Origin: Rhodoferax ferrireducens T118
Lineage (GTDB): Bacteria; Pseudomonadota; Gammaproteobacteria; Burkholderiales; Burkholderiaceae_C
Length of the DNA: 64,000 bases
Direction: 5' to 3'
Assembly (NCBI RefSeq): GCF_000013605.1
Contig: NC_007908.1
Location: 1,922,001 to 1,986,000, forward strand
Part shown: positions 1-64,000 of the stretch, piece by piece
Layout of the letters: every line of letters starts with the position of its first letter
How positions within the stretch are numbered: the stretch's first letter is position 1
Translations under genes and position numbers: made by a program
Notes under the pieces: model-generated
Told to the model about the DNA's origin: nothing
Seen by the model: the letters and a program-made list of their open reading frames with translations, nothing else
The model's database searches: none

Positions 1-111
1 GGCGGGAGAGAGGCGGGGGTGAGAGAGTGGGGGCAACAACGTTAAAACTCCCAACCCAGTCAAAAGAACACTATCCACCCGGAAATCTTGCTACTGCTTA
101 GCTTTTTGACC
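1..111. other. Window edge, region downstream of accD
   Basis: No gene or convincing terminator hairpin is visible. On the minus strand this is the segment just after the accD stop. The next gene of the operon (folC in many Burkholderiales) would lie outside the window. Confidence 0.4.
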
Positions 112-984
112 TTAGCTCACTGCATCTGCGGATTGGCGCGTCAACATGGCCAGGGTATTGGCGATGGTCTTACGCAGTTCGCGGCGATCACAGATAAGGT
201 CGATCGCCCCCTTGGTTTGCAGAAATTCGGCGCGCTGAAAGCCTTCGGGCAGCGTCACACGCATGGTGGATTCAATCACCCGTGGGCCGGCAAACCCGAT
301 GAGCGCCTTCGGCTCGGCAATCACCACGTCGCCCAGAAAGGCAAAGCCGGCGCTGACACCGCCCATGGTCGGGTCGGTCAGCACGCTGATGAAGGGCAGG
401 CCTTTTTTGGCCAGTCGCGTCAGTGAGGCATTGGTTTTGGCCATTTGCATCAGGCTCAGCAGCCCTTCCTGCATGCGCGCGCCGCCGGTCGACGAAAAAC
501 AGATGAACGGCACTTTTTGCTCAATCGCGGTATGCACGCCGCGCACAAAACGCTCGCCCACCACGGAGCCCATGCTGCCGCCCATGAATTCAAATTCAAA
601 GCAGGCCGCCACCACGCCGATGCCCAGCACGGCGCCGCCGATCACCACCAGCGCATCGGTCTCGCCGGTGTTTTCCAGCGCTTCTTTCAGTCGCTCCGGG
701 TACTTGCGGCTGTCCTTGAACTTGAGGGCATCGACCGGCAGCACCTCTTGCCCAATTTCATAGCGACCCTCATTGTCCAGAAAGACATTGAGCCGGGTGC
801 GCGCGCCAATCCGGTGGTGGTGGCTGCAGCTGGGGCAGACGTTCTGGTTTTGCTCCAGGTCGGTTTTGTACAGCACGCTGTCGCAACTCGGGCACTTGAT
901 CCACAGGCCCGAGGGCACGCTGCGCCGGTCGGCCGGGTTGGTTTGCTGAATTTTTGGGGGAAGTAGTTTTTCGAGCCAGCTCAT
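112..984 (-). CDS. accD: Acetyl-CoA carboxylase carboxyltransferase subunit beta
   Basis: AccD forms, with AccA, the carboxyltransferase half of bacterial acetyl-CoA carboxylase. It moves the carboxyl group from carboxybiotin on AccB to acetyl-CoA, giving malonyl-CoA for fatty-acid synthesis in the cytoplasm. The 290-aa product has the N-terminal zinc ribbon with Cys pairs at residues 31/34 and 50/53 (two CPSC motifs), followed by a crotonase-type carboxyltransferase domain that includes GGARMQEG and the glycine-rich stretch [13 protein letters not shown] (here [10 protein letters not shown]). Length and order match the family. It is the last gene of the truA-trpFBA-accD run and is separated from trpA by a repeat-bearing gap of about 130 bp, unlike the overlapping genes upstream. 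Confidence 0.97.
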
Positions 985-1000
985 ACGTATTCCTAATCAG

Positions 1001-1112
1001 TTGGGGACAGAGCTTGTTCACTTCGTGTAACTGCGGTCTGTCCCACAAGGCTTCAGTTTAGTTGGGGACAGAGACAAGCTCGCTTCGCGTAGCTGCGGTC
1101 TGTCTCCCACAA
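1001..1112. repeat. Tandem palindromic repeat, two imperfect copies
   Basis: Copy 1 is at 1001-1048 and copy 2 at 1062-1112, a period of 61 bases. Each begins TTGGGGACAGAG and ends with CTGCGGTCTGTC(TC)CCACAA, so GGGACAGA pairs with TCTGTCCC inside each unit and each can form a hairpin. The copies differ mainly in the loop. The layout resembles REP-type elements associated with RAYT transposases. In position it could also weaken transcription between trpA and accD. Confidence 0.7.
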
Positions 1113-1116
1113 AGTT

Positions 1117-1938
1117 TCAATTATCGAGCGCGGTGCGGATTTCACATAAAAATTTTTGCGCTACCGGGCCCACCTGGTCCCGCGGCTGTTCATCAATCAA
1201 CTGGATGATTTTGCTCCCGATGACCACCGCATCGGCGACCTGCCCGATGGTGCGGGCAGTGGCGGCATCGCGAATGCCAAAACCGACACCGACCGGCACC
1301 TGCACATGGGCCCGGATGCGCGGCAGCATCGCCTCGACGGCACCGGTGTCGAGCGCGCCCGATCCGGTGACACCCTTGAGCGAGACGTAGTACACATAGC
1401 CACTGGCCACCCGCGCGACCTGCTGCATGCGCTCGTCGGTACTGGTGGGGGCGAGCAAAAAGATCAGGTCCAGCCCCGCACTTTTGAGCTCGGCGGCAAA
1501 GGCCTCGCATTCTTCGGGCGGGTAATCGACGATCAGAACGCCGTCCACACCGGCTGCCGCAGCATCAAGCACAAAAGCACTCTTGCCGTCGTGGCGGTCA
1601 TGCTTCTGGTTGTAGCGCTCCACTGGGTTGGCGTAGCCCATCAGCACCACCGGTGTGCTCGCATCCCGGGTGCGAAAGGTGCGCACCATGTCCAGCACCT
1701 GCACCATGCCAATGCCCGCGGCCAGTGCTTTGTCGCCGGCCTTTTGAATCACCGGGCCATCCGCACTGGGGTCGGAAAAGGGCACGCCCAGCTCGATCAC
1801 ATCGGCGCCGCCGGCGACAAACGCGTGCATCAACTCAGGCGTGATATCGGGAAAGGGGAAGCCTGCCGTGACATAGGGAATCAGGGCTTTGCGCCCTTGG
1901 GCCTTCAGGCCGGCGAAAGTGCGGGCGATGCGGCTCAT
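1117..1938 (-). CDS. trpA: Tryptophan synthase alpha subunit
   Basis: TrpA cleaves indole-3-glycerol phosphate to indole, which is channelled to TrpB; the enzyme is an alpha2beta2 complex. The 273-aa TIM barrel shows the hallmark motifs [11 protein letters not shown] near the N-terminus, [14 protein letters not shown] (catalytic Glu and Asp) and [10 protein letters not shown]. The frame is open for 85 more codons upstream, but the ATG at 1938 is chosen because it starts the conserved MSRI sequence and overlaps the trpB stop by 4 bases (ATGA), a typical translational-coupling arrangement. It is the third gene of trpF-trpB-trpA. Confidence 0.97.
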
Positions 1939-3242
1939 TGGGCGACCTTCACAACTTGTTGGTTGGCGCTGGGCTGCGCGTTGTCTGCGCCTTTGACCGA
2001 TTGGCCTTTGCAACTCGGGCGGCAATAAAAGTCGGCGTGGCTGAGGTCGGCCACGGTGCCGATGTCCTTGTCGCCGCGGCCCGACAGATTGACCAGGATC
2101 GACTGGTCGGGGCGCATGGTTTTCGCAAGCTTCATGGCATACGCCACGGCGTGGCTCGATTCGAGCGCCGGAATGATGCCTTCGGTGCGGCACAGGTAAT
2201 GGAAGGCAGCCAACGCCTCCTGGTCGGTGATGCCGACGTATTCGGCGCGGCCGATGTCCTTGAGGAAGGCATGTTCCGGGCCGACGCCAGGGTAGTCCAG
2301 CCCGGCGCTGATGCTGTGGGTTTCGGTCACTTGCCCGTTGTCGTCTTGCAGCACGTAGGTGCGGTTGCCGTGCAGCACGCCCGGACTGCCACGTTGCAGG
2401 GACGCCGAGTGTTTGCCGCTGTCCATGCCAAGGCCGGCTGCCTCGACGCCGATCAGGCGTGTGGCTTCATGCGCAATATAGGGGTGAAAAATACCCATCG
2501 CGTTGGAGCCGCCGCCGACGCAAGCCACCACCGCATCGGGTTGCGTTGTATGGCACCCTGCGGCTTGCAGCATTTCGGGCATTTGCACCAGGCATTCCTT
2601 GCCGATGACGCTCTGAAAATCGCGCACCATCATCGGGTAGGGGTGTGGTCCGGCGACCGTGCCGATGATGTAAAAAGTGTTGTCCACGTTGGCCACCCAG
2701 TCGCGCATGGCCTCGTTCAAGGCATCTTTGAGGGTTCGGCTGCCGCTCTCGACCGGCACCACCGTGGCGCCCAGCAGATTCATGCGGTACACATTGGGGC
2801 TTTGCCGCTTGACGTCTTCACTGCCCATGTAGACCACGCATTCCAGACCGTAGCGGGCGCAGATGGTGGCCGTGGCCACGCCGTGCTGGCCGGCGCCGGT
2901 TTCGGCAATGACGCGCGGCTTGCCCATGCGTCTGGCCAGCATGGCCTGGCCGATGGTGTTGTTGATCTTGTGGGCGCCGGTGTGGTTCAGGTCTTCGCGC
3001 TTGAGAAAGATCTGCGCGCCGCCCTGTTCCCGGCTCATGCGATCGGCATGGTAAACCGGCGAAGGACGGCCGACGAAGTGGGCCAGCTCGTAGTTGAATT
3101 CGGCGACGAAGGCCGGGTCAAACTGGTACTTGGCGTAAGCCGCCTTGAGTTCGTTGATGGCATGCGTCAGCGTTTCGGAGACAAAGCTGCCGCCGTAAAT
3201 GCCGAAGTGGCCACGCGGGTCGGGTTGTTGATACTCAAACAT
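1935..3242 (-). CDS. trpB: Tryptophan synthase beta subunit
   Basis: TrpB is the PLP enzyme that condenses indole with L-serine to give L-tryptophan. The 435-aa product contains the PLP-lysine region HTGAHKINN, the [10 protein letters not shown] segment and the phosphate-binding [10 protein letters not shown] loop, all in the usual order and spacing. The start at 3242 (MFEYQQPD) is preferred to an in-frame codon 17 residues upstream because homologues begin near here and it leaves only an 8-base overlap with the upstream trpF. Its stop overlaps the trpA start by 4 bases, so all three trp genes are translationally coupled. Confidence 0.97.
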
Positions 3243-3969
3243 GTTTTGACATCTCTGCAAGTTGTTGGTCGGCGGCGCGCACGGCGGCGACAAACTGGTT
3301 GATCTTTTCGGGGTCTTTGATGCCCTTGTTGCCGGGGCCGGACACTTCCACCCCCGAGCTCACATCTACCGCCAGCGATCTACAGCGCGGGCGTACCTGC
3401 AGAATGCCCTCGATCACGTTGGCAGCGTTGAGCCCACCACTCAAGACGAGGTGAGCGTTGACGTTTGGAGGCAGTAGTGACCAATTGAATGTTTGACCGC
3501 CACCGCCGTAGCCCTCCACATGGGCATCGAGCAAAATGGCTTGGGCCTGAGAATAATCTAGAGCGAATTTTACGAGATCGAAGCTGCCAGCGGCGTCGCC
3601 CAGTGGAATACGTGCCGCACGCAAATAGGGGCGCGCACCTGACTGGGACGCCAGCCAACACTGCTCAGGTGTTTCGTCACCGTGAAATTGGGCTGTAGCC
3701 CCCGCTATGCTTGCGTAAGCAGCTGCTATTTTTGTAGCACTTTCGTTGACGAACAACAGCACCGGCGTGACAAAAGGGGGCAGTCGGCGCGCCAGCTCGG
3801 CAGCCCGCACGGGCGACACACAGCGCGGGCTTTGGGCATAAAGCACAAAACCGACGGCATCCGCGCCTGCGGCCACGGCGGCGTCGACATCCTGTTCGCG
3901 TGTCAGGCCGCAGATCTTGATCCGGGTCCGCTGTGCCAACTGGTTTTTGGGTAATGGCGTCTGGCTCAT
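3235..3969 (-). CDS. trpF: Phosphoribosylanthranilate isomerase
   Basis: TrpF catalyses the Amadori rearrangement of N-(5-phosphoribosyl)anthranilate in tryptophan synthesis. The 244-aa barrel carries KICGLTR (catalytic Cys, residues 18-24), FHGDE at 95-99, the glycine-rich QTFNW region and [18 protein letters not shown] near the C-terminus. Residues about 77-95 ([19 protein letters not shown]) are read from an antisense copy of the 57-bp interspersed repeat. The segment has the length expected for homologues, so the helix seems rewritten rather than lengthened. The gene overlaps truA by 4 bases and trpB by 8. Confidence 0.95.
3684..3740 (+). repeat. 57-bp interspersed repeat, copy inside trpF
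   Basis: Read on the plus strand it starts GAAATTGGGCTG, then TAGCCCCCG, and ends with GCTGCTATTTTTGTAGCAC. It aligns without gaps over 57 positions with the copy at 31837-31893 and lies antisense within the trpF reading frame. The 3' end is an imperfect inverted repeat, as in the other copies. Confidence 0.75.
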
Positions 3970-4748
3970 GGCAATCGATCAAAGGCAGGGGTGCGATCCG
4001 GCAAACCCCAGTGCGGCGCATAGCGCGGCCCCAGAAAATAGAGTCCGTGCGCGGAAAAGGTCGGCGCCGCAACATTGCGGTTGCGCGCCAGCAGCACCTC
4101 TTTGAGCCACTCGGGAGGTTTTTTGCCTTGGCCCACGGTAATCAGGCAACCCATGATGTTGCGGATCATGTGATGCAAAAAAGCGTTGGCCTCAAACTCA
4201 AAACGCCAGCAGGCACCATGGCGCGAGATGTCGAGGCGCTGCAGCATTTTGACTGGCGACAGCGCCTGGCAGGCCGATGCCCGAAACGAACTGAAGTCGT
4301 GCTCACCCAGCAAGTGGCTCGCCGCCTGCTGCATGGCCACCTGTTCCAGCGGTTTGAAAGTCCAACCGACCTGGCCCGCATCGATGCTGGGGCGCACTGG
4401 TGATTCCAGCAAAATATAGGCATAGCGGCGTGACAGCGCGCTGGCACGGCAATGAAATTCAGGGGGCACGGGCCTGGCCCACTCGACCGCAATGTCGCGC
4501 GGCAAGAGAGCATTGGTGCCCCGTACCCAGGAATTGGGGGCGCGATCAAGTGGGGTATCAAAATGAATCACCTGCATCAGGCCATGCACCCCCGCGTCTG
4601 TTCGACCTGCACACAGGGTAGAAACCCGGTGCGATGCCAATTTGCTCAGTGCCATTTCAAGCTGGTCCTGCACGGTTTGCCTCGACAACTGGCTTTGCCA
4701 GCCTTGGTAGGCTTGCCCGTTGTAGCTGACGCCGAGTGCCAGCCTCAC
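3966..4748 (-). CDS. truA: tRNA pseudouridine(38-40) synthase
   Basis: TruA isomerises uridines 38-40 in the anticodon arm of many tRNAs. The 260-aa protein has the N-terminal GVSYNGQAYQGWQ motif, the catalytic block CAGRTDAGVHG with the nucleophilic Asp, and a C-terminal FLHHMIRNIMG motif. Length fits the family. It heads the trpFBA run (ATGA overlap with trpF) and follows fimV at a distance of about 50 bases. The gene order fimV-truA-trpF is widely kept in Burkholderiales. Confidence 0.97.
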   Translation of the reverse strand: MRLALGVSYNGQAYQGWQSQLSRQTVQDQLEMALSKLASHRVSTLCAGRTDAGVHGLMQVIHFDTPLDRAPNSWVRGTNALLPRDIAVEWARPVPPEFHCRASALSRRYAYILLESPVRPSIDAGQVGWTFKPLEQVAMQQAASHLLGEHDFSSFRASACQALSPVKMLQRLDISRHGACWRFEFEANAFLHHMIRNIMGCLITVGQGKKPPEWLKEVLLARNRNVAAPTFSAHGLYFLGPRYAPHWGLPDRTPAFDRLP

Positions 4749-4797
4749 AGTGAGTTCATGACGCGGTTCTCGGAGAATGCCTGACTGCGAAGTCGGG

Positions 4798-7431
4798 TCA
4801 GAGATTGCTCAGAGCGCGCTGCGCCTTGATCTTCATGTCGCCCGAGGCTTCCGAGATCACTTCTTCAATCAGCGCCCGCGCACCGTCCTCGTCACCAATT
4901 GCGCGGAATTCTTCTGCCAGTGCCAGCTTGGTGACCAGCGGGTCTTCATACCCGTGTGCGTTAGGCGTTGCGCTGGTTTCAGTTGGCGGTTCGTCCCCCA
5001 GATCAAGGGACAATGAGCCAAGGTCAAATTCCAGCATGCCTAAATCAGGAGCGGGAGGCGCTGGCGGCGCCGAATCGGGCAAGGGCACTGGGCCGGTGAG
5101 CCCAAAACTATTGGCGGCCTGCAGTTTGAAATCTTCGCTGTTCGCAGCCGGTTGGCCCTGGTCATTGTCTGCAGTATCCAGGTCGGGCAGCGAGAATTCG
5201 AAGGCATCGGGGCCATTGGCTGCGTCGGCCTTCGCAGCGGTCTCGGGGGCTGCAAAAGGTGCCGTGGCTTCGATCAGGTCAAAGTTCAGATCAAGTGCAG
5301 GGGGGGCGTCGGCCGCCTGCAGGCTGATGGTGGGTTCGGGGTAGCTTGCTTTGGTCTCGCTGATGGCGCTGACGGGTTCTTCGTCAAGCGAAAAGTCGAG
5401 GTCCAGATCGAGGTCTACCGCACCGCCGACCTGGGGCGTAACGACTTGTGTTGCCGGTGCATCCGTGCCGCCGGCAAGATTGCCGGTCTGGTCGAGAGGC
5501 ATCGGACGAGATGGCGTGCCATCCAGATTGTTGGGCTGGCCACCGGGTTGGTACAGCGCATTGTTCGGGTCAATGCTCAGACCCAATTGGCAAATGCGCT
5601 CCCAGTCCGATCCCTCACCCTTGGTTATCTGGAAGGTCTGGGTGGCCATCTTTTCAAAGTTGTTGGCGTCACGGCGCTTGGCGAAAATTTCAAGCAACTT
5701 CTGATGGATCGCGAGACGTGCGGGGTTGCTGACCAAGGCGTCCTTCAAGATTTCCTCTGCCTGCAAATCACGCCCGTAGGCGAGGTAGACATCGGCTTCA
5801 GCGACGGGGTCAACATCGTCTACCGCATCAAGCTGGCTGGGCGAGTAGACCATGGACGAGCCAGTGGCCGCATTGTCACTGGTGTCGACACTTTCACCAC
5901 CACTGGCACCAAAGAATGAGTCGGGCTGTAAACGACTGTCCAGAAATGAACTGTCGCCCGAGGCGACTTTCTTGTGCTGCCTTCTGCGGTAGAGTCCAAA
6001 GGCGACTAACAGGGCGATCAAGCCGAGGGCGCCGGACAGGGCCAGGGGACTATCGGTCAGATCATCAAGCGGGCCCGGTTCGGGCACAGAAGCGGGGGTG
6101 ATCGCAGGCACTTTCTTGGCTACCGAAGCGGCTGGCGTTGGGGCGGAGGCTGCTGCGCCGACCCCAGGTGACGGAACAACTGCGTTTGCGGAAACTGCTG
6201 CGGACCCCGCTTGTGCCGAGGCTGTGACAGCGGCGGCGTTTGACGCAGCGTCCGGCGCGGCGGGCGATGCGGCGGATGCCGACAGAGCGGGTGCCACGAC
6301 GCTCGAAGCGGCACCCAACTTGCCCAGATCACTGATGTTCTTGGCGATTTCAGTCGCCCGGTCGGCAGCCTCCTTGACATTGCGCTCCTTGGCCAGTTGA
6401 GCTTCAGCTGACGTTCCCTGAATAGCTCCTTTTGACAATGTCAATTTATCAGGTACTGCGGCGAGGGGTTTTTTCTCCTCAACTTTGGCCTGCACCGTGC
6501 CGCTCGCTGTGCGGTCTGCACTTGCGACCTGGGCGCTGGGCGCGGCGCCTGCCAGCTTTCTACGGAAGTCGTTGAAGTCCTTGCTTTGGGCAATGATGAT
6601 CTGGCGGGCGTCTGCGGCAGGCGTGGCTTCTGCTTGCGCCGCGGTGGGGATGTTCACGACTGAACCAGCCTTGACGCGGTTGACGTTGTCGCCGATGAAG
6701 GCAGCCGGGTTGGCGCGCAGCAAGGCCACCAGCATCTGGTCCAGGGAGACGTTAGCTGGTTTTGTCGCCGTCGCTATTTTGCCGGCCGTGTCGCCGGGAT
6801 TGACGGTTACTGAGTGGGCTTCGGTGTCCTGGGTTTTAACGACAGCAGGGCGTGTGATCGGCTTGACTGGGCTTTGACCGGGCTCAACCGCAGGCCCCGC
6901 GATCGGTCTCGAGGATGCAGGCGCAGCTGAAGCGGTCCGGCTGGCCGACGATGGGGCTGGAATTTGCGCCGGGACTTGAGCTGGGGTTGGTGCAGTGGCT
7001 GGCGCTTTGCGCAGACTGGGGGGATCAAACAAGAGGGTGTAGTCACGCACGATGCGACCGGTCGCCCAGTTGGCTACAAGAATCATGTCAACGAACGGAT
7101 CGTTAATGGCCCGGTCGCTGCTCAAACGAAGATAGGCACGTCCGTCAGCACGTCTTTGAAGCGTGACCTGCATGGCCGCCATGGCAGGGTTGTACTCCAG
7201 CCCGGCAGCCCGAAAGGCTTCCGGTAATGCAATAGACGGCTTGAGCGATGCTGCCTCTTCTGCATTGATTTCCGGAACTTCAATTTCCGCACGCAAAGGC
7301 TCACCAAGCGCTGATTGGACGGAGATTCGACCCAGTGAAAGTGCTGTTGCATTCGATCCCCAGAGGCTGAAAAGCGCAGCAGCCGCAATTGCCATGGCAG
7401 TTTTTTGCCAACGATGAGACTTAGAAATCAA
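4798..7431 (-). CDS. fimV: FimV/HubP-type polar-hub protein
   Basis: FimV/HubP proteins organise the cell pole, type IV pili and twitching. With the TTG start proposed here the product is 877 aa. A signal peptide ends near residue 30 (ATA-LSLG). A FimV N-terminal domain covers about 31-137, and a Pro/Ala-rich linker leads to a LysM-like domain at about 208-262 (VTVNPGDTAGK). After a long Ala-rich stretch come a single membrane segment (LGLIALLVAFGLY), an acidic Asp/Leu-rich cytoplasmic part with TPR-like sequence, and the conserved C-terminal FimV motif (LALAEEFRAIGDEDGARALI). The frame is open for 53 more codons upstream, but those are uncharacteristic and would bury the signal peptide. The TTG has GGAG eight bases upstream. 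Confidence 0.9.
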   Translation of the reverse strand: MISKSHRWQKTAMAIAAAALFSLWGSNATALSLGRISVQSALGEPLRAEIEVPEINAEEAASLKPSIALPEAFRAAGLEYNPAMAAMQVTLQRRADGRAYLRLSSDRAINDPFVDMILVANWATGRIVRDYTLLFDPPSLRKAPATAPTPAQVPAQIPAPSSASRTASAAPASSRPIAGPAVEPGQSPVKPITRPAVVKTQDTEAHSVTVNPGDTAGKIATATKPANVSLDQMLVALLRANPAAFIGDNVNRVKAGSVVNIPTAAQAEATPAADARQIIIAQSKDFNDFRRKLAGAAPSAQVASADRTASGTVQAKVEEKKPLAAVPDKLTLSKGAIQGTSAEAQLAKERNVKEAADRATEIAKNISDLGKLGAASSVVAPALSASAASPAAPDAASNAAAVTASAQAGSAAVSANAVVPSPGVGAAASAPTPAASVAKKVPAITPASVPEPGPLDDLTDSPLALSGALGLIALLVAFGLYRRRQHKKVASGDSSFLDSRLQPDSFFGASGGESVDTSDNAATGSSMVYSPSQLDAVDDVDPVAEADVYLAYGRDLQAEEILKDALVSNPARLAIHQKLLEIFAKRRDANNFEKMATQTFQITKGEGSDWERICQLGLSIDPNNALYQPGGQPNNLDGTPSRPMPLDQTGNLAGGTDAPATQVVTPQVGGAVDLDLDLDFSLDEEPVSAISETKASYPEPTISLQAADAPPALDLNFDLIEATAPFAAPETAAKADAANGPDAFEFSLPDLDTADNDQGQPAANSEDFKLQAANSFGLTGPVPLPDSAPPAPPAPDLGMLEFDLGSLSLDLGDEPPTETSATPNAHGYEDPLVTKLALAEEFRAIGDEDGARALIEEVISEASGDMKIKAQRALSNL

Positions 7432-7439
7432 TTTGTGGA

Positions 7440-7443
7440 CTCC
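7440..7443 (-). promoter_or_regulatory. Ribosome binding site fixing a TTG start for fimV
   Basis: GGAG on the minus strand lies 8 bases before the TTG at 7429-7431, which places a normal signal peptide at the very N-terminus of FimV. No ATG between this point and the first membrane-targeting residues has a comparable site. Confidence 0.6.
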
Positions 7444-7603
7444 GGTGTTCGGGCGGCTGGGAAATTTGTCGTCATTATGTGAACAAATGCAGTGGTACTG
7501 AAAACGTGAAAAGCACCATAGCATCAATGCCCTGACCTGACAAGCCAAGCCAGCTCTTAACTTTGAATCATTGGCAGGCAAGGCAAACACATGTTGATTC
7601 TAT

Positions 7604-7619
7604 GTTGTCGAGCGACAAC
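7604..7619. other. Perfect palindrome between asd and fimV
   Basis: GTTGTCG-AG-CGACAAC, a 7-bp perfect inverted repeat with a 2-base centre, lies upstream of fimV and downstream of asd. It could be an operator or a small hairpin. There is no T tract, so it is not a standard terminator. Confidence 0.35.
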
Positions 7620-7672
7620 GACCTGCTCTTTGTGCCGCTAGGGCAAACCCTTGGACGGCATTCAATCAGTGC

Positions 7673-8812
7673 TTAGGCGGCCAGCAAAATACGCAGCATG
7701 CGGCGCAGGGGCTCTGCGGCGCCCCATAGCAACTGGTCACCAATGGTGAACGCACCCACATATTGCGGACCCATGGCGAGTTTTCGGATGCGCCCAACCG
7801 GGATACCCAGTGTGCCGGTGACGGCCACCGGTGTCAGGTGTTGCACACTTGCTTCGCGCGTGTTGGGCACGACTTTGACCCAGTCGTTATCCGCCGCGAT
7901 CATGGCTTCAATGTCGGCGGCAGGCACATCTTTTTTGAGCTTGAAGGTCAAGGCCTGGCTGTGGCAGCGCATGGCGCCCACGCGCACGCAAAAACCGTCA
8001 ACCGGGGTCTCAGCCGTGCCAAAAGCGGCGCCCTGGCCCAGAATCTTGTTGGTCTCGGCGCCGCCCTTCCATTCTTCGCGGCTCATGCCGTTGCCGAGAT
8101 CCTTGTCGATCCAGGGGATCAGGCTGCCGCCCAGCGGCACGCCGAAATTGGCCGTCTCGGCGCTCGTCAAGGACTGCTGTTTGTGCAGGACCCTGCGATC
8201 TATTTCCAGAATGGCGGACTTGGGGTCGTCCAGCATGTCTTTGACCTCCGCGTTCAGGGTGCCGAATTGGGTCAACAACTCACGCATGTGCTGCGCGCCG
8301 CCGCCGGATGCCGCCTGGTACGTCATGCTGGTCATCCACTCGACCAAGCCCGCCTTGTACAGCGCGCCAACCCCCATCAACATGCAGCTCACGGTGCAGT
8401 TGCCGCCAATCCAGTTGTTCCCACCCTTGGTGAGGGCATTCTGGATCACGGGCAGGTTGACCGGATCCAGGATGATGATGGCATCATCTTTCATGCGCAG
8501 AGTTGACGCGGCATCAATCCAGTGGCCCGACCATCCTGCAGCACGCAGTTTAGGAAAAACCTCAGTGGTGTAGTCGCCCCCTTGTGCACTGATGATGATG
8601 TCGCACTTTTTCAGCGCTTCAATGTCAAAAGCATCTTGGAGGGTGGTTTCGTTTTTAGCCAAAGCCGGGGCCTGTCCACCGGCATTGGAGGTTGAAAAGA
8701 AGACCGGTTCGATCAGATCGAAATCGCCTTCGGTCTGCATGCGGTCCATCAATACGGAACCCACCATGCCGCGCCAGCCTACCATGCCGACCAGATTGCC
8801 AATTTTCATCAT
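7673..8812 (-). CDS. asd: Aspartate-semialdehyde dehydrogenase
   Basis: Asd reduces aspartyl phosphate to aspartate semialdehyde with NADPH, the branch point to lysine, diaminopimelate, methionine and threonine. The 379-aa product is of the E. coli length class. It shows the Rossmann start [13 protein letters not shown], the catalytic cysteine in [11 protein letters not shown], and a C-terminal [11 protein letters not shown] segment with the catalytic His. Two ATG codons sit in tandem at the start (8812 and 8809); either may be used. It lies between leuB and fimV on the same strand, with a 218-bp gap upstream that holds a strong inverted repeat. Confidence 0.97.
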
Positions 8813-9030
8813 GTTGCCCTTTCAGATGTTTGAAATACAGGAATTTCATCTGCCCGGCTCGTCTGGCCGGTGGGGCGCGACGAACCGGGCTGTGTCAGCC
8901 TTTAATGGTTGTCGTTTTGGTGGTTGCAGAGAAGATCAACACGCTCACGCGACAGGCGCCGCTCAACGGGAGCATTTCTGTCGGTTCGCGAATGAGCGTG
9001 TTGCGATGCATTTTTTGATTGTAAGCGAAA
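8813..9030. other. leuB-asd intergenic region with a structured element at 8938-9002
   Basis: AACACGCTCA at 8938-8947 pairs perfectly with TGAGCGTGTT at 8993-9002. Inside, CGACAG (8950-8955) can pair with CTGTCG (8978-8983) and GCTC with GAGC. Transcribed toward asd this would be a compact stem-loop of about 65 nt after leuB and well before the asd start. I do not recognise it as a known RNA family. It may be a leuB end structure or an asd leader. Confidence 0.45.
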
Positions 9031-10101
9031 CTATTTCAAGGCCTTTACCACCGCCGCGCCCATTTCAACCGTGCTGACTCGTGTCGTGCCCGTGCTGAAG
9101 ATATCTGCGGTGCGCAGACCTTGCACCAGCACATCTTTGACGGCGGCCTCGATGCGCTGGGCAGCCACTTCCTGGTTCAGACTGAAGCGCAGCATCATGG
9201 CGGCGCTCAGAATGGTCGCCAACGGGTTGGCGACGCCTTTGCCGGCGATGTCTGGTGCGCTGCCGTGGCTGGGTTCGTACAGGCCTTGACTGCTGGCATT
9301 CAGGGACGCCGAAGGCAGCATGCCGATGGAGCCGGTGAGCATGGCGGCTTCGTCGCTCAAAATGTCGCCAAACAGGTTGCCGGTGACGACCACGTCAAAT
9401 TTCTTGGGCGCGCGCACCAGTTGCATGGCGGCGTTGTCCACGTACATGTGGTCGAGTTCCACGTCCGGGTATTGCTGGCCGACTTCAGTGAGCACGTCGC
9501 GCCAGAACTGGAAGGTTTCCAGCACGTTGGCCTTGTCCACGCTGGTCACGCGTTTGCTGCGTTTGCGGGCCGCCTGAAACGCGACGTGGGCAATGCGCTC
9601 GATCTCGGGGCGTGAATAGCGCATGGTGTCAAACGCTTCCTCGGCACCGGGGAAATGGCCGTCCGTGGCGGTGCGGCGCCCGCGCGGCTGGCCGAAATAG
9701 ATGTCGCCGGTCAGCTCGCGAATGATCAGGATGTCGAGGCCGGCAATCAGCTCGGGCTTGAGGCTCGATGCATCCACCAGTTGCTCGTAGCAGATGGCCG
9801 GGCGGAAGTTGGCAAACAGGCCCAGATTCTTGCGCAAGCCCAGAATCGCTTGCTCGGGCCGCAGCGGCCGGTCGAGCTTGTCGTATTTCCAGTCGCCGAC
9901 CGCACCAAAAAGAACGGCATCGGCTTCTTTGGCCAGCTTGAGGGTGGCGTCCGGCAGGGGGTGGCCAAACGCTTCATAGGCGGCGCCGCCAACTAGCGCG
10001 GTTTCCATTTCAAGTTTGAGGTCGAGCGCGTTTAAAACCTTGACGGCTTCCGCCACGATCTCGGTACCAATGCCATCGCCTGGCAACACTGCAATTTTCA
10101 T
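9031..10101 (-). CDS. leuB: 3-isopropylmalate dehydrogenase
   Basis: LeuB oxidises and decarboxylates (2R,3S)-3-isopropylmalate with NAD+ in leucine synthesis. The 356-aa protein has the N-terminal [13 protein letters not shown] motif, the substrate loop [10 protein letters not shown], the DKANVLE segment, and the NAD-binding region MLPSASL...[14 protein letters not shown] near the C-terminus. Size and motif order are normal. It follows leuD by about 35 bases, a gap occupied by a degenerate repeat copy, and is probably co-transcribed as leuC-leuD-leuB. Confidence 0.97.
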
Positions 10102-10110
10102 AATGAACCC

Positions 10111-10145
10111 GATTTGCTATTGAATTTATAGTTGCTTATGCAAGC
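10111..10145 (-). repeat. Partial, degenerate copy of the 57-bp repeat
   Basis: On the minus strand this reads GCATAAGCAACTATAAAT followed by TCAATAGCA. It resembles the 3' hairpin half of the interspersed repeat, at roughly 70% identity by eye. It covers the last codons and the stop of leuD and the leuD-leuB gap, in the opposite orientation to the full-length copies. Confidence 0.4.
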
Positions 10146-10786
10146 AGAGTGCGCGCGAGCCATGGTTTTTGTGCTAAACGCTGGGCTTCAAAGGCCTTGA
10201 TCTTGTCCGCCTGGCGCAAGGTCAGGCCAATGTCGTCAAAGCCGTTGAGCAGGCAGTATTTGCGAAACGCCTGCACCTCGAAAGGCAGTTCTTTTCCATC
10301 CGGCTTGATGATGACCTGGCGCTCCAGATCGATGGTCAGCGCATAGCCCGGGAAAGCTGCTGCCTCATCAAACAACTGGCTGACCTGGATTTCGCTCAGC
10401 ACAATCGGCAGCAAGCCGTTTTTGAAGCTGTTGTTGAAAAAGATGTCGGCGTAACTCGGCGCAATGATGGCGCGAAAACCGTATTGATCAAGCGCCCACG
10501 GGGCGTGTTCCCGCGATGAGCCGCAGCCAAAGTTCTTGCGCGCCAGCAGAATGGACGCGCCTTGGTAGCGGGGCTGATTCAGCACAAAGTCCGGGTTGGG
10601 CTTGCGACTCTTGGGGTCCTGGCCGGGAAAGCCCGCATCCAGGTAGCGCCACTCGTCGAACAGGTTTTGGCCAAACCCGGTCTTGCGGATGGACTTCAGG
10701 AATTGCTTGGGAATGATGGCGTCGGTATCGACGTTTTCGCGGTCCATCGGGGCGACCAAGCCCTTGAGCAGGGTAAATTTTTGCAT
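10136..10786 (-). CDS. leuD: 3-isopropylmalate dehydratase small subunit
   Basis: LeuD is the swivel-domain subunit that, with LeuC, isomerises 2- to 3-isopropylmalate. The 216-aa product contains [13 protein letters not shown] near the N-terminus and the conserved [15 protein letters not shown] loop. The C-terminal few codons (LARTLLA) appear to derive from a degenerate repeat that also supplies the TAA stop. Spacing to leuC is 23 bases. Confidence 0.96.
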
Positions 10787-10809
10787 GTTGGTTTCCTTGG
10801 CCTGTCCGT

Positions 10810-12282
10810 TCAGACAAACTTCCTGACGTCCACAAAATGGCCGTGAATGGCGGCAGCAGCGGCCATGGCGGGGCTGACCAGGTGCGTGCGTCCGCCGGCG
10901 CCCTGGCGGCCCTCAAAATTGCGGTTGCTGGTGGACGCGCAGCGCTCACCGGGCTCCAGCCGGTCGGCATTCATGGCCAGGCACATCGAGCAGCCTGGTT
11001 CGCGCCACTCGAAGCCGGCCGCCTTGAAAATCTCATGCAAGCCTTCGCGCTCCGCCTGTTCCTTGACCAGGCCTGAGCCCGGAACCACCATGGCCAGCTT
11101 GACATTTTTGGCGACTTTTTGCCCCAATTTTTTAACCAGTGCGGCGGCCTCACGGATGTCTTCAATCCGGCTGTTGGTGCAGGAACCGATAAACACCTTG
11201 TCCACATGCAGGTCGTCAAGGGCTTTGCCTGGCTCCAATCCCATGTAGACCAGTGCGCGTTCGATGGCGCCGCGTTTGTTGGCGTCTTTTTCTTTGTCGG
11301 GATCGGGCACACGGCCGTCAATGCCCAGCACCATCTCAGGCGAGGTTCCCCAGGTGACCTGAGGAATGATCTGGGCGGCGTCGAGTTCAACAATGGCGTC
11401 GAAGTGGGCGTCGGCGTCAGAGTGCAAGGTCTTCCAGTACGCCACCGCCTGGTCCCATTCGACGGCAGCGGCCGTGTCGTTGGCGGCGTTGTGCCCCGGC
11501 GCCAGCGGCCGGCCCTTGACGTACTCGATGGTTTTTTCGTCCACTGCCACCAAGCCGGCACGCGCACCGGCTTCAATGGCCATATTACACACGGTCATGC
11601 GGCCTTCCATGCTCAAGGCACGAATGGCGGAGCCGCCAAATTCAATGGTGTAGCCGGTGCCGCCTGCGGTACCGATTTTGCCGATGATGGCCAGCACAAT
11701 ATCTTTGCCACTGCAGCCTCGCTGCAAGGTGCCATCGACCCGAATCAGCATGTTTTTTGCTTTTTTGGCCAGCAGGGTTTGCGTCGCCATGACGTGCTCG
11801 ACCTCACTGGTGCCGATGCCATGGGCCAATGCGCCAAAGGCGCCGTGAGTGGACGTGTGCGAGTCACCACAAACGACCGTCATGCCTGGCAATGTGGCGC
11901 CATTCTCTGGCCCGATGACGTGGACGATGCCCTGGCGTTTTGACATGAACGGAAAATAGGCGGCCGCGCCGAATTCCTGCATATTGCTGTCCAGCGTCAC
12001 GACCTGCTCTTTGCTGGTGGGGTCCGTGATGCCGTCATAGCCCAAGTCCCAGCCGGTGGTCGGCGTGTTGTGATCGGCCGTGGCTACGATAGAACTGACG
12101 CGCCACACCTTGCGGCCCGCCTGGCGCAGGCCTTCAAAGGCTTGTGGACTTGTGACCTCGTGCACCAGATGGCGGTCTATATACAAGATGGCCGTGCCGT
12201 CTTCTTCCGTATGGACAACATGTTCGTCCCAGAGTTTGTCGTACAGCGTGCGTCCGTGCGTTTCAATTTTTGTGCGGTCCAT
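10810..12282 (-). CDS. leuC: 3-isopropylmalate dehydratase large subunit
   Basis: LeuC is the aconitase-family [4Fe-4S] subunit of isopropylmalate isomerase. The 490-aa product has [20 protein letters not shown], the cluster cysteines in [17 protein letters not shown] and [11 protein letters not shown], and [10 protein letters not shown] near the C-terminus. An in-frame start 6 codons upstream exists, but ATG at 12282 (MDRTKIE) is chosen because AAGGA lies 8 bases before it. It is the first gene of leuCDB. Confidence 0.96.
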
Positions 12283-12348
12283 CGGCTTTTTCCTTAGCAA
12301 TCAACAATTTTAAACGGCGCGGTAAAACCATTGCGCCTGACAGCAAAA

Positions 12349-12377
12349 CGCCCGCCGGTGTTGCCATCCGGCGGGCG
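12349..12377 (-). terminator. Rho-independent terminator of gltA
   Basis: CGCCCGCCGG and CCGGCGGGCG form a perfect 10-bp GC stem with a 9-base loop. On the minus strand the stem is followed directly by TTTTG. It lies 18 bases after the gltA stop and ends the sdh-gltA transcript before leuC. Confidence 0.85.
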
Positions 12378-12394
12378 CTTCAGATGACAGGGTT

Positions 12395-13705
<1,311 letters not shown>

Positions 13706-13708
13706 CTT

Positions 13709-14032
13709 TTACCTTTCAAGGGGTTTTTTCAACATACACAAAACTTCACGCACATCATCACGATCCAGGTCCACACTGACTTGCGCGCCAGCGATAACTT
13801 GCGCCAGCGATTTGCGCTCCAAATGCAGATCCAGAAGATCCTTGTCGCTCAGTTCCATCAAGGCGCTTAAACCCTGTCCTTGTCCAACCGTCAGGTTCGA
13901 TTCAAAACGCCGAAAAAACCGCTCGATAAAAATGTCGTTTTCAAGCAGACCACGGCGACAACGCCATTTCAGTTTGCTCAGAGCCCGTTCATCGATTAGT
14001 TCTTTATCTGGTGCCATCGCGCTAGTTTCCAT
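13709..14032 (-). CDS. sdhE: Succinate dehydrogenase assembly factor SdhE
   Basis: SdhE proteins promote covalent attachment of FAD to SdhA. The 107-aa product has the family signature RGxxE (R27-G28-L-L-E31 in CRRGLLENDI) and a helical bundle. It is somewhat longer than the roughly 90 aa usual in enterobacteria because of an N-terminal extension; M6 is an alternative start. It sits between sdhB (6 bases) and gltA (3 bases), which fits the assignment. Confidence 0.92.
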   Translation of the reverse strand: METSAMAPDKELIDERALSKLKWRCRRGLLENDIFIERFFRRFESNLTVGQGQGLSALMELSDKDLLDLHLERKSLAQVIAGAQVSVDLDRDDVREVLCMLKKPLER

Positions 14033-14038
14033 GCCAGG

Positions 14039-14743
14039 TCAAAGCGCGCGACGAACCATCATTTCCTTGATCTTGCCAATTGCCCTGGTCGGATTAAGGC
14101 TCTTCGGGCAAACATCGACGCAGTTCATGATGCTGGTGCAGCGGAACAGGCGATAGGGGTCTTCGAGGTTATCGAGCCGCTCACTCGTGGCCTCATCGCG
14201 ACTGTCCGAGAGGAATCGGTAGGCTTGCAGCAAACCGGCCGGGCCGACAAATTTGTCCGGGTTCCACCAGAAAACTGGGCAACTGGTGGTACAGCTTGCG
14301 CACAAAATGCACTCATACAAGCCATTGAGTTCATCTCGCTCCTCGGGACTTTGCAGACGCTCTTTTTCTGGCGGCCGGGTCTCATTGATCAAATAGGGCT
14401 TGATCGAGTGGTACTGCTTGAAGAACAGCGTCATGTCGACAATCAGGTCACGCACCACGGGCAGGCCTGGTAACGGCTTAAGAACAATTTTGTCGGGCAA
14501 AGTCAACATATTGACCAGGCAAGCCAAACCGTTCTTGCCGTTGATGTTCATCGCGTCCGAGCCGCAAATGCCTTCGCGGCATGAACGCCGGTAAGAAATG
14601 GTGGGGTCCGTTGCTTTGAGTTTAGTCAAAACGTCAAGCAACATGCGTTCGCTGCCATCAAGCTCGACCTCGATGGTCTGCATATAGGGCTTGGCATCGG
14701 TGTCAGGGTTATAGCGGTAAATTTGTATAGTACGTTTAGCCAT
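14039..14743 (-). CDS. sdhB: Succinate dehydrogenase iron-sulfur subunit
   Basis: SdhB passes electrons from FAD to ubiquinone in complex II. The 234-aa protein has the three cluster regions in order. The [2Fe-2S] ferredoxin part has C55, C60 and C75 with D63 as in E. coli; the [4Fe-4S] motif is CILCASCTTSCP; the [3Fe-4S] motif is CTSIMNCVDVCPKSLNP. Peripheral on the cytoplasmic face, downstream of sdhA by 54 bases. Confidence 0.98.
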   Translation of the reverse strand: MAKRTIQIYRYNPDTDAKPYMQTIEVELDGSERMLLDVLTKLKATDPTISYRRSCREGICGSDAMNINGKNGLACLVNMLTLPDKIVLKPLPGLPVVRDLIVDMTLFFKQYHSIKPYLINETRPPEKERLQSPEERDELNGLYECILCASCTTSCPVFWWNPDKFVGPAGLLQAYRFLSDSRDEATSERLDNLEDPYRLFRCTSIMNCVDVCPKSLNPTRAIGKIKEMMVRRAL

Positions 14744-14797
14744 GATTTGCTTTCTTGTTCAGTTGGAGGCAGCGCTTGTGGTCTGTACTGCAAGTTA

Positions 14798-16603
14798 TCA
14801 AAAGGTTCGGATCTTGGGCGGTACGGAGGCAACAGTCAGGGGTTTGAGGTTGACTGGCTTGTAGCTCAGACTGTTGGTGGCTTTGTCCCACAATGTGTGT
14901 TTGAGCCAATTGACATCGTCTCGTCCCAATGGACAGGTGGCGTCGTCAGCGGGACGGTCGTAATCCATCACGCTGTGAGCACCACGGCATTCATGCCGTG
15001 CCGCTGCCGACACCATGGTTGACTGAGCCACTTCAATCATGTTTTCCACTTCGAGTGCCTCGATGCGCTCAGTGTTGAAGATTTGCGACTTGTCGGTCAG
15101 CTTGATATCGGTGACGCGTTGGCGCAATTGGGCAATCTTGACGACGCCTTCGTCCATGCTCGCCTGGGTACGGAACACGCTGGCGTGCTGCTGCATGATG
15201 TCGCGCATGTCGCCAGCGACAACCTGCGCGTATTCTCCTGTCGTGGCCGTGTTGAGCCGGTCAAGGCGTTCGATGGAAATATCCGCGGCATTGGCCGGTA
15301 TCGGCTTGTGTTCCGTGTTCTTGTTGTTGAAATCGATGATGTGCAGGCCTGCAGCACGGCCAAAAACCACGATGTCAAGCAAGGAGTTGGTGCCTAGTCG
15401 ATTTGCGCCGTGCACGCTGACACAGGCACATTCGCCCACAGCGTACAGACCGTTGACGACTACCTGCGCCCCACTGCTGCTGGGCACAACGACCTGACCG
15501 CTGATATTGCTGGGAATGCCGCCCATCTGGTAATGGTTGGTCGGAATCACCGGGATCGGCTCTTTGGTGATGTCGACATTGGCAAAGTTGTGGCCGATTT
15601 CAAACACGCTGGGCAAGCGCAGCGCGATCGTCTCGGCACCCAGGTGCGTCATGTCCAGGTTGATGTAGTTCTTGTTCGGGCCGCAACCGCGTCCTTCCTT
15701 GATTTCCTGGTCCATGCAGCGCGACACAAAGTCGCGGGGCGCCAAGTCCTTCATGGTGGGTGCATAACGCTCCATGAAGCGCTCTCCATTGCTGTTGCGC
15801 AGAATCGCGCCTTCACCACGACAGCCTTCGGTGAGCAGGACGCCTGCGCCAGCCACGCCCGTGGGGTGAAACTGCCAGAACTCCATGTCTTGCAAAGGAA
15901 TGCCGGCGCGAGCCGCCATCCCCAGCCCATCACCCGTATTGATGTAGGCGTTGGTCGATGCGGCAAAAATCCGACCGGCGCCACCTGACGCTATCATGAC
16001 CGTCTTCGCCTGCAAAATGTAGACTTCACCGGTTTCCATCTCGAGTGCCGTGACGCCAACGACATCGCCATCGGCGTCGCGAATCAGATCCAGCGCCATC
16101 CACTCGACAAAGAAATTGGTTCGCGCCTTGACGTTTTGCTGATACAGCGTGTGCAGCATGGCATGACCTGTGCGGTCCGCCGCTGCGCAGGCGCGCCCAA
16201 CTGGTTTTTCGCCATAGTTGCTGGAATGCCCCCCAAAAGGACGCTGGTAAATGGTGCCATCAGGATTGCGGTCAAACGGCATGCCGAAGTGTTCGAGTTC
16301 GTAAACCACTTTGGGCGCCTCGCGGCACATGAACTCAATCGCATCTTGGTCGCCCAACCAGTCCGACCCCTTGATGGTGTCGTAAAAGTGATAATGCCAG
16401 TTATCCTCGGCCATGTTGCCTAGGGCGGCGCCGATGCCGCCCTGTGCTGCAACGGTGTGAGATCGTGTCGGGAATACCTTGGACAGCACCGCGACGTTCA
16501 GGCCGGCATTGGCCAGTTGAAGCGAGGCGCTCATGCCAGCGCCGCCAGCACCGACGATAACGACGTCAAATTTGCGCTTGGTAATTTTGGAAGTAGCAGT
16601 CAT
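14798..16603 (-). CDS. sdhA: Succinate dehydrogenase flavoprotein subunit
   Basis: SdhA oxidises succinate to fumarate. The 601-aa product begins with the FAD-binding VVIVGAGGAGMSASLQLA and has the covalent-FAD histidine at H49 (RSHTVAAQGGIGAALGN). It carries the substrate-site segment FHPTGVAGAGVLLTEGCRGE and the C-terminal RHECRGAHSVMDY. Its partners sdhC, sdhD and sdhB flank it on the same strand. Confidence 0.98.
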   Translation of the reverse strand: MTATSKITKRKFDVVIVGAGGAGMSASLQLANAGLNVAVLSKVFPTRSHTVAAQGGIGAALGNMAEDNWHYHFYDTIKGSDWLGDQDAIEFMCREAPKVVYELEHFGMPFDRNPDGTIYQRPFGGHSSNYGEKPVGRACAAADRTGHAMLHTLYQQNVKARTNFFVEWMALDLIRDADGDVVGVTALEMETGEVYILQAKTVMIASGGAGRIFAASTNAYINTGDGLGMAARAGIPLQDMEFWQFHPTGVAGAGVLLTEGCRGEGAILRNSNGERFMERYAPTMKDLAPRDFVSRCMDQEIKEGRGCGPNKNYINLDMTHLGAETIALRLPSVFEIGHNFANVDITKEPIPVIPTNHYQMGGIPSNISGQVVVPSSSGAQVVVNGLYAVGECACVSVHGANRLGTNSLLDIVVFGRAAGLHIIDFNNKNTEHKPIPANAADISIERLDRLNTATTGEYAQVVAGDMRDIMQQHASVFRTQASMDEGVVKIAQLRQRVTDIKLTDKSQIFNTERIEALEVENMIEVAQSTMVSAAARHECRGAHSVMDYDRPADDATCPLGRDDVNWLKHTLWDKATNSLSYKPVNLKPLTVASVPPKIRTF

Positions 16604-16695
16604 GATTTATATTGAGTCTCGGTTTTTGGATGCAACAAGCCACAGCTTGCAGGCCATTTTTACGAACACACGGGGACGAATTTTTTGAACGTTTC

Positions 16696-17061
16696 TTACA
16701 GGCGCCACAAGACTTGAATGCCCCAGCCTGCGCAGCTGACCAGCCAGACGATGGCAAATACGTCCAGGACAAAGCGAACGCCATAGGGATGGACGTAGTC
16801 CTGGAAGATGTTACGCATGCCAACCCACACGTGGTAGAGCAGGGAGAGGATGACGGTAAAGGTCAAAGCCTTCATCCATTGCGGTGAAAAAATACCGGCC
16901 CATTGGGCATAGCCGATAGGGCCCTTGGTAAATATAAGCTCGGCCAGAACCAGCACGGTAAACAGCGCCATCAGGACAGCGGTCACACGTTGGGAAAGCC
17001 AGTCGCGCATACCGTAGTGAGCTCCGACAACAAGGCGATGAGGACCAAAATTAACAGACAT
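16696..17061 (-). CDS. sdhD: Succinate dehydrogenase membrane anchor subunit
   Basis: A 121-aa inner-membrane subunit with three hydrophobic helices that helps form the quinone site and bind heme b of complex II. The motif HVWVGMRNIFQDYV carries the expected His and the terminal Asp-Tyr typical of SdhD. The frame opens 16 codons earlier, but MSVNFGPHRLVVGAHYG at 17061 matches the family N-terminus. It lies about 50 bases after sdhC. Confidence 0.95.
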   Translation of the reverse strand: MSVNFGPHRLVVGAHYGMRDWLSQRVTAVLMALFTVLVLAELIFTKGPIGYAQWAGIFSPQWMKALTFTVILSLLYHVWVGMRNIFQDYVHPYGVRFVLDVFAIVWLVSCAGWGIQVLWRL

Positions 17062-17112
17062 GATTAGTTTCCTGGTTGTTTGGGGCAGCGCCGACGGGCT
17101 GACCCACAAAAT

Positions 17113-17556
17113 TTAATAAAGGCCGAAAAGCTTGGCGCCAAGAATGACCGTCAGGCCCAGGGTGACAGCCATGACGAAGGCGGCTGACGATTTGCCGAAT
17201 TCCTTGGTGGTGGCTTCGTGATGGGTATCCATCCACAGATGGCGAATACCGGCAAGGAAGTGGTGCAGGTAAGCCCAGATCAGCCCCAGGGCGACCAGCT
17301 TCCAGATGAAACCGGGCAAGCCCAGCATGCCAACATTGAAGGCGGACGTGAATTTGTCAAATGAGATTTCAGACGAAATCGAGTTGTCAAACATCCAGAT
17401 GACGAAAGGCATCAAGAAGAACATGATGGCACCGCTAACGCGGTGCATTCCCGACACAATAGACGCGAGTGGCCATCGGTAACTGATGAGATCGCTGCCG
17501 CCAATGTTGTAGAACTCGGGACGTTTTTTTGCTGTGCTTGTCGCTGATTCAGACAT
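17113..17556 (-). CDS. sdhC: Succinate dehydrogenase cytochrome b556 subunit
   Basis: A 147-aa three-helix subunit that anchors SdhAB and binds heme b. Visible marks are RPEFYNI near the N-terminus, the SGMHRVSGAIMFF motif, and HHFLAGIRHLWMD with the heme-ligand His. It is the first gene of sdhCDAB-sdhE-gltA, so the promoter should lie in the 205 bases upstream. Confidence 0.96.
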   Translation of the reverse strand: MSESATSTAKKRPEFYNIGGSDLISYRWPLASIVSGMHRVSGAIMFFLMPFVIWMFDNSISSEISFDKFTSAFNVGMLGLPGFIWKLVALGLIWAYLHHFLAGIRHLWMDTHHEATTKEFGKSSAAFVMAVTLGLTVILGAKLFGLY

Positions 17557-17761
17557 ACTTTGCTTTCTATGTTTTGGGTAACTGCTTTGTAACCGGTCTC
17601 GGCAGCTGCAAACATTCTATTGCAATGTTGAGGGTATACCCGCCCAAGCTGGCGACAGCTTGATCTGCAACAAAAGATGTGCTCACGATCCGTGCTTATT
17701 CATTGTTGTGATGGTCAGTCGTCCGATGGCGTGCGCCATGAAAAGTGTCGAAATTCATGGC
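17557..17761. promoter_or_regulatory. sdhC upstream region with short palindromes
   Basis: The gap between sdhC and the GntR gene holds a perfect 10-bp palindrome GGGTATACCC (17632-17641) and an inverted pair AACATT/AATGTT (17611-17616 / 17624-17629). The sdh promoter must be here, but I cannot assign -35 and -10 boxes with confidence. Confidence 0.35.
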
Positions 17762-18544
17762 TCATCCCAGGGTGTTGTGATAGTGATGCGTGTCAGTGCG
17801 GTAGTAGCCCCGGCGCAGCTCCATGGGTTCGTCCTGATAGGTGTAGGCAATCCGCTCCACACTCAACAAGGGCGTGCCGCGCTCTACCTTTAATAGCTTT
17901 TCACGACCTTCTGACGCTGGCTCGGCGCGAATTTTTTCTTCAGCACGCACCATGCGAACATTGAATTCTGTCTCGAACAACACGTACATCGGACCCTGGT
18001 AGTTGGCCAGTCGTTCAGCGGTCAGGCCTTTGAACGGAACGGCGGGTAGCCAGATATCTTCCAGAATGGTCGGCGTGCCGGCAAAGCTCAACACGCGGCG
18101 CGCCTGCAGCACCGGATCGCCCGTACGCAGTGCCAGGGCCCGAGCGATATCGGCGCTGGCGCGGGTGCGGCGACACGCGATGATGTCTCGTTGGGCCGGG
18201 CCTTCGCTGCCCGGTGGGCCGCTGTCGGGGACGAGTTTCAAGAACCGAAATTGCACTTGTTGCTCTGCATGGGTGGCCACAAAAGTACCCTTGCCTTGAC
18301 GCCGTAGCAGCAGATTCTCTGCCGCCAGTTCATCAATGGCTTTGCGCACCGTGCCTTGGCTGACCCGAAAGCGTAGCGCCAGTTCCATTTCACTGGGAAT
18401 CGCTTCGCCGGGTTTCCATTCGCCCGAGCGCAGGCTGTTCAGGATCAGGCTTTTGATCTGTTGGTACAGCGGGCTGAACGCCGGCGCGAGGGGCGCGGAA
18501 ACAGCCCCCATGCTGCCAGCCAATGGAGAGGATGTGAGTTGCAT
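17762..18544 (-). CDS. GntR/HutC-family transcriptional regulator
   Basis: A 260-aa regulator with an N-terminal winged helix (PLYQQIKSLILNSLRSGEWKP through VSQGTVRKAIDELAAENLL, about residues 27-85) and a C-terminal UTRA ligand-binding domain ending in YRTDTHHYHNTLG. UTRA domains usually bind a metabolite that releases the protein from DNA. It lies between the sdh operon and the divergent mdh gene and next to a strong four-half-site repeat, so it probably controls itself and TCA-cycle genes; the effector is unknown. The start at MQLTSS (18544) is preferred to one 4 codons upstream. Confidence 0.9.
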   Translation of the reverse strand: MQLTSSPLAGSMGAVSAPLAPAFSPLYQQIKSLILNSLRSGEWKPGEAIPSEMELALRFRVSQGTVRKAIDELAAENLLLRRQGKGTFVATHAEQQVQFRFLKLVPDSGPPGSEGPAQRDIIACRRTRASADIARALALRTGDPVLQARRVLSFAGTPTILEDIWLPAVPFKGLTAERLANYQGPMYVLFETEFNVRMVRAEEKIRAEPASEGREKLLKVERGTPLLSVERIAYTYQDEPMELRRGYYRTDTHHYHNTLG

Positions 18545-18555
18545 ATTGCAACACA

Positions 18556-18579
18556 TCTTATCTTATATAAGACATAAGA
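18556..18579. promoter_or_regulatory. Probable operator of the GntR regulator (four half-sites)
   Basis: TCTTAT occurs at 18556-18561 and 18561-18566, and its reverse complement ATAAGA at 18567-18572 and 18574-18579. The central 12 bases TCTTATATAAGA are a perfect palindrome. The site starts about 12 bases upstream of the gntR start and lies before the proposed mdh promoter, where a dimeric regulator could block or shape transcription in both directions. Confidence 0.65.
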
Positions 18580-18584
18580 CAAAA

Positions 18585-18614
18585 TTGACGACTCAGGGTT
18601 TTCCAGAGTAAACT
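18585..18614 (+). promoter_or_regulatory. Candidate sigma-70 promoter of mdh
   Basis: TTGACG at 18585-18590 and TAAACT at 18609-18614 with an 18-base spacer, about 80 bases upstream of the mdh start and directly after the operator-like repeat. Confidence 0.45.
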
Positions 18615-18691
18615 TGCTGTCATTCTGAGGGGCTCATGCAACCCGTTTGAGCAGCCACCAGGTCCCGTTTCACAACACTGGAGTTCTCACT

Positions 18692-19678
<987 letters not shown>

Positions 19679-19783
19679 GAAAGTCTGCCGTCCCGGCGTT
19701 GGACCGTGATCCATGGCGGTGAGGCCCCGGTCGGGCTTTCGCAGCAACGGTTGCGAATCAAGCCCGGCACGGCAAGCGTTTCA

Positions 19784-20848
19784 ATGCAACATCCCCGCGA
19801 CATCCTCCACGGTGCCCAAGCCGTCACACTCTTGCCGGTGTGCGACCATTACTGCGGGGTCGAGGCGCTGATGATCAAGAGCCTGGCTTTGCAGGCTGAA
19901 ATGTCTGCGGAGTTTGGCTCTTGTGTTTTTGATGTCACGCTCGATTGCGAGGACGGCGCGGCAACTGGCGATGAAAAAAAACATGCCAATCTTGTTGCTG
20001 CCCTCGTCAATCAAGCGTTGTCAGCTACTAAAAATATAGTGAGTGACAAGCTCCAGCGGGTTGCCGCACGGGTCCATCCGGTCGGACACCCGGCGTTTGA
20101 ACAGGATGTGGACATCATTGTCGGTGGCGCGGCAGCAGGCTTGTGTCACTTGATGATTCCCAAGGTGGAGACGCGCGCTGACGTCGATCGGGCCGTGCAA
20201 CGGGTGGATCAGGCAGCGGCACAATCCGGGCGAACCGTCCCGCTCCCTTTGCATGTATTGCTTGAGTCGCCTGCCGCGGTGCAGCACGCCTTCGAGATTG
20301 CGGCGCACCCGCGGGTTCAGTCACTCAGTTTTGGCTTGATGGACTTTGTGTCAAGCCACGGCGGCGCGATTCCTGCCAGTGCGATGGGCGTCGATGCCGA
20401 CCCGGGTCGGCACAGCCTGGATCAGTTTACCCATCCGCTGGTACGACGGGCCAAGCTGGAAATCAGCGCCGCCTGCCATGCGCACGGCAAGGTGCCGTCG
20501 CACTGTGTGGTGACCGAGTTTAAAGACGGAGCGCTGCTGCAGTCGGCTGCCAGGCAAGCGGCGCGTGCTTTCGGCTTCACCCGCATGTGGAGTATTCATC
20601 CGGCGCAAATCCGGCCTATCCTGCAGGCTTTTGCACCGGAGGCGCAAGAGATTGAACTGGCTGCGAATATCATGCAGGCGGGCGGTCAGGCTGATTGGGC
20701 GCCGATCTCTTATGGCGGTAAATTGCACGACCGTGCCAGCTACCGTTATTTTTGGCAAGTGCTGCAGCGGGCCCACCAAACCGGCTGTCGTCTCCCGGCA
20801 GCAACTGATGTTTATTTTTCAGATTTTGTTTCGACGCCATGCCATTAA
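19784..20848 (+). CDS. HpcH/HpaI aldolase / CitE-like CoA-ester lyase
   Basis: A 354-aa TIM-barrel protein of the CitE/malyl-CoA lyase superfamily. It has PVCDHYCGVEALMIKSLALQ near the start, the acidic metal-ligand segment FDVTLDCEDGAATGDEKK, VAARVHPVGHPAFEQDV with the phosphate-binding Arg, MIPKVETRADVDRAV and LLESPAAVQHAFEIA. The family cleaves or forms C-C bonds next to a CoA thioester; the exact substrate cannot be read from sequence. Its place between mdh and acnB suggests a TCA- or methylcitrate-related role. The frame is open another 26 codons; MQHPRD at 19784 fits homologues best. Residues near ALSATKNIVSD may come from a degenerate repeat. Confidence 0.85.
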   Translation: MQHPRDILHGAQAVTLLPVCDHYCGVEALMIKSLALQAEMSAEFGSCVFDVTLDCEDGAATGDEKKHANLVAALVNQALSATKNIVSDKLQRVAARVHPVGHPAFEQDVDIIVGGAAAGLCHLMIPKVETRADVDRAVQRVDQAAAQSGRTVPLPLHVLLESPAAVQHAFEIAAHPRVQSLSFGLMDFVSSHGGAIPASAMGVDADPGRHSLDQFTHPLVRRAKLEISAACHAHGKVPSHCVVTEFKDGALLQSAARQAARAFGFTRMWSIHPAQIRPILQAFAPEAQEIELAANIMQAGGQADWAPISYGGKLHDRASYRYFWQVLQRAHQTGCRLPAATDVYFSDFVSTPCH

Positions 20849-21540
20849 CCAAGGTTACTCCAGTGAAAAAAAATATTCTTGCATCGGCCCTGTTGATCGC
20901 GCTGCCTTTGACCCTGCTGGCGCAAACGCCAGCCAAGGCGGTCCACAAGGCCAAGCGCTTGGCCCCGAGCCAGGTAGAAATCAAATCCAAGGCGGTTCAA
21001 ATGGCCGCTGGTATCCGAGCCGCGGAAGCTGCCTTGAGCCCCGCCGAGCTGGCCATTGCAGCATTGATCTACCAAGGCAGCATGCCTTGTGAGCTGGGCG
21101 CTTCTGTCACCGTGACGGCCGACCCCAAAGCACCGGGTTATTTCGATCTGCAGATCAAGAACCTCAAATACCGCATGACGCCGGTCGTCACGAGCACTGG
21201 CGCCATCCGGTTGGAAGACCAGCAAGCCGGTGCCGTGTGGTTGCAGTTGTCCAACAAGTCCATGCTGATGAATCAAAAGCTCGGGCAAAGGCTGGCCGAT
21301 GTCTGCATGAATCCTGAGCAGGTGATCGTGGCCGAGCGTCTGATCAAGAGTCCGGCCCCCAGCCTGCTTGATAAACCGATTGTTGTTGCCTCAGATCCAA
21401 AGCCGCCTGTCGCCGCGCCAAGTGTGGCCCCCAGCCTGCCTGATGCACCGATCGTTGTTGCCTCAGATCCAAAGCCGCCTGTCGCCGGGCCAGATCCGGT
21501 CCCTCAGCCTGCTCTATGCGCCGCTCCCAGTTACTGCTAA
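20839..21540 (+). CDS. Exported protein with 24-aa C-terminal repeat
   Basis: I do not recognise a named family. The 233-aa product (225 aa if the GTG at 20863 is used, which has AAGG 8 bases upstream) has a basic start and hydrophobic core (NILASALLIALPLTLLAQ), hence a likely signal peptide. A compact domain with a single central Cys (SMPCELGASVTV) follows. The C-terminal tail repeats APSLxDxPIVVASDPKPPVA twice. At DNA level the repeat has a 72-base period beginning at 21361 and 21433 and is nearly identical. It overlaps the lyase gene by 10 bases and precedes acnB by 67, so it is likely co-transcribed with them and acts in the periplasm. Confidence 0.75.
   Translation: MPLTKVTPVKKNILASALLIALPLTLLAQTPAKAVHKAKRLAPSQVEIKSKAVQMAAGIRAAEAALSPAELAIAALIYQGSMPCELGASVTVTADPKAPGYFDLQIKNLKYRMTPVVTSTGAIRLEDQQAGAVWLQLSNKSMLMNQKLGQRLADVCMNPEQVIVAERLIKSPAPSLLDKPIVVASDPKPPVAAPSVAPSLPDAPIVVASDPKPPVAGPDPVPQPALCAAPSYC
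21361..21492 (+). repeat. In-frame 72-bp tandem repeat
   Basis: Two near-identical units start at 21361 and 21433 and share AGCCTGC and the long stretch coding VVASDPKPPVA. The period is 24 codons, so copy number can change without a frameshift. Confidence 0.8.
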
Positions 21541-21607
21541 ATAGATAGCGGGCAACGCAAGCCCGACAAGGGCTGGAGACATTTTTTTCATAAATAAGGA
21601 GTAAATC

Positions 21608-24205
21608 ATGTTGAAAAACTACCGTGCCCACGTGGCCGAACGCGCCGCCCTCGGCATTCCCCCTTTGCCCTTGTCGGCCCAGCAGACCGCCGAACTCATC
21701 GAGCTGCTCAAAAATCCGCCCAAGGGTGAAGAAGCCACTCTGCTGGACCTGATCACGCACCGCGTGCCCGCCGGTGTTGACGACGCGGCCAAGGTCAAGG
21801 CCTCTTATTTGGCCGCCGTGGCGCATGGCACTGAAAAATGCCCGCTGATCTCGCCTGAAAAAGCTACCGAGCTGCTGGGCACCATGCTGGGCGGCTACAA
21901 CATTAGCCCGCTGATCGATTTGCTGGATCAGCCGGCGGTGGCCCAGGTGGCGGCCAATGGGCTGAAAAAGACCTTGCTGATGTTCGACCAGTTCCATGAT
22001 GTGCAGGAAAAAGCCGACAAAGGCAACGCACAAGCCAAAGCCGTGTTGCAAAGCTGGGCTGATGCCGAATGGTTCACCTCGCGCCCGGAAGTGCCGCAGT
22101 CGATCAAGCTCACTGTCTTCAAGGTGGCCGGCGAAATCAACACCGATGACCTGTCGCCGGCACCCGATGCCTTCAGCCGCCCGGACATTCCCTTGCACGC
22201 TTTGGCGATGCACAAAAATGCCCGCCCCGGCATCGTTCCCGAAGAAGACGGCAAGCGCGGCCCGGTCAAGTTTTTTGATGAACTCAAGGCCAAGGGCAAC
22301 CTGGTGGCCTATGTGGGTGATGTGGTGGGCACGGGCTCCAGCCGCAAATCAGCCACCAATTCGGTGCTCTGGTTCACTGGCGAGGACATTCCGTTCGTGC
22401 CGAACAAGCGTTTCGGTGGTGTCTGTCTGGGCGGCAAGATCGCCCCGATTTTCTACAACACCATGGAAGACTCGGGCGCGTTGCCGATCGAGCTCGATGT
22501 GAGCCAGATGGCCATGGGCGACGTCATCGAGCTGCGCCCTTATGACGGTAAAGCCTTGAAAGACGGCAAGGTCGTGGCCGAGTTCAAACTCAAGAGCGAC
22601 GTCTTGTTTGACGAGGTGCGCGCTGGTGGCCGCATTCCCTTGATCATCGGCCGCGGCCTGACCACCAAGGCGCGCGAAGCGCTGGGCTTGCCCGTGAGCA
22701 CCTTGTTCCGCCTGCCGCAAAACCCGGCGGATACCGGCAAGGGTTTCAGCCTGGCGCAAAAAATTGTCGGCCGTGCCTGCGGTCTGCCAGAAGGTCAAGG
22801 CGTGCGTCCCGGCACTTACTGTGAGCCGAAAATGACCAGCGTGGGTTCGCAGGACACCACCGGTCCGATGACGCGCGACGAGTTGAAAGACCTGGCCTGC
22901 CTGGGCTTCAGTGCTGATCTGGTGATGCAGTCTTTCTGCCACACCGCGGCCTACCCGAAGCCGGTGGACGTGAAAATGCACCACGAACTGCCCGCCTTCA
23001 TGAACAACCGCGGTGGCATTGCGCTGCGCCCAGGCGACGGCATCATTCACTCGTGGCTCAACCGCATGTTGTTGCCTGATACCGTGGGCACCGGCGGCGA
23101 CAGCCACACCCGTTTCCCGATCGGCATCAGCTTCCCCGCCGGCTCCGGCCTGGTGGCGTTTGGCGCCGCCACCGGCGTCATGCCGCTGGACATGCCAGAG
23201 AGCGTGCTGGTGCGCTTCAAGGGCAAGATGCAGCCGGGCGTCACGCTGCGTGATCTGGTCAATGCCATTCCGCTCTATGCCATCAAGGCTGGGCTGTTGA
23301 CGGTGGCCAAGCAGGGCAAGAAGAACGTATTCTCGGGCCGTATTCTGGAAATCGAAGGCCTGCCGGATCTCAAGGTGGAGCAGGCCTTTGAGCTTAGCGA
23401 CGCTTCCGCCGAACGTAGCGCCGGTGGTTGCACTGTCAAGCTGAACAAAGAGCCCATCATTGAGTACATCAACAGCAATATCACGTTGCTCAAATGGATG
23501 ATTGCGACCGGCTACCAAGATGCGCGCACCATCAACCGCCGCATCAAAGCCATGCAAGCCTGGCTCGCCAACCCGCAGTTGCTGGAGCGTGATGCTGATG
23601 CCGAGTACGCTGCCGTGATCGAGATCGATCTGGCCGACATTCATGAGCCCATCGTGGCTTGCCCGAACGACCCCGATGATGTGAAGACACTGTCTGAAGT
23701 TGCCGGCGCCAAGATCGAAGAAGTCTTCATCGGCTCGTGCATGACCAATATCGGTCACTTCCGCGCAGCCAGCAAGCTGCTGGAAAACAAGCGTGATATC
23801 CCGGTCAAATTGTGGGTCGCGCCGCCGACCAAGATGGATGCCAAGCAGTTGAGCGAAGAAGGCCATTACGGCGTGCTCGGCTCGGCCGGTGCGCGCATGG
23901 AAATGCCGGGCTGCAGTCTGTGCATGGGCAACCAGGCACAGGTCAAGGAAGGCGCTGTGGTGTTCTCCACGTCAACGCGCAACTTTCCGAACCGCTTGGG
24001 CAAGAACAGCAACGTCTACCTGGGCAGCGCGGAACTGGCGGCCATTTGTGCCAAGCTGGGGCGCATTCCGACCAAAGCCGAGTACATGGCCGACATGGGC
24101 GTGCTGACCGCAGCCAGCGACAAGGTTTACCAGTACCTGAACTTCGACAAGGTGCAAGACTACACCGACGCCGCAGCCTCCGTGGCAGAAAGTGTTGCCG
24201 CTTAA
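21608..24205 (+). CDS. acnB: Aconitate hydratase B
   Basis: AcnB isomerises citrate to isocitrate and in this family can also act on 2-methylisocitrate. The 865-aa protein has the HEAT-like N-terminal domain ([22 protein letters not shown]), then the swivel domain, then the catalytic core, the AcnB order. Cluster cysteines are in [16 protein letters not shown] and [34 protein letters not shown] and [12 protein letters not shown] are active-site segments. It completes the plus-strand run begun by mdh. Confidence 0.98.
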
Positions 24206-24217
24206 ATCAACGGGTGG

Positions 24218-24265
24218 GGCGCTGCCAGGGTGCAGCGCCGGGCGTGATCAGTTATGAACGCCCGG
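24218..24265. terminator. Two overlapping hairpins between convergent genes
   Basis: GGCGCTGC/GCAGCGCC (24218-24225 with 24232-24239, 6-base loop) overlaps CCGGGCG/CGCCCGG (24238-24244 with 24259-24265, 14-base loop). They lie between the acnB and rcnB-like stops, where a bidirectional transcript end is expected. Neither has a T tract, so this is a weak terminator call. Confidence 0.4.
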
Positions 24266-24278
24266 AGCTGCCGCGGCG

Positions 24279-24740
24279 TCAATTACTCAGGATGATGTGC
24301 GCGATCAGGCCTGTGGCAATGGCAACCAACACATAGTCCGGCACCACCTGCACCCACTGCTGGCCGTACGGAGGCGGGCTCAGGTGGTATGAGCGGTAGT
24401 CCGTCACCACGTACTGGTGGTTGCGGTATTCGCGCGGAATGTAGCCGCCGCGCCTGAAGTCCGGGCCGCGTGCGCTGTAGTAACCGTTGCGGTCGTTTCG
24501 ACGCACCTCGCCCTGGTCGAATCGGCGATCATCCTGCCTGTAGTAACGCTGTTCCGTACGGCGTTCATCATGGCGGCTGTAACGCCTCTGGTCACGCTGG
24601 CCGGCATGACGGGGGTCGGTCTCTTGAATCCGCACAGGCTCCTCACGCATACCGTGCCGGCCATTACCCTGTGCTGACGCGATTGCGCTAAACCCGAGGC
24701 TGGCGGCGGCAATGGCAAAAACAATGGCAGTGGATTTCAT
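24279..24740 (-). CDS. RcnB-like exported protein
   Basis: A 153-aa product with a signal peptide (AIVFAIAAASLGFSAIASAQ) and an extremely Arg/Asp/Gln/Tyr-rich middle. Its C-terminal domain, YRNHQYVVTDYRSYHLSPPP then GQQWVQVVPDYVLVAIATGLI, matches the pattern of RcnB-type periplasmic proteins. RcnB affects nickel/cobalt homeostasis in E. coli, but most relatives are uncharacterised, so metal handling is only a suggestion. It is a single gene convergent with acnB. Confidence 0.7.
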   Translation of the reverse strand: MKSTAIVFAIAAASLGFSAIASAQGNGRHGMREEPVRIQETDPRHAGQRDQRRYSRHDERRTEQRYYRQDDRRFDQGEVRRNDRNGYYSARGPDFRRGGYIPREYRNHQYVVTDYRSYHLSPPPYGQQWVQVVPDYVLVAIATGLIAHIILSN

Positions 24741-24901
24741 GCTCTATCTCCAGATCGTGAGTGAGCTTCCATGGTGCGCCTCCTTTGTGTCCTATGTGTC
24801 AATGGACGCGGGTTATTGTGCAACGAAAGGTAGCAAGGGGTGCCAGAGCCCGAGGTATTTCCGGGCTACGAGGCGCCTAGTGTCGCCGGACTGACGTCGC
24901 C
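24741..24901. other. Intergenic, no gene seen
   Basis: This holds the presumed promoter of the rcnB-like gene on the minus strand. No convincing short ORF, repeat or hairpin was seen. Confidence 0.3.
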
Positions 24902-25186
24902 TCAGATGCGGGCGGAACTCTCGTGCCGGTTCGCGGCGGCGAATAGATCGTCGGCAAAACGCGGGTCGCTGTCGATCTGCTCGACCGCAAAGGCGCGCAG
25001 TTCTTCTGCCTCCTCAAATGCAGTCTTGGCGGTCTGTGGCTGCCCCACGCTGATGAGCGATCCGGCGGCTGCCCACAGGGCCAGCGCCAGTCGATGGCCC
25101 GCAACGACCAGTCCGTGAAAGGCATCGCCCACGTTTGAGGGTTGCGCTGGTGCGAGGTTCAGAGAGTGCAGTGTTGAGGTTGTCAT
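24902..25186 (-). CDS. Small hypothetical protein
   Basis: A 94-aa product, not recognised. One amphipathic to hydrophobic stretch (GLVVAGHRLALALWAAAGSLI) is followed by a helical, acidic tail (TAKTAFEEAEELRAFAVEQIDSDP, shown only in part) with several Phe/Asp-Asp pairs. The ATG at 25186 has GAGG 7 bases upstream, which decides the start over an upstream in-frame codon. It may be a small phasin-like or stress protein, but nothing proves this. Confidence 0.6.
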   Translation of the reverse strand: MTTSTLHSLNLAPAQPSNVGDAFHGLVVAGHRLALALWAAAGSLISVGQPQTAKTAFEEAEELRAFAVEQIDSDPRFADDLFAAANRHESSARI

Positions 25187-25285
25187 GGTAAATCCTCTGG
25201 ATAAACGATTAATGCTGCACTGCAGTATAGGGTAAACCCTAGGTTTTGACCGGTGGTAGGGATATTGAAAGTTTCGGCGCAACCA

Positions 25286-25477
25286 TTACGAACGCGGTTC
25301 AGTCCACAGCACGCCACCGGTGGCCCAGTTTTCGCGCTTGACGTCAGTGATCAAAATATCGACCGAGTCGGGGCTCCCGCCCAGCACTTCAACGGTGACG
25401 CGGGTGATTTCTGCCACCAGCTTTTTCTTCTGTTCGATGGTGCGACCTTCCATCATTTCGATGTGGTAAGTAGGCAT
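25286..25477 (-). CDS. 4-oxalocrotonate tautomerase family protein
   Basis: A 63-aa protein, the usual size for these hexameric enzymes. After removal of Met the N-terminus is Pro (MPTYHIEMMEGRT), the catalytic base of the family. KKKLVAEITRVTVEVLGG and ITDVKRENWATGGV complete the beta-alpha-beta unit. The physiological substrate is unknown. Start supported by AAGGA 5 bases upstream. The start is well inside a longer open frame that is only a shadow of the neighbouring transporter gene. Confidence 0.85.
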   Translation of the reverse strand: MPTYHIEMMEGRTIEQKKKLVAEITRVTVEVLGGSPDSVDILITDVKRENWATGGVLWTEPRS

Positions 25478-25514
25478 GTTTTTCCTTGGTTTAAGTTGTA
25501 GAGAAAGGCCAGCG

Positions 25515-25937
25515 TCACTTCGCCCGGACCCCTTGCACCAGTGCGCCCAGCGCAATGCCGGCCAGCGCCCACAGCAGGCTCCAGTTGCCTGCGCCCAGGC
25601 CCGCAATGGCCGGTCCCGGGCACACGCCGCACAGGCCCCAGCCGACGCCGAACAGAGCCGCGCCCACCAGGGTGTCGCGGTTCCAGACGCTGGGATGCAC
25701 ATGGAAGTGCTCGTCCAACAGGGGCCGCTCCAGCAGGCGGGGCGCCAGCTGGTAGGCCAGCAGCACCACCAGCACGGCGCCGCCCATCACCAGCATCAAG
25801 CCGAAGTCTTGAAAGCGCAGAAAGCTCAGCACCACCTCGGGCCGGATCATGGTGGACAGTGACAGGCCAAAGCCAAACAGGGCACCCGCCGCCAGTGTGG
25901 CGAGCGACTTGAGGAGGGTCTTGTTGGCGGCGTTCAT
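25515..25937 (-). CDS. YeeE/YedE-type transporter, C-terminal half (DUF6691-like)
   Basis: A 140-aa integral membrane protein with about four helices. It carries the conserved GFGLSLSTMIRPEVVLSFL and GVGWGLCGVCPGPAI motifs, the Cys-containing signature of the YeeE/YedE sulfur-compound transporters. Here the transporter is split in two genes; this half overlaps its partner by 4 bases (ATGA). Likely cargo is thiosulfate or another small sulfur species, by family analogy only. Confidence 0.85.
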   Translation of the reverse strand: MNAANKTLLKSLATLAAGALFGFGLSLSTMIRPEVVLSFLRFQDFGLMLVMGGAVLVVLLAYQLAPRLLERPLLDEHFHVHPSVWNRDTLVGAALFGVGWGLCGVCPGPAIAGLGAGNWSLLWALAGIALGALVQGVRAK

Positions 25938-26407
25938 GCGAGCCACCTTGCAGCCATGTTGGCCGTCAGGAATGCGGTCGCCATAAAGGTCAGCACCGCC
26001 AGGAGCGAAGGCCATTGCAGCGAGCCCAGCCCGCAGATGCCGTGACCTGACGTGCAACCGTTGCCCAGGCGAGCGCCGTAACCGACAAAAAATCCGCCCA
26101 CCAGCAACTGCCATGCCGGCACCGCCGTGGCTTCGCGCACACCGCCGGCAAAGCCCAGCCACCACACCAGTGCACCCAGGATCAGACCCAGCGCATAGGC
26201 CAGCCGCCAGCCACGCGAATCGACAAAGCGCCCCTGCTGAAAAAACGGCCGCTGCACCAGATACGACCAGCTGCTGGAGAACACCGTGCTCATGCCGCCG
26301 ATGCGGCCGGTCAACACGAACAGCAGCGCCGCACCCGAGCCAATGATGAGACCGCCCAACAGATAGTGCTGCCAGCCGAGGGGGAATAGAGAAAGTGAAA
26401 GGTTCAT
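25934..26407 (-). CDS. YeeE/YedE-type transporter, N-terminal half
   Basis: A 157-aa inner-membrane protein with about four to five helices. It has LLGGLIIGSGAALLFVLTGRIGG near the start (shown in part here) and GYGARLGNGCTSGHGICGL near the C-terminus. The Gly-Cys-Thr-Ser-Gly-His-Gly signature and the gene pair with the downstream half identify a split YeeE/YedE system. Confidence 0.85.
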   Translation of the reverse strand: MNLSLSLFPLGWQHYLLGGLIIGSGAALLFVLTGRIGGMSTVFSSSWSYLVQRPFFQQGRFVDSRGWRLAYALGLILGALVWWLGFAGGVREATAVPAWQLLVGGFFVGYGARLGNGCTSGHGICGLGSLQWPSLLAVLTFMATAFLTANMAARWLA

Positions 26408-26431
26408 GGGGGAGGATTATCCGTGGGTGGA

Positions 26432-27055
26432 TTACTTGGGATCTGACTCCGATTCGCGGGTCCACACAAGCAGAAGGTTATTGGCCGGCATGGCATGCCG
26501 GGCAGTCAGTTGCAGGCCGGCGCGGGTGGCTTCTTGCGCGACCTCTTCACGCCGGCGAATGCCCCAGTCGGGATTTTGCGCGCGCAGGCTCTGGTCAAAC
26601 GCCAGGTTGCCCGCGGCGGTCGGCACCTCGTCTTCCAGATACGGCCCGTAGGTGACGAGCAGGCCGCCCGGCGCCAGATGCCAGGCACTGCCGCGCATCA
26701 ACGCGGCGCAGCTCGCCCACGGCGAGATGTGCAGCATGTTGGCGCAGAAGATCAGGTCAAACTGGGCGTCCTCTGCCAGCCAGCGCGGCGCCATCACGTC
26801 CACCAGCAAGGGCGTGCGCACCTGGGTCAAGCCCTGCTGGGCCACGCGCTGGGCGATGACGCTCAAAGCGCCGGGCTGGGCGTCGGTGGGCTGCCAGGTC
26901 CAACGCGGCAGGTGGGCGGCAAACCAGATGACATGCTGGCCGGTGCCCGAGGCAATCTCCAACGCGCTGCCGCGTTCGGGCAACATCTGGCGAAGCACTT
27001 CAAGTATGGGCTGCTTGTTGCGCTCGGCCGCGGGGCTGAAGTCGGCTTGTGACAT
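26432..27055 (-). CDS. DUF938-type SAM-dependent methyltransferase
   Basis: A 207-aa protein with a class I methyltransferase fold. The SAM motif ALEIASGTGQHVIWFA lies near residue 32, WQPTDAQPGAL is the acidic loop, and FDLIFCANMLHISPW is motif IV. N-terminal FSPAAERNKQPILEVLR is typical of the DUF938 group, whose substrate is unknown. MSQADF at 27055 is taken as the start rather than an extension 21 codons upstream that lies in repeat-like DNA. Confidence 0.8.
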   Translation of the reverse strand: MSQADFSPAAERNKQPILEVLRQMLPERGSALEIASGTGQHVIWFAAHLPRWTWQPTDAQPGALSVIAQRVAQQGLTQVRTPLLVDVMAPRWLAEDAQFDLIFCANMLHISPWASCAALMRGSAWHLAPGGLLVTYGPYLEDEVPTAAGNLAFDQSLRAQNPDWGIRRREEVAQEATRAGLQLTARHAMPANNLLLVWTRESESDPK

Positions 27056-27086
27056 GGTGTAAGTGTAGAGATCAGAGTTTTTAACA

Positions 27087-27143
27087 AAAATTGGCTGTAG
27101 CCCTCGTGTAATAAGCACATTAAGCTATATAAACTGTAGCATA
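27087..27143 (+). repeat. 57-bp interspersed repeat, intergenic copy
   Basis: AAAATTGGCTGTAGCCCTCG, then GTGTAATAAGCACATTAAG, then GCTATATAAACTGTAGC. It matches the other copies in order of blocks, with the terminal GCTATA...TGTAGC inverted repeat. It lies between the divergent methyltransferase and old-yellow-enzyme genes and may carry or displace promoter sequence. Confidence 0.7.
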
Positions 27144-27231
27144 CCCCGTTCGATGCTGAATGCCCGGTGCAAGCAGTCTGCGGAAAACCCGCCTACCATG
27201 ATGCCATCCCCAACTCAATGAAAGAAGAAAA

Positions 27232-28320
27232 ATGACTGACCATCATCTGTTTGAAACGTTCCATCTGGGCAAGCTCACCCTGAGTAATCGTCTGGTGATG
27301 AACCCGATGACCCGTTGCCGTGCCGACGCCGCTGGCGTGCCCAACCCGTTGATGGCCGAGTACTACGCCCAGCGCGCCAGCGCCGGCTTGATCATTACCG
27401 AGGGCATCGCCCCCTGCGCCAACGGCAAAGGTTACGCCCGCATACCGGGCTTGTGGAGCAGCGCGCAAGTGCAGGCCTGGAAGGCCGTGACCAGCGCCGT
27501 GCACGCCGCCCAGGGCGTGATCTTTGCCCAGCTCATGCACTCCGGGCGCGTCAGCCACCCGGCCAACATGGCCGCCGGCGCCAAAATTGTGGCGCCCAGC
27601 GCCATTGCCCTGGCGGGCCAGATGTACACCGACGCGCTGGGCCTGCAAGACTACCCGGTGCCGCAAGCCATGACGGAGGCCGACATTGCCCAGGCCAAAG
27701 CCGAGATCGTGCAAGCCGCCAGGAACGCCATTGCCGCCGGGTTTGACGGCGTCGAACTGCACGGTGCCAACGGCTACCTGCTGGAGCAATTCCTCAGCCC
27801 CGACACCAACCAGCGCACCGACGCCTGGGGCGGCAGCGTGGAAAAACGCATGCGCTTTGTGCTGGAAGTGGCGCGTGAGACGGCGGCGGCCATCGGTGGC
27901 GACAAGCTGGGCATTCGCCTCTCGCCCTATGGCACCAACGCGGGCATGGGCGCCTACCCCGAGGTGGAAGAAACCTATTTGAAACTGTTGCCCCTGCTGG
28001 CCGACGCCGGCCTGGTCTACGTCCACATTGCGGACCATTCCGCCATGGGCGCGCCGCCGGTGCCGCTGGCCTTCAAGCAGGCCCTGCGCAAAGCCTGGCC
28101 GCGCACCTTCTTCATCGGCGGCAGTTTCGAGCAGGCTTCGGGCCAGCAGGCCGTGCACGATGGCTTGGTGGACCTGGTTGGCATGGGTCGCGCCTTTCTG
28201 GCCAACCCGGATCTGGTGGCGCGTTTCAAGAAGGGTCTGCCACTTAATGCGCCCGATGCCGACACCTTCTTCACACCGGGTGCCAAAGGCTACACCGACT
28301 ATCCGGTGGCTGCGGTCTGA
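27232..28320 (+). CDS. Old yellow enzyme family alkene reductase (NADH:flavin oxidoreductase)
   Basis: A 362-aa FMN barrel enzyme related to NemA/OYE. Seen are LSNRLVMNPMTRCRAD, FAQLMHSGRVSHPAN (His of the FMN/substrate site), GFDGVELHGANGYLLEQFL, SPDTNQRTDAWGGS and GMGRAFLANPDLVARF. Such enzymes reduce activated C=C bonds and nitro compounds with NAD(P)H. The native substrate is not inferable. The gene stands alone, with a repeat in its upstream region. Confidence 0.92.
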   Translation: MTDHHLFETFHLGKLTLSNRLVMNPMTRCRADAAGVPNPLMAEYYAQRASAGLIITEGIAPCANGKGYARIPGLWSSAQVQAWKAVTSAVHAAQGVIFAQLMHSGRVSHPANMAAGAKIVAPSAIALAGQMYTDALGLQDYPVPQAMTEADIAQAKAEIVQAARNAIAAGFDGVELHGANGYLLEQFLSPDTNQRTDAWGGSVEKRMRFVLEVARETAAAIGGDKLGIRLSPYGTNAGMGAYPEVEETYLKLLPLLADAGLVYVHIADHSAMGAPPVPLAFKQALRKAWPRTFFIGGSFEQASGQQAVHDGLVDLVGMGRAFLANPDLVARFKKGLPLNAPDADTFFTPGAKGYTDYPVAAV

Positions 28321-28450
28321 GAAAGCCCGTGAGCGCCATGGCAGGCGAGTTACGTTTGGCTACGTTCTTCACGTGCATGCTGTAGACGGTTCGCAGGGAA
28401 CTGCGTTTAATAGGCACAAGGGCAATTCGTGCCCCGTTAAGGAGAAATCT

Positions 28451-28870
28451 ATGAAGACAGCCATCATGCTCAACCGTTCCGTCTTTCTGGCGGGTGCCAC
28501 GGCAACATTGGCTATTGCCGCCCTGGTTTTTGCCGACTCTGCCCACGCCAGAGACAACGTGTTCTGGTCCGTGGGCGTGGGCGCGCCTGGCGTGGCGCTG
28601 AATGTGGGCAATGCAAGTCCGGTGTATATGCAGGCTGCGCCTGTCTATTTTGAGCCAGCGCCGGTTTACTATGAGCCGCGCCCTGTTTATGTCAGGCCTG
28701 CACCGATCTACGTCCAACCGCAGGTCTACTACGGTCGCCCCCACGGCTGGAACAAGCACCATGGCCCGCAATTTGTGCAGGCAGAGGGCTACGGCGGGGG
28801 CTATGCGCCCGTTTATTACCAGCGAGAAGGCCGGGGCGACGGCCGGCATGACCGTCGACATGAAGATTGA
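28451..28870 (+). CDS. Exported Tyr/Pro-rich hypothetical protein
   Basis: A 139-aa product with a signal peptide (LAGATATLAIAALVFADSAHA). The mature part is built on short repeats of the form APVYxxPxPVYxxP (residues about 55-95) and ends in a His/Arg/Asp-rich tail (RGDGRHDRRHED). Proteins of this composition are common envelope proteins in beta-proteobacteria; no function is known. GGAG stands 6 bases before the ATG. Confidence 0.75.
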   Translation: MKTAIMLNRSVFLAGATATLAIAALVFADSAHARDNVFWSVGVGAPGVALNVGNASPVYMQAAPVYFEPAPVYYEPRPVYVRPAPIYVQPQVYYGRPHGWNKHHGPQFVQAEGYGGGYAPVYYQREGRGDGRHDRRHED

Positions 28871-29020
28871 CGCTGACGTTGATTAGCGCCATGTGAGCAT
28901 CCCGCGAGCCCTGCAGTCGCGACGTCAATACCGGGTAAGTCTCTGCTTGTCCTACACGGCGTCAACCGATGCAGGGCAACAATGAACTCTTTGAGTTCAT
29001 CTACAAAGTCGGGAAGCCCC

Positions 29021-29620
29021 ATGAAATCCAAACTCTTCACTGTTTCATTATTGGCATCAGCCTTGTTCGTCGGACTGGGGTTTTCTCCGGTCATGGCGCA
29101 GGGCACCAACACGCCTCGTATTGACCAGACGCAGCAAGCGATCAGTGCGCGCATCCAGCAAGGCCTGGCGTCCGGCCACATCACGCCCTCCGAAGCACGC
29201 GAGCTCTATCGCCGGGATCGCGACATTGAGATTCGCGAAAGCCGCTTCAAGTCGGACGGAACTGCTACTGCCCAGGAGCGCCAGCAGTTAAGGGCGGACC
29301 TGGATCGCCTGAACGCCGAAGTTGAACGCATGATCGCCAACCGCGACGTGGTCAGGCAGTCCGGCAACACCAACGGCATCGACAATCGTGAATTCAATAT
29401 CAGCCAGCGCATTGACGAGGGCGTTCGCTCTGGTCACCTCAGCCAGCGCGAAGCGCGCAGCTTGCGCAGCCGGGAGCGCGACGTTGCACGCCAAGAGGCG
29501 CGCTTCAAACGCGACGGGGTCGTTACCCCGCAGGAACGCCGTCAACTGCGCAATGCGCTTATGAAATTGCGCAACGACGTGGAGCGGATGATTCGCAAAG
29601 ACCCCCGCGGTCGGCGTTAA
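29021..29620 (+). CDS. Exported helical protein with internal duplication
   Basis: A 199-aa product with a signal peptide (LLASALFVGLGFSPVMAQ). Two homologous units follow: GHITPSEARELYRRDRDIE...NAEVERMI and GHLSQREARSLRSRERDVA...RNDVERMI, each with a central FK(S/R)DG then (T)(A/P)QER. The loop between two helices resembles an EF-hand-like turn but lacks a clear full set of ligands. Charged, periplasmic, function unknown. MKSKLF at 29021 starts the signal peptide; the frame extends 13 codons upstream. Confidence 0.75.
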   Translation: MKSKLFTVSLLASALFVGLGFSPVMAQGTNTPRIDQTQQAISARIQQGLASGHITPSEARELYRRDRDIEIRESRFKSDGTATAQERQQLRADLDRLNAEVERMIANRDVVRQSGNTNGIDNREFNISQRIDEGVRSGHLSQREARSLRSRERDVARQEARFKRDGVVTPQERRQLRNALMKLRNDVERMIRKDPRGRR

Positions 29621-29635
29621 GAACACGTCAGGCGC

Positions 29636-29896
29636 TCACAGCGCCTGAGGCTGCTGCGCCGTCAAGCCCAGCTTGGCGCTGAGTTCAGTCGCATCGGGCG
29701 CTGAGCATTGGGTGTTGTGCCAGTCGGTGAACGGCCCGCCGCCGGGCAGCACGTTGCCCGCTGCGTCATAACCAATGGCCTTGAATTTCCAGCTGCTGCC
29801 AATGCGCTTGAGATTGCCCACGTGTGATCCATCGGGCAGGTGCACGCTGTGCACATTCGCGTTGACAAAGGTGAGGGTGAGTGCGGCCACGGCCAA
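29636..29896 (-). CDS. Small hypothetical protein
   Basis: An 86-aa reading frame of unknown function starting with TTG at 29896 (a GTG at 29890 is equally possible), one base beyond the stop of the gene upstream. It contains VHLPDGSHVGNLKRIGSSWKFKAIGYDAAGN, partly shown, which looks like a compact beta-rich domain. The tight spacing supports co-expression with the 82-aa protein gene. Confidence 0.5.
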   Translation of the reverse strand: MAVAALTLTFVNANVHSVHLPDGSHVGNLKRIGSSWKFKAIGYDAAGNVLPGGGPFTDWHNTQCSAPDATELSAKLGLTAQQPQAL

Positions 29897-29897
29897 G

Positions 29898-30146
29898 TCA
29901 GTGGGTGACGAACTCGTAAGCCACGTCTTCGCTCTCCACCATGTCCAGGATGTCGTTCAGGACATCGTTGTCCTCCGTGCTGCTCCAGGTTTCCTCGGGG
30001 TTGCTGGCGAACAGCGGCTCGATGGCAAGGTCCAGAAACTGCTTGTTGGGCAGCTTCAACACGTGCCCGCCTTCCGACGTTTCGACCAGTTCCCAGTCAT
30101 CCGGGACGGACATTTCCAGTTTGATGGTGACGTTGAGTTTCTTCAT
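29898..30146 (-). CDS. Small acidic hypothetical protein
   Basis: An 82-aa product: a beta-strand-like start (KKLNVTIKLEMSVPDDWELV), a middle KLPNKQFLDLAIEPLF and an acidic C-terminus (TEDNDVLNDILDMVESEDVA). No family recognised. ATG preceded by AAGGA on the minus strand; followed at once by the 86-aa gene. Confidence 0.65.
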   Translation of the reverse strand: MKKLNVTIKLEMSVPDDWELVETSEGGHVLKLPNKQFLDLAIEPLFASNPEETWSSTEDNDVLNDILDMVESEDVAYEFVTH

Positions 30147-30200
30147 GGTGTTCCTTTGTGGCTAAGGCCGCAAGGTTAACCCAAGGCGCGTCGAGAATTC

Positions 30201-30683
30201 CTAAACGGGGTTTGTCTTGCCCAGTTGCGCGGCTTCCTTGGCGTACAGCTTGGCCGCGATGTAGTCACCGTGGCTGACGTGCAGCAAACCGGCAACTTTG
30301 CTGATCAGGTGGTTTTCGTTGGCATCCAGGTGCCCGTCTGCATAGGCGACTTGCCACATATATTCCACCACCTGGATCTTTTGGGCCTGCGTGAACTGGT
30401 CGTTCATCGCGCTGGTAAAGCGGAAGTAGTCGTTGGCGCTCTTGGCGGTGTGTTCCGCTTGCGCCAAGAGCCGGGCCAGTTCATCGTCGCTCAAAGCAAA
30501 CTTGTGGCGCAGCGCCGTCACGGTGGCGGCGCGCTCCGCGGCGGTGACGGCGGCGTCGGAGCGCATCACCTCGACCAGCAGCACGGCCGTAGCCAACTGC
30601 AGGCCGTGCGCCTCATCGAAGGTCGACTGGCCGTTGTCAGGCATGAAGAATTGGGTCAGCAGGTTTTTGAGTGGATTCAGCAT
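30201..30683 (-). CDS. TerB-like (tellurite resistance / DjlA-N) domain protein
   Basis: A 160-aa helical protein with LATAVLLVEVMRSDAAVTAAE, the acidic metal-site pattern of TerB-like domains, and VVEYMWQVAYADGHLDANENHLISKVA (shown in part), its second repeat. Members are cytoplasmic and poorly understood, linked with stress and membrane sensing. The gene appears to stand alone. Confidence 0.8.
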   Translation of the reverse strand: MLNPLKNLLTQFFMPDNGQSTFDEAHGLQLATAVLLVEVMRSDAAVTAAERAATVTALRHKFALSDDELARLLAQAEHTAKSANDYFRFTSAMNDQFTQAQKIQVVEYMWQVAYADGHLDANENHLISKVAGLLHVSHGDYIAAKLYAKEAAQLGKTNPV

Positions 30684-30787
30684 GGCTCTGGTTGTTTACG
30701 TCGCCTGTTTGGCGGCATGTTTCAGTTTGGACTGTACGGTGCGGGAAAGGTTGAACGGAAGTCTAACGCTGTCAACGAAGTGAGTGT

Positions 30788-30844
30788 GAAATTGGCCTCT
30801 AGCCCCCGTGGAATATGGATAAGTAGCTACATAAATAGTGGCAA
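30788..30844 (+). repeat. 57-bp interspersed repeat, intergenic copy
   Basis: GAAATTGGCCTCTAGCCCCC, then GTGGAATATGGATAAGTAGC, then TACATAAATAGTGGCA. It lies between the terB-like and Mrr-like genes, immediately after the Mrr-like stop on the minus strand. The 3' inverted repeat is slightly decayed. Confidence 0.8.
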
Positions 30845-30848
30845 CTGC

Positions 30849-31775
30849 TTATCGCATCGCAGCCACCATCGGCAAGCGGGACTTGCAGCGCGGATAGTTG
30901 CTGCAGCCCCAAAACGCAGGGCCACCCTTGGCTGGTGTGCGCTCCACCAGCTTGATGCCACAACTCGCGCAGGTGGGGCGCCAGTATTCGCCTTCATGCG
31001 CCACAGCCAGCAAGGCCTGCTGTTGCTCCGGCGTGCGTTTGGCAATCAATGCCAGCAGGGCAGGGCCGTCCATGGCGTTGATGCCGTTGGCTTTGGCGAA
31101 CTGCTGCGCGTCCGCCGTGTAGGTGGATGTGGTGGCGTAGGTGCCGCGCTTGAGTTGGTGCGAGGCCATCACGCCAAAGAACTCGCGGATCTCTTTCACC
31201 CCCACCGCCTTGCCCTGCCAGTGCTTGCACTGCACCACGGCCACCGGGCCTTGCGCATTGGCCGAGTGCAGCCAGATGTCCACGCCGCCGTCTGCGCCGT
31301 GCGATTGCGAGCGTGTTTCAAACCCGGCTTGGGCAAACAGCGCTTCACACACGGCTTCAAAGCGGCGCCACTCGATGGCGGCAAAGACGGCGGGGCTCCA
31401 GCGGGTTGCGACCTGCCGTGTTGGGGGTGCTGCAGCGCTTGGCGCGCGCCGGTGCGCAGCAATGTCATCCTTAGTGCCTTGCAGCACTGTTCTTTCCGTA
31501 GGTGTGGGTGCGCGCGGAGTGAGTTGGGGCAGGGGATTGGTTTTTGCGATTTTGGCCTGGGTCACATGGTGAATGCCCAACAGCACCACCCCTGCCGCCA
31601 ATGCCAACCAGCCAGGAGTGCGAAGGCCCGCCGCGACGACCTTGAGCATCGGCGAAGAGCCGATGAACCAGGGAATGATCAGAAACCCAAGGCCCAGAGC
31701 GCAAAGCCCAATGCCTTTCTCCTGCAATGTATTGACTGCACGCTTCTGCCGCTTGTTGGACTTTGACCTGGCCAT
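30849..31775 (-). CDS. Membrane-anchored Mrr-like nuclease with zinc finger
   Basis: A 308-aa protein. Two N-terminal membrane segments (LCALGLGFLIIPWFIG and LALAAGVVLLGIH) precede a restriction-endonuclease-like Mrr_cat domain: FEAVCEALFAQAGFETR, GADGGVDIWL and VAVVQCKHWQGKAVGV, giving the E...D...QxK catalytic pattern. The C-terminus has a topoisomerase-type C4 zinc ribbon with CASC and CSNYPRCKS. Such DUF2034-type proteins are thought to cut or guard DNA at the membrane; the target is unknown. Flanked on both sides by copies of the 57-bp repeat. Confidence 0.85.
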   Translation of the reverse strand: MARSKSNKRQKRAVNTLQEKGIGLCALGLGFLIIPWFIGSSPMLKVVAAGLRTPGWLALAAGVVLLGIHHVTQAKIAKTNPLPQLTPRAPTPTERTVLQGTKDDIAAHRRAPSAAAPPTRQVATRWSPAVFAAIEWRRFEAVCEALFAQAGFETRSQSHGADGGVDIWLHSANAQGPVAVVQCKHWQGKAVGVKEIREFFGVMASHQLKRGTYATTSTYTADAQQFAKANGINAMDGPALLALIAKRTPEQQQALLAVAHEGEYWRPTCASCGIKLVERTPAKGGPAFWGCSNYPRCKSRLPMVAAMR

Positions 31776-31836
31776 GTGCTTTTCTCCCTGTTGCTGCCCA
31801 CTATGCGTGTGGGTTGAATGCAGTGTAGCTTCAAGA

Positions 31837-31893
31837 GAAATTGGTTGCTAGCCCCCGTGGAATAAGCGCAAGTAGCTATATAAAATATAGCGT
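31837..31893 (+). repeat. 57-bp interspersed repeat, best-preserved copy
   Basis: GAAATTGGTTGCTAGCCCCC, GTGGAATAAGCGCAAGTA, then GCTATATAAAATATAGC, whose GCTATA/TATAGC ends pair perfectly around TAAAA. It lies between the Mrr-like gene and the PLD pseudogene. Confidence 0.85.
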
Positions 31894-31946
31894 ATTCTTC
31901 GTGCGGCACAGATTCGTCAGCAAGCGGCATTTGCAGCGCAAACGGC

Positions 31947-32664
31947 TCAGACTGGATGGAAGTCTTGCGGCCACAAAAAGTAGGGGCCGAAACGTGACTT
32001 GGCGACGAACTCAACGCCAGCTTTTTCTCCCTTGGGGCTCAAGACATGCTTTTCGCCGTCGAACGCCAGATAGCCTTGCTCAGTAGCGCGATCCAGAAAC
32101 TGCGCTGTTTTCAAACCCAATTTCTGGCCTATCTTGGATGAAGTCAACTTGTCCTCCCTGTTGGCTCCATCAGCACCTTTGTCATCGTCCCGGCTGGACG
32201 CTTCGGGTTCGCTGATCACCCGTTCCAGTGATATACGTACTTCATCGCTGATGCGGATGATGCGCTGGGCTTCTTCATAGGCGTCCTTGTACAACTGACT
32301 GTCCTCAGCGCGTCGAATCAGAATGCCCATCTCGTTGTTGTTGACCTGGCTGAATTCATAGAAATTCAGACTGGTGACGATGCACATCTCTTCATTCATG
32401 TAGCACTTGGCATGCAGGTTTTTGCAGAAGCTGGTGCGGATGTAGGTCAAGCCGCGCAATCACTCAATTTCCTGCGGCCACAACTCACTTTTGCCGTACA
32501 CGATGCGCATGTGTCGATCTTGAGCCTGTTTTTGTCCGCCAGCAGTTCTTTTATGCGGTCGTTGAGCTTGAGAAATGGGCTAATCAGGATTAGTCGGTCG
32601 ACGCACCCTTGATCATCTCTTCAAGGAAATAGTTGGTGGCGCTGGTGTTTAGAAATCTTGTCAT
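31947..32664 (-). pseudogene. Decayed phospholipase-D-like nuclease gene
   Basis: Three pieces of one gene. MTRFLNTSATNYFLEEMIKG begins at 32664 and soon stops. After a frameshift near 32605, RLILISPFLKLNDRIKELLA continues. After another near 32515 the frame MRIVYGKSELWPQEIE meets a TGA (32460-32462) where a Trp is likely. The last 170 codons are open and include the PLD-type HAKCYMNEEMCIVTSLNFYEF (HxK...N). Homologues are PLD-family nucleases, some linked to restriction or DNA repair. The lesions could in principle be sequencing errors, but three within 200 bases point to decay. Confidence 0.8.
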
Positions 32665-32739
32665 TTGAATTCTGATGACCCCCTAATGATGCATCTATTA
32701 GTGTCTGGTCAATTGGAATCTGATCCTAATTCCCATGAA

Positions 32740-33228
32740 TTATTTGCTAGCCAGCGATGTAATTAGTGCAAATGTAAATGCACATCCGAGAAAACCACAA
32801 ACAACGAAAACTGTACCAAAAGACTTGGTGTAGGTAAGACGATTTGTGAATATTGGAAATGTTGCGATAGGGTTTTGCTGGTCAATGGAAAATGGTAAGT
32901 GCTGAACTACTGTCGAATTTTTTAGAAAAAAACTTTCTATTTCTAAAAGAGATTTTTCAGCATTCTTTATCAAGTCTTTTGTTCTTTGGTCTATTTTCCA
33001 GAAAATGAATGCCAACATTGCCATTAATGGCCCAATCATTATTGTCAAATGTGAGTCGGCGAATTGCGGCTTCGACTGAAGTACAAAAAAACCAGCTCCA
33101 ATGAGTGCAGTCTCGAGTGTTATAAAAAATTGAAAAGCACTCATCCTCTGTTGTGCATGTAGGGAAAAATAGTTCCAACAGTGATTTCTGATTTCCGATT
33201 CGATGGATGGGTCAAAGGATGAGCTCAT
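32740..33228 (-). CDS. Small membrane protein of the accessory cassette
   Basis: A 162-aa protein with three likely membrane segments (FITLETALIGAGFFVLQ, LTIMIGPLMAMLAFIFW, GTVFVVCGFLGCAFTFALI). A charged helix IDQRTKDLIKNAEKSLLEIE lies between the second and third. The N-terminus WNYFSLHAQQRMSAFQFF resembles RipA-type or SLATT-like small membrane proteins, but I am not certain of either. The start overlaps the stop of the 650-aa HTH protein gene by 4 bases, so the two are translated together. AT-rich compared with flanking genes, which suggests transfer. Possibly the membrane effector of a defence cassette. Confidence 0.7.
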   Translation of the reverse strand: MSSSFDPSIESEIRNHCWNYFSLHAQQRMSAFQFFITLETALIGAGFFVLQSKPQFADSHLTIMIGPLMAMLAFIFWKIDQRTKDLIKNAEKSLLEIESFFLKNSTVVQHLPFSIDQQNPIATFPIFTNRLTYTKSFGTVFVVCGFLGCAFTFALITSLASK

Positions 33229-35177
33229 AAATTTACTTGGTGATAGTGCATTGAGAATGCATTTAATAGAAGGCGATTTCGGGAAATAACTCGAACGGTA
33301 CTGCCAGTATCTTTCTCTATTAGTCTATAATTAGCCGAGTCTTTTATAAACTCTAGTGACAAATTATTTTTGATTAATTTCGAGAGTATCGTGGCGCATT
33401 GGTCCACCGTTCGAACAACCAAAATTCCATTTAGAACTCCTGTAGAGAGGATAACTTGGAGAGCCAGCGGATGAATTTCTCTGAATAATCTAGCGCGTCG
33501 CTCGAAGATTATTGCATTGGCTACAAATGCATTGATTATGGACTCACGAAAATCTTGGATCGAGATGGATGTGTGGTCTCCTCTTTTGCAGGCGTCGAGC
33601 CATTTTCTGTATTTGGACCGGAAATTCTCGGGAATCCTACTTTGTTCCTCATAGAGATCAAAATCGGCCCAGTGAGTCTCAGCAATTTGACCAAGTTCAG
33701 AATCGTCTAACATAACTAGTAGCGCAGTCAGAACATATCCGAATATCGCTTGCTGGTCGACACTTTCATCAATAGAATCGCGCTCTTTGTCATCAAGCAT
33801 GCCCAATAATTCAATTCTATTTTTCTTGAACAAACTTTCTGTGTCGTGTGAGCCATCCGGAAAACTAAGTCTTGGAACATAGACGATTACAGGCTTACCT
33901 TGTCCAAGCGCAACACTGGCCTCAGAATCTTTGCCAAAAGTGTCAGTTTTCTGTGCCATGTAAATAGTCACTGATGCGCGTTTAAGCATCAGTGCCTCCA
34001 CTAATCCCTTTGCTATTCTGTCGTCTATCCACGATTGTGTTGGATTGAAGTGGCGTAGTTTTAGGTCTTTTACTTGGCTGTGAAAAAATAATTTTTCGGT
34101 AAAGGTATTGACAGAAACAAAGTCGGCGTCTGAGCGCATGGATGTTGCTACGTATACGTCCAAAAAATCAGAGGCCAAGTAGAATGCCAAATTCTCCAAT
34201 GCTTGCATCTGAGTGTGGCCCATTTGTTTGATCTCGTCATCTGATTTTGGTGCAAGCCTGTCTGCTTCCAGATCAATCTCGTCCGCACTAGGTGCAAACA
34301 ATGATGAAAAGAGTCCATGCTGAAAATGAGATTCGAATTTTCGGAGCAATGAATCCATTCGAATTTTTGTTTTACTTGGAATATCTGCTATCGCTCTGCT
34401 TGGATCTTTCTCACGAAATGCTGTCGCTAAACTCTTCAGAAATCGACTCAGAGTTCCCCGTTCATCATTCTCCTGTTTCACTCGCGCGGCGGAGATGTAT
34501 CCTAGATCAGGTAATCTCTCATCAACAATCTCGTTGGGTATTTTCCAGTCAGCACGATCACTGTATCCCTTAATATCTTTTATATCAATTGCCGCAAGAC
34601 ACTGATCGATGTTAGTTGCCTTGTTCAGTTTTTCGTAACCATCTTCGAAAGTGCTATACATTCGGACGGCATCTTCTTGGTAGATTAATACCGAATTTCG
34701 AAATGCGGTTGGTGAAGTAAAACTATTAGTCTTAAAGTACTTCTTGAAGAACTGTTGGCTAGCAGGCCTAACGCCGTAGAAAACTAATATGCTATTGAAG
34801 AGATTGTGAAGTTGAAACTCTGAATTGGTGCCGTCGAACAGGCGTTTTATGGCCTTATCTGCAACAAGGCGAGTACTAGTTTCATGTCTGTCAAGCGTGA
34901 CACTCCGACCGCACAACTCAGCTAATTGCTCCTCAAAATCTGATCGTGTTTGAACGTCTTGATCTAGAAACTCCATCCAATAATTTTTTGGAATATCGAG
35001 GTGGATGCAAATTTGTTCCAAAATATCTGCTCTTGGCAGACGAAGACCTTGTTCAAGATGTGCGATATTGGATCGGTTGATTCCAGGTAGTGCACTACTA
35101 AGTGCATCTTGTGACAATTTTTTGTGTTCACGCATGGACTTCACCAGTTCACCAAGTCGTTCTCGAGAATTTTGCAT
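33225..35177 (-). CDS. HTH protein with deoxyribosyltransferase/TIR-like domain
   Basis: A 650-aa protein. Residues about 6-63 are an XRE-type helix-turn-helix (LGELVKSMREHKKLSQDALS...NRSNIAHLEQG). A long helical middle follows. Residues about 338-437 look like a Rossmannoid domain of the nucleoside deoxyribosyltransferase/TIR-like sort: DVYVATSMRSDADF, then RHFNPTQSWIDDRIAKGLVE, then TDTFGKDSEASVALGQGKPV with a candidate catalytic Glu at about 419, then VIVYVP. The C-terminal 200 residues are helical and unrecognised. The domain call is by eye and not certain. It lies between a methylase and a small membrane gene, AT-rich, in a region of decayed defence genes. Confidence 0.65.
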   Translation of the reverse strand: MQNSRERLGELVKSMREHKKLSQDALSSALPGINRSNIAHLEQGLRLPRADILEQICIHLDIPKNYWMEFLDQDVQTRSDFEEQLAELCGRSVTLDRHETSTRLVADKAIKRLFDGTNSEFQLHNLFNSILVFYGVRPASQQFFKKYFKTNSFTSPTAFRNSVLIYQEDAVRMYSTFEDGYEKLNKATNIDQCLAAIDIKDIKGYSDRADWKIPNEIVDERLPDLGYISAARVKQENDERGTLSRFLKSLATAFREKDPSRAIADIPSKTKIRMDSLLRKFESHFQHGLFSSLFAPSADEIDLEADRLAPKSDDEIKQMGHTQMQALENLAFYLASDFLDVYVATSMRSDADFVSVNTFTEKLFFHSQVKDLKLRHFNPTQSWIDDRIAKGLVEALMLKRASVTIYMAQKTDTFGKDSEASVALGQGKPVIVYVPRLSFPDGSHDTESLFKKNRIELLGMLDDKERDSIDESVDQQAIFGYVLTALLVMLDDSELGQIAETHWADFDLYEEQSRIPENFRSKYRKWLDACKRGDHTSISIQDFRESIINAFVANAIIFERRARLFREIHPLALQVILSTGVLNGILVVRTVDQCATILSKLIKNNLSLEFIKDSANYRLIEKDTGSTVRVISRNRLLLNAFSMHYHQVNL

Positions 35178-35189
35178 GTGCCGATCTCT

Positions 35190-36011
35190 CTAGTAATTTT
35201 TTACGACAACTTCCGCTGCCATTTTTCTATGCCCAGCAAAACCGGCAATGTTCCTTCGAACTTGTATCGTCGTGCTATTCCATCGTTTGGAGAATCTTGA
35301 GATCTCCGCACATTCGGTGTAGGAGAGCATGAATTTCACTCCTCTTCTATCAGCCGCATTCAGTTCAACCCAGAGATTTTGAATATCTCGCAGGCCAAAA
35401 GAACTGGCGTCATACTCGCAAAATTCATTGTGTTCCTTGGAGGCGTAGGGTGGATCGACATACAAGAAATCTCCTCTTTTAGTACGAGAAATCGTTGTTT
35501 TGAAATCGTCGTTTCTGAGTTCGCAGTTATTGAGAAGTCTACTCGCGTCGGATACTTCTTCCCTTGACAGAAGTTTTGAGTTTCGCTGGCCGCTATATGG
35601 AACGTTAAACTGACCGGATTTATTTGTTCGATAAAGCCCGTTAAAGCAAAGCCTATTGAGATAGAGAAAACGCGCGGCGCGCTCCACCTTGGTCAGAGCT
35701 TGCGGTTCAAGTGAACGAACTAAATAATATATTTCTCGATCATCAGGCAAGCTTTCATATTTCTCCATAACTGACTTATTTCTTGATTTAATTAAGTCGA
35801 GTGCATTTATCAACTCCGAGTTGATGTCTGATAGTACTGAACTTGCTGGTTCAGATAAGAAAAATAAACTAGCTGATCCACAAAATGGCTCAATATAGCG
35901 ATGCATAACCTGTGGAAACTGTGGTAAAAGATACTTTGCCAAATATCTCTTACTTCCTGCCCAGCGAAGAATTGGTGTCATTTGGTTTGAGATATTGTTC
36001 CGGAACGCCAT
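35190..36011 (-). CDS. Dam-type DNA adenine-N6 methyltransferase
   Basis: A 273-aa D12-class methylase. LRWAGSKRYLAKYLLP (motif X), YIEPFCGSASLFF (SAM motif I), LNRLCFNGLYRTNKSGQFNV as in Dam enzymes, and the catalytic DPPY at residues 186-189 are all present. Similarity in the target region to E. coli Dam suggests GATC recognition, which is inference. M11 is an alternative start. No cognate restriction enzyme is adjacent; instead it is followed 12 bases later by the 650-aa HTH protein gene, so it probably belongs to the same three-gene unit. AT-rich. Confidence 0.88.
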   Translation of the reverse strand: MAFRNNISNQMTPILRWAGSKRYLAKYLLPQFPQVMHRYIEPFCGSASLFFLSEPASSVLSDINSELINALDLIKSRNKSVMEKYESLPDDREIYYLVRSLEPQALTKVERAARFLYLNRLCFNGLYRTNKSGQFNVPYSGQRNSKLLSREEVSDASRLLNNCELRNDDFKTTISRTKRGDFLYVDPPYASKEHNEFCEYDASSFGLRDIQNLWVELNAADRRGVKFMLSYTECAEISRFSKRWNSTTIQVRRNIAGFAGHRKMAAEVVVKNY

Positions 36012-36398
36012 CCACGTTGGCGTGCCACGTAACTATTAAATAGGCATCCTCATTGCTGTCTGCATAGTGAGTGATTGTTTTTCTACTATTCAAATCAGCG
36101 TGCCCCCCGCGCTTGACGGCCGGCTGTGCCGTCGTTCCCAATCTTGATGTGTGCGCACTGAGGCCTCGGGCAGTTGCAGAAGATGCGTCTGAAAAAGGCC
36201 GGACTTCATTCTGATATGCGGACTGCTGGCGCGTCAATATGGGTGACCAGCCAGACTTTTCATGCTCGCATTTCACCACGCGTTGAAAGGGGAAGTTCCG
36301 CGCCCAAGTCACGTTTGGCGCCGAGCTGACCCAGTTCTTTGTCAGTCATAAAAATCTATCTCCGTGTCTAAATGGTCACTAGCCCTGCTCTAGATAGC
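36012..36398. other. Intergenic region upstream of dam with antitoxin remnant
   Basis: The first part, AT-rich, must hold the promoter of the dam-HTH-membrane unit on the minus strand. The middle is open in a minus frame of 120 codons that has no recognisable family and no start signal. The right end holds the remnant at 36260-36349. A very weak resemblance to the 57-bp repeat (ACTAGCCCTGCTC...AGATAGCTC) lies at 36370-36402. Confidence 0.4.
36260..36349 (-). pseudogene. N-terminal remnant of an XRE antitoxin-like regulator
   Basis: ATG at 36349 starts MTDKELGQLGAKRDLGAEL, which is the usual N-terminus of HigA/XRE-type regulators, and then the frame ends after 29 codons (MRA-TGA). The rest of the gene (helix-turn-helix) is missing, as if replaced by the neighbouring AT-rich insertion. 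Short, so the call is tentative. Confidence 0.5.
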
Positions 36399-38222
36399 TC
36401 ATCTTCCCCACGAATCCTCCAACCCCACCGCCAGATTAAACACCGGCTTCGCTTTCGTGTGGTCCACCCCATCCGCCACAAAGTACCCATGCCGCTCAAA
36501 CTGAAACTTCTGGTCAGCGCGGGCGCTGGCCAGGGATGGTTCCACAAACGCCGTCACCACTTTCAGGCTGTTTGGGTTCAGGGCCTCGATAAAGTCTTTG
36601 CCGCCCGCGTCGGGTTGGGCCTCCAGAAACAGGCGGTCGTACAGGCGCACTTCAACCGGCAGGCCGTCGGCCACGGCGACCCAGGTGATGACGCCTTTGA
36701 CCTTGACGGCGTCGCTGCCGGGGGTGCCGCTCTTGGTGTCGGGCACCAGCGTGGCTTGTACCTCGGTCACGCGGCCGTCCGCGTCTTTGGTGCAGCCGGT
36801 GCATTCCATGACGTGGCCGTATTTCAGGCGCACCTTGTTGCCGGGGAACAATCTGAAAAATCCTTTGGGCGGCGTTTCTTCAAAGTCCGTGCGGTCAATC
36901 CACACCTCTTTGCCGATCTTGAATGCGCGCTTGCCCAGCTCGGGGTGGTGCGGGTGAAGGGGGGCGGAGCAGTCGTCAAGCTTGCCCGCGCCCATCACGT
37001 CATCCCAGTTGGTCAGCACCAGTTTCACCGGGTCCAGCACGGCCATGGCGCGGGGGGCGCACACGTCCAGCGTTTCGCGCAGGCAGCCTTCCAAAGTTGA
37101 ATAGTCAATCCAGCTGTCGCTTTTGGTGACGCCAATACGTTCGGTAAACAGTTGAATCGCCTCGGGCGTGTAGCCACGCCGGCGCAGGCCGACTATTGTT
37201 GGCATGCGCGGGTCGTCCCAACCCTTGACCTTGTGGTCGTACACCAGTTGCGCCAGCTTGCGCTTGCTGGTCACGACATAGGTCAGGTTCAGGCGGGCAA
37301 ATTCGTACTGGTGCGGGGGTGGGCTACTTAACAGGCCGCCTTCTATCAGGCGCTCCATCAGCCAGTCGTAAAACGGGCGCTGGTCTTCAAATTCGAGCGT
37401 GCAGATGCTGTGGGTGATATTCTCCAGCGCGTCCTCAATCGGGTGGGCAAAGGTGTACATCGGGTAGATGCACCATTTGTCGCCTGTGTTGTGGTGCGTG
37501 GCGCGGCGAATGCGGTAGATGGCGGGGTCGCGCAGGTTGATGTTGGGGCTGGCCATGTCGATCTTGGCGCGCAGCACCATGGCGCCGTCTTCGTGCTGAC
37601 CGTCGCGCATTTCGCGAAAGCGGGCCAGGTTCTCGGCCGGGGTGCGGGCGCGGAACGGGCTGTCGACACCGGGCTTGCCGAAATCGCCCCGGTTGATGCG
37701 GATTTGCTCCACCGTTTGCTCGTCCACATAGGCGTGGCCGGCTTCGATCAAATACTCGGCCGCGCGGTACATGAAGTCGAAGTAGTCGCTGGCCTGGTAG
37801 GGCGTGGCGGTGGGCGAGCCGTTCCACTCAAAGCCCAGCCAGCGCACCGAGTTCATGATGGTGGTGACGTACTCCAGCTTTTCTTTTTCGGGGTTGGTGT
37901 CGTCAAAGCGCAGGTGGCACACGCCGCCAAAGTCGCGCGCCAGGCCAAAGTTCAGGCAAATGCTCTTGGCGTGGCCGATGTGCAGGTAGCCATTGGGCTC
38001 GGGCGGAAAGCGGGTGCGGATCTTGGCCGGGTCAGGCTGACCCTGGGCATGGTGCGCGGCATCACCGGGGCTGCCGGCCCAGCGGCGTGTAGCGTAGGTG
38101 CCGGCGGCCAGGTCATGTTCGATGATCTGGCGCAAAAAGTTGCTGGGTTTGACGGGCTCAGAAGCAGCGGCGGCGGCTTTGGTGGCGTGGGCCGGGGGTG
38201 TTGCGGGGTTGGGGGTGCTCAT
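36399..38222 (-). CDS. glnS: Glutaminyl-tRNA synthetase
   Basis: GlnRS charges tRNA-Gln. The 607-aa class I synthetase has FPPEPNGYLHIGHAKS (HIGH motif), LRFDDTNPEKEK, the tRNA-acceptor segments SICTLEFEDQRPFYDWL and a KMSKS-like VTSKRKL. The C-terminal beta-barrel anticodon domain has DRTDFEETPPKGFFRLFPG. MSTPNP at 38222 is taken as start; 13 in-frame codons upstream are not conserved-looking. An Ala-rich N-terminal extension of about 30 residues precedes the first conserved block (SNFLRQIIEHDL). Confidence 0.97.
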   Translation of the reverse strand: MSTPNPATPPAHATKAAAAASEPVKPSNFLRQIIEHDLAAGTYATRRWAGSPGDAAHHAQGQPDPAKIRTRFPPEPNGYLHIGHAKSICLNFGLARDFGGVCHLRFDDTNPEKEKLEYVTTIMNSVRWLGFEWNGSPTATPYQASDYFDFMYRAAEYLIEAGHAYVDEQTVEQIRINRGDFGKPGVDSPFRARTPAENLARFREMRDGQHEDGAMVLRAKIDMASPNINLRDPAIYRIRRATHHNTGDKWCIYPMYTFAHPIEDALENITHSICTLEFEDQRPFYDWLMERLIEGGLLSSPPPHQYEFARLNLTYVVTSKRKLAQLVYDHKVKGWDDPRMPTIVGLRRRGYTPEAIQLFTERIGVTKSDSWIDYSTLEGCLRETLDVCAPRAMAVLDPVKLVLTNWDDVMGAGKLDDCSAPLHPHHPELGKRAFKIGKEVWIDRTDFEETPPKGFFRLFPGNKVRLKYGHVMECTGCTKDADGRVTEVQATLVPDTKSGTPGSDAVKVKGVITWVAVADGLPVEVRLYDRLFLEAQPDAGGKDFIEALNPNSLKVVTAFVEPSLASARADQKFQFERHGYFVADGVDHTKAKPVFNLAVGLEDSWGR

Positions 38223-38293
38223 GCGAATGATTTTAGACTGCGCAGTGCTCTGAAGTACCATTCTAGGTCCGGCGCGCTCCCTTACCCAACCCT

Positions 38294-39430
38294 ATGAATA
38301 CCAACGATTTCCCTGACACGTCCCCCGACACAGTGTTCGATACCGTGCAGCTGCGGCGGGGCGATCTTCAGGCTGCGGTGCAGGACGGCATTATTTCCAT
38401 CACGCAGGCGCAGCACCTGTGGTCGCGGTGGTCGCCGGGCGCGGCGGTGAATGCGCGGGCGCCAGCACAGGGGTGGCGGGTCGGGCGCGCGGCGCCGGGC
38501 CCGGGCTTGAGCTTCACCAACACCTTGTATTACTTTGGCGGCATGGTGGCCATTGGCGCCATGACGCTGTTCATGACCTTGGGCTGGCAGTCTTTTGGCG
38601 CCTGGGGTCTGCTGGCGATCAGTTTGGGGTATCTGGCGGCCTGCCTGAAGGTGGCCGACCATCTGAAGACCCGCCAGTTGCCCATTCCGGCCGGCATTCT
38701 GGCCACGCTGGCGGTGTGCCTGGTGCCCTTGATTGTGTGGTGTGTGCAGCAAGGGTTGGGGCTGTGGCCGCCGGGCGGGCCTGAGCGCTATTCGGCCTAC
38801 CACACGCATATCAACTGGCGCTGGCTGACGCTCGAATTTGCCACGCTCATCGCCGGTGTGGTGATGCTGTGGCGCTACCGGTTGCCGTTCATGGTGATGC
38901 CGGTGGCTGTGACGATCTGGTACATGAGCATGGATGTGGCCAACGCCCTGATGCAAAACCAGGGTTTCAACTGGCAGTTCACGCGTGATGTGTCGCTGGT
39001 GTTTGGCCTGGCCACCTGTGCCGTGGCGGTGTGGGTGGACGTGCGCTGCCGTCAGGCGCAAGAGCCCGCCTGGCGGCAGGACTATGCGTTTTGGCTGTAC
39101 CTGTTTGGCGCCATCATGTTCTGGTGCGGTTTGAGTCTGCGTGATTCCAGCTCCGAGTTGGGCAAGTTCATTTATGCACTGCTCAATGTGTTTTTGGTGT
39201 TTGTGGGTGCGGCCATTGGGCGACGGGTGTTCACGGTGCTGGGGGCGTTTGGCGTGGCCGGGTATCTGGGCTATCTGTCGCACCGGGTGTTCCAGGACAG
39301 TTTGATGTTTCCGTTTGCGCTGACGCTTTTGGGTCTGGGTTTGGTGGCCTTGGGCATCTGGTGGCAGCGCCATGAAGATCGCATCTACGCGCGCCTGAGC
39401 GCCTGGGTGCCGGCCGGCTTGCGCGCTTAA
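38294..39430 (+). CDS. DUF2157/DUF4401-like polytopic membrane protein
   Basis: A 378-aa protein with a soluble N-terminal segment of about 75 residues (LQAAVQDGIISITQAQHLW) and around nine membrane helices. The N-terminal short helical region before the membrane part resembles DUF2157-type proteins, of unknown function. Divergent from glnS. Its stop and that of the GGDEF-EAL gene share a TTAA, so the genes are exactly tail to tail. Confidence 0.75.
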   Translation: MNTNDFPDTSPDTVFDTVQLRRGDLQAAVQDGIISITQAQHLWSRWSPGAAVNARAPAQGWRVGRAAPGPGLSFTNTLYYFGGMVAIGAMTLFMTLGWQSFGAWGLLAISLGYLAACLKVADHLKTRQLPIPAGILATLAVCLVPLIVWCVQQGLGLWPPGGPERYSAYHTHINWRWLTLEFATLIAGVVMLWRYRLPFMVMPVAVTIWYMSMDVANALMQNQGFNWQFTRDVSLVFGLATCAVAVWVDVRCRQAQEPAWRQDYAFWLYLFGAIMFWCGLSLRDSSSELGKFIYALLNVFLVFVGAAIGRRVFTVLGAFGVAGYLGYLSHRVFQDSLMFPFALTLLGLGLVALGIWWQRHEDRIYARLSAWVPAGLRA

Positions 39431-42066
39431 GGGGAGGAGGGCAGGGCCAGGTACTTGGCCTCGAAGATATCGCTCGGCACCGGTTTGCTGAATAGAAAAC
39501 CCTGGATTTCATCGCAGTTCAGCACCTGCAGCAGGCGCGATTGCTCCTCGGTTTCGACCCCCTCGGCCACCACCTTGAGCTTGAGCGCATGTGCCAGGCT
39601 GATGATGGTGGACACCAGCGCCAGGCTTTCCGGCGCATCCGTCATTTCGATCACGAACGAGCGGTCGATCTTCAGCGTGTCCACCGGGAGTTTTGACAAG
39701 TAGCTGAGCGAGGAAAAACCGGTGCCAAAGTCGTCAATGGCCAGGGTGACGCCCATGTCCCGGATCGCGTGCAGGCTGGTGATGCTGTGCTGGACGTTCT
39801 CCATCAGCAGGCTTTCGGTGATCTCCAGTTCCAGCCCAGCGGCCGCATGTGCGTCAATGCTGATGGCCTGCCTGATCTCGTCGATGAAGCCGCGATGGCG
39901 CAGTTGCAGCGGCGACACGTTCACCGCGATGCGCACGGCGGCCAGGCCCGCGCTGCGCCAGCGCAAGGCGTCTTTGATGGCCTGGCGCAACGCCCAGCGT
40001 CCAACTTCGTGGATCAATCCGGTTTCTTCGAGGATCGGGATGAACCGGCCGGGTGGCACCAGGCCCGTGCGCGGGTCGTTCCAGCGAATCAGCGCCTCGG
40101 CGCTGGTCATCTTGCCGCTCGCAAGATTTACCTTGGGCTGGTAATGGAGCACGAACTCACCTTTGTCGAGCGCCTGGCGCAACTGGTTTTCCAGCGTCAG
40201 CTTGCCGGCCGCCATATCCGTCATCTTCTGTGTGTAAAACAGGTAGCGTTCGCCGCTCGTCTTGGCCTTGTTGAGCGCGGACTCGGCGTTCTTGAACAAG
40301 GTGTCGCTGTCAGCACCGTCGTAGGGGAACAGGGCTATCCCGACCTTGGCGGAGATCCGGAACACGGCGTCGTTCAGCCGGAATGGATGCTCCAGAAAAG
40401 CGGCCATCAATTGATCAAGAGCCCGCGCCACCTCGCCATCCTGCTTGACCTCCGGCAGCACCACGGCAAACAGGTCAGCACCGACGCGTGCCAACAAGTT
40501 GGCGTCGCCCACCTTGCTCGTCAGCCACTCTGCTACCAGCCTTAACAGCGTGTCGCCAGCCGGTCGGCCCAGGCTGTCGTTGATGTTTTTGAAACGCTCC
40601 AGGTCAATCAGAAACAAGGCAAGTTTGTCCCCGCTTCTGACAGCGCTGCGCATGGCCTGCGCCACCCGTTCGAGAAAAAGACTGCGGTTGGCCAGTCCCG
40701 TGAGCACGTCGTAGTAGACGAGGTAATTAAGCCGCTCCTGCTTCTCGATGTGATCAATCGCGAACGCGACGTCGCCTGCCAATTCCGATAGCAGCTTCAA
40801 CTCCTCTTCCTTGAAAAATTCAGTCTCGCTGGCGTACAACGCCAGCACACCCACGGCTTCGTCCGAGACAATCAGCGGGAACACGGCCATCGAGTGGACG
40901 CCGGCTTTGATGTATTTCGCGCTAAACAAGACCTGGGGGTCGTTTTGTGCCGCATTGGACACGACCGCCTTTTTGTCCCGGATTGCCCGCGCGCTCATGG
41001 TCTTGGGCGCATGTTCACTTGACGACAAGATATTGTTGATGGCGGTCATGAGCTCATCATCCTTGCCCGCAGTTGCAACCGGGACGATCTGCGTCGTGCT
41101 GTGATGGACAGTGGCGATCATGGCCATACGGAAACCGCCTTCCTCGACCGCAATCCGGCACGCCTCCTTGAACAGCTCGTCGCGGTTGCGCACGCGCACG
41201 ATCAGCGTATTGATGCCGCTCAGCACGGCATACACGCGGTTGAGGTGTGTGATCCGGTCCTGCGCAGTCTTGATCTTCTCGGCATCGGTCTTTTGATCAG
41301 TGACGTCGGTGGCGATGCCTGCGATGCGCACGATCTTGTCGGCGTCGTCCCGGACCGGAAAGCCTCTGACCTTGATCCAGCGAATCGAGTCATCCGGGCG
41401 CACCATCCGAAACTCGAACTCGGTTTTGCCTGCCGACACGATCTGCCCGTATTTTTCGTAGGCCGACGCCCGATCATCCGGGTGGACCGCCTCGGTCCAC
41501 GATTGCGGATTCGCGTACAGGCTTTCGCTGCTGCGGCCCCAAATTTCTTCGTAGGCTGGGCTGACATACAAAATCCGTTCGTCCTCCACGTCGGCGAGGA
41601 AGAACACGTCGCGGATGTTCTCCGCCATCTGCCGGAATCGCTCTTCGCTGTCAATCAGCGCCGCTTGAGCTCGCTGATTGGCCGCACGGATTTGCGCTTC
41701 TTTCAGTTCACGTTCCAGCGCCGGCGCAAGCCGCGCGAGGCTCGACTTCATCATGTAGTCGCTGGCGCCGGCCTTCATCGCGGCCACGGCGGTGGCCTCG
41801 CCGATGGTGCCGGAAATGAGGATGAACGGAATATCGAGGCCGGCCGAGCGGAAAATTTCGAGCGCCTCCAGGCCGGTGAAACCCGGCATGCTGAAATCCG
41901 AGATGACGGCGTCCCAGCGTTCCTGCGCCAGCGCGGCTTGCAGGCCCGCCGCCGTCTGGACACGCTGGTGCGTCGGGTCGAACCCGCCGCGATGCAGCGC
42001 CCGCAGTGCCAATATTGCGTCGTCTTCGGAGTCCTCGACGATCAGGACTTTGATCGGCTTGTTCAT
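39427..42066 (-). CDS. Response regulator-PAS-GAF-GGDEF-EAL protein
   Basis: An 879-aa cytoplasmic signalling protein. Order: receiver domain (phospho-acceptor D57 in VISDFSMPG), PAS/PAC (about 140-265), GAF (about 275-440), GGDEF and EAL. The GGDEF site reads RVGADLFAVVLP instead of GGDEF, so diguanylate cyclase activity is probably lost. The EAL domain keeps SAEALIRW, NVSPLQLR, ELEITESLL and AIDDFGTGFSSLSYL, so c-di-GMP phosphodiesterase activity is likely. MNKPIKVLIVEDSEDD at 42066 is the start and overlaps the upstream response-regulator stop by 4 bases. Confidence 0.93.
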   Translation of the reverse strand: MNKPIKVLIVEDSEDDAILALRALHRGGFDPTHQRVQTAAGLQAALAQERWDAVISDFSMPGFTGLEALEIFRSAGLDIPFILISGTIGEATAVAAMKAGASDYMMKSSLARLAPALERELKEAQIRAANQRAQAALIDSEERFRQMAENIRDVFFLADVEDERILYVSPAYEEIWGRSSESLYANPQSWTEAVHPDDRASAYEKYGQIVSAGKTEFEFRMVRPDDSIRWIKVRGFPVRDDADKIVRIAGIATDVTDQKTDAEKIKTAQDRITHLNRVYAVLSGINTLIVRVRNRDELFKEACRIAVEEGGFRMAMIATVHHSTTQIVPVATAGKDDELMTAINNILSSSEHAPKTMSARAIRDKKAVVSNAAQNDPQVLFSAKYIKAGVHSMAVFPLIVSDEAVGVLALYASETEFFKEEELKLLSELAGDVAFAIDHIEKQERLNYLVYYDVLTGLANRSLFLERVAQAMRSAVRSGDKLALFLIDLERFKNINDSLGRPAGDTLLRLVAEWLTSKVGDANLLARVGADLFAVVLPEVKQDGEVARALDQLMAAFLEHPFRLNDAVFRISAKVGIALFPYDGADSDTLFKNAESALNKAKTSGERYLFYTQKMTDMAAGKLTLENQLRQALDKGEFVLHYQPKVNLASGKMTSAEALIRWNDPRTGLVPPGRFIPILEETGLIHEVGRWALRQAIKDALRWRSAGLAAVRIAVNVSPLQLRHRGFIDEIRQAISIDAHAAAGLELEITESLLMENVQHSITSLHAIRDMGVTLAIDDFGTGFSSLSYLSKLPVDTLKIDRSFVIEMTDAPESLALVSTIISLAHALKLKVVAEGVETEEQSRLLQVLNCDEIQGFLFSKPVPSDIFEAKYLALPSSP

Positions 42067-42518
42067 GTGGTGTTGCGCTCCGGCGGCGGTTGATTCGTCA
42101 TCATCCAATAGATGCCGAGAACTCTCACCGCCTCCAGGAACTCGGCAAAGTTGACGGGCTTGCGCACGTAGCTGTTCGCCCCCAGTGAGTAGCTTTGGAT
42201 CAGGTCCTGCTCCTCTTTGGATGACGTCATGACGACCACCGGAATGAGCCGGGTCTGCTCGTCGGCGCGGATCGCCTTGAGTACGCCCAGGCCGTCGAGT
42301 CGGGGGAGTTTGAGGTCGAGAATGATCAGCGTCGGCAATGACTTGCTGGCGCGCTCGGCGTAGGCACCGCGCGCAAGCAGGAAATCGAGCGCTTCAACGC
42401 CGTCCCGCGCCACGATGATCGGGTTCAGCATGTTGTTGCGTTTGAACGCGCGCAGTGTCAGCTTCACGTCGTCCGGATTGTCTTCAACCAGCAGGATGGT
42501 CTTGTTCATTTGATCCAT
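42063..42518 (-). CDS. Single-domain response regulator
   Basis: A 151-aa CheY-like receiver with VEDNPDD near the N-terminus, phospho-acceptor D68 in LIILDLKLPRLDG, VVVMTSSKEE and SYVRKPVNF (Lys). No output domain. Homologues are the Rcp1-type partners of phytochrome-like kinases. The start at 42518 has AAGGA 8 bases upstream and overlaps the kinase gene by 35 bases; the stop overlaps the GGDEF-EAL gene. The three form a phosphorelay operon. Confidence 0.93.
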   Translation of the reverse strand: MDQMNKTILLVEDNPDDVKLTLRAFKRNNMLNPIIVARDGVEALDFLLARGAYAERASKSLPTLIILDLKLPRLDGLGVLKAIRADEQTRLIPVVVMTSSKEEQDLIQSYSLGANSYVRKPVNFAEFLEAVRVLGIYWMMTNQPPPERNTT

Positions 42519-43965
42519 TTTTCGATTCCTTCAGAGTGAAAAAGAACGTCGCGCCTTCGCCTTCCTTCGCCTCGGCCCAGAGCTTTCCGTCGTGCCGACG
42601 GATGATCCGCTGGACGATCGCCAGACCGATCCCGGTGCCGGGGAAATCCTCAACGTGGTGCAGCCGCTGGAAGGCGCCGAAGAGATTGGCCGCGTGCGCC
42701 ATGTCGAAACCGACGCCGTTGTCGGCGACGAAAAATATCGTTTTCGAGTCGCGTTCCAGTGCACCAACGCGAATCACCGGTTGCCCGGATCTGCCGGTAA
42801 ATTTCCAGGCGTTCTGGAGCAGGTTTTGCATGGCGATTCGCGTCAGCGCCAGGTCGGCGTGGAGGCTCAAGCCAGGTTGAATTTCCCATTTTGTCGACCG
42901 ATCGGGCTGCTCCCGGTCCAGGGTATCGGCGATGTCCTGCGCGATTGCACTGAGGTCGACCCGCGTCACGTTGAGCTCGGCCCGTGTCACCTGGGACAAT
43001 CGGAGCAAGTCGTCGATGAGGTTGCCCATGCGCTGGCTCGCCGCACGGATGCGCTGCAGGGCGTCCTTGCCCTCTTCGTCCAGTTTGTCGCCGTAGTCCT
43101 CGATCAGCACCAGTGAGAAGCCGTCCATGCTGCGCAGCGGTCCGCGCAAATCGTGGGACACGGAATAGCTGAATGCTTCGAGTTCCCTGTTCAAGGCCGC
43201 GAGATCCTGGTTGCTGCGCTCGACCTGCGCAAACGATGCCTGCAGCGATTGGGTCATGGTGCCGAAATTTTTCGACAACTCACCGATCTCGTCCTTGGCG
43301 CGTATGTCAAGAACAAAATTCCAATTGCCCGCGGCAACGTGGCGCGTCGCCTGCTGGAGCTGGGCGATCGGCATCAGCACGCCGCGTCGCAGAAACCATG
43401 ACGTGGCGACAATGATTGACGCGATCAAGGCCAGCCCGGCGAGGATTGCAATCATCACCTGCCATTCGGCGTCCATGATGCGCTGCGTCGCGAGGTCGGT
43501 CAGGCGCTGCGCGTCGGCGAAGTTCTCCTGCTGGTAGACCATCAGTTGGCTCAGCAGTTGCGCCTCATGTCGCCGACCCGCCTCGTCCAATGGGACGTCC
43601 CCGCGGCCTGCGAGCTCTGCCGCGGTGATTTCGGTGAAGAGGCGCAGCCCTATCGCCCTTTTTCCCCGCAAATCGGCCAGGATTTTGCTTTGCGCGGGCC
43701 TGCGGAACCGGGCGTCCGCGATCAGCTGGTCAACATGGTCCGACACCGCGGTCCACTGCACCCGAGCCCGTTCATTGTGGTGCAGGTTGTACTCGAAGGT
43801 GAGCAGCCTCAGCTCGGTGAGTTCGTGTCCGATCTCAGTCGTCACGCGGCGCTGGCGATTCGCGTCCTCGACTTCCGAGTAGGTCCACCAGATCATCGCC
43901 GCAATAAGGGCAATGATCGCGAGCCCCGTGCCCGTGACAAACCGCTCTTTGGTGCCGATTTTCAT
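42484..43965 (-). CDS. Membrane-bound sensor histidine kinase
   Basis: A 493-aa kinase with two membrane helices (residues about 10-28 and 170-190) bounding a periplasmic sensor of about 140 residues, helical with many charged positions. A HAMP domain (about 190-245) and a short coiled coil follow. The HisKA domain has H271 in YSVSHDLRGPLRSMDGF, and the HATPase has NAWKFTGRSG, VADNGVGFDMAH and FPGTGIGLAIVQRI. The signal is unknown. Its partners are the response regulator and GGDEF-EAL genes downstream; the small gene upstream probably shares the transcript. Confidence 0.93.
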   Translation of the reverse strand: MKIGTKERFVTGTGLAIIALIAAMIWWTYSEVEDANRQRRVTTEIGHELTELRLLTFEYNLHHNERARVQWTAVSDHVDQLIADARFRRPAQSKILADLRGKRAIGLRLFTEITAAELAGRGDVPLDEAGRRHEAQLLSQLMVYQQENFADAQRLTDLATQRIMDAEWQVMIAILAGLALIASIIVATSWFLRRGVLMPIAQLQQATRHVAAGNWNFVLDIRAKDEIGELSKNFGTMTQSLQASFAQVERSNQDLAALNRELEAFSYSVSHDLRGPLRSMDGFSLVLIEDYGDKLDEEGKDALQRIRAASQRMGNLIDDLLRLSQVTRAELNVTRVDLSAIAQDIADTLDREQPDRSTKWEIQPGLSLHADLALTRIAMQNLLQNAWKFTGRSGQPVIRVGALERDSKTIFFVADNGVGFDMAHAANLFGAFQRLHHVEDFPGTGIGLAIVQRIIRRHDGKLWAEAKEGEGATFFFTLKESKNGSNEQDHPAG

Positions 43966-43979
43966 GCGTGGGTCCGGCG

Positions 43980-44138
43980 CTAGCGCAGCAAGGTAACGCG
44001 GTTTGGCCAGACGGCCAGCAGCGATTGGAATTGCCGCCCGGGCAAGTCCGGACAGTGATCCGGGTTCAGTCCACGGCCGTGCTGAGCCTGTCCAGCCTCA
44101 TGAGTGAAAACGCCAAAATTTGAATTGCTCTTAGACAT
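43980..44138 (-). CDS. 52-aa hypothetical protein leading the kinase operon
   Basis: A short reading frame MSKSNSNFGVFTHEAGQAQH..., ending VWPNRVTLLR, 14 bases upstream of the kinase start. It is preceded by a very strong ribosome binding site (GGAGGGG, 8 bases before the ATG), while the kinase itself has only a weak one. It could be a real small protein or a translated leader that couples to the kinase. No family recognised. Confidence 0.5.
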   Translation of the reverse strand: MSKSNSNFGVFTHEAGQAQHGRGLNPDHCPDLPGRQFQSLLAVWPNRVTLLR

Positions 44139-44341
44139 GTTCTATTCCCCTCCAAATAGTCTACGCGCGCTTGCCGTGACTTTCTGTGTGGTAGGGAACA
44201 TAGTCACCTTTTATGTAACGGACTGTTAAATTGTTGCTGAAAGATTCCACACCACAAGACATCAGGAACTTGTCCGCCAAGAATGGTGACGTTCAGATTG
44301 ACCTTGCTGAACGCCATCGATTTGGGGATCAGCCCGATGTG
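44139..44341. other. Region upstream of the signalling operon
   Basis: Presumed promoter region for the kinase operon (minus strand) downstream of the LON-domain gene. No hairpin terminator or clear promoter boxes were identified. Confidence 0.3.
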
Positions 44342-45001
44342 TCAAGTGGCGATGCCGCTGCGTTCCAGAAGATCGCTGACCAGTTCCAGCCGCACCAGCG
44401 GGTTGTCGAGTTCCATCAGGCGCTGCTTGTGCTCCAGTGGCATGGGCAGCAACTCACACCAGCGGTTGGCGACCCAAGCGCAATCATCGAGCTGGTAGGG
44501 TGGTTGCACCGGCATCTGCGCCAGTGGCAGTGCACGTGCCAGCAGGGTGTTGATCAGATTGCCCAGGGCGGTGGCGACGCCCTGCAGGTCGTCCGGGATC
44601 TTGACTGTCAGATCGTTGGCCAGAGGAGATACGTCGGCAACCCACAAGCCGTGTTTGAGCCTTTCCTGGTGGGTGATGCGAAAGCGTTGCATGCCGGTGC
44701 AGCGAATCATCATCAGGCCCGACTGCGGGTGTGAAAATTCAGTGATGCTGGCCAGGGTGCCCACGGCATGAAACACTTCAGGCGCGAAGCCATCACCAGT
44801 GGGCGAGCCATTGTCGGGTTTACGCACCTCGGCGCCTGTTGTCAGCGCGACCACACCAAACGGTGCCCCGGTCTTGTGGCATTTGCCGATCATGTCGAGG
44901 TAGCGCACTTCAAAAATTCGCAACGGCAGCGTTCCGCCTGGATACAGTACCGTCGAAAGTGGAAACAGGGGGAGTGAAAACAGAGCCAGGGATTCAGACA
45001 T
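44342..45001 (-). CDS. LON substrate-binding domain protein
   Basis: A 219-aa stand-alone Lon N-terminal (LAN) domain protein. LPLFPLSTVLYPGGTLPLRIFE is the family start (partly shown), with RYLDMIGKC, FGVVAL and GTLASITEF. It lacks the AAA and protease parts of Lon, and the role is unknown. MSESLALF at 45001 is preferred to a start 11 codons upstream. It is divergent from uppP, with a short shared upstream region. Confidence 0.88.
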   Translation of the reverse strand: MSESLALFSLPLFPLSTVLYPGGTLPLRIFEVRYLDMIGKCHKTGAPFGVVALTTGAEVRKPDNGSPTGDGFAPEVFHAVGTLASITEFSHPQSGLMMIRCTGMQRFRITHQERLKHGLWVADVSPLANDLTVKIPDDLQGVATALGNLINTLLARALPLAQMPVQPPYQLDDCAWVANRWCELLPMPLEHKQRLMELDNPLVRLELVSDLLERSGIAT

Positions 45002-45110
45002 TTTCAGTGCCACGATTTGCGTTGCCGGCATCATCCCATGAACTTATCCGGCTTGGTGGGTGTGCCTGCAGAGCATGCTGTGATAATCGCTGCTCTTTGA
45101 AGGAGTTAGT

Positions 45111-45944
45111 TTGGATATCGTATTGCTGATCAAGGCCGCCATCATGGGGCTAGTCGAGGGCCTGACCGAATTCTTGCCCATTTCATCCACCGGGCACCTG
45201 ATTCTGGCCGGGACCCTGCTGGGTTTTGACAATGAGGTGGGCAAAGTATTTGACATCGCCATCCAGACGGGTGCCATCTTCGCGGTGATCCTGGTTTATT
45301 GGCAAAAAATTCGTGATACGCTGGTTGCCTTGCCGACCGAGAAACAGGCGCAGCGCTTCAGCTTGAACGTGTTGATTGCGTTTGTGCCGGCCGTCGTCCT
45401 GGGCTTGTTGTTTGGCAAAGCCATCAAGGCGCATCTTTTTACCCCGGTGGTGGTGGCCAGTACTTTCATTATCGGCGGCTTCATCATTTTGTGGGCTGAG
45501 CGGCGGCAAGAAAAAAATCCGGCGGCCGTACGAATTCATGACGTGGAGTCCATGACGCCCATGGATGCGCTGAAAGTCGGCCTGGCGCAGTGTCTGGCCA
45601 TGATTCCCGGCACCAGCCGCAGTGGCGCCACCATCATCGGCGGCATGCTGCTGGGTTTGTCACGCAAGGCTGCCACCGACTTTTCTTTCTACCTGGCGAT
45701 ACCGACCCTGATCGGTGCCGGCGTTTACAGCCTGTTCAAGGAACGTGCCTTGCTCTCGATGGCTGACCTGCCGACGTTTGCCGTGGGGCTGGTTGTTTCG
45801 TTTTTCAGCGCTTGGTTGTGTATTCGCTGGTTGTTGCGCTATATCGCCAGCCACAGCTTTGTCGGCTTTGCCTATTACCGCATCGTCTTTGGCGTGGTGG
45901 TGCTGGCGACGGCCTGGAGCGGTGCTGTCACCTGGGCTGCTTAA
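45111..45944 (+). CDS. uppP: Undecaprenyl-diphosphatase
   Basis: UppP (BacA) dephosphorylates undecaprenyl pyrophosphate so that the lipid carrier of peptidoglycan synthesis is recycled. The 277-aa inner-membrane protein has the two signature blocks [16 protein letters not shown] and [20 protein letters not shown] and about eight helices. The start is TTG with AAGGAG 5 bases upstream; no better ATG exists near the conserved [13 protein letters not shown]. Confidence 0.97.
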
Positions 45945-45971
45945 GGGTTTGCCAATGTGGGCTGGCCCGAT

Positions 45972-46784
45972 TCAAGCCAGGCTCTGCAGGTTCAATAGCG
46001 CCGCTTCAATCGCCGCCGCCGTGGCGATCGGTTTCTCCATGGGAAACAGGTGACTGCCGTCGAGCATCATGATGCGGCCTTTGCATATTTTTTGTGTCAT
46101 GGCCATGCCGACCTGTTTCATCTCCACCGAGCCGATGCCGCCGATGAACGCCACTGGACACTTGACCGGATGGCGCTGCAGCAGGGCGTCCAGATTGTGC
46201 GGCAGGGTGTTGTAAATGGCGGTTTCCACCGCGCGATCAAAGCTCAACACGCGTTTCTTATCGTCTCCGTGGCCATCGTCATGGGTGCCATGGGCAATGT
46301 AGTCCTGCAGCACCTGCGGGTCCCACCTGGCAAAGGCTTTCTTGCTGCGAAAGTGCTCCAGTGCCGCCTGTTGGCTGGGCCAACTGTTGCGACGCTTGCG
46401 GCTGACGGTGCCCGGTGAAAACGAGCCGACGAGTTGTGTGCTTTTGATGACGCCCAGGGTGGTGGCGCGCCAGCCACCCAGAACGGGCGAATCCACCAGC
46501 AGCACGCCGCGCACCAGTTGAGGTGCCCGGGCGGCGGCCATCAGGCTGAGTAATCCACCGAGTGAATGGCCCACCAGGAAAACGGGCTCTGCCGACTTGT
46601 CAACCTGCACCTGCGTGAAGTCAATGAGTTGCTGGACCAGATGCGGCCAGTTGTTGGTGACAGGGTATTTGCTGTCATGGCCAAATTTTTCGATCGCGTT
46701 GACCTTGAAGCCCCGTGCTCTCAGACTTTTGAACAAAACGCTGTAGGTGCTGGCGGCAAAACTGTTGGCGTGCGAGAAGATCAT
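45972..46784 (-). CDS. Alpha/beta hydrolase
   Basis: A 270-aa hydrolase with FSHANSFAASTY (oxyanion-side HANSF), nucleophile elbow VGHSLGGLL (Ser), an Asp in the middle (VDSPVLGGW) and a C-terminal His in LDGSHLFPMEKP. Substrate unknown. It overlaps the Anbu-type peptidase gene by one base (TGATG), so the two are translationally coupled and perhaps functionally linked. Confidence 0.88.
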   Translation of the reverse strand: MIFSHANSFAASTYSVLFKSLRARGFKVNAIEKFGHDSKYPVTNNWPHLVQQLIDFTQVQVDKSAEPVFLVGHSLGGLLSLMAAARAPQLVRGVLLVDSPVLGGWRATTLGVIKSTQLVGSFSPGTVSRKRRNSWPSQQAALEHFRSKKAFARWDPQVLQDYIAHGTHDDGHGDDKKRVLSFDRAVETAIYNTLPHNLDALLQRHPVKCPVAFIGGIGSVEMKQVGMAMTQKICKGRIMMLDGSHLFPMEKPIATAAAIEAALLNLQSLA

Positions 46785-47611
46785 CAGATTAATTTTTCCT
46801 GGGGCGTCGTGATTTTTTTCAAAGCCTGGTTACGGCCAGACTGCAGCATCAGTGGCACGTCGGTCTGTTCACCGTTCCACATCGGGTCTTCAATGCTGTC
46901 AAACACCTCGCGCAACTTTTGCCCCCAGCTGCCGCGCAGCATTCTGAAATAAGGGTTGTTTTCGTCGATGCACACCACCTTGTCGGTCTGGAACTGATTG
47001 GCTTCATAGACCACCAAGTCCAGCGGCAAACCCACCGATAGATTCGATTTGAGCGTGGAATCCATGGACACCAGCGCGCACTTGGCGGCCTCATCCAGCG
47101 GTGTATTGAGCGTGATGACCCGGTCCAGCACCGGCTTGCCGTATTTTGATTCGCCGGCCTGGAAGTAGGGCGTTTCGGGTGTGGCTTCAATGAAGTTTCC
47201 GGCCGAATAGACCTGAAACAGGCGCATGCCTTCACCCTTGATCTGCCCGCCAAAAATCAGCGACACATTGAAGTCAACGCCCGCCTGCTTGAGCGCGACC
47301 GCATCGCGTTCATACACGTGGCGAATGGCCGCACCCAGCACGCGCGCGGCATCAAACATGCTCTTGGCGTTCCAGATGGTGATGGCCTCACCGTCGGGAT
47401 GCTCCTTGAGCTGCTCCACCTGCAGAATTTCGCGCACCGACTGCGAAATGCTGAGGTTGCCGGCCGACAGCAGCACCATGAAGCGGTCGTCAGGCCGCTC
47501 ATAGACGATCATTTTGCGAAAGGTGCTGATTTGGTCCAGCCCGGCGTTGGTGCGCGAGTCGGAGAGGAACACCAGCCCGGCGTTGAGTTTGATGGCGACG
47601 CAGTAAGTCAT
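46784..47611 (-). CDS. Anbu-type proteasome-like peptidase
   Basis: A 275-aa Ntn-hydrolase of the Anbu (ancestral beta-subunit) family: MTYCVAIKLNAGLVFLSDSRTNAG, with Thr2 exposed after Met removal as candidate nucleophile and the conserved Asp-Ser-Arg, then LLSAGNLSISQSVREIL. Anbu assembles into large rings of unknown purpose. The usual neighbours (transglutaminase, alpha-E, ATP-grasp) are absent; the coupled downstream gene is an alpha/beta hydrolase. Confidence 0.9.
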   Translation of the reverse strand: MTYCVAIKLNAGLVFLSDSRTNAGLDQISTFRKMIVYERPDDRFMVLLSAGNLSISQSVREILQVEQLKEHPDGEAITIWNAKSMFDAARVLGAAIRHVYERDAVALKQAGVDFNVSLIFGGQIKGEGMRLFQVYSAGNFIEATPETPYFQAGESKYGKPVLDRVITLNTPLDEAAKCALVSMDSTLKSNLSVGLPLDLVVYEANQFQTDKVVCIDENNPYFRMLRGSWGQKLREVFDSIEDPMWNGEQTDVPLMLQSGRNQALKKITTPQEKLI

Positions 47612-47676
47612 GGTGAATGCGAAGGTTAATACAGAAGTGTAGGTCGAGGCAGTGCCCTATTGTCCCGTGAACTCCG

Positions 47677-50328
47677 TCATGCCTTGCCAGACGCCAGCTT
47701 CTTCAACTGGTACAGCGCCTCCAGCGCCTCGCGCGGACTTAAATTGTCAGGATTCAGGGCTGCAACGGCGGTCTCGATGGCGCTGTCAGCTGCTGTTTCG
47801 GTAGCCGGCGGCGCGGCGAACAAATCGACCTGGGCCTGATTTTGGGTCGCTTGTGATTCCAGCGCGGCCAGCGTCTGGCGGGCCTGGTTCAGAACGGCGG
47901 CCGGCATGCCGGCCAGGCGCGCGACCTGGATGCCATAGCTCTTGCTGGCGGGGCCTGGCTGGATTTCATGCAAAAACACAATGTCGCGGCCCGCCTCGGC
48001 GGCACTCACGTGCACGTTGATGGCTGCATGGTGCTGGGCCGGGAACTCGGTCAGCTCGAAGTAGTGGGTGGCAAACAGGGTGTAGGCCTGCGTTTTGTCG
48101 TGCAGCTGGGTGGCAATGCTTGACGCCAGCGCCAGGCCGTCAAAGGTCGAGGTGCCGCGGCCAATCTCGTCCATCAGCACCAGTGAATTGGGCGTCGCAG
48201 CAATCAGTATCTGCGCGGCCTCCAGCATCTCGAGCATGAAGGTGGACTGGGCGTTGGCCAGATCGTCGGCAGCGCCGATGCGGGTGTGGATGGCGTCGAT
48301 CGGCCCCAGCCGGCAGGCGCTGGCCGGCACATAACTGCCCATGCTGGCCAGCAGCACGATCACGGCGATCTGGCGCATGTAGGTGGACTTGCCGCCCATG
48401 TTGGGGCCGGTGATGATCTGCATGCGCTGCTTCGGGCCCATGCGGGTGTCGTTGGCGATGAAGGCGCCGCTGCTGGTCTCGGCCAGGCGGGCCTGTACCA
48501 CCGGGTGGCGACCCTGCGTGATGTCCAGACACGGCTCTTTGACAAACTGCGGCGCGCACCAATCCAGTGTCAGGCTGCGCTCAGTCAGGGCGCACAGCGC
48601 GTCCAGCGTGGCCAGGGCGCGTGCGACTCGGGTGAGGGCGGGCACAAACACTTGCAGTTGGTCCAGCACCTGCTCGTACAGCCATTTTTCACGCGCCAGT
48701 GCCCGCTCTTGCGCGCTCAGGGCCTTGTCTTCAAACGCCTTGAGTTCGGGCGTGATGAAGCGCTCGGCGTTTTTCAGCGTCTGGCGGCGTCGGTAGTCGT
48801 CGGGCACTTTGTCGACTTGCCCTTGTGTGACCTCGATGAAGAAGCCGTGCACCTTGTTGAACTGCACGCGCAAGTTGGCAATGCCGGTGCGGGCCTTTTC
48901 ACGCACTTCCAAGTCGAGCAAGAAGCCGTCGCAATTGGTTTGAATGGCGCGCAGTTCGTCCAGCTCGGCGTCAAAGCCGCTGGCGATCACGCCGCCATCG
49001 CGCACCAGCACGGCGGGCTCGGGGTCAATGGCGCGGGCCAACAAGTCGGCACAAGCTTCGGGTGCCAGCAAATGGCCAGATATTTGAGTCAAATAGACCT
49101 CTAGCCCCCGTGTTGTATGCGTTAGTAGCTCTGTTTTTTGTAGCGTTAACTGGAGTGCGACCAGTTCACGGGGACGCACCTGGCGCAGCGCGATGCGGGC
49201 GGTGATGCGCTCCACGTCGGTGCTGCCCTTGAGTTGTTCGCGCAGTTGGCGCCAGACGCCCGCACGCGACGTGTGCGCGTCACCGCTTTGCAGGGCGGCG
49301 ATGGCGTTCAGGCGTTGCTGCGCCTCGCCACGGTCGCGCCGGGGTTCAAGCAACCAGTTCTTCAGCAGGCGACTGCCCATGCCAGTCATGCAGGTGTCAA
49401 GCAGAGAAAAAAGCGTGGGTTGATCTTCACCGCGCAAAGTCTGGGTGAGCTCCAGGTTGCGCCGGGTGGTTGGCGGCAGGTCGATCAACTCGTCGCTGCG
49501 CTGCACTCGCACACTCTGGATATGGGTCAGCGCCTGGCCTTGTGTGTGCTCGGCGTAACCCAGGAGGGCGGCGGCGGCGGCGTGGGCCTGCGGCAAATCT
49601 TGCGCCTGCCACGGTGCCAGACTGGCGGCTTGTAGTTGGGCCAGCAGCTTTTTTTCACCCAGTCCTGCGTCAAATTGCCAGTCGGGCCGCACGCTGACAG
49701 ATACCGCGCCCGCGAGCGGCGCGCCACGCAGGCGCGCTTCAAAAGTCGGTGTCGTACCCGCGCTGAAAATGATCTCGCCGGGAGCGATGCGAAGCACCCA
49801 CTGCGCCAGGTCGTCCACCGCGCACTCGGCCAGATGCACTTCGCCCTGCGTCACGCTGAGCCACGCCAGGCCGCACGTGTTGCGCGGACCCTGGTGCACA
49901 GCCAGCAGCATCGACTCGGATTTATCGCTTAGCAGTTCCAGATCGGTCAGCGTGCCAGGGGTGACGACGCGCACCACCTTGCGCTCCACCGGGCCTTTGC
50001 CGGTCACCTCGCCGACCTGCTCGCAAATCGCCACTGATTCGCCCAATTTGATGAGCCGGGCCAGATACGTGTCCACGGAATGAAACGGCACGCCGGCCAT
50101 GACCACGGGCTGCCCGGCGCTCTGGCCGCGCTGGGTGAGGGTGATGTTGAGCAGGCGCGCGGCCTTCTCGGCGTCGGCAAAAAACAGCTCGTAGAAGTCG
50201 CCCATGCGGTAAAAAAGCAGGGTGTCCGGGTAGTCAGCTTTGAGGCCGAAATACTGGGCCATCATGGGGGAATGTTCAGCTGGTACCGGAGAAGGTTTCT
50301 TGCTTTGTGTTTTTTCGTTTTGCATCAA
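47677..50328 (-). CDS. mutS: DNA mismatch repair protein MutS
   Basis: MutS binds mismatches and starts repair with MutL. The 883-aa protein has the N-terminal mismatch-contact motif [12 protein letters not shown] (Phe-Tyr-Glu), connector, lever and clamp regions, Walker [34 protein letters not shown] with Walker B, and a short C-terminal extension. Two start codons in tandem (50328, 50325). The lever stretch at about residues 394-413 ([19 protein letters not shown]) is encoded by an antisense 57-bp repeat. Reading frame and motifs remain intact, so it is probably tolerated. Confidence 0.96.
49090..49146 (+). repeat. 57-bp interspersed repeat, copy inside mutS
   Basis: CAAATAGACCTCTAGCCCCC, then GTGTTGTATGCGTTAGTAGC, then TCTGTTTTTTGTAGCG. 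Same block order as the other copies, antisense to mutS, inside the lever-domain coding part. Confidence 0.75.
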
Positions 50329-50410
50329 TGACTTGGCGCGCTTGCGTATTCGTTTATTTTGCCTGTTTTGGCCAGTCCGGAATTTACTTCACATTCCTTG
50401 ACTCAGGGTT

Positions 50411-50578
50411 TCAAACCTGGGTGCGGGGGCGGTATATTTTGAATAACTGCGCTGGGCCGACAGAAATATAGCCCGCTGGGCCACCACCTCGCAAAATGTG
50501 GTTGGCCGATGCCGTGTCGTGGAGTCCATTGATCAGCAGGCGTTGCGCGATATGCACCGCCACCACTTGACCGAGTAC
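50411..50578 (-). pseudogene. C-terminal remnant of a flavin-reductase-like gene
   Basis: Fifty-five codons ending in TGA read VLGQVVAVHIAQRLLINGLH, DTASANHILRGGGPAGYISV and GPAQLFKIYRPRTQV. The order (G-x-VVAVHI, L-x-NG, ILRGGGPxxY, P-x-x-LF-x-x-RP) matches the last third of flavin reductase family proteins. No N-terminal two-thirds is found upstream. Confidence 0.5.
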
Positions 50579-50693
50579 CTACCATGCCAACCCGGCTACG
50601 CCCTGAAAACCCCCGCGCGACGTTGCCATCGCGGGTGAAGCAGGTCACCCGTTGCCAAATTCGTGGTCGTTGATGAGTCGCACTGCGGTCGCA

Positions 50694-50769
50694 AAGTCTG
50701 GCAAGCGCGTGCAAGCCCTGGGCGGTGCCAAGAACCACATAGCGGTTATGCCCGATGCCGCGCTATAGC
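50694..50769 (+). pseudogene. Fragment of a methylmalonate-semialdehyde dehydrogenase-like gene
   Basis: About 25 codons read KSGKRVQALGGAKNHIAVMP then DAAL-stop-QAT. GKRVQALGGAKNH is a hallmark of CoA-acylating methylmalonate-semialdehyde dehydrogenases (mmsA/iolA). The in-frame stop and the missing flanks make this a relic. Confidence 0.5.
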
Positions 50770-50785
50770 AAGCCACCTTCACTCA

Positions 50786-51502
50786 TCAACCGCCCAAATA
50801 GGCGGCTTTGACGGCTGGATCGTCTTTGAGTTTTGCAGCTGGACCATGGACGGAAATACGGCCGTTTTCAAGCACATAGCCGTAGTCAGCCACCTTCAGG
50901 GCTGCAGCTGCAAACTGCTCCACCAACAGCATGGTGACGCCCTGGGCCTTGAGGCGCGAGATGATGTTGAACACCTCTTCAACCAGAATTGGCGCCAAGC
51001 CCATGGAAGGCTCGTCGAGCAAAATCACTTCAGGGTTAAGCATGACGGCGCGAGCCATGGCCAGCATCTGTTGCTCCCCGCCAGACAAGGTTCCGGCCAA
51101 CTGATGGGTACGCTCTTTCAGACGAGGAAACATTTCCAGCGCCTTGTCAACGTCGCCCTCCACGTCGCCCTTGGGCCGCGCGTTGGTGTAGCGCACAAAA
51201 GCGCCCAAGCGAATGTTGTCAACCACGCTCAACGTGGGGAACACGCGACGGCCCTCAGGCGAGTGAGCCAAACCACGCCGCGCGATCTGGTGCGAATCCA
51301 GGCCGGTGATGTCCTGACCTGACAGCATGATCTGGCCGGAAGTCGGCTTGATCATGCCGGAGACCGCCCGCATGGTGGTGGTTTTGCCGGCACCATTGGA
51401 GCCGATCAGGGTGACAATTTTTCCTTTGGGAACATGGATCGTTATGCCATGCAGCACCTGAACCTTGCCATAACCCGCCTGTAGATTTTCAATTTTCAGC
51501 AT
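50786..51502 (-). CDS. livF: Branched-chain-type ABC transporter ATPase (LivF)
   Basis: A 238-aa cytoplasmic ATPase with Walker A GSNGAGKTTTMR, LSGGEQQMLAMARA signature, Walker B VILLDEPSMGLAP, and the GYGKVQVLHGI start typical of LivF. It is the last gene of the five-gene transporter run and would pair with the LivG domain fused to LivM. Substrate class: hydrophobic amino acids or related acids. Confidence 0.93.
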   Translation of the reverse strand: MLKIENLQAGYGKVQVLHGITIHVPKGKIVTLIGSNGAGKTTTMRAVSGMIKPTSGQIMLSGQDITGLDSHQIARRGLAHSPEGRRVFPTLSVVDNIRLGAFVRYTNARPKGDVEGDVDKALEMFPRLKERTHQLAGTLSGGEQQMLAMARAVMLNPEVILLDEPSMGLAPILVEEVFNIISRLKAQGVTMLLVEQFAAAALKVADYGYVLENGRISVHGPAAKLKDDPAVKAAYLGG

Positions 51503-51519
51503 GTTGAATGTTCCTGCGA

Positions 51520-53466
51520 TCAGTGCGCGCCTTCGCCGCTGCCCAAATAGGCTTCGACCACGGCTGGGTTACTTTGAACATCAGCGGGTTTTCCTTCGGC
51601 AATTTTTTGGCCGAAGTCAAGCACCGACACCGTGTCTGAAATCCCCATCACCACGTCCATGTGGTGCTCGATCAAAATCACGGTGATGCCATGGTCGCGA
51701 ATCTTCTGGATCATCTTGGTCAGTTCCGGCAAGTCGGCTGGCGGCAAGCCTGCAGCGGGCTCGTCGAGCAACAGCAAACGTGGCCCCAGGCCCAACGCAC
51801 GGGCGATTTCCAGCATACGTTGCTTGCCGTAGGGCAGGTTGCGTGCCTGTTCTTCGCTCAGATCCGTCAAGCCAACAAAGTCCAGCAAACTCGCAGCCTG
51901 CTCGCGGGCGGCCGCGTCCTCGCGCAGATAGCGCGGTGTGCGCAGCATCACGTCGAGCGTGTTGCTCTTGAACGTGTGATGCAAACCCACCAGCACGTTG
52001 TCAGTGGCGGTCATCTCACCAAAAAGCTGCACGTTTTGGAAGGTGCGTGCAATACCTGACAACGCAATGTGTGACGGTGTTTGACCGGCCAAAGACTGGC
52101 CATTGAACACCACCTGGCCGGCGGTGGGCTGGTAAATGCCAGTCAGCACATTCATCATCGTGCTCTTGCCCGACCCGTTGGGCCCGATGAGTCCGTGAAT
52201 TGATCCGTGCGCAATGCTCAAGTCCACCTGATTGAGGGCTCTGAGGCCACCGAATTGCATCAACACCTGCTGCGCATCGAGCAGCGGACCTGCGCTAACG
52301 GGAGCCGCCTTGTGGGGCGTGGTCCAGGCGCGCACCTTGATGCTTGGGGTCTTGCCGCTGGCGTGCGCTGCGGGTTTGGCAAAACGCGCGAACAGTTCAC
52401 GCGCAAAACCCACAACACCATCTTGCAGGTAATAGACCACAAACAGGGTCATCAGGCCAAAAATGGTCAGGCGCCAATCGGTGATGTTTTCCAGCCTAAA
52501 GGAAAACCCCGCCATGGCCACCGTGGCGAGCACGGGCACGGCCAACTCGCGCACTGTCTTGACTTTTCGAATGAAGTTGTAAACCGCCATGCCGCTCACG
52601 GCGATTGCCAGCACGGTTGCGATCTTGCGAAAGAGCTCGATGTCCGACAGCAAGCTGGGCAACATCACCACAATCACGGCCCCAATCAAGGCTCCCGAGC
52701 GGGTTTTCCGCCCGCCCATGATGACTGCCAGCAGGAACATGATGGTCAGCTCAAAATTGTAAGTGTTGGGTGAAATATATTCTTCCGAATAGGCGTACAG
52801 CGAGCCCGCCAGACCTGCCAGTGCGGCACTGATCACGAAGGCATAAACCTTATAGCGGTAGACAGAAACCCCCATGCAATCACACGCCACCGGGCTGTCG
52901 CGCAGGGCCTCGAAGGCACGGCCCAGATGGGATTTCAGGATGCGGTGCACCACCACCAGCGCCAGTACCATCAGCACGGCAACCACGTAAAAATACTCGA
53001 CCTCGGTCAGCTTGTGGCCAAAGAACATCGGCTTGTGTACCTTGATACCAATCGGGCCTTCGGTCAAAAACGTCATCTCGTTAATCAGAATCTGGATGAT
53101 GGTGCCGAATGCCAGCGTCACCATGGCCAGGTAAGGGCCTGTCACCCGCAGGGCAGGGAGCGCCAGCACGGCACCGAACAGCGCCGTGACGCCAATGGCG
53201 GCAGGAACGGCTAGGAGAAAAGGCGCACCCAGCTTGAAGAACAGGGCACCGGCGGTGTACGAACCCACACCGAACAGGCCCGCATGACCCAACGACACCT
53301 GGCCCGTGTAGCCCACCACGATATCCAGCCCGAACAGCAGGATGGCGTAGATAAGGATGGTCTCGACGAGGTGGATGTAGTAGGGGTTGGGTACCAGCAC
53401 CGGGTACAAGCCCAAGGCCGCCAGGCCCAGCACCATCAGGAGAAAAGATTTGCTGTTAATTTTCAT
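51520..53466 (-). CDS. Fused ABC permease-ATPase (LivM-LivG)
   Basis: A 648-aa fusion. Residues about 1-330 are a LivM-type permease (VGYTGQVSLGHAGLFGVGSY, then ALRDSPVACDCMGV and later MGGRKTRSGALIGA). An extra hydrophobic stretch and a linker (about 330-395) lead to a LivG ATPase with Walker A GPNGSGKSTMM, signature NLPYGKQRMLEIARAL and Walker B LLLLDEPAAGL. Normally two genes. The fusion is complete on both sides and has no internal stop. It lies 15 bases after livH and 17 before livF. Confidence 0.93.
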   Translation of the reverse strand: MKINSKSFLLMVLGLAALGLYPVLVPNPYYIHLVETILIYAILLFGLDIVVGYTGQVSLGHAGLFGVGSYTAGALFFKLGAPFLLAVPAAIGVTALFGAVLALPALRVTGPYLAMVTLAFGTIIQILINEMTFLTEGPIGIKVHKPMFFGHKLTEVEYFYVVAVLMVLALVVVHRILKSHLGRAFEALRDSPVACDCMGVSVYRYKVYAFVISAALAGLAGSLYAYSEEYISPNTYNFELTIMFLLAVIMGGRKTRSGALIGAVIVVMLPSLLSDIELFRKIATVLAIAVSGMAVYNFIRKVKTVRELAVPVLATVAMAGFSFRLENITDWRLTIFGLMTLFVVYYLQDGVVGFARELFARFAKPAAHASGKTPSIKVRAWTTPHKAAPVSAGPLLDAQQVLMQFGGLRALNQVDLSIAHGSIHGLIGPNGSGKSTMMNVLTGIYQPTAGQVVFNGQSLAGQTPSHIALSGIARTFQNVQLFGEMTATDNVLVGLHHTFKSNTLDVMLRTPRYLREDAAAREQAASLLDFVGLTDLSEEQARNLPYGKQRMLEIARALGLGPRLLLLDEPAAGLPPADLPELTKMIQKIRDHGITVILIEHHMDVVMGISDTVSVLDFGQKIAEGKPADVQSNPAVVEAYLGSGEGAH

Positions 53467-53481
53467 GATTACTTGTGTTCG

Positions 53482-54372
53482 TCAAACCTTCTTGATGGCC
53501 ATCTTGCCGAACAGCCCGGCTGGCTTGATCGCCAACACCAGCAGCAGCAACACCAGCCCCGGGACATCCTTGTAACCGGTGGAGATGTAGTAACCGGTGG
53601 TGGTTTCGGCAATGCCCAGAATCAAGCCGCCCACAATCACACCCACTCCCGAAGTCAAGCCCCCGATGATGGCCACGGCAAACGCCTTGAGCCCGAGGAC
53701 CGAGCCCATCGTGGCGCCCGTCAGCGTCAGGGGTGCCACCAGCACGCCCGCCACCGCCGCCGTCACCGACGACAGTGCATAGGAGAAAGTGATCACGGCA
53801 CCCGTGTTGATGCCCATGAGCGAGGCTGCATCCCGGTCATTCGACGTGGCGACCACGGCTTTGCCGTAAATAGATTTGCGGTTGAATAGCTCAACCATTG
53901 CCATCATGGCCAGCGCGCCAATCACCACCACGATTTCCATGGGCAGCACATTGGCGCCCAGAAACTTGATGGGGGCTTCCGGCAAAGGGGATGGGAACTT
54001 CAGATCGTCCTTGCCCCAGATGTTTTCAGCCACGTTCTTGAAAATAATGGCCAGTGCGATGGTGGACATGATCCAGCCAAATTCGCTCTTGATCTTGATG
54101 GCGGGTCGCACGCCGATCCACTCCACAAAAGCGCCTTGCGCTGCGCCAAAGAGGGCCACCAGCGGAATCATCAGCCAGTAATTCAAATAAGGGCCGCCGT
54201 GAATTGTCCCGACCAGTGACAGGCCGACCAGCGCGCCCAGCATCAAGGACTCACCTTGGCCGAAATTCAGAGTGCCAGAGGTCGCAAAAGTGAGCTGATA
54301 GCCAAAGGCGATGACGCCGTATATCATGCCCAGCGCAATGCCGCTGTAGATCAGTTGCAAGAATATTTCCAT
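53482..54372 (-). CDS. livH: Branched-chain-type ABC permease (LivH)
   Basis: A 296-aa inner-membrane permease, about eight helices, with the family start LIYSGIALGMIYGVIAFGYQ, LNFGQGESLMLGAL, and GLKAFAVAIIGGLTSGVGV near the C-terminus. ATG at 54372 is chosen over a TTG 4 codons upstream. It is separated from livK by about 100 bases that contain a hairpin. Confidence 0.93.
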   Translation of the reverse strand: MEIFLQLIYSGIALGMIYGVIAFGYQLTFATSGTLNFGQGESLMLGALVGLSLVGTIHGGPYLNYWLMIPLVALFGAAQGAFVEWIGVRPAIKIKSEFGWIMSTIALAIIFKNVAENIWGKDDLKFPSPLPEAPIKFLGANVLPMEIVVVIGALAMMAMVELFNRKSIYGKAVVATSNDRDAASLMGINTGAVITFSYALSSVTAAVAGVLVAPLTLTGATMGSVLGLKAFAVAIIGGLTSGVGVIVGGLILGIAETTTGYYISTGYKDVPGLVLLLLVLAIKPAGLFGKMAIKKV

Positions 54373-54417
54373 GCCAAATCCCAATTGAAATCAGGGTGAT
54401 CCTGAGAAAAGAGGACT

Positions 54418-54450
54418 GAGTTCAAGAAGCCAGGATGGCTCCTTGAACTC
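54418..54450 (-). terminator. Hairpin between livK and livH
   Basis: GAGTTCAAG pairs with CTTGAACTC (9 bp) with an inner AGCC/GGCT stem. On the minus strand the hairpin is followed by AGTCCTCTTTTCTC. It probably acts as a partial terminator or mRNA stabiliser so the binding protein is made in excess over the membrane parts. Confidence 0.55.
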
Positions 54451-54471
54451 GGTTAAGACTCCAAGCGTTGA

Positions 54472-55671
54472 TTACTTGGTCGCCTTGGTGCGGACTTCGC
54501 CGCCCTTCTTCTTGTCGTCTTCGTAGGCGTAGACCACGTGACCATCTTGAACCTTGCCAATCACCGGCATGTTGAGGGTGATAGCCTCATGGTCTGCCTT
54601 GGAAAAAGGCTTGTTGTAGGTGGTGACCACACCTTCGACCGGGGTCTTCAAGTCTTCCAATGCTGCCAGCACTTTGGGGCCTTCCGTTGAGCCGGCCTGT
54701 TTGATAGCGGCGGCCAGCAAATAGATCGAATCGTAGCCTTGCGCTGCAGACACTGGTGACGGAATGCGAGTCACCTTGTAAGTCTTTTGGTAGGCATCGA
54801 TGAAACTCTTGCGCTTGGGCGTGTTGCCTTCTTGAATAAAGGTTTGTGGCATCAGGGCGTCGTCGGCATTTTTACCGGCGTTGTCAATGAAGTTGCCCAT
54901 GGACAAGGTCCAGGAACCCATCATTGGAACCTTCCAGCCCAGCTTGATCATGCCGTTGGCAATTTGCGCCAGTTCCGGGCCAATACCATAGGTGATCACG
55001 ACCTGTGCGCCAGCTTCTTTGGCCTTGAGCAACTGCGGTGTCATATCGACATCCTTGATGTTGTACTTTTCTGTGGCAACAGGGGTAATGCCCTTGGCAG
55101 CCAAGGCTTTTTCCAGATCAGCCCGGCCAAGCTGGCCGTAGTTGGTGGAGTCTGCCAGGATGGCGACCTTGGTGTATTTGCGACGACCAATGACTTCTTC
55201 CACAATCAAAGTTGACTGGATGGTGTCATTGGCTGAGTTGCGAAACACGTAGTTTTGCGGCTGATCGGCAAACTGCTGGGTGATGGTGGTGGCCGTGGCC
55301 ACGTTGTTCATCACCGGAATCTTGGCTTCCTGGTAAAAGCGCTGTGACGCCAGCGCTACGCCGGAGTTGATGTAGCCCACCGTGGCCACCACTTTTTCTT
55401 TGTTGATCAGCTCTTGGGCGATTTGCACACCGCGCTCGTTTTTGGCTTCATCATCACGCTCGATCATCTCGATCTTGCGTCCCAATAAGCCGCCATGGGC
55501 GTTGATCTCGGTCACGGCCAACTTGGCACCGTCGCGCATCGAAACGCCCATGGGGCTGGAGCCGCCGGTGAGCGGCCCTTGCAAGCCAATTTTGATGTTG
55601 TCAGCCGCCATACTCATGGATGCGACGGCGAGGGCGACTGAGCTCAATGCAATGGTACGAAAAAATTTCAT
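54472..55671 (-). CDS. ABC transporter substrate-binding protein (LivK/LivJ type)
   Basis: A 399-aa periplasmic binding protein with signal peptide (TIALSSVALAVASMSMAA). It has the Leu/Ile/Val-binding fold: IKIGLQGPLTGGSSPMGVSM, GRKIEMIERDDEAKNERGVQ, GYINSGVALASQRFYQEAKI, and VAILADSTNYGQLG. The ligand may be an amino acid, amide or aromatic/short acid; the family is broad. First structural gene of the transporter run, 39 bases after the GntR/FCD regulator gene. Confidence 0.93.
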   Translation of the reverse strand: MKFFRTIALSSVALAVASMSMAADNIKIGLQGPLTGGSSPMGVSMRDGAKLAVTEINAHGGLLGRKIEMIERDDEAKNERGVQIAQELINKEKVVATVGYINSGVALASQRFYQEAKIPVMNNVATATTITQQFADQPQNYVFRNSANDTIQSTLIVEEVIGRRKYTKVAILADSTNYGQLGRADLEKALAAKGITPVATEKYNIKDVDMTPQLLKAKEAGAQVVITYGIGPELAQIANGMIKLGWKVPMMGSWTLSMGNFIDNAGKNADDALMPQTFIQEGNTPKRKSFIDAYQKTYKVTRIPSPVSAAQGYDSIYLLAAAIKQAGSTEGPKVLAALEDLKTPVEGVVTTYNKPFSKADHEAITLNMPVIGKVQDGHVVYAYEDDKKKGGEVRTKATK

Positions 55672-55710
55672 GAAAGTCTCCTAATGGTTTTGAGGTTGCG
55701 GGGAAAAAAA

Positions 55711-56373
55711 TTAGTTAGTGGCCACTGGCGCCAGCTCTGCCAAGGAGGCAAGCAAGTCACCAAAGCGCTCACCCTGCACCACGACATGCTCACGCAATGC
55801 AATGGCTGCCGAATCTGCATCAGCAGCGGTGATAAAACGCAAAATGGATTTATGCTCTTTGAGTGACACACCCATACGCTTTCGCACCCGCAACTGCAAG
55901 CGCCGGTAAGGGCGCAATCTGCGTTGCAGCTGAAAGGCTTGTTCACACAAAAATTTGTTATGGCTGCCCGCGTAAATGGCCGCGTGAAATTGCTCGTTGC
56001 AGTAAAAATAACTGTCAGTGTCCTGCGCTGCACGTGCGACCTCGCACGCCTTATACGCTGCCCGCAAATTGCTTCTTTCATCCTCTGTCATCCGTCTTGC
56101 GGCCAGTCGTCCGCACATGGCTTCGAGTTCCGCCATGACTTCGAACATCTCAATCAGGCGCGCAGGGCCAATGCTGGCAACCACTGCCCCTCGGCGTGGC
56201 CGGATTTCAATCAAGCCATCAGACGCCAACTGAATCAGGGCCTCACGCACAGGGGTGCGTGACACACCGTGCGCTTCCACCAGCATCGCTTCATCCAGGG
56301 CGCAACCCGGCGGCAACTCGCCTGTGGCAATTTGCTCTTCAATTTTTTCACGTAATTTGTCGGAAATTCGCAT
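55711..56373 (-). CDS. GntR/FCD-family regulator, MdcY-like
   Basis: A 220-aa regulator: winged helix (LREKIEEQIATGELPPGCAL, HGVSRTPVREALIQLASDGL) and a C-terminal all-helical FCD domain with metal-binding His/Asp candidates (CNEQFHAAIY, KEHKSIL, AIALREHV). The frame opens 23 codons earlier in AT-rich DNA; MRISDKLREK at 56373 is the natural start. It is divergent from the TRAP-malonate genes, and its intergenic region holds TGTATACA, the core of the operator reported for the malonate repressor MdcY of Acinetobacter. So a malonate-responsive repressor is likely; control of the liv genes downstream is also possible. Confidence 0.85.
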   Translation of the reverse strand: MRISDKLREKIEEQIATGELPPGCALDEAMLVEAHGVSRTPVREALIQLASDGLIEIRPRRGAVVASIGPARLIEMFEVMAELEAMCGRLAARRMTEDERSNLRAAYKACEVARAAQDTDSYFYCNEQFHAAIYAGSHNKFLCEQAFQLQRRLRPYRRLQLRVRKRMGVSLKEHKSILRFITAADADSAAIALREHVVVQGERFGDLLASLAELAPVATN

Positions 56374-56435
56374 GGCCAAATTCTGCACTGGTATGCAAAA
56401 AAGTGCGATTAGGGTATTCACTGATGTTAAAAAAA

Positions 56436-56463
56436 TATACAAATAATAGAGTTATGTATACAT
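56436..56463. promoter_or_regulatory. Probable operator for the GntR/FCD regulator
   Basis: ATGTATACAT at 56454-56463 is a perfect 10-bp palindrome; its core TGTATACA equals that of the MdcY site ATTGTATACAAT as I recall it. A further half-site TATACAAAT starts at 56436, making TATAC...GTATA over 25 bases. It lies in the divergent regulator/TRAP intergenic region. Confidence 0.65.
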
Positions 56464-56548
56464 TCAAGAGAAGATCAATTGAATGTTTCTGTACTCAGGG
56501 CCATAGACCCTGGCAACGCGGTTCATCAAAATTCCAGGAGACAAAGAC

Positions 56549-57565
56549 ATGCAAAGACGTCAATTACTTCAGTCCATGGGCGGCCTTGCGGCCAGCACAA
56601 TGCCCTTCTCGTTGGCTTTTGCGCAAACCTCGGCGCTCAAGATTTCGCATCAATTTCCGGGTGGCACGATCAAAGAAGGTGACTTCCGTGATCGCTTGGT
56701 GCGCAACTTTGCCGCTGAAGTTGAAAAACGCAGCAAAGGGGCCATGAAATTCGAGATTTACCCGGGCTCTTCATTGATGAAGACCAACGCCCAGTTCTCA
56801 TCCATGCGCAAAGGCGCGCTGGATATGGCACTGATACCCTTGTCTTACGCCGGCGGCGAAGTACCAGAGCTCAACATTGGCCTGATGCCCGGCTTGGTCG
56901 TGTCTTATGAGCAAGCGTATAGCTGGAAAACCAAGCCGGTCGGCATAGAACTCACCCGTGTGCTGCAAGAAAAAGGCATTGTGCTGATCAGCTGGATTTG
57001 GCAAGCCGGTGGTGTGGCCTCGCGCGGCAAGCCGGTGGTGGAGCCTGAAGATGCCAAGGGTATGAAGATCCGTGGTGGCTCGCGTGAGATGGACATGATT
57101 CTTAAAGATGCAGGTGCTGCTGTCGTCTCGCTTCCCTCCAATGAAATCTATGCCGCCATGCAGACCGGCGCCATGGATGCGGCCATGACTTCATCCACCT
57201 CATTCATTTCATTTCGTCTGGAAGAGGTGGCCAAGGCGTTGACCACCGGTCGCACGGGGGCTTATTGGTTTATGTTTGAGCCGCTGATGATGTCAAAAGC
57301 CATCTTCGACAAATTGCCCAAGGACCAGCGTGACATGCTCATGACCGTGGGTGCCGAGATGGAGAAATTTGCTCTGGAAGCAGCCAAGAAGGACGACATT
57401 GATGTGGCGGCTGTGTACCAAAAGGCCGGTGCCAAAGTGGTCGATTTGTCTGATGGAACCATCAAAAAGTGGCAAGACATTGCGCGCAAAACCGCCTGGA
57501 AGGACTACGGAGCCAAAAATGAGGGCTGCGCCAAGTTGCTGGCTTTAGCGCAGCAGACGTTGTGA
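56549..57565 (+). CDS. TRAP transporter substrate-binding protein (DctP type)
   Basis: A 338-aa periplasmic binding protein with an RR-containing export signal (MQRRQLLQSMGGLAASTMPF) and the DctP fold: ISHQFPGGTIKEGDFRDRL, FEIYPGSSLMKTNAQFSSM, and MKIRGGSREMDMILKDAGA. The conserved Arg in this last motif binds the ligand's carboxylate in the family. Malonate is the probable ligand because the mdc genes follow without a break. Start supported by AGGAG 8 bases upstream. Confidence 0.92.
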   Translation: MQRRQLLQSMGGLAASTMPFSLAFAQTSALKISHQFPGGTIKEGDFRDRLVRNFAAEVEKRSKGAMKFEIYPGSSLMKTNAQFSSMRKGALDMALIPLSYAGGEVPELNIGLMPGLVVSYEQAYSWKTKPVGIELTRVLQEKGIVLISWIWQAGGVASRGKPVVEPEDAKGMKIRGGSREMDMILKDAGAAVVSLPSNEIYAAMQTGAMDAAMTSSTSFISFRLEEVAKALTTGRTGAYWFMFEPLMMSKAIFDKLPKDQRDMLMTVGAEMEKFALEAAKKDDIDVAAVYQKAGAKVVDLSDGTIKKWQDIARKTAWKDYGAKNEGCAKLLALAQQTL

Positions 57566-58131
57566 GTCACGGCTTTGATCTGGATGCGGCCCCGGCGCCG
57601 CTTCCGAGGCTGGCGGGCAACTCCGCTCTGGCGATGCTCGCGCGCAGTTTGAATTGGATCAACCTGCAAGTGCTGCGCCTGTCCATGGCGGCTCTGGTAC
57701 TGACGTCAGCCGTCTTGACTTATTCGGTGGCGACGCGCTACTTTTTTAAAACTGCCACCGACTGGCAAGACGAAGCCTCGGTTTTCATGCTGGTCGGTGC
57801 CATCTTCATGTGCACTGCCTACGTGCAATCGATGCGGGGGCATGTCGGCATCGAAGCCTTGGCAACACTCTTGCCCGCCAGCGTGAACCGGGTGCGCGCC
57901 ACAGTGGTGGACATTGTCTCGACCTTGTTTTGCAGCTTTTTTGCCTGGAAGTCATGGACGCTTTTCCATGAGGCTTGGGCAGAAGGGCAAACCACATCGA
58001 GCAGCTTCGCACCGCCGCTATGGATTCCCTACAGTCTGATGGCCGTGGGTATGAGCTTGCTGGCGCTGCAGCTGTTACTCCAGTCAGTCTTGCATGTCGC
58101 CGGTGGTGATGGTGAAGGGGATGCCAAGTGA
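57562..58131 (+). CDS. TRAP transporter small permease (DctQ type)
   Basis: A 189-aa inner-membrane protein with four hydrophobic helices and the TDWQDEASVFMLVGAIFM motif of the DctQ family. The start is GTG overlapping the dctP stop by 4 bases (GTGA). An N-terminal extension of about 35 residues precedes the first helix. Confidence 0.9.
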   Translation: MSHGFDLDAAPAPLPRLAGNSALAMLARSLNWINLQVLRLSMAALVLTSAVLTYSVATRYFFKTATDWQDEASVFMLVGAIFMCTAYVQSMRGHVGIEALATLLPASVNRVRATVVDIVSTLFCSFFAWKSWTLFHEAWAEGQTTSSSFAPPLWIPYSLMAVGMSLLALQLLLQSVLHVAGGDGEGDAK

Positions 58132-59477
58132 GCGAGCTTTCCATTGGCCTGTCATACGGCGCAGTCACCCTGCTGGTGATGTTCTCGGGCATGCCCATTG
58201 CATTCGCCCTGGGCACTGTGGCCGTGACGTTCATGTATTTCTTCATGCCCGCCTCATCGCTGGATACGGTAACGCAGAACGTTTACGAAGAAATGGCATC
58301 GATTACTTTGTTGTCGATCCCGCTGTTCATCATGAAAGGCGCAGCAATCGGCAAGTCGCCGGCCGGGCAAGACCTTTACAGCGCCATTCACGCCTGGCTG
58401 CATAAAGTGCCCGGCGGTCTGGGCATTGCCAATGTGTTTGCCTGCGCCCTGTTTGCCGCCATGGCCGGGTCGTCGCCCGCCACCTGCTCGGCGATCGGTT
58501 CTGCCGGCATTCCCGAGATGCGCAAGCGTGGCTATTCGCCCGGCTTTGCTGCCGGCATCATCGCCGCCGGAGGCACCTTGGGTATTTTGCTGCCACCGTC
58601 GATCGTCATGATCTTGTATGCCGTGGCTGCCGAGCAATCACTGGGCCGCTTGTTTCTGGCGGGCATCGGACCGGGCCTGCTTCTGGTGGCCTTGTTCGCA
58701 GGATACGCCGTGGTACGGGCGCGCCAGGAATATAAACAAGCCCTGGTCATCTACCAGCAAGGCGGCCCCAAGTCAGCCTACCTGATTGAGGAGCACTTTA
58801 CGCTGGCACAAAAAGTCGAAATGCTGCCGCGTGTGCTGCCCTTTGTGATCTTGCTGATTGGTGTCATGGTGGCCTTGTATGGCGGCTTGGCCACGCCGTC
58901 TGAAACTGCAGGCCTGGGTGGTTTGATGGCACTTGGTTTGATTGCCGTCGTCTATGGAATTTGGCGCCCCAAAGACGTGGCACCAATTCTGACCTCGACG
59001 TTGAAGGAATCGACCATGCTGATGCTGATCATTGGCATGTCGCTGCTGTACAGCTACGTGATGAGTCACTTGCATATCAGCCAAGGCGCGGCCCAGTGGA
59101 TTGTGGCGATGCAGCTCTCCAAATGGGTGCTGCTGGGTGTGATCTTGTTGATGGTGATCGTGTTGGGATTCTTCCTGCCGCCGGTATCCATCATTTTGAT
59201 GACCGCACCCATTATCCTGCCACCCTTGAAAGCTGCGGGGTTTGATTTGATCTGGTTTGGCGTGGTGATGACCATCGTGATGGAAATGGGCTTGATCCAC
59301 CCCCCCGTCGGTCTGAACATTTTCGTCATCAAGAACGTGGCGCCTGATATCCCGCTCAAGGATGTAATCTGGGGGGTGATGCCGTTCGTCGGCTTGATGT
59401 TTGGCGCCGTATTCCTGCTATGCCTGTTTCCGGGCATCGTGACTGGGTTGCCCAATCTGGTGATGGGTGTCAAGTGA
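58128..59477 (+). CDS. TRAP transporter large permease (DctM type)
   Basis: A 449-aa protein with about 12 to 13 helices; FSGMPIAFALG, AAMAGSSPATCSAIGSAGIPEM, GTLGILLPPSIVMILYAV and MGLIHPPVGLNIFVI are DctM hallmarks. Works with DctQ and DctP as a sodium-driven importer. GTG start overlapping dctQ (4 bases). TRAP systems replace MdcLM/MdcF as malonate importers in several lineages (for example MatPQM in rhizobia). Confidence 0.95.
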   Translation: MSELSIGLSYGAVTLLVMFSGMPIAFALGTVAVTFMYFFMPASSLDTVTQNVYEEMASITLLSIPLFIMKGAAIGKSPAGQDLYSAIHAWLHKVPGGLGIANVFACALFAAMAGSSPATCSAIGSAGIPEMRKRGYSPGFAAGIIAAGGTLGILLPPSIVMILYAVAAEQSLGRLFLAGIGPGLLLVALFAGYAVVRARQEYKQALVIYQQGGPKSAYLIEEHFTLAQKVEMLPRVLPFVILLIGVMVALYGGLATPSETAGLGGLMALGLIAVVYGIWRPKDVAPILTSTLKESTMLMLIIGMSLLYSYVMSHLHISQGAAQWIVAMQLSKWVLLGVILLMVIVLGFFLPPVSIILMTAPIILPPLKAAGFDLIWFGVVMTIVMEMGLIHPPVGLNIFVIKNVAPDIPLKDVIWGVMPFVGLMFGAVFLLCLFPGIVTGLPNLVMGVK

Positions 59478-59478
59478 C

Positions 59479-61155
59479 ATGAACCAAGCAAATGGGCGCT
59501 GGAACCAGCAGGCACAGGGACGTGCGCAGCGGCTGGGCCGCGCTGCGGCTGTTTTGGGTACACGCCTGCATGGCAAGCGGGTATTGGCGGAAGATGCCAC
59601 CAAGCTGCTCGAAGCTGTGCTGGAGCCTGGCGACCGGGTTTGTCTGGAAGGCAACAACCAGAAGCAGGCCGATTTTTTGGCCCGCGCATTGGCGCAGTTA
59701 AACCCGGCGCAGGTGCACGGCCTGCACATGGTGCAGTCGGTATTGGCCTTGCCTGAACATTTGGATGTGTTTGAGAGCGGCATCGCCTCCAAGCTCGACT
59801 TCTCGTTCTCCGGGCCACAAAGCGCTCGCCTGGCCAAGCTGGTTTCTGGCGGGCAAATCCAGATAGGCGCGATACATACCTACCTGGAGTTGTTTAGCCG
59901 CTACTTTGTAGACCTGACACCACGCGTGTCGCTGGTCTGCGCGCAAGCGGCTGACGCGCATGGCAATCTTTTTACGGGCCCCAATACGGAAGACACACCG
60001 GCCATCGTGGAGGCCACTGCGTTCAAAAGCGGCATTGTGATTGCGCAAGTCAATGAGCTGGTTGAGACGGTCGACCGCGTGGATATTCCCGGCGACTGGG
60101 TGGATTTTGTCATCCTGGCGCCCAAGCCCAATGTCATTGAGCCGCTGTTTACCCGCGACCCAGCGCAAATCTCCGAAATCCAGGTGCTGATGGCCATGAT
60201 GGCGATCAAGGGCATCTATGCTGAATACGGGGTGCAGAGGCTCAACCATGGCATCGGGTTTGACACAGCGGCGATTGAGCTTTTGCTGCCCACCTATGCC
60301 GAATCGCTTGGTTTGAAGGGCAAAATATGCAATCACTGGGCGCTTAACCCACACCCGGCGCTGATCCCTGCTATCGAGGCGGGATGGGTGGAGTCGGTGC
60401 ATTCATTTGGCTCAGAGCTCGGCATGGAAAACTACATCCGGGCCAGACCCGATGTGTTCTTTACCGGTGCAGATGGCAGTTTGCGCAGCAACCGGGCGCT
60501 GTGCCAGGCGGCAGGCCACTATGCCTGCGACATGTTCATTGGCTCCACCTTGCAGATTGACCTCAACGGCCATAGCTCCACTGCCACTCTGGGGCGAATC
60601 GCCGGCTTTGGTGGTGCCCCCAACATGGGTGCTGACGCACGCGGTCGCCGCCATGCGACCCCTGCCTGGCTGAAAGCCGGTGCGCAAGCGCACCAGGGAC
60701 GCACGGGCGTGTCCGCCATGCCACGCGGGCAAAAACTGGTGGTGCAAATCGTGGAAACCTTCCGGGAACACATGCAGCCCGCTTTTGTGGAAAAGCTCGA
60801 TGCCTGGCAGTTAGCCGAACAGGCCCATATGGAGATCCCGCCGGTGATGATTTACGGCGACGACGTCACCCACATTCTGACCGAAGAAGGCATTGCCAAC
60901 TTGCTGCTGTGCCGCACCGACGAAGAACGCGAACAAGCTATTCGGGGCGTGGCAGGCTACACCCCGGTGGGCTTGGCGCGGGACAGGCGCATGGTAGAAA
61001 ACCTGCGTGACCGAGGCATTATTCAACGCGCCGAAGACATCGGCATCGACAAGCGCGATGCCACGCGCAGCCTGCTGGCGGCGCGCACTATGCGCGATTT
61101 GGTACGTGCCTCGGGCGGGCTTTATGACCCGCCCAAACGGTTTCGCAATTGGTAA
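59479..61155 (+). CDS. mdcA: Malonate decarboxylase alpha subunit (acyl-carrier protein transferase)
   Basis: MdcA exchanges acetyl and malonyl groups on the MdcC carrier, generating malonyl-ACP and free acetate. The 558-aa protein has a CoA-transferase-like fold: GDRVCLEGNNQKQADFLARA, DVFESGIASKLDFSFSGPQS, RARPDVFFTGADGSLRSNRA, NHGIGFDTAAIELLLPTYAE and GRRHATPAWLKAG are visible. The frame begins 4 codons earlier inside dctM; ATG at 59479, two bases after the dctM stop, is used. First gene of the decarboxylase block. Confidence 0.95.
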   Translation: MNQANGRWNQQAQGRAQRLGRAAAVLGTRLHGKRVLAEDATKLLEAVLEPGDRVCLEGNNQKQADFLARALAQLNPAQVHGLHMVQSVLALPEHLDVFESGIASKLDFSFSGPQSARLAKLVSGGQIQIGAIHTYLELFSRYFVDLTPRVSLVCAQAADAHGNLFTGPNTEDTPAIVEATAFKSGIVIAQVNELVETVDRVDIPGDWVDFVILAPKPNVIEPLFTRDPAQISEIQVLMAMMAIKGIYAEYGVQRLNHGIGFDTAAIELLLPTYAESLGLKGKICNHWALNPHPALIPAIEAGWVESVHSFGSELGMENYIRARPDVFFTGADGSLRSNRALCQAAGHYACDMFIGSTLQIDLNGHSSTATLGRIAGFGGAPNMGADARGRRHATPAWLKAGAQAHQGRTGVSAMPRGQKLVVQIVETFREHMQPAFVEKLDAWQLAEQAHMEIPPVMIYGDDVTHILTEEGIANLLLCRTDEEREQAIRGVAGYTPVGLARDRRMVENLRDRGIIQRAEDIGIDKRDATRSLLAARTMRDLVRASGGLYDPPKRFRNW

Positions 61156-61172
61156 GTAGCAAGGACGAATCC

Positions 61173-61505
61173 GTGGAAAAACTTCACTTTGAATTTCCGG
61201 GGCAACATGCGCCAGGTCACTTCACACCCGTTCTGGTGGGTGTGGTGGGATCCGGCAATCTGGAGGTGATGTTGGAGCCTCATCGGGGCCCCACGTGCAC
61301 CATCGACATCACCACATCGGCCTGTGGTTTTGGCCCGATTTGGGAGGCGGTGGTCCACGACTTTCAGGCCCGTCATCGCCTGGCGGGGATCGCTGTCTCC
61401 ATCAACGACATGGGCGCCACCCCCGCCGTGGTGAGTTTGCGCCTGGACCAGGCCGCGGCTGCGCTGCCTCCGGGTTTGCAGGCAATTTCAGGTGCCCCGA
61501 CATGA
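61173..61505 (+). CDS. mdcC: Malonate decarboxylase acyl carrier protein (delta)
   Basis: MdcC carries the 2'-(5''-phosphoribosyl)-3'-dephospho-CoA group through which malonyl and acetyl are bound. The 110-aa product has the modification motif VGSGNLEVMLEP with Ser27 as the likely attachment site. GTG at 61173 (with AAGGA 7 bases upstream) begins MEKLHFEFPG, the normal MdcC start; the frame runs 8 codons further. Overlaps mdcD by 4 bases. Confidence 0.92.
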   Translation: MEKLHFEFPGQHAPGHFTPVLVGVVGSGNLEVMLEPHRGPTCTIDITTSACGFGPIWEAVVHDFQARHRLAGIAVSINDMGATPAVVSLRLDQAAAALPPGLQAISGAPT

Positions 61506-62389
61506 ACCGCAGTTTTGCCGAATCCACCGCCCGTGAGCGTGTCACGCACTTGCTCGATGCCGACACCTTTCACGAAATTCTGGGGCCGGCCGAGCGCGTG
61601 GTCAGCCCGCACCTGGCGCTGCTGGGCGTGCCATCGGCGTTTGACGACGGTGTGGTCATTGGCAGTGGCTTGCTTGATGGCCAAGCCATCCTGGTCGCGG
61701 CCCAGGAAGGTGAATTCATGGGGGGTGGCGTGGGCGAAGTGCACGGTGCCAAGCTGGTCGGTCTGTTCAAACGGGCGCTTGTCGTCCAACCCGCTGCCGT
61801 CATCGTGTTGGCTGAGTCTGGTGGCGTGCGTTTGCACGAGGCCAATGCCGGGCTAATTGCGGTGTCAGAGGTGATGCGTGCCCTGCTTGATGTGCGTGCC
61901 CAAGGCGTCCCGGTGATCATGCTGATTGGTGGCGCCAACGGCTGCTTTGGCGGCATGGGGCTGATTGCTCGCTGCGCTGACCATGTGGTGATGAGCGATA
62001 TTGGCCGTTTGGCCATGTCAGGCCCCGAAGTGATTGAATCCTCCAATGGGGTTGAAGAATTTGACTCGCGTGACCGCGCGCTGGTTTGGCGCACCACCGG
62101 TGGCAAGCATCGCTACCTGACGGGTGACTGTGATGTCCTGGTGGAAGATGACGTGGCGCAATTTCGTGCTGCCGCGATGGGTTTGCTTGGCCAGTCCTTG
62201 CCCTTGAGTCTGGCCTCAATGGAGGCAGAACACGCCCTGTTGGCCAGCCGTTTGAGCCGTTACGGCGACTGCCGCGACGCACTCGATATCTGGCAGCGCT
62301 CGGGTGTCGCTGAACCGTTACGGGTGGCCGATATGGAAGCCGGGCAGATGCCAGTCTTGAAAGCACTGAACCCCAAGGAGCTGGCATGA
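61502..62389 (+). CDS. mdcD: Malonate decarboxylase beta subunit
   Basis: MdcD, with MdcE, decarboxylates malonyl-S-ACP to acetyl-S-ACP. The 295-aa carboxyltransferase-like subunit shows GQAILVAAQEGEFMGGGVGE, LAESGGVRLHEANAGLIAVS, GGANGCFGGMGLIARCADHV and RLAMSGPEVIESSNGVEEF, an arrangement related to AccD. Start at ATG 61502 overlaps mdcC; the frame extends 69 codons upstream as a shadow of mdcC. Overlaps mdcE by 4 bases. Confidence 0.95.
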   Translation: MNRSFAESTARERVTHLLDADTFHEILGPAERVVSPHLALLGVPSAFDDGVVIGSGLLDGQAILVAAQEGEFMGGGVGEVHGAKLVGLFKRALVVQPAAVIVLAESGGVRLHEANAGLIAVSEVMRALLDVRAQGVPVIMLIGGANGCFGGMGLIARCADHVVMSDIGRLAMSGPEVIESSNGVEEFDSRDRALVWRTTGGKHRYLTGDCDVLVEDDVAQFRAAAMGLLGQSLPLSLASMEAEHALLASRLSRYGDCRDALDIWQRSGVAEPLRVADMEAGQMPVLKALNPKELA

Positions 62390-63084
62390 ACTGGGAAACC
62401 TTGCTTGCCGCACTTTTTGGCAATTCGCACGAAGTCAAGCGCGATGGCGATCTGCTTAGTGGCTCTGCCGAATTCAATGGACGCACTCTCACGGTGGTGG
62501 GCACCACGAATCATGCGGCAATAGGGGTAGAGCTCGCGCTGGCACAGGCTCGCGTGGTGCTCAACACAGTGCGCGAGTATCCTGGGCGGGGTATTTTGTT
62601 GCTGGTGGACACGCAGGGTCAACGCTTGCGCCACCGCGATGAGCTGCTGGGCATTAATCGCTACATGGCTCACATGGGCTGTTGTGTTGAGCTGGCGCGG
62701 CGTCAGCATCACCCCGTGATTGGTTTGGTTTACGACCAGGCACTGTCCGGCGGTTTTATTACCTCCGGCTTGATGGCCGACGCTTGTTACGCCTTGCCTG
62801 AGGCAGAGATTCGTGTCATGCGTTTGCCGGCGATGGCGCGCGTGACCAAAATTGACGAGCAGCGACTTGCCGAACTCTCAAAATCCAATCCGGTTTTTGC
62901 GCCGGGGGTGGAAAACTACGTGGCCATGGGCGGTATTCGCGCGCTCTGGAGTGGTGATCTGAAGGCCTGCCTGTCGGCCGCGCTGCTGGATGCATCCACC
63001 CTGGACGCGCGTGCCGCTGATGGCGCTGCACGTGGCGGGCGCAGGCTTGCCGCGCAGGTCACAGCGCGTGTTGTCAACGCTTGA
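62386..63084 (+). CDS. mdcE: Malonate decarboxylase gamma subunit
   Basis: The 232-aa partner of MdcD, an AccA-like subunit with LLVDTQGQRLRHRDELLGIN, ALSGGFITSGLMAD, VMRLPAMARVTKIDEQRLAE and SNPVFAPGVENYVAMGGI. Together they form the decarboxylating pair. Overlaps mdcD (ATGA). Confidence 0.93.
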   Translation: MNWETLLAALFGNSHEVKRDGDLLSGSAEFNGRTLTVVGTTNHAAIGVELALAQARVVLNTVREYPGRGILLLVDTQGQRLRHRDELLGINRYMAHMGCCVELARRQHHPVIGLVYDQALSGGFITSGLMADACYALPEAEIRVMRLPAMARVTKIDEQRLAELSKSNPVFAPGVENYVAMGGIRALWSGDLKACLSAALLDASTLDARAADGAARGGRRLAAQVTARVVNA

Positions 63085-63112
63085 GTCATGGCATGCCTTG
63101 GTTGTGAATTAA

Positions 63113-63808
63113 ATGAAAGTCTTGGCGCGTAACCAACTGGTGTGGCTTGACGCACAGGCTTGGGCGCAGATGCAAGCGCATCCTTGGGACGATGAGGCGC
63201 AGCACATTCTTGCGCATTGGCGAAGTACCAGTTTGCCGCTGGTGGTGTGCCGCCAGCGCGTTGAAGCCGCGCCAGATCAGATTTGCCTGGGTTTGCCGGC
63301 CCCCCAACATTGGTCCAGGCGGCGCCTGGCGCTGACGGCGCGCCTGGATCAGGTCCTTGCCTTTGGGGTCTTTCCTACGCTGTTTCAAGTCGCGCACGCC
63401 TGCCATTGGGGGCCAGCCGCGCTGGATCTGGACCTGGCGCTGTCCAACTGGGGTGTGACGGTCCATGTCTATGGTTCCCATGGTTGGCAGTTCCTCACCA
63501 ACATGCCCTACTTGCATGACGGTTCAGACCTTGACTTGAGCCTGGCGGTGCCTGATTTTCAGACGGCGTGTCGGGTACAGGCGCAGCTGGCTGAAGTGGA
63601 GCTTGGGCGGCGGCTGGATGGTGAAATTGTCTTCCCAGGCGGGCAAGCCGTCGCCTGGCGGGAGCTGCAACGGCTGGTGACAGGGCAGACCTCGCAGGTC
63701 TTGCTGAAAGACCGCCAAAACATCCGGCTGGCAACCCTGGCAGAGGTGCAAGAGTTGGGCGCTTGTGCACCGCAAGACGTAGCCGAAACGGCTCTGGCGT
63801 TGCCCTGA
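63113..63808 (+). CDS. mdcG: Phosphoribosyl-dephospho-CoA transferase
   Basis: MdcG transfers the prosthetic group from its triphosphoribosyl precursor to the serine of MdcC. The 231-aa protein carries the nucleotidyltransferase signature GSDLDLSL, preceded by GSHGWQFLTNMPYLHD. It lies 28 bases after mdcE. Ribosome binding site weak. The order mdcE-mdcG-mdcB places both cofactor genes at the 3' end. Confidence 0.93.
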   Translation: MKVLARNQLVWLDAQAWAQMQAHPWDDEAQHILAHWRSTSLPLVVCRQRVEAAPDQICLGLPAPQHWSRRRLALTARLDQVLAFGVFPTLFQVAHACHWGPAALDLDLALSNWGVTVHVYGSHGWQFLTNMPYLHDGSDLDLSLAVPDFQTACRVQAQLAEVELGRRLDGEIVFPGGQAVAWRELQRLVTGQTSQVLLKDRQNIRLATLAEVQELGACAPQDVAETALALP

Positions 63809-63816
63809 AGCGCGGT

Positions 63817-64000
63817 ATGGGACCGACTCCCGAGACGTCCGCTGTGCGCCGCGCCATGGCTGCAGATGCACAAACACTGGGGCTCGCCGCGGTGCGTGCA
63901 CTCTACGCAGAAGTAGCGCTGGAGCCAAAACCGGGTTTGGTCTCGTTTCGTGACTGCGGAAGCCATGCCGATATGAGCGCAGAGACGTTTGTGCGCAGCT
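63817..64000 (+). CDS. mdcB: Triphosphoribosyl-dephospho-CoA synthase, 5' part
   Basis: The open frame MGPTPETSAVRRAMAADAQ...LGLAAVRALYAEVALEPKPG, then LVSFRDCGSHADMSAETF, runs off the window end. The EPKPGLV...GSHxDM stretch is characteristic of MdcB/CitG, which makes the MdcC prosthetic-group precursor from ATP and dephospho-CoA. ATG at 63817 lies 8 bases after the mdcG stop; an earlier start overlapping mdcG cannot be excluded. In Klebsiella mdcB follows mdcA; here it comes after mdcG. Confidence 0.88.
   Translation, partial: MGPTPETSAVRRAMAADAQTLGLAAVRALYAEVALEPKPGLVSFRDCGSHADMSAETFVRS

Follow-up and report, generated by a model that had tools for sequence, protein, structure and literature searches.

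A three-gene cassette of a Dam-like methylase, an HTH-NDT protein, and an 8xMP membrane protein in Rhodoferax ferrireducens T118, most likely a bacterial anti-virus module not described before

Thoeris and other TIR systems couple a signaling enzyme to a separate effector, and C proteins and the WYL regulators (BrxR/CapW) illustrate how one DNA-binding family can serve several unrelated defense systems. In type II-A retrons, the NDT-like effectors also carry a DNA-binding part, and NAD+ hydrolysis is reportedly tied to the effector of Retron-Eco1, going by the title of a study. Passages of two papers (PMC12887533, PMC12548924) make Retron-Eco1 a precedent for an NDT-like effector in defense, and they describe GATC methylation by a phage enzyme as the trigger of two type II-A retrons, namely, Asa1 and Squ1. 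Among the papers listed from open-licence PubMed Central full text, we found no description of the HTH-NDT family or of the trio analyzed here (Dam, HTH-NDT, and 8xMP genes), in keeping with the preliminary description of this DNA, which knew of no named system with these genes; the name 8xMP brought up four papers there, none of them relevant judging by title. Two candidates were rejected: RptR, a protein of 79 aa according to an excerpt of PMC12255303, is not the same regulator, and terms for NDT and XRE are absent from the main text of a BREX-linked description (PMC12839542).

The cassette (32740..36011) lies in the window, i.e., the whole stretch of 64,000 nucleotides that was analyzed, and consists of minus-strand open reading frames (ORFs) at 35190-36011, 33225-35177, and 32740-33228. 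Genes 1 and 2 are separated by 12 bases and genes 2 and 3 overlap by 4 bases (ATGA). The GC content of the cassette is 0.412 versus 0.590 in the remaining window, and it is the lowest-GC stretch of its size, all non-overlapping stretches being at 0.45 or above (608 stretches, 100-base steps). The features referred to below are as follows.

35190..35981, minus strand: Dam-like D12 N6-adenine DNA methylase, 263 aa (PF02086, TIGR00571)
33225..35177, minus strand: HTH-NDT protein, 650 aa, putative sensor and nucleotide-processing enzyme
34980..35153, minus strand: XRE helix-turn-helix, residues 9-66 (PF12844)
33867..34172, minus strand: NDT-like Rossmannoid core, residues 336-437, with Tyr342, Glu394, and Glu419
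33921-33923, minus strand: Glu419 codon of the HTH-NDT gene
33363..33509, minus strand: predicted C-terminal lobe, residues 557-605, after a helical insert
32740..33228, minus strand: 162-aa membrane protein of the 8xMP family, putative membrane effector (PF24838)
36399..38261, minus strand: glnS, named from its sequence, anchor of a variable site
31947..32733, minus strand: broken PLD-family nuclease gene (PF13091, 20.8 bits, under the cut-off of 27)
30849-31775: Mrr-like gene, outside the cassette

The preliminary description had outlined a tight, AT-rich unit of three minus-strand genes (a Dam methylase, a protein with an XRE helix-turn-helix, and a small membrane protein) beside a decayed PLD-nuclease gene, and all of this held, by ORF coordinates, spacing, and base composition, by family matches (PF02086 and TIGR00571 far above, and PF24838 above, their cut-offs; PF12844), and by an intact 238-aa counterpart of the PLD gene in two genomes of the same genus. 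The antitoxin-like nature of the truncated gene that it placed in the flank was not confirmed, the remnant at 35950-36312 having no Pfam match.

The methylase scored 151.8 bits with PF02086 and 215.6 bits with TIGR00571, and strongly matched the PADLOC MTase_II/oMTase profiles. An ATG at 35981, 10 codons downstream of the previously proposed start at 36011, is the likelier start because the relatives are 263 aa long, the same as the frame from 35981; this is the length of 16 of the 17 closest methylase relatives among the matches listed, with 96% of the cassette protein covered. The protein carries a DPPY motif, as do 33 of 34 relatives checked, and its nearest PDB sequence is M.DpnII (2dpm; E 1.1e-41), from which relationship alone GATC is the putative target. 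It is the sole PF02086 match in the host genome. Neither the HTH-NDT nor the 8xMP gene matched a nuclease family in Pfam or PADLOC, and no cognate restriction endonuclease was recognized in the operon.

A neighborhood search for the trio, proposed in the preliminary description, found the three genes together in other genomes. When the 25 best HTH-NDT matches (host included) were compared with the 37 8xMP matches and the best 120 Dam matches, 16 co-occurred with at least one partner: nine had both, two had 8xMP only, and five had Dam only; the other nine had neither. Co-occurrence here was deduced from shared lengths of the longest contig. The DNA itself was read for locus L002, from a Burkholderiales MAG, in which Dam, HTH-NDT, and 8xMP genes stand in cassette order directly after glnS. 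None of the 95 HTH-NDT matches ranked 26 to 120 co-occurs with a listed 8xMP or Dam match, and 8xMP and Dam co-occur once more without an HTH-NDT match among those listed. Across ten trios, the protein identities to the host fall in parallel (rho 0.97, 0.99, and 0.95; given the relatedness of the sequences, the P values come from non-independent tests), as expected of a trio inherited as a unit. The trio is the arrangement of one clade, and most HTH-NDT relatives examined have other partners or none that was recognized. The HTH-NDT family is rare, occurring in 1 of the 299 genomes from the host's taxonomic family and 1 of the 369 from its class (the host genome in either case), and in 4 of 377 genomes in the phylum of genome G308 (G308 included). 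No relative was found in plasmids and phages by tblastn, and none of the 25 stretches of viral contigs that fitted a search pattern is a relative.

Homologues of the HTH-NDT protein number 1,099 at E ≤ 1e-3, the best 120 of which cover 83 to 100% of the query. The family libraries (Pfam, NCBIfam, PADLOC, and PHROGs) matched nothing past residue 184, and in Pfam at E ≤ 10 the HTH families alone matched, with no NDT family, TIR family, or WYL domain. In the AlphaFold model (mean pLDDT 86.0, pTM 0.77), residues 338-437 most closely resemble NDT enzymes and are predicted to adopt an NDT-like Rossmannoid fold, which is of the nucleotide-processing type. This predicted fold supports the NDT-like resemblance that the preliminary description saw at about these residues. 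Neither outcome that it had named as a refutation, a lack of such a fold or of co-occurrence elsewhere, was obtained. Foldseek with the model gave no match at E ≤ 0.001 in PDB or BFVD; the structural matches include the restriction-modification controller proteins C.BclI and C.AhdI. Against PDB sequences, profile A1 matched HTH regions only, and profile A2 had no match under E 0.28.

Hhalign aligned the HTH-NDT profile to NDTs over 17 columns only (P 5e-4, probability 31%), and over this weak match Glu419, which is invariant in all of the best 120 of the 1,099 homologues, is in register with the NDT Glu. It lies in a candidate catalytic motif, G-x3-E-x7-GKP, whose Glu419 loop (residues 411-420) has a mean pLDDT of 52 in the model. 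Many NDT structural alignments, for which the first and last aligned residues only are given, end near residues 600-605, and 22 of the 34 columns at residues 557-590 are at least 95% conserved; residues 557-605 probably complete the NDT fold beyond the helical insert. Within the family, the NDT pocket is conserved far above the HTH, and the candidate catalytic residues are invariant among the relatives listed. From the modeled fold, we infer that the protein would cleave or transfer N-glycosidic bonds.

The neighbors of HTH-NDT relatives were assessed at 26 loci, namely, 3 from the phylum of G308 and 23 found with strict peptide patterns in 84,980 species genomes, a number that is a lower bound, as such patterns surely missed relatives. 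At 8 of these 26 loci, the HTH-NDT gene adjoins a defense partner or shares a gene run with one.

L002: Dam and 8xMP
L005: DrmD (1081.6 bits) and DrmMI (1283.2 bits)
L007: methylases of N6_N4 and D12 type (the latter by similarity), and a short gene that weakly matches a nuclease
L010: HmaA, HmaB, and HmaC, each >1000 bits
L012: D12 methylase followed by a DpdB/DndB-like gene
L021: SNF2 helicase and methylase of MmeI type, both grouping with their L005 counterparts
L023: PDC-M30/M41 genes within ~0.5 kb
L042: GajA (704.7 bits) and GajB (627.3 bits), with one 93-aa gene intervening

No defense partner was recognized at the other 18 loci, six of which (L004, L008, L015, L018, L020, and L022) were judged without a family-library scan. 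At E ≤ 1e-25, PADLOC matched 8 of the 20 neighborhood proteins scanned (HmaA of L010 among the 20). The same scan was applied, as a far control, to 67 ORFs that were ≥200 aa long and at least 6 kb away from the match (24 loci), and 40 PADLOC families were matched, each of the 25 listed in one member only; these included HmaA of L010, the DrmD/DrmA/BrxH models that resemble it, and models of kinase, PD-T4-6, and mad6 type, and L002 also matched mad3. Near versus far is an unmatched comparison, the 20 near proteins having been partly picked from 87 near ORFs for interesting Pfam matches. The HmaA of L010 in the far control belongs to the same operon as the adjacent HmaBC.

The family thus adjoins DISARM, Hma, and Gabija genes, which bears on two other explanations. 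Under the first, the cassette is a selfish addiction unit, composed of Dam and a toxin that fires upon loss of methylation, akin to restriction-modification without a nuclease; the position of Dam as first gene of the operon and sole D12 methylase of the genome would fit, as would an AT-rich cassette in a variable site, but the company that the family keeps, with no Dam relative found in L005 or L010 (the loci searched also included L042), makes this highly improbable. Under the second, the HTH-NDT protein would regulate transcription in response to a ligand and would accompany many defense operons, in the manner of WYL regulators or restriction-modification controller proteins. The XRE HTH, whose structural matches include C.BclI and C.AhdI, the adjacency to several unrelated systems, and the position of the gene upstream of the defense genes in L005, L012, and L042 are what such a regulator would show. 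Against this, the HTH is conserved much less than the NDT pocket, 650 aa and an invariant candidate active site are, in our judgment, unusual for a regulator, and no shared operator was found: with approximate gene starts and exact repeats only, the commonest palindrome occurs in 3 of the 28 stretches of upstream DNA, a frequency that shuffled sequences also reach. We consider a regulatory role unlikely.

The 162-aa protein matched PF24838, described by Pfam as an octameric membrane protein family, at 35.9 bits (gathering cut-off 30), and has 37 homologues at E ≤ 1e-3, itself included. Its monomer model (mean pLDDT 82.8) contains helices at 7-51, 65-104, and 133-160. Foldseek gave no match in PDB at E ≤ 0.001; the VIA structural matches are generic helical bundles and were set aside as uninformative. 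Going by family membership, an octameric assembly is predicted, and the protein may act as a pore. Within the phylum, PF24838 matched in 22 of 249 genomes, 16 of them over the cut-off (host genome counted). Among 18 regions fetched (15 above the PF24838 cut-off), five carry a TIR- or NDT-type gene alongside 8xMP.

L113: TIR_2/SEFIR gene (80.7 bits)
L114: TIR_2 gene (25.5 bits, under the cut-off of 28)
L116: ThsB_TIR gene (45.7 bits)
L104: NDT-like and prok_STING protein (STING 32.0 bits; NDT 20.2 bits, under the cut-off)
L105: NDT-like gene at ~0.8 kb on the opposite strand (23.4 bits, under the cut-off)

At L105, the gene between the two looks Nudix-like by eye. In the remaining 13 regions, no TIR or NDT partner was noticed; these were judged by ORF beginnings rather than with Pfam, which may have left partners hidden. 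The called ORFs near 8xMP gave no match to an NDT profile, the NDT gene of L104 sitting in another frame. The pairing of 8xMP with TIR/NDT-type genes elsewhere suggests that immune enzymes of the nucleotide-based kind use it as an output.

These pairings also bear on a toxin role for the HTH-NDT protein, in which it would deplete NAD+ or nucleotides and 8xMP would only anchor or restrain it. In favor of this role, Retron-Eco1 works through an NDT-like effector, and a GATC-methylating phage enzyme triggers Asa1 and Squ1, in the passages cited above (PMC12887533, PMC12548924). L002 alone among L002-L024 has an 8xMP gene adjoining the HTH-NDT gene; 8xMP is therefore dispensable at the other loci, where the HTH-NDT protein would work without it. 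However, 8xMP is co-inherited in the trios seen, and elsewhere it adjoins signal-type enzymes such as ThsB-TIR, leaving the toxin explanation rather doubtful.

The cassette sits between the broken PLD gene and glnS. DNA of glnS was matched in 25 of 30 genomes of the same genus, and differing genes lie downstream of it in the six examined; in L002, the glnS directly upstream of the trio is 71.5% identical to that of the host. Strong PADLOC matches occur at the site in three of the six (G1053, G1080, and G1075).

G1053: type IIG enzyme (1197.6 bits) and MNT-type gene (88.9 bits)
G1080: type IV enzyme (255.4 bits)
G1075: SspH-like (181.9 bits) and PbeC/DndD-like (966.9 bits) genes
G1084: weaker type II nuclease match (44.6 bits), McrB-like by eye
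G121: 972-aa gene (24.8 bits), then an intact PLD gene
G214: 507-aa gene without a match, then an intact PLD gene

The broken PLD gene is 81% and 84% identical to the intact 238-aa ORFs of G121 and G214, respectively, and is a probable older occupant of the site.

The trio is real and co-inherited, and most likely has a role in defense, which is supported by the defense neighbors of relatives, the variable glnS site, and the position of 8xMP beside TIR/NDT-type genes elsewhere. The preliminary description is thereby partly supported; its suggestion that the HTH protein senses methylation state or a phage signal gained no support as regards methylation: no GATC site lies within 417 bp upstream of the operon and no shared operator was found. 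We tentatively propose that the cassette is an anti-phage module composed of an HTH-NDT sensor-enzyme, an 8xMP membrane effector, and Dam as a self mark or guarded component. More specifically, the HTH and helical part of the 650-aa protein would respond to a sign of infection, probably DNA that is foreign or incorrectly modified; the NDT domain would then cleave or rearrange a nucleotide or NAD+ via Glu419; 8xMP would form an oligomeric pore or channel, acting with or gated by the NDT reaction, so that the infected cell is stopped; and Dam would methylate host DNA to provide the mark or the guarded component. Enzymatic activity, substrate, pore function, trigger, Dam role, and anti-phage activity are each putative. 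A bolder version, which we hold to be doubtful, is that the HTH-NDT protein reads Dam-maintained adenine methylation and makes a nucleotide-derived messenger by which an octameric 8xMP channel is opened, and that in various phyla this sensor serves methylase systems as well as DISARM, Hma, and Gabija as a common back-up alarm.

The 1,099-match family contains an invariant enzyme-like pocket without a sequence-family name, and its members lie beside several unrelated anti-phage systems, so working out its biochemistry once would help to explain many loci in part. The NDT reaction may yield a messenger for 8xMP or amount to plain metabolite loss. That 8xMP genes lie beside genes of the TIR, ThsB-TIR, NDT-STING, and HTH-NDT types suggests that nucleotide-based immunity in bacteria has in 8xMP an output at the membrane, and this is directly testable.

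Compared with known systems, the cassette resembles the type II-A retrons (Retron-Eco1 group) in having an NDT-like domain within a defense operon, but its partners are Dam and 8xMP, and the NDT fold of its 650-aa protein is interrupted by a helical insert; by a motif test only, no Y[AVM]DD reverse-transcriptase motif was found in the six frames of the window, and a retron was rejected on this ground. With Thoeris and TIR systems it shares a Rossmannoid enzyme of nucleotide-processing type beside a candidate effector gene, and 8xMP itself adjoins ThsB-TIR and TIR genes elsewhere; in contrast, the enzyme here is NDT-like with an HTH and no TIR match, and the third gene is 8xMP rather than ThsA. 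As with C proteins and WYL regulators, the HTH-NDT family is attached to several unrelated defense systems, but it has no WYL match, and its enzyme-like pocket, not its HTH, is best conserved. The methylase resembles orphan Dam and type II DpnII-like enzymes (TIGR00571, PADLOC MTase_II/oMTase, M.DpnII nearest), yet its companions are HTH-NDT and 8xMP genes without a nuclease family.

Gene content downstream of glnS (window:36399-38261, minus strand) differs among same-genus genomes (L055-L060), where defence genes often occupy this site; the trio of L002, a Burkholderiales MAG, is also positioned downstream of glnS. Genes near the cassette include:

window:30849-31775, gene with an Mrr-type catalytic domain and a topoisomerase-type zinc ribbon
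window:31947-32733, PLD-family nuclease gene, broken in the window

The former is a possible type IV restriction enzyme. The counterparts of the latter in two same-genus genomes (G121 and G214) are intact open reading frames.

Relatives of the 650-aa HTH-NDT protein were found at other loci. In Nannocystis (L022; G307, L035-L036), the HTH-NDT match is split into two adjoining pieces that lie in different open frames, which points to either a disrupted gene copy or an error in sequencing.

The membrane protein gene, 8xMP, was observed next to other partners:

L104:3074-4543 (G1097:C1), 8xMP and the gene for a 353-aa protein forming a run of two genes, with 9 bp between them
L113:4201-5615, 8xMP directly adjoining a TIR/SEFIR gene
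L114:4601-6103, 8xMP directly adjoining a TIR_2-like gene
L116:4274-5117, 8xMP directly adjoining a ThsB-TIR gene

In the 353-aa protein, an NDT-like part (match below the cut-off) is fused to a prokaryotic STING domain.

A further HTH-NDT gene stands beside Gabija genes:

L042:3938-10068, single tight run in which one 93-aa gene separates the HTH-NDT gene from GajA and GajB

Here, the HTH-NDT gene is apparently an accessory gene of the Gabija system.
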